A stretch of DNA of 23,286 bases, taken from positions 1 through 23,286 of the IMG/VR virus record IMGVR_UViG_3300009506_000199. One strand, 5' to 3'. Shown piece by piece: positions 1 to 23,286 of the stretch. The first letter of the stretch is position 1, and each line of letters begins with the position of its first letter. The notes under the pieces are model-generated. The model did no database searches. It worked only from the letters and a program-made list of their open reading frames with translations, and was not told the origin of the DNA. The stretch comes from a virus. The position numbers were made by a program, and so were the translations under genes.

Positions 1-16
1 AGGCAGAAAAAATGGA

Positions 17-46
17 TTGACCTTTTTTGGGGTGTTTAAATACTAC
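17..46 (+). promoter_or_regulatory. Possible sigma-70-type promoter at left edge
   Basis: TTGACC at 17-22 and TACTAC at 41-46, 18 bases apart, resemble a vegetative promoter reading toward the 203 gene. The sequence around the -35 (GATTGACCTTTTTT) recurs at 1666-1679 as GATTGACTTTTTTT, so the block is repeated in this phage. The second copy has no credible -10, so the promoter reading is weak. Confidence 0.3.
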
Positions 47-61
47 GAAATACTTATTTTA

Positions 62-102
62 CGTGTACCAGATCTGAGCCATGACCCATATTTGAGCCAC
101 GG
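62..102 (+). repeat. Dispersed 22-nt element, copy 1 plus a half copy
   Basis: Bases 62-83 carry the element whose core is GTGTACCAGATCTGAGCCA; bases 91-102 repeat only its end (TTTGAGCCACGG). Further copies lie at 731, 821 (reverse), 1048, 1089 (reverse), 1301 (reverse, degenerate) and 2355. All copies lie between genes or touch a stop codon. Confidence 0.85.
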
Positions 103-125
103 CGAAAATAAAAAATACTTAGTTC

Positions 126-167
126 AGTATTCTGTTCAGTTGTACATTACTAAAATACTGCTATATT
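126..167 (+). promoter_or_regulatory. Box-type promoter P1 (degenerate GAAC-N4-GTTC)
   Basis: TTGTAC (140-145) and TATATT (162-167) are separated by 16 bases. GTTC (134-137) precedes the -35 by two bases, as in the sister promoters at 1605, 8255 and 10348, but the left half-site is degenerate (AGTA). The box would centre about 42 bases before the start site. It reads into the 203 gene. Confidence 0.6.
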
Positions 168-202
168 TATATTGTGAGCAATGAAACAAAGGAAAAAAAA
201 TC

Positions 203-715
203 ATGAGAAACGTCGAAAATAGTTTAGAAAGTTTTTTGGGGACAACATCCCCAGAAGAATTTGCGTCGGTAGAAGAAGTAGAACACTACTTCACGCAAGA
301 ACATCTTGAATGGATGTTTGGCCAGGATGTTTTTTTTATCGATATGGAAGAAGTTGAAGAATTAAAAAAATGGATTATCGAAAAGTATTTCGATAATTTT
401 AATGAGATAATAGATCTCATTAAAAAAGCCGGCGAAAAATGGGGTACAAACGGAAATATAACCCTGTTAAGGGAAGCCTTCTATATTTGCAACCCCAGTA
501 GACCAAACGGCTGGGGTTGTGATGCTGTTCGCTTGACTGACGACAGGACATTAGAATTCGGGCGCGTTAGTTGGGATTTCGCTGAGTGGCTGGATGACGC
601 AGATGACTATGATTGGTCAATTGAACAAGAAAGTTTCAAATCATATTCTTCATACGATCTGACGGACACCGGTGAGCGTTATAACGCTCACCAAGAACTG
701 AAAAGATGGGTTTAA
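203..715 (+). CDS. Hypothetical acidic protein, 170 aa
   Basis: I do not recognise a family. The protein is acidic and rich in Trp and aromatic residues. An N-terminal helical part (about 1-80) is followed by a more ordered part with YICNPSRPNGWGCDAVRLTDD near residue 93-113, and the C-terminus is very acidic. The start at 203 has an AAGGAAAA ribosome binding site at 189-196 and lies about 30 bases after the predicted start site of promoter P1, so the gene looks like a single-gene transcription unit closed by the terminator at 702-728. Its base composition is less AT-rich than the central genes. The last codons contain a perfect 22-base palindrome (671-692). The acidic, compact character would suit an accessory or anti-host protein, but that is only inference. 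Confidence 0.75.
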   Translation: MRNVENSLESFLGTTSPEEFASVEEVEHYFTQEHLEWMFGQDVFFIDMEEVEELKKWIIEKYFDNFNEIIDLIKKAGEKWGTNGNITLLREAFYICNPSRPNGWGCDAVRLTDDRTLEFGRVSWDFAEWLDDADDYDWSIEQESFKSYSSYDLTDTGERYNAHQELKRWV

Positions 716-728
716 ACCCATCTTTTTT
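671..728 (+). terminator. Intrinsic terminator with a preceding perfect palindrome
   Basis: AAAGATGGGTTT (702-713) pairs perfectly with AAACCCATCTTT (714-725) and runs into a T tract, giving a strong rho-independent terminator that includes the stop codon of the 203 gene. Just upstream, inside the coding sequence, GGTGAGCGTTA (671-681) and TAACGCTCACC (682-692) form a second perfect palindrome. Confidence 0.85.
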
Positions 729-730
729 CC

Positions 731-842
731 CGTGTACCGGATCTGAGCCATGAGTGAAAAACTCAATATACTGAGTGGTTCAGTATATTAAAAAAGTAGC
801 AAACGTTCCCCATATGTACCCGTGGCTCAGATCTGGTACATG
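731..842. repeat. Inverted pair of the dispersed element with nested hairpins
   Basis: Forward copy at 731-752 and reverse copy at 821-842 face each other. Between them are two further hairpins: TGAGT/ACTCA (751-765) and the perfect 10-bp AATATACTGA/TCAGTATATT (765-789, loop GTGGT). The TCAGTATATT part resembles the TTCAGTATT of promoter P1. The block separates the 203 and 876 genes. Confidence 0.8.
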
Positions 843-875
843 GGGAATAACAAAATACAAACGAAGGAAAATAAA

Positions 876-1037
876 ATGTTAAATAAAGAGCAATATAGCA
901 AAAAAGTAGATGAAATTATTGATGATTATATGAAAGAAGGTTCAGACCCCGAAGAAATAATAAATAGATTGAAACAGGCCAGTAAGGAACTGAAGGAATG
1001 GTATGATACATATGGAAGTAAGGGCATATTAGGATAA
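876..1037 (+). CDS. Small hypothetical helical protein, 53 aa
   Basis: Charged, almost entirely helical small protein (MLNKEQYSKKVDEIIDDYM...) with no recognised family. The ATG at 876 is chosen over an upstream in-frame GTG at 822, because AAGGAAAA lies just before it at 864-871 and because the upstream start would lie inside the dispersed repeat element. Element copies flank the gene on both sides in inverted orientation (821-842 and 1048-1069), so it looks like a cassette. A short helical protein of this kind could be a regulator or an inhibitor of a host protein, but nothing in the sequence tells which. Confidence 0.65.
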   Translation: MLNKEQYSKKVDEIIDDYMKEGSDPEEIINRLKQASKELKEWYDTYGSKGILG

Positions 1038-1044
1038 AATCCTT

Positions 1045-1110
1045 CTCGTGTACCAGATTTGAGCCACGACAGACCAAAGAATGAGCCATGGCTCAGATCT
1101 GGTACACGAG
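1045..1110. repeat. Near-perfect 22-bp inverted repeat (two facing element copies)
   Basis: Arms 1045-1066 and 1089-1110 are each 22 bases and complementary with a single G:U position (CTCGTGTACCAGATTTGAGC against its reverse complement). The 22-base loop holds another partial copy (GAGCCA). There is no T tract, so it is not a standard terminator. It lies between two small genes and could be an mRNA processing hairpin or a protein binding site. Confidence 0.85.
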
Positions 1111-1149
1111 AATAGAAAATAAATTCACCCAAGGAGAAAGGACAATATA

Positions 1150-1305
1150 ATGGAGATTTACAATTTAGTATATTTGATAATTATATCAATACTTTGGGTA
1201 TTTGGAATAAGAGAAGCAGATGATCGAACTTCAAAATACTTTTTGTTATTACTTGCCATTGCAGGTATACTTGCTACCATATTTCAAGTAAAATTGATGT
1301 CGTGA
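1150..1305 (+). CDS. Small two-helix membrane protein, 51 aa
   Basis: Unannotated-length ORF beginning MEIYNLVYLIIISILWVFGI. Two hydrophobic stretches (about residues 5-20 and 31-47) are separated by a charged turn (READDRTSK), which predicts a two-pass inner membrane protein. The start is supported by AAGGAGAAAGG at 1131-1141, eight bases before the ATG. The stop codon overlaps a degenerate reverse copy of the dispersed element (1301-1323), and a full copy precedes the gene, so it also has cassette-like flanks. Small membrane proteins in phage accessory regions include holins, superinfection-exclusion proteins and toxins; the sequence does not decide between them. It is not next to the amidase gene at 15220, which weakens the holin reading. 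Confidence 0.65.
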   Translation: MEIYNLVYLIIISILWVFGIREADDRTSKYFLLLLAIAGILATIFQVKLMS

Positions 1306-1323
1306 CTCAAATCTGATACACGG
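1301..1323 (-). repeat. Degenerate reverse copy of the dispersed element
   Basis: CGTGACTCAAATCTGATACA followed by CGG matches the reverse element (CGTGGCTCAGATCTGGTACA) with three differences. It overlaps the TGA of the preceding gene. Confidence 0.75.
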
Positions 1324-1481
1324 TATTCCCCGGAATAAACAAATAAACTATATCATATACTCTCTGCTTTTATATACCTCTATATATACGGTAGGCGCTT
1401 CGCGCCTAATGGCCCCCCACTCCGGATCGGTTCTCGGCCGGGTGGCTGAATTTGGGGACATAGCTAGCCACCATATAATAC
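1324..1481. other. Gene-free region with a GC-rich, hairpin-rich island
   Basis: No ORF of note lies between 1306 and 1731. Bases 1390-1450 are strikingly GC-rich against the AT-rich surroundings. Hairpins: TATTCC/GGAATA (1324-1337), TAGGCGC-TTC-GCGCCTA (1392-1408, 7 bp) and GGTGGCT/AGCCACC (1441-1447 with 1466-1472). With the iterons just downstream this resembles a replication or regulatory locus, but no replication gene is adjacent. Confidence 0.5.
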
Positions 1482-1589
1482 GAAAAATTTTTCTGAAATA
1501 GCCACTCAACTATGTAGAAAATTTTTCTGAAATAGCCAAGGTAATATGTTAGCTATTGAATAATGTAGAAAATTTTTCTGAAATAGCCA
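1482..1589 (+). repeat. Three iteron-like direct repeats
   Basis: Three copies of GAAAATTTTTCTGAAATAGC followed by CA end at 1504, 1538 and 1589 (copies 2 and 3 extended at the left by TGTA). Each contains the palindromic core GAAA(A)ATTTTTC. Copy ends are 34 and 51 bases apart. The array ends 16 bases before the box of promoter P2, so it may bind a replication initiator or a regulator of the 1732 gene. Confidence 0.8.
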
Positions 1590-1604
1590 AGTATTTACTT
1601 TTTA

Positions 1605-1646
1605 GAACATCTGTTCAGTTGTAAAATACTTCTGAAATGCTATATT
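1605..1646 (+). promoter_or_regulatory. Box-type promoter P2 (GAACATCTGTTC)
   Basis: Perfect GAAC-N4-GTTC box (1605-1616), two bases, then TTGTAA (1619-1624), 16 bases, TATATT (1641-1646). Flanks such as ACTTTTTAGAAC and CAGTTG are shared with the promoter at 10348. It is followed by the 1732 gene. Confidence 0.7.
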
Positions 1647-1731
1647 AAAAATATGAGTGGAAATAGATTGACTTTTTTTAAGGTGATTAAAAAGGATTTC
1701 GTTGTAGAAATCTAGAGGGAGGAAAGAGAAG

Positions 1732-1989
1732 ATGTCAATAACAGTATTAGAAATTAATGATGATTATGATAAAGTTAAGGCTGATCAATTTTGGGAAGTA
1801 ATATATACATTACCGAATTGCCCTATAGAGCTTGAAGATCTTGCTTTCAGTGTTGATATAGTTGTATCAAACAGCAGAGCCAAAGAAATAAAAGAATACT
1901 GCATGGCTGTACAAGGCTTTTCAGATGGTACTGATTGCGCAATATCGTTTGATAAAGTTGAAAAGTACGAATCTCAATATAGTATCTGA
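1732..1989 (+). CDS. Hypothetical protein, 85 aa
   Basis: Acidic 85-residue protein of unknown family with an alternating strand/helix look (MSITVLEINDDYDKV...). It contains two cysteines and no membrane segment. The start has GGGAGGAAAG at 1716-1725 at good spacing, and promoter P2 lies upstream, so this is probably the first gene of a short operon with the 2083 gene. No functional motif is visible. Confidence 0.7.
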   Translation: MSITVLEINDDYDKVKADQFWEVIYTLPNCPIELEDLAFSVDIVVSNSRAKEIKEYCMAVQGFSDGTDCAISFDKVEKYESQYSI

Positions 1990-1994
1990 AGGAG

Positions 1995-2051
1995 ATGAAT
2001 TTATTTGGACATAATACGTTGGCATATGGTGAACCATTGGAGTCCATAGAC
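1995..2051 (+). pseudogene. Fragment of a paralogue of the 2766 gene
   Basis: Bases 1998-2051 align without gaps to 2970-3023 inside the 2766 gene, with 41 of 54 identical by my count. In the same reading frame they encode NTLAYGEPLESID against NTLTYGEPLESID in the intact gene. Changes fall mainly in third codon positions toward the right end, the mark of former coding sequence. The rest of the paralogue is missing. The open frame from the ATG at 1995 runs on out of frame with the 2083 gene and is unlikely to be a gene. Confidence 0.65.
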
Positions 2052-2082
2052 TTTACCGGCTTTTTAGTTTTAAGGAGGAAAG

Positions 2083-2346
2083 ATGGTAGAATACGTAGAA
2101 ATACTAAAGAAAAAAATACTCGAAAATAAAAAAATATTAGGATTTAGAGAAAACCCCCATATAAAAGTAGTATATGTGTACAATATAAAGGCTGGTAAGG
2201 ATATTCCGAATTATATCGAGGTATCATTTTGCGGTGGTTGTAGATATTTAAGTACTTCACCAGCGTATGCTAGGGCCAAGAAAGTACTTTTCGGTATTCG
2301 TAATTCTTTACGAATACCTGTATTATTTAAGGATTTCCCTGTTTAG
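2083..2346 (+). CDS. Hypothetical basic protein, 87 aa
   Basis: Basic 87-residue protein of unknown family: an N-terminal helix rich in Lys (VEILKKKILENKKIL), then strand-like segments (IKVVYVYNI, YIEVSFCGG) and a C-terminal helix (AYARAKKVLFGI). This layout resembles the product of the 2502 gene, which has strands RVYLSR and GYVEIE followed by a helix, so the two may be distant relatives or share a small alpha/beta fold; that is a guess from pattern only. AAGGAGGAAAG at 2072-2082 directly precedes the ATG. An element copy follows nine bases after the stop. Confidence 0.7.
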   Translation: MVEYVEILKKKILENKKILGFRENPHIKVVYVYNIKAGKDIPNYIEVSFCGGCRYLSTSPAYARAKKVLFGIRNSLRIPVLFKDFPV

Positions 2347-2354
2347 AGCATTTT

Positions 2355-2377
2355 ATGTGTACCAGATCTGAGCCACG
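2355..2377 (+). repeat. Dispersed 22-nt element, rightmost copy
   Basis: TGTGTACCAGATCTGAGCCA followed by CG at 2356-2377, intact. A short echo, TCAGATCTAAG, follows at 2379-2389. No copy was noticed to the right of this point. Confidence 0.85.
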
Positions 2378-2501
2378 TCAGATCTAAGAATGACTTAGGA
2401 CATGTGCAGGCCTATAATAAGATAGAAGCTTTAGAAATGTGGTCGAAAAAGATTTTTGTTTTAAAGTAGAAAAATAGTCACAATAATATAGGAGAGTGAC
2501 A

Positions 2502-2738
2502 ATGATTGACGAAAAACGCGAAGAGATTATGGAAAAAGTTGTTGAAGCGGCAGAAAATTATGGACTTCGAGCAAAGTCTTGGATTGGTGGAAGTAGGATG
2601 CGAGTATATCTATCGCGGCAACTTAGTAAAGGACGTCAGGATATTGGGTATGTTGAAATAGAATCTGATGGATCCCGTTCATACAATCTTATCCGCAATA
2701 AGGCTGGGATTCGCGATTCAATAGAAGCGGTATTATAA
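2502..2738 (+). CDS. Hypothetical protein, 78 aa
   Basis: Unknown family. Charged N-terminal helix (DEKREEIMEKVVEAAENYG), then two strand-like segments (MRVYLSRQ, GYVEIESDG) and a C-terminal helical stretch. The ATG at 2502 is preferred to the in-frame GTG at 2496 because TAGGAGAG (2489-2496) is placed correctly for it. No membrane segment or cysteine motif is present. A possible fold relationship to the 2083 product is noted there. Confidence 0.7.
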   Translation: MIDEKREEIMEKVVEAAENYGLRAKSWIGGSRMRVYLSRQLSKGRQDIGYVEIESDGSRSYNLIRNKAGIRDSIEAVL

Positions 2739-2765
2739 TTCTTAAAATGTGACCGATTGTGAGAA

Positions 2766-3134
2766 ATGGAAACAAGACGAATTATGATTGAAATAAAAGA
2801 AATAATAATGATCGAATGTCTTGATGAAAAAGGTTGGGATGAGATTCTCGTGTGGTTGGAAGAGAATACTGAATTTGAGTGGTTAAGTGGCGATAAACCA
2901 ACTTCTCAATTAAGCAGAGAAATAGGTTATACAATAACTAAATTAACATCTGAACATAAATTAGTTTTGAATTTGACCTGTGATAACACATTGACATATG
3001 GAGAACCATTGGAATCCATAGATACGCTTAATATTAATGAGTTTAAAGAAAAGTATTTCGTTAAGAAAAAAGATTACGAACATAGGGGTATGGTTTACAA
3101 TCCAATCTCCGGGAAATGGAATTGGGGATTTTAA
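2766..3134 (+). CDS. Hypothetical acidic protein, 122 aa
   Basis: Unknown 122-residue protein: strand-rich middle (VLNLTCDNTLTYGEPLESID) and a C-terminus rich in aromatic and glycine residues (YNPISGKWNWGF). A degraded 54-base paralogous segment lies at 1998-2051, which supports coding function and shows that this gene type was once duplicated here. The true start is uncertain: the ATG at 2766 has only a weak GTGAGA upstream, and in-frame ATGs follow at 2784 and 2808. Confidence 0.65.
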   Translation: METRRIMIEIKEIIMIECLDEKGWDEILVWLEENTEFEWLSGDKPTSQLSREIGYTITKLTSEHKLVLNLTCDNTLTYGEPLESIDTLNINEFKEKYFVKKKDYEHRGMVYNPISGKWNWGF

Positions 3135-3202
3135 AAAATTATTTATATAAAATAAAGTAGTTCAGTATTTATCAGGGGTAGAAAATAAAAAGAATAGATT
3201 AA

Positions 3203-3550
3203 AAAGCAATATACGTTTTACGAAAACTGGAAACCCAGTTAAAAATGATCCATTGTGGTGTAAACTAGATATTTCTACTATACGAAGGCGGTAAACTTGG
3301 AATACCAGACAATAGCTTGATTTATTGTGATCCGCCATATAAAAATACTACCAAATATAAAGTTGTTAAATTTAATTATAAACTTTTTTGGTAGTGGTGT
3401 AAATTAAAAAAAATGCAAGGGTATACAGTTTTTGTTAGCGAATACGAAGCACCATCAGAATTTAAATGTATTTGGTGTAAAACAATTTTTAATACGTTAG
3501 TATGTGATACTGGTTCAAAAAAAGGTATTGAGAAATTGTTTAAAGTGTAG
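3203..3550 (+). pseudogene. Decayed C-terminal part of a D12-class DNA adenine methyltransferase
   Basis: One reading frame encodes ...LGIPDNSLIYCDPPYKNTTK..., the catalytic DPPY motif of N6-adenine DNA methyltransferases of the Dam/D12 class, then FNYKLFW, a TAG (3392-3394), WCKLKK, and the C-terminal GYTVFVSEYEAPSEF and DTGSKKGIEKLFKV typical of phage versions. In relatives the position of the TAG is usually Glu (FWEW), so it looks like a single-base nonsense change. A second TAG interrupts the same frame at 3266-3268 and a TAA ends it at 3200-3202. The N-terminal SAM-binding FxG region and the target-recognition part are not present upstream. Such enzymes protect phage DNA from restriction; this copy cannot make an intact enzyme. 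A 45-codon remnant from ATG 3413 is open but lacks the active site. Confidence 0.85.
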
Positions 3551-3578
3551 ATATTGGATATTGGATATTGGATATTGG
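3551..3578 (+). repeat. Four tandem copies of ATATTGG
   Basis: Perfect 7-base unit repeated four times, starting directly after the stop codon of the methyltransferase remnant. It is probably a product of slippage. Confidence 0.9.
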
Positions 3579-3593
3579 TTTTATTTCTAGACT

Positions 3594-3791
3594 ATGCTTT
3601 ATTGTTTAAATAGATTTGGTCTTAGAACAATTGCGAAAGTAAAATTTGCTGAACATGGAAACACAGGTAAATGCTCCTGGTGAAGATTGGTGGGTCTGGA
3701 TTACATATATAAACATTTTGGCGATATAGAATACGAAATAATTGATACTGAAAAGATTTTGAGAGAACGAAAAGAAAAAATGATAAAATAA
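3594..3791 (+). pseudogene. Small gene interrupted by one TGA
   Basis: A single frame of 65 codons from ATG 3594 to TAA 3789-3791 is broken only by TGA at 3681-3683. Before the stop it encodes ...IAKVKFAEHGNTGKCSW; after it, RLVGLDYIYKHFGDIEYEII and a charged helical tail. The part after the stop is clearly protein-like and has no good restart site. The most economical reading is a Cys codon (TGT or TGC) turned into TGA, since KCSWC would then pair two cysteines. Family unknown. It lies next to another nonsense-broken gene and shares the terminator at 3790. Confidence 0.55.
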
Positions 3792-3810
3792 AACGAAGTA
3801 CTTCGTTTTT
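3790..3810 (+). terminator. Intrinsic terminator
   Basis: AAACGAAG (3791-3798), TA, CTTCGTTT (3801-3808) and further T residues form a compact hairpin directly after the stop of the broken 3594 gene. Confidence 0.75.
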
Positions 3811-3819
3811 GAGTGAAAA

Positions 3820-4194
3820 ATGAAAGAAAATATACAATTATTCGGAATAAAAAATAAAAATGGTGAATGGCTTGATTTTGATACAATGGAATTTAAAAAT
3901 TATTTAGATATAAATTGTTTTTTAATTAAAGTAGACAATGGTTATATTGATAAAGATTATTACTATTATCAACAAAACATAGAAAATCAAATTTATTTGA
4001 AAGAAGAAGATGACGAAACACAAATTTTTGTACATGAAACGTGTATGGAATGTGTTGATGGTCTAATGTGTGAATCATGTCGGAATTCTTTGAAAAATTG
4101 TGAAAAAATAAAGTGTCTTCTTGTCGTGTTTTTTTCATTAGACTGGCAATTTAAAAAAGTATATAATAGAGATGATGAAGAAGAAAAATGTTAA
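3820..4194 (+). CDS. Hypothetical protein with clustered cysteines, 124 aa
   Basis: Unknown family. The N-terminus (IQLFGIKNKNGEWLDFD) is strand-like and resembles phage proteins that begin with a short beta hairpin. Residues about 71-96 hold CMEC, CESC and CEKIKC, a possible metal-binding cluster. The last residues are strongly acidic. The ribosome binding site is weak (GAGTG). The stop codon overlaps the start of the 4188 gene, so the two are translationally coupled. Confidence 0.65.
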   Translation: MKENIQLFGIKNKNGEWLDFDTMEFKNYLDINCFLIKVDNGYIDKDYYYYQQNIENQIYLKEEDDETQIFVHETCMECVDGLMCESCRNSLKNCEKIKCLLVVFFSLDWQFKKVYNRDDEEEKC

Positions 4195-4310
4195 ATATGA
4201 ATGAATATAATAAAGTTATCGATAAAATTGTAGAAAAATATATTGAAAATAAGTATACATATCGAGAAGCTGAAGAAAAAACTTTGATTGCTAGAGACGA
4301 ATTAAAATGA
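4188..4310 (+). CDS. Small helical protein, 40 aa
   Basis: Short ORF starting MLNMNEYNKVIDKIVEKYIE, charged and helical throughout. It overlaps the stop of the 3820 gene and shares ATGA with the next microprotein, an arrangement typical of coupled phage genes. Similar helical character to the 876 product, without convincing identity. No function can be assigned. Confidence 0.55.
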   Translation: MLNMNEYNKVIDKIVEKYIENKYTYREAEEKTLIARDELK

Positions 4311-4366
4311 GATTAGAATTTTATTTGGGTTTAATTTTTATTGTAATGTGGCTTCAAATAATGTAA
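4307..4366 (+). CDS. Putative membrane microprotein, 19 aa
   Basis: ATGA overlap with the preceding gene. The product MRLEFYLGLIFIVMWLQIM is one hydrophobic helix with charge only at the N-terminus. It lacks its own ribosome binding site and would rely on translational coupling. At this length a chance ORF cannot be excluded, but three other single-helix microproteins occur in this window (8107, 8341, 10436). Confidence 0.4.
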   Translation: MRLEFYLGLIFIVMWLQIM

Positions 4367-4417
4367 GCTTTAAAAAATAGTGATAAAAATCACAAATACA
4401 AAGGAAAGAAAAGAAAA

Positions 4418-4516
4418 ATGAAATATGTAACCAAATATATTCTAACAAAAGGAATATTGTGCGTGGAGGATTATGAGATTGTAGAAGATGAACCAAAGTT
4501 TGTAAATTACAATTAA
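4418..4516 (+). CDS. Small hypothetical protein, 32 aa
   Basis: Begins MKYVTKYILTKGILCVEDYE and ends in an acidic tail. AAGGAAAG at 4401-4408 and A-rich spacing precede the ATG, the same pattern as confirmed genes nearby. Family unknown. Confidence 0.45.
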   Translation: MKYVTKYILTKGILCVEDYEIVEDEPKFVNYN

Positions 4517-4565
4517 TAGGAACACTTTTGTGAATATGGCAGATTGATTTTAGAGATGTTGAAAA

Positions 4566-4823
4566 ATGAAAACTTATATTGCGGTTATCCATAGAGAAAA
4601 AAATAATTTTGGTGTATCATTTCCTGATTTTCCAGGATGTGTAACGGCTACGAATAAAATTAGTGAAATACGAGAATTAACCTTAGACGTACTTCAATTA
4701 CATATTGAAGAAATGGGATGTGATTCTGAAAAAATTCCTGAACCAACGAAATTTGAACAAATCAGCAAAAAATATATTAATGAAGATGTATTCTATATTA
4801 CCGTCCATATAGATTTGTTTTAG
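4566..4823 (+). CDS. HicB-like antitoxin-fold protein, 85 aa
   Basis: The N-terminus MKTYIAVIHREKNNFGVSFP followed by DFPGCVTAT is the hallmark of the HicB partial RNase H-like fold. In HicAB toxin-antitoxin pairs HicB neutralises the mRNA interferase HicA and represses the operon. Here the helix-turn-helix or ribbon-helix-helix C-terminus is not evident, the end being strand-like (EDVFYITVHIDLF), and no HicA with its short double-stranded-RNA-binding-like fold and conserved His is encoded next to it. Solitary HicB-type proteins are common in phages and may neutralise host HicA toxins. The family call rests on the N-terminal half. Confidence 0.8.
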   Translation: MKTYIAVIHREKNNFGVSFPDFPGCVTATNKISEIRELTLDVLQLHIEEMGCDSEKIPEPTKFEQISKKYINEDVFYITVHIDLF

Positions 4824-4891
4824 GGTGAAAAATGATTATTTGTCATTTAGGCAATCAATATTTTATTTGTTAGAGAAAAAGATTAGGGTCA

Positions 4892-4963
4892 GCGTGGCTA
4901 GCTAGGTAAGTTTGGTGAATGTCCTATGCAGAAACTATAAATAACTGCAAAACCACGCATTTT
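4892..4963 (+). ncRNA. Possible small structured RNA
   Basis: GCGTGG (4892-4897) pairs with CCACGC (4953-4958), followed by ATTTTT; inside, TGCAG (4927-4931) pairs with CTGCA (4945-4949). The ~67-nt closed structure with a short T run lies directly before the tRNA and contains no ORF. It may be a terminator-like leader, a small RNA, or part of a tRNA precursor. No known riboswitch core was recognised. Confidence 0.35.
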
Positions 4964-5167
4964 TAGGGAATGGTGGAATGGTAGACACACGTACTAAGAC
5001 GGTTATCGACAACCCGGAGGATGAAACGCTGAAGTGACGCCTCCATGAAAGTGTTTAATAAGGCTATAACTTAACTTTCGTAAGCACGGTTTCTTAGAGC
5101 AATGACATGCCGGTTATATCGTCATTGTGGAAGGATAACATTGTAGGTTCGAATCCTACTTCCCTAA
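4964..5167 (+). tRNA. Leu-type tRNA with a ~120-nt structured insert
   Basis: The two ends form an excellent tRNA. Acceptor TAGGGAA (4964-4970) pairs with TTCCCTA (5160-5166), with discriminator A at 5167. The D arm GTG/CAC has loop GAATGGTAGA (4973-4988), and the T arm GTAGG-TTCGAAT-CCTAC (5143-5159) is perfect. TGGTGGAATGGTAGACAC is the D arm typical of tRNA-Leu, and A73 fits leucine. The total is 204 nt against about 85. The normal anticodon stem cannot be closed: only CGT/ACG (4990-4992 with 4999-5001) encloses ACTAAG. The insert has its own helices: GTTATC/GATAAC (5002-5007, 5134-5139), GGAGG/CCTCC (5016-5020, 5040-5044), GAAAGT/ACTTTC (5047-5052, 5074-5079) and AATGAC/GTCATT (5101-5106, 5121-5126). 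The anticodon is therefore unresolved, and CCA is not encoded. Confidence 0.7.
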
Positions 5168-5168
5168 T

Positions 5169-5360
5169 ATGAACAACGAAATAAAAAATAAATTAAAAAC
5201 AATGAAAATTGGCGAATCAGATATTGTTTGTGGAAAGCCTGTTACAAGAATATCTAAAAATGTTTTTGAAGTACATTTGTTTTCTAAAGATTACATCTGT
5301 AATATTAAAGAAACTATAGAACATATTAAAAACAAAAAAAATGGTATGTTATATGAATAA
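5169..5360 (+). CDS. Hypothetical protein, 63 aa
   Basis: Unknown. Sequence pattern: Lys-rich helix, then GESDIVCGKPVTRISKNVFEVHLF, probably a beta hairpin, then a helix. The ATG comes one base after the tRNA discriminator base and no ribosome binding site is visible, because the upstream sequence is the tRNA 3' end. Processing of the tRNA would leave a nearly leaderless mRNA. The 3' end overlaps the start of the 5341 gene. Confidence 0.55.
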   Translation: MNNEIKNKLKTMKIGESDIVCGKPVTRISKNVFEVHLFSKDYICNIKETIEHIKNKKNGMLYE

Positions 5361-6000
5361 TAATTGGATCAATGATTGTTTTGCTAACGATAAATTGGTT
5401 GAATATGGTGATATAATTAATAGATATGTTAAAAGTTATCAATTGTCGAATACAAAACCTTTATATGAACATAATTGTGATAAATGTATTTTTTTAAAAT
5501 CTACAAATTATGACAATATTGATTACGATTTGTATTTTTGTAAAAAATGGCTCCCTACAATTCTTGCCAGAAAGTCAGATCAACTTTCAGATTATTTATC
5601 TGGTATAGGATCGGCTCATATCGAACCTATATTATTTTTAACTTTAGATTTGTCGGTGAGATCTGGATTTCTTCCATTTGAGTCAATTTATTCTGTTAAT
5701 TTGCGTAAAGCGATTAAGGGATATGATATTAGATTTTTATTAGCCATTACAAATTTTGTTTCTAAAATGATTAACGAATTATATAAGGAATTTAATTGGC
5801 ATTCGATTAATAATTCTACACTTTTATCTATAAATGCTAAAATAAATGAATTTTGGTATGAATTAGTGAAATTAAATTTCGTTATTGGTAATAATATATT
5901 TAAAGCGATTATAAATCCTGAAATACATAACAATATCGTTATTAATGTTATAGATAGCAGATTTGATTTTAAACCTGGTGTAGGTGAATTGTTAAAATGA
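5341..6000 (+). CDS. Hypothetical protein with N-terminal cysteine motif, 219 aa
   Basis: The N-terminal third carries HNCDKCIFLKS and, about 20 residues on, YFCKKWLPTILARKSDQ. I recognise this as a small metal-binding head seen in many phage hypothetical proteins, where a pair of Cys and a display of the type DLYYC precedes an ARxxxxxxxY stretch. The rest is helical and hydrophobic in patches without a clear transmembrane span. Start choice is open between 5341 and 5353 (MNNNW); both overlap the previous gene. It is followed by the 5997 gene with an ATGA overlap, so the two are coupled. Confidence 0.65.
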   Translation: MVCYMNNNWINDCFANDKLVEYGDIINRYVKSYQLSNTKPLYEHNCDKCIFLKSTNYDNIDYDLYFCKKWLPTILARKSDQLSDYLSGIGSAHIEPILFLTLDLSVRSGFLPFESIYSVNLRKAIKGYDIRFLLAITNFVSKMINELYKEFNWHSINNSTLLSINAKINEFWYELVKLNFVIGNNIFKAIINPEIHNNIVINVIDSRFDFKPGVGELLK

Positions 6001-6188
6001 AATACAAAATCACTTTAGATTTGGCGTACGGAAATAAAAATATGCCATTGAGAAAGGGAGACCTTGATGAGATGATTGAGATTCTCAAAAAGGCTTCAGA
6101 TGGCGAGAGATTGAATGTTAATGAACAAATCATTGCTTTTGAAGCCGCTGGTATAATAAGTGGAATCAAAAAACATCTTGGGTTGTAA
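5997..6188 (+). CDS. Small hypothetical protein, 63 aa
   Basis: Compact helical protein (MPLRKGDLDEMIEILKKASD, then NEQIIAFEAAGIISGI). It overlaps the stop codon of the 5341 gene as ATGA. The amphipathic helix pairs would suit a dimerising regulator, but no DNA-binding motif is apparent. Unknown family. Confidence 0.65.
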   Translation: MKYKITLDLAYGNKNMPLRKGDLDEMIEILKKASDGERLNVNEQIIAFEAAGIISGIKKHLGL

Positions 6189-6217
6189 TATTGTGCCAAA
6201 AGCAAAAGGACATACAA

Positions 6218-6721
6218 ATGGGATTAAGTTTTAAACATTTGATATTTATTTTAAAACCTGATGAGATAATTTCTAAATCTGACGGTGATTTTCATTATAT
6301 TTCTTGTGGAAAATTAATAAATTTATATAAATTGCCGCCTCAACAATGTATAAAATACGATAAATTACTTCACAGACATTTGTACAAAGAACCAAAATAT
6401 GTTTTTTTATGCCCATTACCATCTGGCATTGGTAATTATAAAAATTGGTTAGATCAATATTTATTCGATCATTATAAAATTTGCAGGTTTGAAAATTGGC
6501 ATTTGATAAAACGAGAATCAACAATGTGGTCATATAAGTTTAACGGTTATGTAGTTGATGGTTTTGATATTTTGTGCAAAACAGAAGAACATAAAATATT
6601 TGTAGGTATAGAATATGAAATTCCAAAAGCATGTCCAATTTGTATGGGTTGTGAATGGCCACCCGGAGGAATTAAAAGCGTATGGGAACAAACAAATGAA
6701 TTTTATGATGGAATATTATAA
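6218..6721 (+). CDS. Hypothetical protein with CPICMGC motif, 167 aa
   Basis: The ATG at 6218 is preferred to an in-frame TTG at 6191 because AAAGGA at 6205-6210 is correctly spaced. The protein has strand-like segments (FKHLIFILKPDEII, FLCPLPSGIGNYKNW) and near the C-terminus YEIPKACPICMGCEWPPGG, a cysteine cluster that could bind a metal. Phage proteins of unknown function with a similar CPxCxxC tail exist, but I cannot name a family. It ends the operon-like run that starts after the tRNA. Confidence 0.65.
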   Translation: MGLSFKHLIFILKPDEIISKSDGDFHYISCGKLINLYKLPPQQCIKYDKLLHRHLYKEPKYVFLCPLPSGIGNYKNWLDQYLFDHYKICRFENWHLIKRESTMWSYKFNGYVVDGFDILCKTEEHKIFVGIEYEIPKACPICMGCEWPPGGIKSVWEQTNEFYDGIL

Positions 6722-6765
6722 AACATATATTGATATTATTAACATATGATATAAAAAAATACTTC

Positions 6766-6814
6766 TTGAAATACTCTTTATGGTGTTGTATACTGCGATT
6801 TGTATGCATACAAA
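6766..6814 (+). promoter_or_regulatory. Strong promoter with a perfect 16-bp operator-like palindrome
   Basis: TTGAAA (6766-6771), 17 bases, TATACT (6789-6794) is a near-consensus vegetative promoter. TTTGTATGCATACAAA (6799-6814) is a perfect palindrome covering the expected start site, the place for a repressor. An AAAAGGAG ribosome binding site (6836-6843) and the 6851 gene follow. Confidence 0.75.
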
Positions 6815-6850
6815 CAACACAATTTTATTTAAAAAAAAGGAGAATTTTTT

Positions 6851-7825
6851 ATGTCAACGGGAACTTTTGATTTATGGATTAAGGGGCGTACTGGGAAATT
6901 GCTGAAGTCCTGGATGGTAGATTTTGCATTACAACGCTGTAATGCTTCCGGCGAATGGTTGGTTGATTTTTATCCCGAAGTAATACCGCAATTGAAAGAG
7001 AGGTATGCAAAACCGGCCATAGCCAGAGACATTACTAATTATAGCAGTTTAACAGATCAAGCAACGAATACATTAGAATTGGTTTTTGATGGTTTTAAAA
7101 CCGATGAAAATACGGCTAGTGCAACATATGGAAAAGGTATTGCATATTCAGAAACGAGGAGTATCACTTTTGTTGCTCCGGCTTCAACACCTCAGCAGAT
7201 TGCCTGTCAGATTAAATCTGCAATGTCCGATATGGCTCATATATCTGTTGTTGATGGTCAAATTTTAATTGAAACTATTGATCGCGGTCCTGATACCAAA
7301 TTAAGTTTTGGTGCCTCAAATAATTGCAATTTAAAATTTTGTTTTGCTGATGGTATGGGTTGGCGTGTGCATTGGCGTAATTACGTAGGTGCAAAAAGAA
7401 TTAATATTTGGCCCGGAAGCGGAAAAACTATAAATCATTTTGAAGTGGATGTTCCTCCAGGTGAATATTTAATGTGGTGTCGTTGTTGTCATGAGGGTAA
7501 TGAAGAAACTAATCAGAGGTATACTTTGATTAAGTGCGGCGATCACACTTGTGAAAATCTTATTTTGTCGACAATTGATGTTTGTGGTAAAAATGATTGG
7601 TTCCCAATGGCCGATCATGTGGTGAATGGCGGTTTGATACAACTAGAAGCTGATAAAATCGCATTTCTAAAGGGAATGAAATATGTAGCTAATATAGAAA
7701 AAGCGTCAATGCAGGCAAATTTGCAATTGAGATTGATAGACGCCGCCCTTTCCCCGGAAACTGGTTTGGAAACTCGTATTAATGCGATTTTAGCTATAGT
7801 TGATCAGTTGCCAGAATATTGTTAA
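6851..7825 (+). CDS. Hypothetical protein, 324 aa, possible virion or surface protein
   Basis: Well-expressed-looking gene behind its own strong promoter. It has less skewed codon use than its neighbours and is flanked by gene-free spacers, so it may be an independently acquired unit. The protein is soluble: an N-terminal region with WMVDFALQRC, a strand-rich middle (NTLELVFDGFKT, RSITFVAPA, GQILIETIDRGPDTKLSFGA) like repeated virion beta domains, then HFEVDVPPGEYLMWCRCC at about 196-213 and YTLIKCGDHTCENLIL at 224-239, with paired cysteines. VPPGEYLMWC followed by strands is reminiscent of carboxypeptidase-regulatory or CNA-B type beta sandwiches, but I see no proof. The C-terminus is a helix pair. 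No signal peptide. Confidence 0.75.
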   Translation: MSTGTFDLWIKGRTGKLLKSWMVDFALQRCNASGEWLVDFYPEVIPQLKERYAKPAIARDITNYSSLTDQATNTLELVFDGFKTDENTASATYGKGIAYSETRSITFVAPASTPQQIACQIKSAMSDMAHISVVDGQILIETIDRGPDTKLSFGASNNCNLKFCFADGMGWRVHWRNYVGAKRINIWPGSGKTINHFEVDVPPGEYLMWCRCCHEGNEETNQRYTLIKCGDHTCENLILSTIDVCGKNDWFPMADHVVNGGLIQLEADKIAFLKGMKYVANIEKASMQANLQLRLIDAALSPETGLETRINAILAIVDQLPEYC

Positions 7826-7886
7826 GCATTTCGAACAATTTTTAAAAAATACAAATACTGTAAAAATTTTTTTGTTGTTTTTTTTC

Positions 7887-7915
7887 TTGACGGTTTAGAA
7901 AAAAGGATAAATAAT
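7887..7915 (+). promoter_or_regulatory. Probable promoter before the 7936 gene
   Basis: TTGACG (7887-7892), 17 bases, AATAAT (7910-7915), then AGGAGG (7923-7928) and ATG 7936. The stretch TTGAC-N(1-2)-GTTTAGAAAAAA recurs at 8107 inside the next short gene. Confidence 0.55.
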
Positions 7916-7935
7916 AATTTATAGGAGGCAACAAA

Positions 7936-8100
7936 ATGAAAACACATCAATTTGATATTAGCGAACTTAAGGAAGAAAAAGAAATTCTTGCAAGATTGAG
8001 ACACTCGAAAACGTGGATTGATCCAGCATTATTGACAGATAAAGAATATGACGAGTGGGATCGTTCACCGATTATTGGAAAAACTACAGTAATAATGTAA
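7936..8100 (+). CDS. Small hypothetical protein, 54 aa
   Basis: ORF beginning MKTHQFDISELKEEKEILAR, then LRHSKTWIDPALLTDKEYDE, charged and soluble. It has a consensus AGGAGG ribosome binding site eight bases before the ATG and a plausible promoter, so it is probably real. WIDPALLTDKEYDEW suggests a short linear binding motif, but no family is recognised. Confidence 0.65.
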   Translation: MKTHQFDISELKEEKEILARLRHSKTWIDPALLTDKEYDEWDRSPIIGKTTVIM

Positions 8101-8106
8101 ATTAAG

Positions 8107-8229
8107 TTGACTAGTTTAGAAAAAATATTAATGATTTTTTTGTCGATCTTAATTGGCGTTTTGTTGTCTCCTCTATTTTTTACAATTTTGATTATTTCTA
8201 TAAATTATATTCTAAAGTCGTATTTTTAA
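8107..8229 (+). CDS. Putative single-helix membrane protein, 40 aa
   Basis: From TTG 8107 the frame reads (M)TSLEKILMIFLSILIGVLLS and ends ILKSYF; from ATG 8131 it gives a 32-residue version. The body is one long hydrophobic helix with a positively charged C-terminus. No ribosome binding site is visible for either start; coupling to the 7936 stop, six bases upstream, is possible. The composition is far more hydrophobic than chance translation of AT-rich DNA usually gives, though poly-T tracts inflate such scores. Confidence 0.4.
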   Translation: MTSLEKILMIFLSILIGVLLSPLFFTILIISINYILKSYF

Positions 8230-8254
8230 AAATAAATTTTTTTTATTATAATTT

Positions 8255-8296
8255 GAACGTATGTTCAGTTGTTAATAATAAATATTTGTGTTAAAT
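8255..8296 (+). promoter_or_regulatory. Box-type promoter P3 (GAACGTATGTTC)
   Basis: Perfect GAAC-N4-GTTC box (8255-8266), two bases, TTGTTA (8269-8274), 16 bases, TTAAAT (8291-8296). Same spacing as the promoters at 126, 1605 and 10348. GGAGGAATAAAATG follows at 8311-8324. Confidence 0.65.
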
Positions 8297-8321
8297 TAAA
8301 TATTGTTGTTGGAGGAATAAA

Positions 8322-8385
8322 ATGGGAAATTTTATATAGAATGTGTATTGTAGCTATCTTGTTCGGTACTGTTTTGACTTTGTAA
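8322..8385 (+). CDS. Very short ORFs behind a consensus ribosome binding site
   Basis: GGAGGAA precedes ATG 8322, which is followed by only five codons (MGNFI, stop TAG 8337-8339). One base later ATG 8341 opens a 14-codon hydrophobic frame (MCIVAILFGTVLTL) to TAA 8383-8385. This could be a membrane microprotein with a leader codon set, a frameshifted microprotein, or a leader for the G/T-rich RNA that follows. Confidence 0.3.
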
Positions 8386-8545
8386 AGGCAAAGTTGCGTA
8401 TGGTAGAGTGTAATAAAGTAATGTAAATGTATTGTTGTGAATCGTATTGTTTAGTTGTGTGATGGTGTTGTAGTGTATCGTTTAGTTAATGTGAGGTCTG
8501 GTCACGTTAAGATATGGCTGTGTTGCAACGGTATTGAGCCGTTCA
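8386..8545 (+). repeat. G/T-rich, C-poor block with ~5-base period (left)
   Basis: The plus strand is almost free of C and shows a degenerate five-base rhythm, for example AATGT ATTGT TGTGA ATCGT followed by ATTGT TTAGT TGTGT (8424-8458). It contains GAGGTCTGGTCACGTTA (8492-8508), echoed in the right block, and ends with a hairpin AACGG/CCGTT (8527-8543). It has no ORF. It lies in the 5' leader of the 8578 gene, downstream of promoter P3. Confidence 0.55.
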
Positions 8546-8577
8546 GCTAAGTTTATAAATCAAAAGAAAGGAAAAAA

Positions 8578-9180
8578 ATGGAAACTATCAAAGTAAAAAT
8601 TACATTAATTGATGAGATGTTAGGATCTCTTCCAAACAACCAAGAGGTTTGGGAAACCTATATCGCAAAAAACGCACCAGACAGAAAGTCTTTAAGAGAA
8701 GAGATTGAAATGTTTGGTATTGATGCAACAGCAGAAAAAACGAAAACTATTTTTTTTAGGAAAGATGGCGAACCAGTTATATTGGATTATCAAATACGAG
8801 GCCAATTTAAAAACGCCGCTAGTATGCTGTCGAAATGCCAGGGAACAGAATCATCTAAATTAAAAGCATTTAAAAAAACAGTCGATGGTATGGTTTTTGT
8901 TTATCCGAGGACCATAAAACTGAATTTGCCCAAAAATATAACTGTAGGAGTGTGTCAGAGACCATTAAGGGCTTCGACACCGCAAGGAGAACGCGTCGCT
9001 TTAGCCTTTTCAGAAACGGTACCGGAAGGCACGTGGTTTGATATAGAGATTAATTACTTGCCTTTGATTAAAAATGATCTTAAAAAATTGATTTTAGAAT
9101 GGCTCGATTATGGAAAATTGAATGGTTTAGGACAATGGAGGAATTCCGGTAAGGGAAGATTTGTTTACGAAATATTGTAG
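8578..9180 (+). CDS. Conserved phage protein with glycine-rich C-terminal loop, 200 aa
   Basis: I recognise the sequence pattern as a family seen in phages and prophages of anaerobic Gram-positive bacteria, without a settled function. Landmarks: N-terminal strand TIKVKITLIDEMLGS; KTIFFRKDGEPVILDYQIRG with FKNA (about 57-80); YPRTIKL; CQRPLRASTPQGERVALAF (126-144); and the end WLDYGKLNGLGQWRNSGKGR (176-194). A G-x-G-x5-G-x-G-x-F loop next to the C-terminus resembles the glycine-rich loop of RAMP-fold RNA-binding proteins (Cas5, Cas6, Csm3), and the strand/helix order would allow a ferredoxin-like fold. This comparison is inference, not homology shown. A G/T-rich five-base-period block flanks each side of the gene. 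Start supported by AAAGGAAAAA at 8567-8576. Confidence 0.75.
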   Translation: METIKVKITLIDEMLGSLPNNQEVWETYIAKNAPDRKSLREEIEMFGIDATAEKTKTIFFRKDGEPVILDYQIRGQFKNAASMLSKCQGTESSKLKAFKKTVDGMVFVYPRTIKLNLPKNITVGVCQRPLRASTPQGERVALAFSETVPEGTWFDIEINYLPLIKNDLKKLILEWLDYGKLNGLGQWRNSGKGRFVYEIL

Positions 9181-9365
9181 ATGTATGGTACAGAAAAGTA
9201 CAGTGATGGTATTGTAGTGTGCCATGTCGTTTTGTTTTGTTAGTGTGAAGCGTTGTAAAGAAAAGTAAATGTAAGGTCAGGCACTGTTATGTTGTGCAAA
9301 GCAAAGGCGATATTCGGCAATGTGATGTAAATGAATTGCGTAGTGTAGTTGCGTAATGTTTAATG
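9181..9365 (+). repeat. G/T-rich, C-poor block with ~5-base period (right)
   Basis: Begins at the stop codon of the 8578 gene. It again shows a loose five-base rhythm (ATTGT AGTGT GCCAT GTCGT, then TTTGT TTTGT, 9211-9240) and contains GTAAGGTCAGGCACTGTTA (9269-9287), similar to GAGGTCTGGTCACGTTA in the left block, and TGATGTAAATGAATTGCG. No ORF. It forms the leader of the 9411 gene. Confidence 0.55.
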
Positions 9366-9410
9366 TCTGTGGAATAAAACAAAAAAAAATTTAAAAAAAA
9401 GGAAAATAAA

Positions 9411-9845
9411 ATGAATTTTGAAAAAGCAAAAGAATTATCTGGTTGGAGATCGGGAAACACAAAAGCGATAGATTATATGTTGTATGAACATGGCGCATAT
9501 GCATCTGAAGAAATCGCAAAAAAATGTGGATATACCAAATCAATGCCAGATCGTGGTTTATTTGATTGTGCTTTAGTTGTAGACGATACAAGGATTGATG
9601 AAGATGGCGATACGGAATTGCATTATGGAGTTTTTTGCAGAAACGAAAAGATTTTTTTGAGAAATCTTTTGGCGCAATATACCAATAATAGAAAAACCAT
9701 GTCTAGGCGCCTAAAAAAAGTGTTGGGGCTTTATGAAACTTTAGATGAGAAACAAAAAAGAACGTTTACTATTACTAATTCTGTACCAACAAAAATAGAT
9801 AATAGTGCTCTTATTGGAAAAAATTTGTGGGCTGAATGGTTTTAG
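9411..9845 (+). CDS. Hypothetical protein, 144 aa
   Basis: Starts with AAAAGGAAAATAAAATG after the G/T-rich block. The N-terminal half (SGWRSGNTKAIDYMLYEHG, EEIAKKCGYTKSMPDRGLFD) looks helical with charged surface; a middle segment DDTRIDEDGDTELHYGVFC is acidic and strand-like; the second half is helical and basic. No catalytic motif or known family. The next gene starts two bases after its stop, so the two are cotranscribed. Its position directly after the 8578 gene and the repeat block makes it a possible partner of that protein. Confidence 0.7.
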   Translation: MNFEKAKELSGWRSGNTKAIDYMLYEHGAYASEEIAKKCGYTKSMPDRGLFDCALVVDDTRIDEDGDTELHYGVFCRNEKIFLRNLLAQYTNNRKTMSRRLKKVLGLYETLDEKQKRTFTITNSVPTKIDNSALIGKNLWAEWF

Positions 9846-9846
9846 C

Positions 9847-10140
9847 ATGTTAAATTTAGCCATAACGCTAAAAGGTTTATATAGTAACAATGGTCTTGAT
9901 CCTGATAAATATGATGGATATAAAAATTTTATATCCATCGAATCAAAATGGCAAAAAAATGATAAACAATTGCTTGTAAATGGTAGATTTTATAATTTTT
10001 CAGAATGTTTTATATCCTATCGGACCAATTTATCAGCATTTGTTTTGGAAATTGAAAAAATAATATTGTGGGTAAAGACCAAAAATAGAATATATAAACA
10101 TGAAAAATATGCCGGATTTAAAGAATTCGAATCTATTTGA
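9847..10140 (+). CDS. Hypothetical protein, 97 aa
   Basis: The ATG at 9847 is taken because it follows the 9845 stop closely; an in-frame ATG at 9805 would overlap the previous gene by 41 bases. The protein has aromatic-rich strands (GRFYNFSECFISYRTNLSAF) and a C-terminal helix. It overlaps the 10100 gene by about 40 bases. No family recognised. Confidence 0.6.
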   Translation: MLNLAITLKGLYSNNGLDPDKYDGYKNFISIESKWQKNDKQLLVNGRFYNFSECFISYRTNLSAFVLEIEKIILWVKTKNRIYKHEKYAGFKEFESI

Positions 10141-10333
10141 ATTTAAATGTGATTATTGTAAAACTAAAGAAATTATTTCATCAGATAATGAAGCTTTAGC
10201 TGAACATATTTTGGCTAAGCATTCAAATTGGTATTTTTTTAAATGGTTGACTGCATGTTCTTATTGTTCTGAAAAATTTTTAATGGAAGTAAAATCTATT
10301 TCTAAAATTTTTTTAAAATTAGAAAAATTATAA
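10100..10333 (+). CDS. Small zinc-finger-like protein, 77 aa
   Basis: FKCDYCKTKEIISSDNEALA then EHILAKHSNW has the C-x2-C...H-x4-H spacing of a C2H2 finger, and a second pair CSYC follows at about residues 52-56. It is probably a metal-stabilised nucleic-acid or protein binder. The start may be 10100 or 10109 (MPDL); both overlap the preceding gene. It ends the operon before promoter P4. Confidence 0.6.
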   Translation: MKNMPDLKNSNLFEFKCDYCKTKEIISSDNEALAEHILAKHSNWYFFKWLTACSYCSEKFLMEVKSISKIFLKLEKL

Positions 10334-10347
10334 AAAAATACTTTTTA

Positions 10348-10390
10348 GAACATTTGTTCAGTTGCACATTGTTTTTTCTGATGCTAAATT
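10348..10390 (+). promoter_or_regulatory. Box-type promoter P4 (GAACATTTGTTC)
   Basis: Perfect GAAC-N4-GTTC box (10348-10359), two bases, TTGCAC (10362-10367), 17 bases, TAAATT (10385-10390). It shares the flanks ACTTTTTAGAACAT and TTCAGTTG with promoter P2. TGGAGG (10425-10430) and the 10436 microprotein follow. Confidence 0.7.
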
Positions 10391-10435
10391 AATATTGTAA
10401 GCAGCGTTGTTAAAAAACGCTAAATGGAGGAAACA

Positions 10436-10519
10436 ATGTATAGCATAGTTAAAACAACAATTTTTTTGGCATCAATTGAATTGATAACGATTGCTGGTCT
10501 TTGTTTTCATTTTTGTTAA
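10436..10519 (+). CDS. Putative membrane microprotein, 27 aa
   Basis: MYSIVKTTIFLASIELITIA then GLCFHFC: a short hydrophobic protein with one membrane helix and two C-terminal cysteines. TGGAGG lies six bases before the ATG and promoter P4 directly upstream, so expression signals are excellent for such a small ORF. The next gene starts 23 bases after its stop with its own ribosome binding site. Function unknown. Confidence 0.5.
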   Translation: MYSIVKTTIFLASIELITIAGLCFHFC

Positions 10520-10542
10520 AAACTTCGACAAAGGAAAAAAAG

Positions 10543-10764
10543 ATGACTAATGTCAAAGAAGAGAGAAAAATGATGGTGGAATTTTTGAACAGCGTTGGTG
10601 AAAATGCGTCTCTGAAAATGAGTACAGAAAGACTCACAAGAAAATACAATGTTGCGTTTAAAAAATGGAAAAACGAACAAGATAAAATGCCAAATCCTTT
10701 CGCGATGTCGTCAACAGAAAGAAATCGTCGCAAAAGAGCGAGAAGGAAATCGAGAGGTAAATAG
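10543..10764 (+). CDS. Small basic protein, 73 aa
   Basis: ATG 10543 has AAGGAAAAAA at 10531-10540; the in-frame TTG at 10501 lies inside the microprotein gene and is rejected. The protein is helical with a very basic tail (ERNRRKRARRKSRGK), suggesting binding to nucleic acid. RLTRKYNVAFKKWKNEQDKM could be a helix-turn-helix-like segment, but this is weak. The following gene begins two bases after its stop. Confidence 0.65.
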   Translation: MTNVKEERKMMVEFLNSVGENASLKMSTERLTRKYNVAFKKWKNEQDKMPNPFAMSSTERNRRKRARRKSRGK

Positions 10765-10765
10765 A

Positions 10766-11008
10766 ATGATGATCGCTTTCAATAAAACAGACCGTTGTAA
10801 ATTAAAATTATATAAAGAAGTTGTTGGCGAAGAGGTTTATTTCACACTTAGGCGTGAAATTTTTGACGAAGAACATTCTTCAAAATATAACAAAATCTTT
10901 GTTTTGGAGTCAATAGAGGTTTTGTCAAAAGTTAACATCGGCGAAAATAAAAAAATAGATAAACTTGAGCAAAGACATTCTGATCAAGTTTACAATTATC
11001 TAACCTAA
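10766..11008 (+). CDS. Hypothetical protein, 80 aa
   Basis: The ATG at 10766 is preferred to an upstream in-frame start at 10649, which would overlap the 10543 gene by over 100 bases; GAGAGG lies upstream at 10752-10757. It consists of strand-like segments (DRCKLKLYKEVVGEEVYFTL, KIFVLESIEVLSKVNI) and a charged C-terminus. No family recognised. Confidence 0.6.
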   Translation: MMIAFNKTDRCKLKLYKEVVGEEVYFTLRREIFDEEHSSKYNKIFVLESIEVLSKVNIGENKKIDKLEQRHSDQVYNYLT

Positions 11009-11033
11009 ATCAAAAATCAAAGGAAAATCTAAA

Positions 11034-11267
11034 ATGCAGTGCCCAAATTGCGGTAATATTGTTTTTAATTCAAATAATGTTACTGGTGATATTATTGAAT
11101 GTTGTTGCGGTATTTCTTTGTGTTTATGGCTAAAAAATGATATTAATGATGATGATGTCATCTTACAATTTAAAACTTTGAAAGTTTACAGAGGTATCAA
11201 TGAAATTAATTTACATCGCGGGCCCGTTCAGGGCAGGTACTCAATGGGAAATATTGCAAAACGTTAG
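11034..11267 (+). CDS. Zinc-ribbon protein, 77 aa
   Basis: N-terminal MQCPNCGNIVF and then IIECCCGISLCLWL give a CxxC...CxC arrangement of a small zinc ribbon. AAGGAAAATC precedes the ATG at 11021-11030. The 3' end overlaps the 11200 gene by 68 bases in another frame; the last ~20 codons may be fortuitous read-on into the start of that gene. Such ribbons usually bind nucleic acid or proteins; the role is unknown. Confidence 0.6.
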   Translation: MQCPNCGNIVFNSNNVTGDIIECCCGISLCLWLKNDINDDDVILQFKTLKVYRGINEINLHRGPVQGRYSMGNIAKR

Positions 11268-11574
11268 AAAAGCAGAAGAAAAATCGCTTGAAGTTTGGAG
11301 GAGCGACAATGTTCCAATAACGCCTCACATGTTAGGTAAAAATTTTTATGGCGAATTAGATGAAGTTTTTGTTCTTGACGGATTAATAAAAATTTTATCT
11401 AGATGTGATGGAGTATTGTTGCTTGATGATTGGTATAATAGTCGCGGAACTTTAACAGAATTAGGTTATTGTATCAATAATAATATTCCGTTTGACGTAA
11501 ATTTACCAAATTTGCTTAAAAAAATAAACGAAAAAAATGAATGTTTGGTTAGGTGCAAAATGATAGAGGAGTGA
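11200..11574 (+). CDS. Nucleoside 2-deoxyribosyltransferase-like protein, 124 aa
   Basis: The opening MKLIYIAGPFRA, the central ITPHMLGKNFYG and SRCDGVLLLDDWYNSRGTLT with ELGY (about 67-90) match the NDT/DUF4406 superfamily: a Rossmann-like fold whose GPF loop and SRGTxxEL helix carry the catalytic Glu (here E87). Family members exchange bases between deoxynucleosides or cleave nucleotides; phage copies may act in nucleotide salvage or in counter-defence, but the substrate cannot be read from sequence. Length is normal for the short DUF4406 type. It starts inside the zinc-ribbon gene, and a weak GGTATC precedes the ATG. Confidence 0.8.
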   Translation: MKLIYIAGPFRAGTQWEILQNVRKAEEKSLEVWRSDNVPITPHMLGKNFYGELDEVFVLDGLIKILSRCDGVLLLDDWYNSRGTLTELGYCINNNIPFDVNLPNLLKKINEKNECLVRCKMIEE

Positions 11575-11578
11575 AATT

Positions 11579-12256
11579 ATGAACGCTTCAGAAGCAAAGA
11601 AAATAATGAAAATGGGCGATACGTTTTCAAAATCAGAATTAAAAAAACAGTTTAGAAAACTATCATTAGAAAAACATCCTGATACTGGAGGAAGTTCCGA
11701 GTTGTTTATACAATTGGAAAAATCATATAAAATATTAGAATTTATAGCGATAGCGAATTATACTGACAACGAAGAATTGTTTATTAGTGGAAAAAACATA
11801 AAAGAATACGGATGTGGTTTACCAAATAATGTTAATGCTAAGACGTGCGAAAACTGCAATGGATTAGGCTATAAACAATTTGACAATTATGAATTTTGTT
11901 ATTGTGAGTGTGAAAAATGTCAAGGTACTGGGGTGCATTTTTATAAATGTAAAAAATGTTATGGAACTGGAATATATTTTGGAATTGGAAAAACAAAGGG
12001 TTGTAAATGCAAAAGCTGTAAAGGTACTGGTAAATTTTTTCCAAAATATAATTCTAAGCTTCCACCATCAATTTTTATAATTGATGGTGTAAAAACAAAA
12101 GTAAATAGATGTGAATTGTGTCGTGGTAGTGGAGAAATATTTGGTAGACGCAAAACAAAATATTATTTATCATGTGATATGTGTGACGGTATTGGCGAAA
12201 TACAAATATACAATCCTGTATTGCCAAAAGGATTGTTGATAGATATAAATACATGA
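11579..12256 (+). CDS. DnaJ-like cochaperone with six CxxCxGxG repeats, 225 aa
   Basis: Residues 14-55 form a J-domain (ELKKQFRKLSLEKHPDTGGS) with the HPD tripeptide at 33-35 that stimulates DnaK ATPase; helix I is poorly conserved. Then come six zinc-finger repeats: CENCNGLG (90), CEKCQGTG (111), CKKCYGTG (124), CKSCKGTG (144), CELCRGSG (178) and CDMCDGIG (199). Cellular DnaJ has four, so this protein has three potential zinc sites instead of two. The two C-terminal substrate-binding beta domains and the G/F linker are missing. It may redirect host DnaK to phage assembly or replication. GAGGAG at 11567-11572 precedes the ATG. The stop overlaps the 12253 start as ATGA. Confidence 0.88.
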   Translation: MNASEAKKIMKMGDTFSKSELKKQFRKLSLEKHPDTGGSSELFIQLEKSYKILEFIAIANYTDNEELFISGKNIKEYGCGLPNNVNAKTCENCNGLGYKQFDNYEFCYCECEKCQGTGVHFYKCKKCYGTGIYFGIGKTKGCKCKSCKGTGKFFPKYNSKLPPSIFIIDGVKTKVNRCELCRGSGEIFGRRKTKYYLSCDMCDGIGEIQIYNPVLPKGLLIDINT

Positions 12257-12825
12257 TTAAAACAAAAAAAGAATATTATGAAAATACATTCAATTTTAGA
12301 TGTGGGAATCATTTAAAATGTTGGAAAACCATAAAAGATTTATTTGATGATAAATATGACGGTTTTGTTTCTGCCAGAAATACAAAATTGAATGGGAATG
12401 TAATACCTAAAAAAAAACGTATTTATTATGCAAAAAAAGAAAATCTGATCAAAATTATTAGCGGATTTGGATATAATATTAATGATTATATTTTTTTCGA
12501 AGGACCACTCGATAAAGAACGTACGCTACAAGGAGAAATAACTTATACAGATAAATTATATTTACATTATACTTTTTCAAAAGTTCCGCTTGGTATTGCA
12601 TTAAATTCTGTTAAATATAAAAAATTTAATGCAACCAATCTTTCGGCTAAATTAATATTGAAAAAATATTGTGATGAAAAATCATATGATACTATTTTAG
12701 ATTTGTTGGATTATTATACTGATATTACAAATACATTGGTGCCGGTAATAGAATTTACGTGTTTTAATAAATCTGTTGGTGTTTTTAGCACAAATACTAT
12801 AATTTGGGAAGTTAGAAATTACTAA
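12253..12825 (+). CDS. Conserved-looking phage protein of unknown function, 190 aa
   Basis: ATGA-coupled to the DnaJ-like gene. The sequence has IYYAKKENLIKIISGFGYNI, NDYIFFEGPLDKERTLQGEI, LGIALNSVKYKKFNATNLSA and the end TNTIIWEVRNY. I have the impression of a widespread phage hypothetical family with NSVKYK and a terminal xxWEVR, but cannot name it. Alpha/beta, soluble. Tight coupling with the J-protein suggests a joint role. It is the last gene before the small-RNA unit at 12833. Confidence 0.7.
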   Translation: MIKTKKEYYENTFNFRCGNHLKCWKTIKDLFDDKYDGFVSARNTKLNGNVIPKKKRIYYAKKENLIKIISGFGYNINDYIFFEGPLDKERTLQGEITYTDKLYLHYTFSKVPLGIALNSVKYKKFNATNLSAKLILKKYCDEKSYDTILDLLDYYTDITNTLVPVIEFTCFNKSVGVFSTNTIIWEVRNY

Positions 12826-12832
12826 AAATTTG

Positions 12833-12861
12833 TTGACAAATTAAATGTTTTTGGTAATAAT
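12833..12861 (+). promoter_or_regulatory. Near-consensus promoter
   Basis: TTGACA (12833-12838), 17 bases, AATAAT (12856-12861). It stands alone in the gap after the 12253 gene and reads into a gene-free unit that ends at a strong terminator. Confidence 0.75.
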
Positions 12862-12867
12862 TAGAGA

Positions 12868-13031
12868 ATGATTTTAGTTAATTTTAAATAAAGGAGGTTT
12901 ATTATGTGGCTATAATTGCAGAAATGCAATTCTGAAAAGTTGCCAATATTTTTTTTAAATCAAGTTATTTAATTTTAAAAACGTGTTCGAAAATGGTTTT
13001 ACCGGTTCCATATCAAAAACCGGTTTTTTTT
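12868..13031 (+). ncRNA. Putative phage small RNA
   Basis: From a start expected near 12868 to the T tract at 13031 the transcript would be about 160 nt. It contains AAAGGAGG (12890-12897) followed by ATG 12904 and only three codons (MWL, stop), a perfect hairpin ATTGCA-GAAA-TGCAAT (12915-12930), an AT-rich middle and a terminator hairpin. No ORF over a few codons lies on this strand. It may act as a regulatory RNA, or the tiny ORF may hold ribosomes as a leader for the 13036 gene, which begins just after the terminator. Confidence 0.55.
13001..13031 (+). terminator. Intrinsic terminator
   Basis: ACCGGTT (13001-13007) pairs with AACCGGT (13018-13024), followed by seven more T. An alternative hairpin, GGTTTT (12995-13000) with AAAACC (13016-13021), is mutually exclusive with it, so switching is possible. 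Confidence 0.8.
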
Positions 13032-13035
13032 AAAC

Positions 13036-13242
13036 ATGGAAGAAATTTTTAGAAGAATAAATAATAGATATAGAATTTCATTAAATGAAAAAAATTGTGG
13101 AAATTGTAAAAATTTATTGAACGGTATTTGTAAAAAACTCGAATGTTCAATAGGATTGTATTTTATATGCAATTTGTATGAGGAACGAGATGGAAAAAAA
13201 GTTAAATCAATTGATAGAAGAAATAAAAAAATATCAACCTAA
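13036..13242 (+). CDS. Small cysteine-rich protein, 68 aa
   Basis: CGNCKNLLNGICKKLECSIG followed by LYFIC carries five cysteines in a zinc-finger-like pattern (CxxC...C...C) in a basic protein. Comparable short CxNCxNL...C proteins are common in phages and remain uncharacterised. No strong ribosome binding site is seen: the ATG comes five bases after the T tract of the terminator, so it may be expressed by read-through. It overlaps the 13190 gene. Confidence 0.55.
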   Translation: MEEIFRRINNRYRISLNEKNCGNCKNLLNGICKKLECSIGLYFICNLYEERDGKKVKSIDRRNKKIST

Positions 13243-13795
13243 ATTTGAAATAAGATTCAAATCTGAATCGCTTCTTAATAAAATAATATCAAAAATACTG
13301 TTTTTTAATAAAAATTATATGACAGGCTCTACAACGACGCTTTTTAAAAAAGTATATTTTACGGACAAAGAATTTTTCGATAGAAATCCACATTTAGTTT
13401 TTTGGATATTGGCTCATGAATTTGTGCATATATATGATTCTACTGAAAGACCAATATTATTCGAATTATTGTATCTATTTCCACAAATACTTTCGTTGTT
13501 TGCATTTTTAACATTTATCAATCCTTGGTTTTTGTTGTGTTTAATTTTTTTAGCACCTATACCGGCACCTTTTCGTAAATGGTATGAGACAAGAGGATAT
13601 GCTATGTCATATTATTGTAAAACTAGAATGGTAAAAAATTTTGATTCGGCATTAGCTCTAAAAAAAATTGATGAGAAATTTTCTGGACCATATTATTATT
13701 ACATGTGGCCATTAGGTAGTGTTGCTGAAGATATATATTTTCATAAAAGAGATGAAATTCCATTTTTAATCGTAAAGAAAATATTGGATGAGTAA
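13190..13795 (+). CDS. Membrane-associated HExxH metalloprotease-like protein, 201 aa
   Basis: Residues 72-82 (WILAHEFVHIY) contain the zinc-binding HExxH motif (HEFVH, 76-80), and residues 131-138 (WYETRGYA) supply a downstream Glu of the type that forms the third ligand in gluzincin-like peptidases. Two hydrophobic segments (about 92-111 and 112-126) lie between the motifs, predicting membrane anchoring as a hairpin. An in-frame ATG at 13178 exists, but GAGG at 13180-13183 fits the start at 13190. The substrate is unknown; phage and prophage genomes carry such peptidases near regulator genes or as small accessory enzymes. It overlaps both neighbours. Confidence 0.75.
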   Translation: MEKKLNQLIEEIKKYQPKFEIRFKSESLLNKIISKILFFNKNYMTGSTTTLFKKVYFTDKEFFDRNPHLVFWILAHEFVHIYDSTERPILFELLYLFPQILSLFAFLTFINPWFLLCLIFLAPIPAPFRKWYETRGYAMSYYCKTRMVKNFDSALALKKIDEKFSGPYYYYMWPLGSVAEDIYFHKRDEIPFLIVKKILDE

Positions 13796-14129
13796 AAAGT
13801 ATATTTTTGGTAAATTTTATAAAAAAAATGGTAAATGGTTGTATGTGTGCAAAAACGATATAATTACCAGATATGTTTTCGGGAAATATAACATTGTTAT
13901 ATCTTTGTATGATAAAAAACAAATTCTTGAACTAAAAGGATTACAAAAATTAGTTTTTAATTGTACTTTTAGATCGTTAAAACTTTATGAATTTAAATTT
14001 TTCGTAAAGACTTTTACAAAAAAACCAAATATTTTAACACTTTCGAATGATGATGATTGGCTGAAATATAGTGAAATTTTTTACGATATACGCGTTAGGA
14101 CAGATAAAATAAGAAAAATATTAAAATAA
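13788..14129 (+). CDS. Hypothetical basic protein, 113 aa
   Basis: Very Lys-rich and aromatic protein with repeated strand-like segments (KYIFGKFYKKNGKWLYVCKN, FGKYNIVISLYDKK, LYEFKFFVKTFTKK). It overlaps the end of the metalloprotease gene by eight bases. It shares GKFYKKNGKW-like openings with many phage beta-rich proteins, but no specific family is recognised. Confidence 0.6.
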   Translation: MSKKYIFGKFYKKNGKWLYVCKNDIITRYVFGKYNIVISLYDKKQILELKGLQKLVFNCTFRSLKLYEFKFFVKTFTKKPNILTLSNDDDWLKYSEIFYDIRVRTDKIRKILK

Positions 14130-14200
14130 ATTGAATAAAATAGCTATTTAACTTTACTTATTATCTAAAATAATTTATTTAAAAATTGAAAGGAGGGTTG

Positions 14201-14386
14201 ATGAAAAACTCTAATAAAAAAATTAAAAAAACCCCCCTATTTAAGGTTATTTTTGCGCTTGAATGTGGTGGTGGAAGTGTTTTAATTAATGGCGAATCAA
14301 AGAACGATATTGAAAAAATGTTAAAAAAAACATTTCCCGATACTCATGAGAAAATAAAGTTAATCGAGGAGTATGTAAATGGATAA
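14201..14386 (+). CDS. Small hypothetical protein, 61 aa
   Basis: ATG 14201 has AAAGGAGGG at 14189-14197; the in-frame TTG at 14186 overlaps this site and is rejected. The body ALECGGGSVLINGESKNDIE then EMLKK-type helix is a short alpha/beta unit similar to small phage proteins near terminase genes. It overlaps the next gene by eight bases. A 71-base AT-rich spacer precedes it, in which I see no clear promoter. Confidence 0.65.
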   Translation: MKNSNKKIKKTPLFKVIFALECGGGSVLINGESKNDIEKMLKKTFPDTHEKIKLIEEYVNG

Positions 14387-14594
14387 TATTAAAATAATTG
14401 GCAAATGTGTAAAAAAAGGTGATAAAGAAATAAGAACATTAACTTTAGATTCATACATTTATGATGAAATACCAGAAGATGGTATTGTTATTAAAACAAT
14501 AATTAACGGTGTATCTCGAAACATTTATTTAAGAGAAAGTGATATTGATAAAGCTTTAACAAATAGCGAATATTTAGAATTATCGAGTTGGTAA
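14379..14594 (+). CDS. Small hypothetical protein, 71 aa
   Basis: Mostly beta (KIIGKCVKKGDKEIRTLTLD, GIVIKTIINGVSRNIYLRES) with a short C-terminal helix. GAGGAG at 14366-14371 precedes the ATG. Its stop codon directly abuts the ATG of the putative small terminase (TAAATG), so it belongs to the packaging operon. Function unknown. Confidence 0.65.
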   Translation: MDNIKIIGKCVKKGDKEIRTLTLDSYIYDEIPEDGIVIKTIINGVSRNIYLRESDIDKALTNSEYLELSSW

Positions 14595-15233
14595 ATGGCG
14601 AATGTGTTAACAAAAAGACTTGAACGTATAGGTTTATTTTTTGAGTTACTGTCTGAAGGAAAAAAAATAGATGAAATATCAGATATAATGGGTTTAGAAA
14701 ATGATGAATTGCTAAAACTCAAAAAAGATTTGATAGAAGAAAAGTCTTCTGATATTAAAAATAAACCTATTGAACATGTTTATTTCGAATACTTTTTAAA
14801 TCAACTAGATAATATAAATGAATTAACAAATTTAATACTTAAATTTGATGGAAATTCGCGCAATTATGGTGGTGTTGTTAGTGCTATTAGGGCGCGTTCA
14901 GAAATTTATGATAAAATTTTAGATCGTGGACAAAATCTAGGTGTTATTAAAAAAACTCCATCCCATGTAAAAAATGAACATTCGGTTTTAATTGCAGATT
15001 TAAGTTCGAATGAATTGAGAAAGGCAATAGTAGAGCAATATCGAAAGATTGCAAAACTTACATCAGAAACTGTAAATGATAATATAGTTAATATACCTAT
15101 TGGTCCTTTACATTATGGCGATGAAAAAGCTTTACCTGAAGTGATAAATATTGAACAAGATAAAGTTAAAGTAGAATATATAAAACCTAAAAAAAAGAAA
15201 AAAAAGAAGAAAAAGAAAAATGAAGAAATATAG
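14595..15233 (+). CDS. Putative terminase small subunit, 212 aa
   Basis: Assignment is by position (upstream of the large terminase, before the portal) and by architecture. An N-terminal helix-turn-helix-like segment (about 22-47, GKKIDEISDIMGLENDELL) could recognise the packaging site, followed by a helical middle (YFEYFLNQLDNINELTNLIL; IRARSEIYDKIL) that could form the ring. The C-terminus is a run of about eleven lysines from an A-rich tract (15189-15223), unusual for this family. The stop overlaps the amidase start by 14 bases. Other DNA-binding regulators would look similar, so this is a moderate call. Confidence 0.6.
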   Translation: MANVLTKRLERIGLFFELLSEGKKIDEISDIMGLENDELLKLKKDLIEEKSSDIKNKPIEHVYFEYFLNQLDNINELTNLILKFDGNSRNYGGVVSAIRARSEIYDKILDRGQNLGVIKKTPSHVKNEHSVLIADLSSNELRKAIVEQYRKIAKLTSETVNDNIVNIPIGPLHYGDEKALPEVINIEQDKVKVEYIKPKKKKKKKKKKNEEI

Positions 15234-16005
15234 TTTTACTAGAGATTTTAATAAAAAAAATACATTTGTGCTTGGTCGTTGTGAATACGACATAGGTGTT
15301 AAGGTTATAAAATGGTATGATGAGAACGGATACGACGGTTATAAAAGACCGCTTAGGATAAAACATCGCACAAAACCTATAAAACAGTTGTTAGTGCATC
15401 ATTCCGGACAGGATAGATTAAATCCGGGCGTAATGTATCATGTGCTGTGGGATAAAAGGAATTTATCTGTTCATTTTGCATATGATGAACCTTTTGGTGA
15501 ACCAACAATTTATCAATTTGTTGACGCCGACGAAATTTGCGCTCATGCGGGCCAAATGAACCCAACATCTATTGGAATTGAGATTTGTCATTATCCATCG
15601 GCATGGATAGACCCGCTTTATTATGATGAAGTTAGAAATTTAAAAAATGGGAATGTACCTCATCAGACGATTGAGCAACCAGTATTTAATAAAATACGTA
15701 CTGTATACCGTATGACAGACGCTACATTGGACGCTGTTGCTCGTTTGTATGCTGGGTGTTGGGTAGCACTATTGCAGCAACATGAACGACCATGGAATGC
15801 TTATTTTGAACCACCAAAATTTCCTAGAATTAACGATGAAATACCATTTGAGACGGTAAAACATCCAAATGAACATTGGGGATTAATCGCACATCGTCAT
15901 TGTTCTAAGAATAAATGGGATCCTTCTGGTATGGAATTTGAATTGTTTGAGAAAAAAGTTAAATGTTATTGGGAAAAATTTACAGAAGTTTTTAAATCTT
16001 GGTAA
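15220..16005 (+). CDS. N-acetylmuramoyl-L-alanine amidase (Amidase_2/PGRP fold) endolysin, 261 aa
   Basis: KQLLVHHSGQ (55-64) gives the first zinc ligand of the T7-lysozyme-like amidase fold. SVHFAYDEPFGEPTIYQFVD and ICAHAGQMNPTSIGIEICHY (106-124) are its core strands; GLIAHRHCSKNKWDPSG (221-237) supplies the other ligands (H225 or H227 and D234) and the catalytic Lys. Such enzymes cleave the amide bond between MurNAc and L-alanine for host lysis. The domain fills the protein; no cell-wall-binding repeat and no signal peptide is seen, so export would need a holin. Its place between small and large terminase, not next to a holin, is unusual. The start lies inside the lysine tract of the previous gene, without a good ribosome binding site. 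Confidence 0.85.
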   Translation: MKKYSFTRDFNKKNTFVLGRCEYDIGVKVIKWYDENGYDGYKRPLRIKHRTKPIKQLLVHHSGQDRLNPGVMYHVLWDKRNLSVHFAYDEPFGEPTIYQFVDADEICAHAGQMNPTSIGIEICHYPSAWIDPLYYDEVRNLKNGNVPHQTIEQPVFNKIRTVYRMTDATLDAVARLYAGCWVALLQQHERPWNAYFEPPKFPRINDEIPFETVKHPNEHWGLIAHRHCSKNKWDPSGMEFELFEKKVKCYWEKFTEVFKSW

Positions 16006-16068
16006 CCTCTTTTTTTACCCCGTTTTCTAGACAAAAATAATATCAATTTGTAATATTGCTGTGAATAT

Positions 16069-16132
16069 TGCCCCAAGTGGCTAAAAGCCATAGACCCGCG
16101 TTTCGCTCAGATGCCAAGGGTTGTCAAGGGCA
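16069..16132 (+). promoter_or_regulatory. Possible structured leader of the 16154 gene
   Basis: In an otherwise gene-free, GC-richer stretch, TGCCC (16069-16073) can pair with GGGCA (16128-16132), enclosing the hairpins TGGC-TAAAA-GCCA (16078-16090) and GCG-TTT-CGC (16098-16106). It could stabilise the mRNA of the abundant virion-like genes downstream. No promoter is clear. Confidence 0.3.
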
Positions 16133-16153
16133 GATACACTAAGGAGGTGTAAT

Positions 16154-16453
16154 ATGAGCAGTGGTGTGACAAGAAGTATGTCCGGTTCTTTTGTTGGTAC
16201 TGCCGCAACGGTAAGCATTAGAACTCTTAATTTTCGCCCCAAATTTGTAAAAATTATTAATGCAACTGGTGTTTGTTTTGCCGAATGGTGTTCTTCCATG
16301 CCTGATGCGAGTGCCATGAAGACTGTTACGGCAGGAACAACGTCGTATATTACTACTTTGGGGATTACTCCTTTGTCGAATGGTTTTTCACTTGGTGCAG
16401 ATACTGATCTTAATGTCGCTGCTGAGACCGTTTATTGGTTCGCTACTGAATGA
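16154..16453 (+). CDS. Small virion-like protein, 99 aa
   Basis: Start at ATG 16154 with consensus AAGGAGGTG (16141-16149); an in-frame upstream start at 16121 is rejected. The protein is a beta-rich Ala/Thr/Ser/Gly-rich domain (GSFVGTAATVSIRTLNFRPK then KVTAGTTSYITT-type strands), with PKFVKIINATGVCFAEWCSS, a pattern typical of phage head decoration or tail-associated proteins. Composition is closer to balanced than the regulatory genes, as expected for an abundant protein. It is followed by the similarly built 16461 gene. No specific family is named. Confidence 0.65.
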   Translation: MSSGVTRSMSGSFVGTAATVSIRTLNFRPKFVKIINATGVCFAEWCSSMPDASAMKTVTAGTTSYITTLGITPLSNGFSLGADTDLNVAAETVYWFATE

Positions 16454-16460
16454 GTAAATA

Positions 16461-16823
16461 ATGCCGCAATATATCAAATATAGTCCAGAATATATTTTAC
16501 ATAGAAGTGGGATAACGGCTGCGGATTCTACTTTTACAAGTTATGATCATGGTGTTAATACATCGTATTATAAAAAGGCTAACATCCAAGTGGTTCCTAG
16601 CGGTGGTGCTAATCCTACAGTAAATGTGATGTGGTGGTGCGAAAGTGCTTCTAAGTTCATAAATGAACATGTTGCTATAGAAAAAGCAGGAATAGGCGCT
16701 AACACTCCTTTTGAATTTACAGTTGATTGTTTGCGTAGAACAATGTTTGTTGCTGTTTCAGCTATTTCTACAGGTAGCGTTGATATTTTAGTTTCCGGCG
16801 CTGATTTGGCTCATCCAGAGTAA
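16461..16823 (+). CDS. Small virion-like protein, 120 aa
   Basis: Seven bases after the previous gene. Beta-rich with ANIQVVPSGGANPTVNVMWW, then FEFTVDCLRRTMFVAVSAIS and GSVDILVSGADLAHPE. The strand pattern and composition indicate a structural protein, perhaps a partner of the 16154 product in the same particle. No ribosome binding site is obvious and translation may be coupled. It lies just upstream of the large terminase. Confidence 0.65.
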   Translation: MPQYIKYSPEYILHRSGITAADSTFTSYDHGVNTSYYKKANIQVVPSGGANPTVNVMWWCESASKFINEHVAIEKAGIGANTPFEFTVDCLRRTMFVAVSAISTGSVDILVSGADLAHPE

Positions 16824-16829
16824 AAACTA

Positions 16830-18329
16830 ATGAAAAACTCAGAAGTTGAATACTTGAGAAAACACTCAAAAGAACGAAAAATACCATTCATAGATAGACA
16901 TAAAATAAAAAATGCCGAACGCTCTGAACTTTTAGAATATTATGGTTTTTCAGTATCTCTTTATAATCAGTGGTTAAAAAAACAAATAATTGAAAATAAT
17001 AGAATAGATCTTTTAGCAACTGAAATACTTGGATATATAGTCAAACCATTTCATTTTTCTATGATGAAATTTCAATTCTTGCATCCTAATAATTTACAAC
17101 TTGTTTATCGTGGTTCTGGAAAAACTAGTATCTGCACTGTTACAAAATCTGTGCATGTTTTATTAAAAGATCCTAATCTCAGAATTCTTATTGCATCAAA
17201 AACAACTGGCAATGCAGAAAGTTTTTTAAAAGAAATAAAAGCACATTTTGAAAGAGATAAACTTGTAGAAATGTTTGGAACGTATTATGACAGAAATAGA
17301 AAATGGGATAATAGAGAAATTGAAATTGCTCAGAGAACAAAAATAACCAAAGAAAGCACTATAACTTGTATTGGTATTGATGGAACAGTTGTTTCTAAAC
17401 ATTACGATATTATTTTTTCTGACGATTTAGTAGACCAGAATAATTCTCTCACTGAATATATGAGAGAGAAAACGAAAGATTTTTATTATTCAGCAATTTG
17501 CCCAACTTTAGAACCGCCAGATAAAAACGTTCCACATAGAGGCGAACATCATAGACAAGGAACACGCTTTCATTATAACGATCTTTATGGACACCTTATT
17601 GAAAATGAATTGGCTGAACATTATCAACGAATAATGGGAATAAATGAATTAGGTCAAACTGTTTGGCCAGAAAAACATTCTCCTGAATGGTTTGAACAAC
17701 AGAGAAAAGAATTAGGAATAATAAGATTTAATGCTCAGTATTTATGTGATGCAGAGTATATGAAAGGAAAAATATTTTCATATGATGATTGTCAATTAAT
17801 TAAAAAAGACGATTTGCCAAAAGAAATTAGTTATTATATGGGTATTGATTTAGCTATTGGTGAAAAAGATCAAAACGACAATTTTGTTATTGTTATTATT
17901 GGTAAGAAAGACGATTTTTATTATCTTGTTGATTTTTATGAGGGGCAAATAAGATTTAGCGATCAAACAAAAAAAATAAGATCATATTATCAAAAATACG
18001 ATCCGGTTAAGGCACTCATAGAAACTAATGCATATCAAGAAGCACAATACCAAAATTTAAAAGATAAATATCCAGATATGCGAATAAAACCTAAAAAACA
18101 AAATAGAGATAAAATTTCAAGAGCTTGGAAAAGATCATCTGATTTTGACGACAAGAGAGTTTTTATATTGGATACGCCAAAATCTTATATAGCAATTGAG
18201 AGATTAGTTTTGTTTCCTGATGGAGCTGGCTCTAAAGATTTTTTTGATGCTTTAGATTTGGCTTTTTCCGCATCAAAAATGAAAAATAAAAAAAGACGGG
18301 AACATGAACCAGGTTTGTTTGGTTTTTAA
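16830..18329 (+). CDS. terL: Terminase large subunit, 499 aa
   Basis: ATP-driven DNA packaging motor and endonuclease. The Walker A-like LVYRGSGKTS (91-100) is followed by a coupling region IASKTTGNAES and Walker B HYDIIFSDDLVD (191-202). The RNase H-like nuclease domain starts at about 335 with YYMGIDLAIGEKDQNDNFVI (D340), ALIETNAYQ (E398) and FFDALDLAFS (D473, D476), the usual acidic triad with extra acid. Length is normal for the family. RFHYNDLYGHL after the ATPase core is typical of the PBSX/SPP1-like group. Starts six bases after the previous gene with no clear ribosome binding site. Confidence 0.95.
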   Translation: MKNSEVEYLRKHSKERKIPFIDRHKIKNAERSELLEYYGFSVSLYNQWLKKQIIENNRIDLLATEILGYIVKPFHFSMMKFQFLHPNNLQLVYRGSGKTSICTVTKSVHVLLKDPNLRILIASKTTGNAESFLKEIKAHFERDKLVEMFGTYYDRNRKWDNREIEIAQRTKITKESTITCIGIDGTVVSKHYDIIFSDDLVDQNNSLTEYMREKTKDFYYSAICPTLEPPDKNVPHRGEHHRQGTRFHYNDLYGHLIENELAEHYQRIMGINELGQTVWPEKHSPEWFEQQRKELGIIRFNAQYLCDAEYMKGKIFSYDDCQLIKKDDLPKEISYYMGIDLAIGEKDQNDNFVIVIIGKKDDFYYLVDFYEGQIRFSDQTKKIRSYYQKYDPVKALIETNAYQEAQYQNLKDKYPDMRIKPKKQNRDKISRAWKRSSDFDDKRVFILDTPKSYIAIERLVLFPDGAGSKDFFDALDLAFSASKMKNKKRREHEPGLFGF

Positions 18330-18345
18330 ATTATAGGATAAAAAA

Positions 18346-20049
18346 ATGAATGATTTTAATGAAAAAGTTTTAAAGAAAGTAAAAGCGGAAGTAATAGAAA
18401 TAAGAAAATATTTAAACACACAATCTAAATCTACTAAGGCTAATGATGATCCGCTTGTCACTTTAGGCGAATCAGGAAAAATAATAGAACCCCCTTTCGA
18501 TCCGTTTTCTCTAACGCTTCTAATAGAAAGATGTACTGAACTTGGTCCGTCAATAGAAGCGATGGAGATTAATATAGACGGATTTGGTTATAGATTTGTA
18601 CCAAGAACAAAGAGCGATCCCAGATTAGAAATACCAGAATCTATTAAAAAAGAAATAAAAAAAGAAAACATAGAATTACAAAATTTTTTTGAAAATTGTA
18701 CTGACGAATCTTTTGTTAATTTTAGACGAAAATTAAGAAAAGATCTTGAAATAACCGGTATGGCTTATTTTGAGGTGATAAGAAGTATTACAGGAACAAT
18801 ACAAAGTTTTGTACACATACCTGCTTATCAAGTAAGAATAGGCAAAAAAGATAATAAACCAATATTAGCGAAAAAGAAAATTTATGAATTACAAGAAAAT
18901 GGTTCAGTAAAAATAAAAGTTGTTGAATATTGGACTAGATTTCGAACATATGTTCAATCTAGATTGCAAACAAGACACAATTTGGAAATTGTACCAGGTG
19001 ATAAATTAGTTTGGTTTAAAGATTTTGGTGATAGTAGGATATTAAATAATAAAACTGGTGAATTTGATCCTAAAACTAATCCAGATGATTATGCTAATGA
19101 AATGATTTGTTTATCTTTGTATTCTGCTAGAAGTTCTTATGGATTACCAAGATATATTGGATCATTATTGTCTATGTTTGGTGATCGCGCTGCTGAAGAA
19201 ATAAATTATAACACATTTCAAAACAATAACATTCCATCAATGGCTTTATTGATTTCAAACGGTCAATTAACTGACGGCTCAATGGCTAGAATAAATAGTT
19301 TTTTAGAATCTCAAGTTCAAGGTTCAAATAATTATAGTAAAATTTTATTAATAGAGGCTGAAGGTAGTGATGAGGGCGAGGAAGGGAATCAAGTTAAATT
19401 AGATCTCAAACCTCTATCTAGAGAGCAACATACAGACGCGTTGTTTCAACAATATTCTAAAAATAATAAAGAGAATATTAGAAAAAGTTTTAGAATGCCA
19501 CCAATTTTTATTGGTTCTACTGATGGATATAATAAAAGTACCGCAGATATATCAAGAAGAATAACAGACGAACAAGTGTTTGCTCCTGAAAGAAATGAGT
19601 TTGATGCGTTAATAAATAGGAAAATTATGCCTGAAATAGGAGCAATTTATCATAGATTCGTTTCTAATTCGCCTAATACTACAGACAATGAACAACTTGT
19701 TAAAATGTTGGCTACTTCGGAAAAAACTGGTGGGATGACACCATATATAGCAAGAAAAATGTTAGAAGAAATTTTAGGAAGAGATTTGCCTGAATTTAAA
19801 GAAGAATTTGATCCGCATGTTCCATTTTCTCTTACCATGGCCGAAGCAGTAAAAAATAAAGCCGATCCTACAGAACCAGGTCAACAGGTTACTGCATTAA
19901 AGGCAAATGATATTATATCAGCAATAATAAAAATTGCTAAAAATCTTAGAGAACACGATCCTATTATAGATCATTTGTTAGAAATTCAAAAAATTGCCGA
20001 AAGAGAATGGACTAAAAATTTAGAAGAAGAACATGAACATGATGATTGA
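18346..20049 (+). CDS. Portal protein, PBSX-type, 567 aa
   Basis: Dodecameric head vertex channel for DNA. Position after the large terminase and internal landmarks fit the phage portal family: DPFSLTLLIERCTELGPSIE near residue 52-71 and AMEINIDGFGYRF in the clip/wing side; DLEITGMAYFEVIRSITGTI; VWFKDFGDSR with YARSSYGLPRYIG-like segment; SREQHTDALFQQYSKNNKEN and IRKSFRMPPIFIGSTDGYNK in the stem/crown side. The C-terminal tail is acidic and His-rich (EEEHEHDD). Longer than many HK97-type portals but normal for PBSX relatives. AGGATAAAAA precedes the ATG. The end overlaps the 20033 gene. Confidence 0.92.
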   Translation: MNDFNEKVLKKVKAEVIEIRKYLNTQSKSTKANDDPLVTLGESGKIIEPPFDPFSLTLLIERCTELGPSIEAMEINIDGFGYRFVPRTKSDPRLEIPESIKKEIKKENIELQNFFENCTDESFVNFRRKLRKDLEITGMAYFEVIRSITGTIQSFVHIPAYQVRIGKKDNKPILAKKKIYELQENGSVKIKVVEYWTRFRTYVQSRLQTRHNLEIVPGDKLVWFKDFGDSRILNNKTGEFDPKTNPDDYANEMICLSLYSARSSYGLPRYIGSLLSMFGDRAAEEINYNTFQNNNIPSMALLISNGQLTDGSMARINSFLESQVQGSNNYSKILLIEAEGSDEGEEGNQVKLDLKPLSREQHTDALFQQYSKNNKENIRKSFRMPPIFIGSTDGYNKSTADISRRITDEQVFAPERNEFDALINRKIMPEIGAIYHRFVSNSPNTTDNEQLVKMLATSEKTGGMTPYIARKMLEEILGRDLPEFKEEFDPHVPFSLTMAEAVKNKADPTEPGQQVTALKANDIISAIIKIAKNLREHDPIIDHLLEIQKIAEREWTKNLEEEHEHDD

Positions 20050-21103
20050 TAATGAGCTTAGATATCTTCGTCTTGCAATTGTGGATAGAATAGTATCAAA
20101 AACAACAAACGTGTCTGAAATTACACAAATAGCAAGAACTGAAAAGAGAATTAGAAGTTATTTGATAAAAACTTGGAAAGACAGAATAGAAAAAAGTTAT
20201 TTAATTTTAAATAAAATAAAAAAAACAACAAAATATAAAGAGATAGTAAAAAAAATAAATAATAATATGAATAAATGGAGATATGATGTATTAAAAATTT
20301 ATGTAACTGAGATAAAAAATATATATAAATTGGCCAGAATAGCAGGATATAAGAAAGCAACTAGGCAGACAAAACAATCACTAAGGTATGGTTTGCCAAA
20401 ACAAGAAATAAAAAAAGCTAAAGTTGTGTTGCCTGTTTTTGATTTAGTAGATGAAAAAACTATAAAAGCATTAGAAGAACAACAAATATTTTGGATTGGT
20501 GAACTTTATGATAATGGTGTTTCGGATAGAATAGCAAAAACTGTAAAAGAAGCCATGGCAGAAGTCGGCTTGGGGCCACTAGAAGTATCAAAAATATTAA
20601 GAGAAAAACTTGAAAAAATATTTGAATATATAGTTTTACCGAGCGGATTTATTGGTACTCCAGAAAGTTATTTTTCTGGATTAGTTGCAAATACTTTTAC
20701 GGTTGCCAGAGTACAAGGACAGGTCAGATCTTTTATGGAAATCGGTATAACATCATACGAAATAAATAATCCTGGTGATAATAGGACATGCGAAAGATGT
20801 GCTCATATGGATGGTAAAATTTTTAGGACTGAAGACGGAGCAAATCAAATGTTGTCTGAGTTGAAAATGAAAAATCCAGAAGATATTAAACAAATTCATC
20901 CCTGGTTATCATTAAAAGAATTGCAAAAAATATCTCCTAATCCTGGTTATATTGGTGGTGATAAAGGGTTAAGAGATTCTAAAAAGTTGTCTGAAGCTGG
21001 GTTGAGTTTGCCACCGTATCACTTTAAGTGCCGATGTACTGTAGATATATCTATTGAGTCTAGTACATTCGAAAATTTACAACCCATAACTCTGCCCATA
21101 TAA
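20033..21103 (+). CDS. Minor head protein, SPP1 gp7 (head morphogenesis) family-like, 356 aa
   Basis: The N-terminal half is helical and very Lys-rich. The C-terminal part carries the gp7-family signature: ARVQGQVRSFMEIGITSYEI, RTCERCAHMDGKIF (C253, C256) and SLPPYHFKCRCTVDIS (326-340), the last matching the PPxHxxCRC motif. gp7-like proteins bind the portal and affect DNA exit and head assembly. Several in-frame ATGs (20033, 20039, 20042) overlap the portal stop, so the exact start is open. The order terminase, portal, gp7-like, protease is canonical. It is followed by a 98-base spacer. Confidence 0.88.
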   Translation: MNMMIDNELRYLRLAIVDRIVSKTTNVSEITQIARTEKRIRSYLIKTWKDRIEKSYLILNKIKKTTKYKEIVKKINNNMNKWRYDVLKIYVTEIKNIYKLARIAGYKKATRQTKQSLRYGLPKQEIKKAKVVLPVFDLVDEKTIKALEEQQIFWIGELYDNGVSDRIAKTVKEAMAEVGLGPLEVSKILREKLEKIFEYIVLPSGFIGTPESYFSGLVANTFTVARVQGQVRSFMEIGITSYEINNPGDNRTCERCAHMDGKIFRTEDGANQMLSELKMKNPEDIKQIHPWLSLKELQKISPNPGYIGGDKGLRDSKKLSEAGLSLPPYHFKCRCTVDISIESSTFENLQPITLPI

Positions 21104-21201
21104 ATATATCTTATTACTATTTTATTTGTAACAAAAACATTTTTAGCCCGTTTACTTTACTAAAATCTATATTAAAACTAATATCTTGTCAGGAGTGTAT
21201 T

Positions 21202-21717
21202 ATGCGAAAAAGCATGACAGTAGAACAATATAGAAAAAGAACAAAAAAAATAGATATAGAAAAAAAGATTGTTAATGATGATACTATTTGCGAAGAAACT
21301 GAATGTGTTGAAAAAAGTGTTTGCGCATATGTTGAAACAATAAAAGTATTTGAGGATGAAAGAAAAATAACTGGAGTAGTTTTAAGACCTAATGTGTTTG
21401 ATGCTCAACAAACTACAATAAGCGAAAATGTTATACGAGAAGCGGCGCACAAATTTTTATCTGGTTATAATAAAAAAAATACTATGGGTTTGCAACATGA
21501 AGAATTTGATCAACCAATTGAGTTATGTGAATCAGTAATTGCTCCGGTTGATATGATAATTGGCAATAGCACTATAACTAAAGGAACTTGGTATATTGTA
21601 AGCAAAATAAATGACAAAAAACTTTGGGAAAAAATTAAAAAAAGAGAACTTACCGGATATTCTATCGGTGGTAAGGCCAAAATAAAAAAATTAGAAAAGG
21701 AGGAAGAAGTTGACTGA
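21202..21717 (+). CDS. XkdF-like prohead serine protease, 171 aa
   Basis: Matches the phage XkdF/S78-type protease: KITGVVLRPNVFDAQQTTIS, then NTMGLQHEEFDQPIELCES with the probable catalytic His (H99), GTWYIVSKINDKKLWEKIKK, and ELTGYSIGGKAKI with the probable nucleophile Ser (S154). It would mature the capsid by cleaving scaffold and coat. The start at 21202 follows CAGGAG. In many relatives the protein continues after this domain into an EISxVDRPAN segment; here that segment is encoded by the next ORF in the +1 frame. The overlap is eight bases. Confidence 0.88.
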   Translation: MRKSMTVEQYRKRTKKIDIEKKIVNDDTICEETECVEKSVCAYVETIKVFEDERKITGVVLRPNVFDAQQTTISENVIREAAHKFLSGYNKKNTMGLQHEEFDQPIELCESVIAPVDMIIGNSTITKGTWYIVSKINDKKLWEKIKKRELTGYSIGGKAKIKKLEKEEEVD

Positions 21718-22507
21718 TATTAAAAAATCGTCAAATGTAGGCGTAAAGCATGAGTATGTTGAACTAGAAGTTAACGAAATTTCTGTGGTTGATAGGCCTG
21801 CAAACGAGGAAGAATTTGCAGTAATAAAATGCGTTATGGAGGATGAAATGCCTGATAAAAAAGAGGATATTGAAAAAAATATCGATAAGAAAAATGAAAA
21901 AACAGAAGATGTTAAAAAAGAAGAAGAACAAAAACAAATGCAAAATTTGGATGACGTATTGAAAAAAATTAGTGATATTGAATCCAAAATTGAATCACTA
22001 AAAAAAGATGAAAAAGTTCAAAAAGAAATTGACTGGAAAAATGAACTTGTCGCAAAAGGGGTTGATGGAAAAGTTCTTAGGATGATTGAAGATAAATTTA
22101 ATCAAAAAGAAAAAGTTAAAAAAGAATCAGAAAACAGTTTGATTGGTGAGCTTACTACAGAATTAACTAAAGCAAAAACGTTTACGCCAAGCAGAATAAA
22201 AAGACTTGAGGATGCTTCACAACTTTTGTCTAAGTTGATGGAAGAAATTACGCAAATAAATCAAAAACCAAATGATTTATCATCTCCTTCAGATTCACAA
22301 TCTATGGAATCCGGAAACGGCGATGTGAAAAAAAATTTTGATGATATGAATAAAAATTTTGTTGAACTTTGTAGTGTTGTAAAAGCTTTAAAAGAAAAAG
22401 TAGAAGCAATAGAAAAAATAAGGCAACCTAGCACATCTCTTGATAAACAAGAGAATGAAGATGTTAAAAAGTCTGACGATTTTTGGAGCGGGGTTTTTAA
22501 TAATTAA
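21710..22507 (+). CDS. Scaffold-like coiled-coil protein with XkdF C-terminal motif, 265 aa
   Basis: Opens with the TTG at 21710, supported by AAAAGGAGG (21696-21704). Residues about 17-40 (LEVNEISVVDRPANEEEFAV) are the segment that normally lies in the C-terminal part of XkdF-like proteases. The rest is highly charged and predicted coiled coil (ISDIESKIESLKKDEK, VKALKEKVEAIEKI), as expected of a scaffold, ending DDFWSGVFNN. The layout suggests a protease-scaffold gene split in two. Independent initiation is more likely than frameshifting because the ribosome binding site is excellent. Followed by the capsid gene. Confidence 0.78.
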   Translation: MTDIKKSSNVGVKHEYVELEVNEISVVDRPANEEEFAVIKCVMEDEMPDKKEDIEKNIDKKNEKTEDVKKEEEQKQMQNLDDVLKKISDIESKIESLKKDEKVQKEIDWKNELVAKGVDGKVLRMIEDKFNQKEKVKKESENSLIGELTTELTKAKTFTPSRIKRLEDASQLLSKLMEEITQINQKPNDLSSPSDSQSMESGNGDVKKNFDDMNKNFVELCSVVKALKEKVEAIEKIRQPSTSLDKQENEDVKKSDDFWSGVFNN

Positions 22508-22543
22508 TCACTTTTGAAGTGTTATAAAAAGGAGAATAGAAAA

Positions 22544-23286
22544 ATGCCTATTTCAAATCAAGAACTTGTAAAAAAAACTATTAGCGCTATGGATGCGCTT
22601 GCAACCAACGGTAAACTTAATGATGCTCAAGCAATGAGGTTTATTGATTACGTTATTGATGAGACGAGTCTTAAAGGTAACGTAAGAATCGTAAGATTTC
22701 GTAATGAAAATATGGATATTAATAAGGTTGGCATTGGTACTCGTGTTGCAGTTCCAAAAAATGAAGCACGTGACAAAAAATGAAGCACGTGATCCTGGTG
22801 TTAGACGTGGTGTAACTATGTCAAAAATCACTTTAACTCCGTCAGCTTTGATGGTACCGTTTGAAATTACCGAAGAGTTTAAGGAATTGAACCTTGAAGG
22901 AGATAATTTTGAAGATCACGCCATTAGAATGTTTGCAACCCAATTTGCAAACGATATGGAGGAACTGTATATCAATGGAGATAAAAATGGCCCTGCTGTT
23001 TTAGAGGGAGATATTATTGATAATGGAAGTTCGACACAATATATAAATGACAGTTTTTTGGCATTGCAAGATGGCTGGTCATTGTTGGCAGACAGCGGAA
23101 ATGTTTATGATGCTGATGCAACTAATATCGGTTTTTCTGTTTTTTCGAACGCAATTAAATCAATGCCGACAAAATTTAGACGTAATAAAAAAATGTTGCG
23201 TTGGTTTATGAGTCCTGATTTAGTTCAGACATATGCGGAAAAAATGACTACGCGGGCAACTGGCGCTGGTGATGCCGCTGGTTCCG
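22544..23286 (+). pseudogene. Major capsid protein gene (XkdG-like), frameshifted and cut by window end
   Basis: From ATG 22544 (AAAAGGAG upstream at 22527-22534) the frame encodes MPISNQELVKKTISAMDALA ... DYVIDETSLKGNVRIVRF ... VGIGTRVAVPKNEARDKK and stops at TGA 22781-22783. The +1 frame then continues EARDPGVRRGVTMSKITLTP, VPFEITEEFKELNLEGDNFE, EDHAIRMFATQFANDMEELY, SFLALQDGWSLLAD and KKMLRWFMSPDLVQTYAEKM to the window end. Order and motifs match PBSX-type coat proteins. Both parts are intact and joined without loss if one 19-base repeat copy at 22755-22792 is removed, so the break is recent or a sequencing/assembly error. The lack of other damage argues that the gene is functional in the population. 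Confidence 0.88.
22755..22792 (+). repeat. Perfect 19-bp tandem duplication inside the capsid gene
   Basis: CAAAAAATGAAGCACGTGA occurs twice head to tail (22755-22773, 22774-22792). Its length is not a multiple of three and it shifts the reading frame of the capsid gene by one. Confidence 0.97.

Follow-up and report, generated by a model that had tools for sequence, protein, structure and literature searches.

RAMP proteins hold RNA in a glycine-rich loop of the pattern GhGxxxxxGxG, and target ribonucleases of the Csm3/Cmr4 type present a catalytic Asp at every sixth nucleotide. Short-period reading of RNA is also known from TRAP, which recognizes (G/U)AG repeats at ~5-nt spacing, 11 of them round a ring; in type III toxin–antitoxin systems (ToxIN), near-identical ~36-nt repeats with a pseudoknot are cut by the toxin. 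The Cas7 proteins of class 1 CRISPR systems polymerize on RNA into helical filaments in which every sixth base is flipped out, and they bind the guide without sequence specificity (PMC11127173). The phage-encoded RNA anti-CRISPR Racr mimics the host CRISPR repeat, recruits host Cas6 and Cas7, and supports the assembly of a Cas7 filament with eight or nine subunits (PMC10651486).

Here we describe a phage locus that resembles each of these systems in part. The window, that is, the whole stretch of DNA analysed, is an entire virus record of 23,286 bases with terminase, portal, head and amidase genes, and the gene at 8578 lies in it between two G-periodic non-coding arrays (Table 1). With type VII Cas7 (8yhd, 8yhe, 9j9e) and type III-A Csm3, the 8578 protein shares its predicted fold, its size of ~200 amino acids and the C-terminal loop GhGxxxxxGxG. 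Unlike theirs, the phage loci come without CRISPR repeats or a repeated sequence unit in the arrays (13,829 units parsed), and without recurrent cas5, cas6, cas10, cas14, adaptation (cas1/cas2) or nuclease genes within 5 kb; moreover, the proposed phage step is 5 nt rather than the 6 nt of Cas7, and the phage RNA would carry a base-specific rhythm over up to 1.7 kb. Racr is alike in that a phage-encoded RNA would serve as the track of a Cas7 filament, and unlike in that here the phage supplies its own Cas7-like protein and the arrays have neither a conserved segment nor a fold beyond controls, the features by which repeat mimicry is judged absent. As in TRAP, an oligomer would read a short motif at ~5-nt steps in otherwise free RNA; the fold, however, is unrelated, and the phage arrays have 12–300 units in a row and a single G in place of the triplet. 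The likeness to ToxIN lies in a protein gene adjoining a repetitive non-coding RNA on the same strand, and the difference in the lack of near-identical tandem repeats and of structure in the phage arrays.

Table 1. Features of the G-periodic locus in the window
Feature	Position	Strand	Basis
Palindrome GAACGTATGTTC, SOS-box-like operator 5′ of the left array	8255..8266	.	Sequence match
Left G-periodic non-coding array, 38 units, GTNNN dialect	8361..8555	+	Unit parse; composite z 7.2
RAMP gene, 200 aa, solitary Cas7/Csm3-like product (predicted); glycine-rich loop at residues 183–195	8578..9180	+	
Right G-periodic non-coding array, 35 units, GTNNN dialect	~9183–9362	+	Unit parse; composite z 10.0

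The initial annotation had described the flanks of the gene as nearly C-free, with a period of ~5 nt, and as unlike the rest of the phage. Autocorrelation revealed that Gs on the coding strand of both blocks recur at intervals of ~5 nt, with a lag-5 signal far above shuffled sequence. GT pairs at lags 5, 10, 21 and 26 occur 15, 13, 12 and 13 times in the left block (8386–8545) against ~5 expected, and the right block (9181–9365) has GT excesses at lags 5, 10 and 26 (p ≤ 0.002 in both blocks, except 0.026 for lag 10 of the right block); GT pairs at lags 5, 10, 21 and 26 thereby reach ~2–3 times the expectation from dinucleotide-preserving shuffles. The composite score over lags 5, 10, 21, 26 and 31, with 5,000 dinucleotide shuffles as control, was 0.287 for the left and 0.366 for the right block, and its maximum across 8,904 other 160-nt windows of the phage, both strands included, was 0.123, below half of the value of either block. 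Periodicity and distinctness thus held up, with a period of 5.15–5.17 nt rather than exactly 5; C is indeed low but present (8–9% per block), and the block limits were roughly right, the real extent being slightly greater (Table 1). The sequences GAGGTCTGGTCACGTTA / AAGGTCAGGCACTGTTA, pointed out as common to both blocks, belong to a longer block-to-block alignment, and because only 7 of 500 phase-preserving shuffles reached such an alignment, the two blocks may be old duplicates. The left array includes 6-nt units such as GTAAAT, GTGATG and GCAACG, and the right one starts at the stop codon of the 8578 gene and ends before the following gene.

Further elements of the window were noted alongside. 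The GAACGTATGTTC box adjoins a promoter-like match (8225–8252, its TATAAT ending at 8252), and promoter matches around 8255 are no commoner than chance. The SOS-box-like palindrome GAACNNNNGTTC is found at 1605, 8255 and 10348, and also at 18944, within a gene; the first three sites, which have a common extension GTTCAGTTG and AT-rich context, are probably a common operator of this phage, for LexA or its own repressor. SOS control was rejected as a general feature, the 8255 box being present in 1 of 164 loci, and so was a 3′ hairpin, GAGCCGTTC, which is common to the window and locus L080 and present in only three arrays. Dispersed direct and inverted copies of TGTACCAGATCTGAGCCACG lie between small genes (54–1112, 1298–1322 and 2357–2393), some of them forming long hairpins (1043–1112). 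Positions 4566–4823 hold a gene for a HicB-like antitoxin, and 11579–12253 encode a DnaJ-like protein that has a zinc-finger part and matches anti-TRAP weakly.

No Rfam, Pfam or PHROG family covers the gene or the array: Pfam and PHROG searches with the 8578 protein, and an Rfam search at the arrays, found no match. Single-sequence searches with the protein, the earlier of which returned nothing, reached only four human-gut phages (45–49% identity), and the profile built from an alignment of these four relatives was needed to open the family. With this profile, IMG/VR gave 244 relatives, of which 80 were retained, and GTDB genomes gave 46; the final collection comprised ~200 homologous loci with 164 distinct proteins, the majority from Clostridia and Coriobacteriia phages and prophages (hosts by genome records mainly Clostridia, 37, and Coriobacteriia, 5); a plasmid search found no homologue. 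The 8578 protein was assigned from AlphaFold2, Foldseek and profile comparisons. Its AlphaFold2 model (pLDDT 88.6, pTM 0.83) matched type VII Cas7 first in the PDB (Foldseek E 1.5e-9, TM ~0.57–0.60) and Csm3 next, and all 50 PDB matches listed were CRISPR effector chains of the Cas7/Csm3/Cmr type. The 113-member profile matched type VII Cas7 (E 4e-4) and Csm4 (E 0.01), while PADLOC Cas7_IIId matched 39 of the 113 members and NCBIfam Csm4 matched 29. By its predicted ferredoxin/RRM-like fold the protein is a RAMP, in agreement with what had been proposed from its C-terminal loop. That loop, GLGQWRNSGKGRF, fits the RAMP pattern (GLGQWRNSGKG, basic residue included), and among the 113 members G183, Q186, W187, N189 and G193 are invariant and G185 and G191 at least 90% conserved. 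Asp35, a candidate catalytic residue, is likewise at least 90% conserved in this set. The name 'Cas system-associated RAMP superfamily protein' is already attached to the best BFVD match (50% identity); the protein had therefore been labelled previously, the array not. One homologue, L192 (IMGVR_UViG_2857989793_000001), seems to have its RAMP gene broken near the C-terminus, with a second match containing TGA.

Comparable flanks were found at practically every homologue, so the suggestion in the initial annotation that G-rich repeats lie beside this family in other prophages was correct, and the pairing is near-universal. Across the 400 nt downstream of 129 homologues, G autocorrelation amounted to 0.12–0.27 at lags 5, 10, 15/16, 21, 26 and 31; within the genes themselves there was none (lag 5: −0.04). 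When 1.59 Mb of distinct loci were scanned on both strands with a strict finder, 149 of the 164 loci (distinct proteins) had an array no more than 300 nt from the gene. Four of the 15 others end at the contig end; the array overlaps the stop codon in L118, L006 and L028, lies 0.6–0.7 kb downstream of the gene in L013, L191 and L030, and is short and visible by eye in L124, L126, L040 and L064. By scan and inspection, L051 is the sole untruncated locus with no array, and provides a natural experiment on whether the protein functions in the absence of an RNA of its own; an intrinsic terminator stands immediately 3′ of its gene. The reverse search, in which the DNA pattern of the array alone was run against IMG/VR, found the protein at 38 of 43 arrays in which 6-nt units had the proper share (31 newly met), compared with 4 of 77 stretches without an array and none of twelve simple tandem repeats lacking 6-nt units. 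Five loci have an array and no protein in the stretch examined; L293 and L217 may be cut off, and L245, L271 and L313 may have a more distant protein. Extra arrays of the same grammar and strand occur in L103 (1631–2521 and 10527–10834), L104 (13389–14067), L036 (2870–4401), L183 and L198, up to kilobases from the single RAMP gene. The almost exceptionless pairing points to an undescribed RNA–protein assembly of phages without a CRISPR system; searches of the open-licence full-text literature turned up no description of a G-periodic array, nor of a lone phage Cas7-like protein that comes with an RNA of its own, and prior work elsewhere is possible.

Parsing of the 13,829 units revealed a consistent grammar. 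Arrays have a median length of 434 nt and a maximum of 1.7 kb, and 83.7% of their units measure 5 nt and 15.2% measure 6 nt. The longer units recur every 26–36 nt, most commonly 31, and mostly follow four to six 5-nt units, and G autocorrelation stays coherent beyond 124 nt, with maxima at 31, 62, 93 and 124. They are not mere slips, since they have a consensus of their own, GCAANG and then a further G, in which C reaches 0.74 and A 0.67, compared with 0.48 and 0.35 at these places in 5-nt units. The Gs are most faithful in the two units after a 6-nt unit (0.99 versus 0.90–0.97), which gives the array module a direction. Unit sums follow a renewal process: the interval from one 6-nt unit to the next shows no correlation with the one before (0.008), and every 6-nt unit resets the count. 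We therefore rejected a rigid duplex-DNA phase, in which 5.17 would be half a helical turn: the variance of N-unit length keeps growing and the intervals are uncorrelated. Depending on the phage, G is followed by C, A or T and rarely by another G; this dialect, which is T in the window phage, is common to both flanks of one phage (r 0.71–0.95), and also tracks genome G+C (rho −0.5).

The Gs are moreover under selection. Between close relatives, in ungapped homologous segments, 23 of 1,260 phased Gs (1.8%) and 435 of 5,212 other bases (8.3%) had changed, so that change is ~4–5 times rarer in the Gs (p 4e-20, for pairs that are partly non-independent); within 6-nt units, both Gs changed in 0.4–0.5% of cases and the free N in 22.5%. 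On the protein side, association with the T (U) dialect is strongest for residues 184 and 182, both at the glycine-rich loop: Thr184 is found in 8 of 17 T-dialect proteins versus 1 of 133 others, and Arg182 in 0 of 17 versus 87 of 133, the independent pairs being few (~3 of 7), of the same direction and alone not significant. Strand specificity, selection on the Gs and covariation of the RNA-binding loop together provide good, if indirect, support for the earlier proposal that the protein binds or processes the repetitive transcript.

Arrays follow the gene in strand, GCAANGG occurring in them 976 times on the strand of the gene and 4 times on the opposite one. They lie downstream in 93 cases, upstream in 41 and on both sides in 16, and their direction still follows the gene despite at least 21 upstream/downstream switches on the protein tree. 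Typically they span the intergenic space from stop codon to next gene start, and this filling, together with the matched strand, is the behaviour expected of a transcribed element. Apparent antisense arrays were dismissed: minus-strand blocks are either ordinary tandem repeats without 6-nt units or shadows of GC-type arrays, as GC is self-complementary. Intrinsic terminators, seen by eye after some arrays (two in L036, and in L125 and L014), were set aside as a feature, the automatic count being unconvincing (7 sense and 4 antisense of 174; 7 of 551 random windows).

It is conceivable that the array acts as DNA, one strand being coated as ssDNA in, for example, a replication or recombination element, much as DnaA reads trinucleotides at bacterial origins. 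Such a role would suit a strand-specific short-period motif, the presence of a single RAMP gene per phage or genome, and the proximity of SSB, RecT and YqaJ genes. Recurrent neighbours within 5 kb comprise SSB (at 40 loci), RecT and the YqaJ recombinase (~10 each), a C5 methylase, repressors, an antirepressor, an integrase and unknowns, and are the early region of temperate phages. We nevertheless consider it unlikely, given that the predicted fold is that of RNA-binding RAMPs, that direction always agrees with transcription through all positional switches, that the intergenic space is filled, that some phages (L103, L104) have several arrays kilobases apart, and that unit-sum variance rises linearly, which disagrees with a rigid helical phase as in duplex DNA.

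The bases between the Gs might alternatively be guides, each G being flipped out and the four remaining bases of a unit pairing with a target. Cas7 folds are compatible with this, and array content turns over faster than the gene, as guides would: segments are replaced and indels occur, some of 31 or 36 nt, in arrays whose gene is still 91–99% identical. However, complementarity with the Gs masked (five masks, both strands) gave 2 matches versus 2.5 expected in DNA of related phages and host contigs (1.39 Mb); an antisense use of the transcript, as once suggested, gains no support from this comparison. Unrelated arrays were found to share no segments, and the loci have no recurrent nuclease or Cas neighbour, which leaves a guide function improbable. 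Autoregulation or an RNA antitoxin, in which the array would be a sink restraining the protein, perhaps a Csm3-like ribonuclease acting through Asp35, in the manner of type III toxin–antitoxin systems, is just as improbable: the RNA lies in cis to the protein gene, Asp35 is conserved and arrays of up to 1.7 kb would hold very many protein copies, but the arrays have no fixed repeat unit or processing fold of the type III antitoxin kind (folding energy z 0.07 versus phase-preserving shuffles and −0.53 versus dinucleotide shuffles, as for coding DNA), the placement of Asp35 in a Csm3 active site is an assumption, and most arrays would be unable to act on the start codon since the downstream position is commoner.

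We favour, with a probability of about 0.68, a CRISPR-independent ribonucleoprotein in which a Cas7-like RAMP polymerizes on its own G-periodic transcript as a track. The fold, the array grammar, the near-obligate pairing on one strand and the selection on the Gs are what the analysis shows; from these we infer that the ligand is RNA, that each unit takes one protomer and that the product is a filament. The locus would yield two co-transcribed parts, the solitary Cas7-like protein and a long non-coding RNA that lacks structure. Each 5-nt unit, G-H-N-N-N (H being any base other than G), would be one binding step and probably one protomer, which would read the G and in part the next base through a pocket that demands G and accepts a non-G after it. 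The 6-nt unit GCAANG would mark a register step after 4–7 of the 5-nt steps, ~31 nt accommodating ~six protomers. In this way a helical filament of the Cas7 type, tens to hundreds of protomers long (~84 per transcript for the median array), would come to cover the protein's own transcript and leave the bases between the Gs free. We also lean, by a modest measure, towards a class of phage ribonucleoprotein filaments in which a Cas7-like protein reads single Gs at a 5-nt step and the RNA is a polymerization ruler rather than a guide. It belongs to the same joint reading, and seems to us slightly better than an even bet, that this ruler RNA conserves no information other than its rhythm, a register mark at 31 nt and a dialect that fits the protein. 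Several points run counter to the proposed filament: identical protomers do not explain the extra nucleotide about every 31 nt, one member (L051) has no array, and known Cas7 steps by the sixth nucleotide without sequence specificity (PMC11127173), whereas the step proposed here would be of five and G-specific. As to function, a role by bulk (titration, blocking, scaffolding) is preferred over one by sequence, because the bases between the Gs are unconserved and no complementary target emerged in the DNA compared; there are weak grounds to suggest that the filament, made early, might for instance titrate or block a host RNA-binding or defence factor.

This type of locus is frequent in gut and environmental phages, and the pairing is so regular that a single expression experiment would test it. 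If the proposed assembly is true, widespread phages harbour Cas7-type filaments apart from CRISPR, and selection can act strongly on rhythm alone in a non-coding RNA, which thereby escapes homology and structure searches. It would further serve as a simple model for protein assembly timed by RNA sequence, be relevant to the origin of Cas7 backbones, and name a function of many gut phages of Clostridia.
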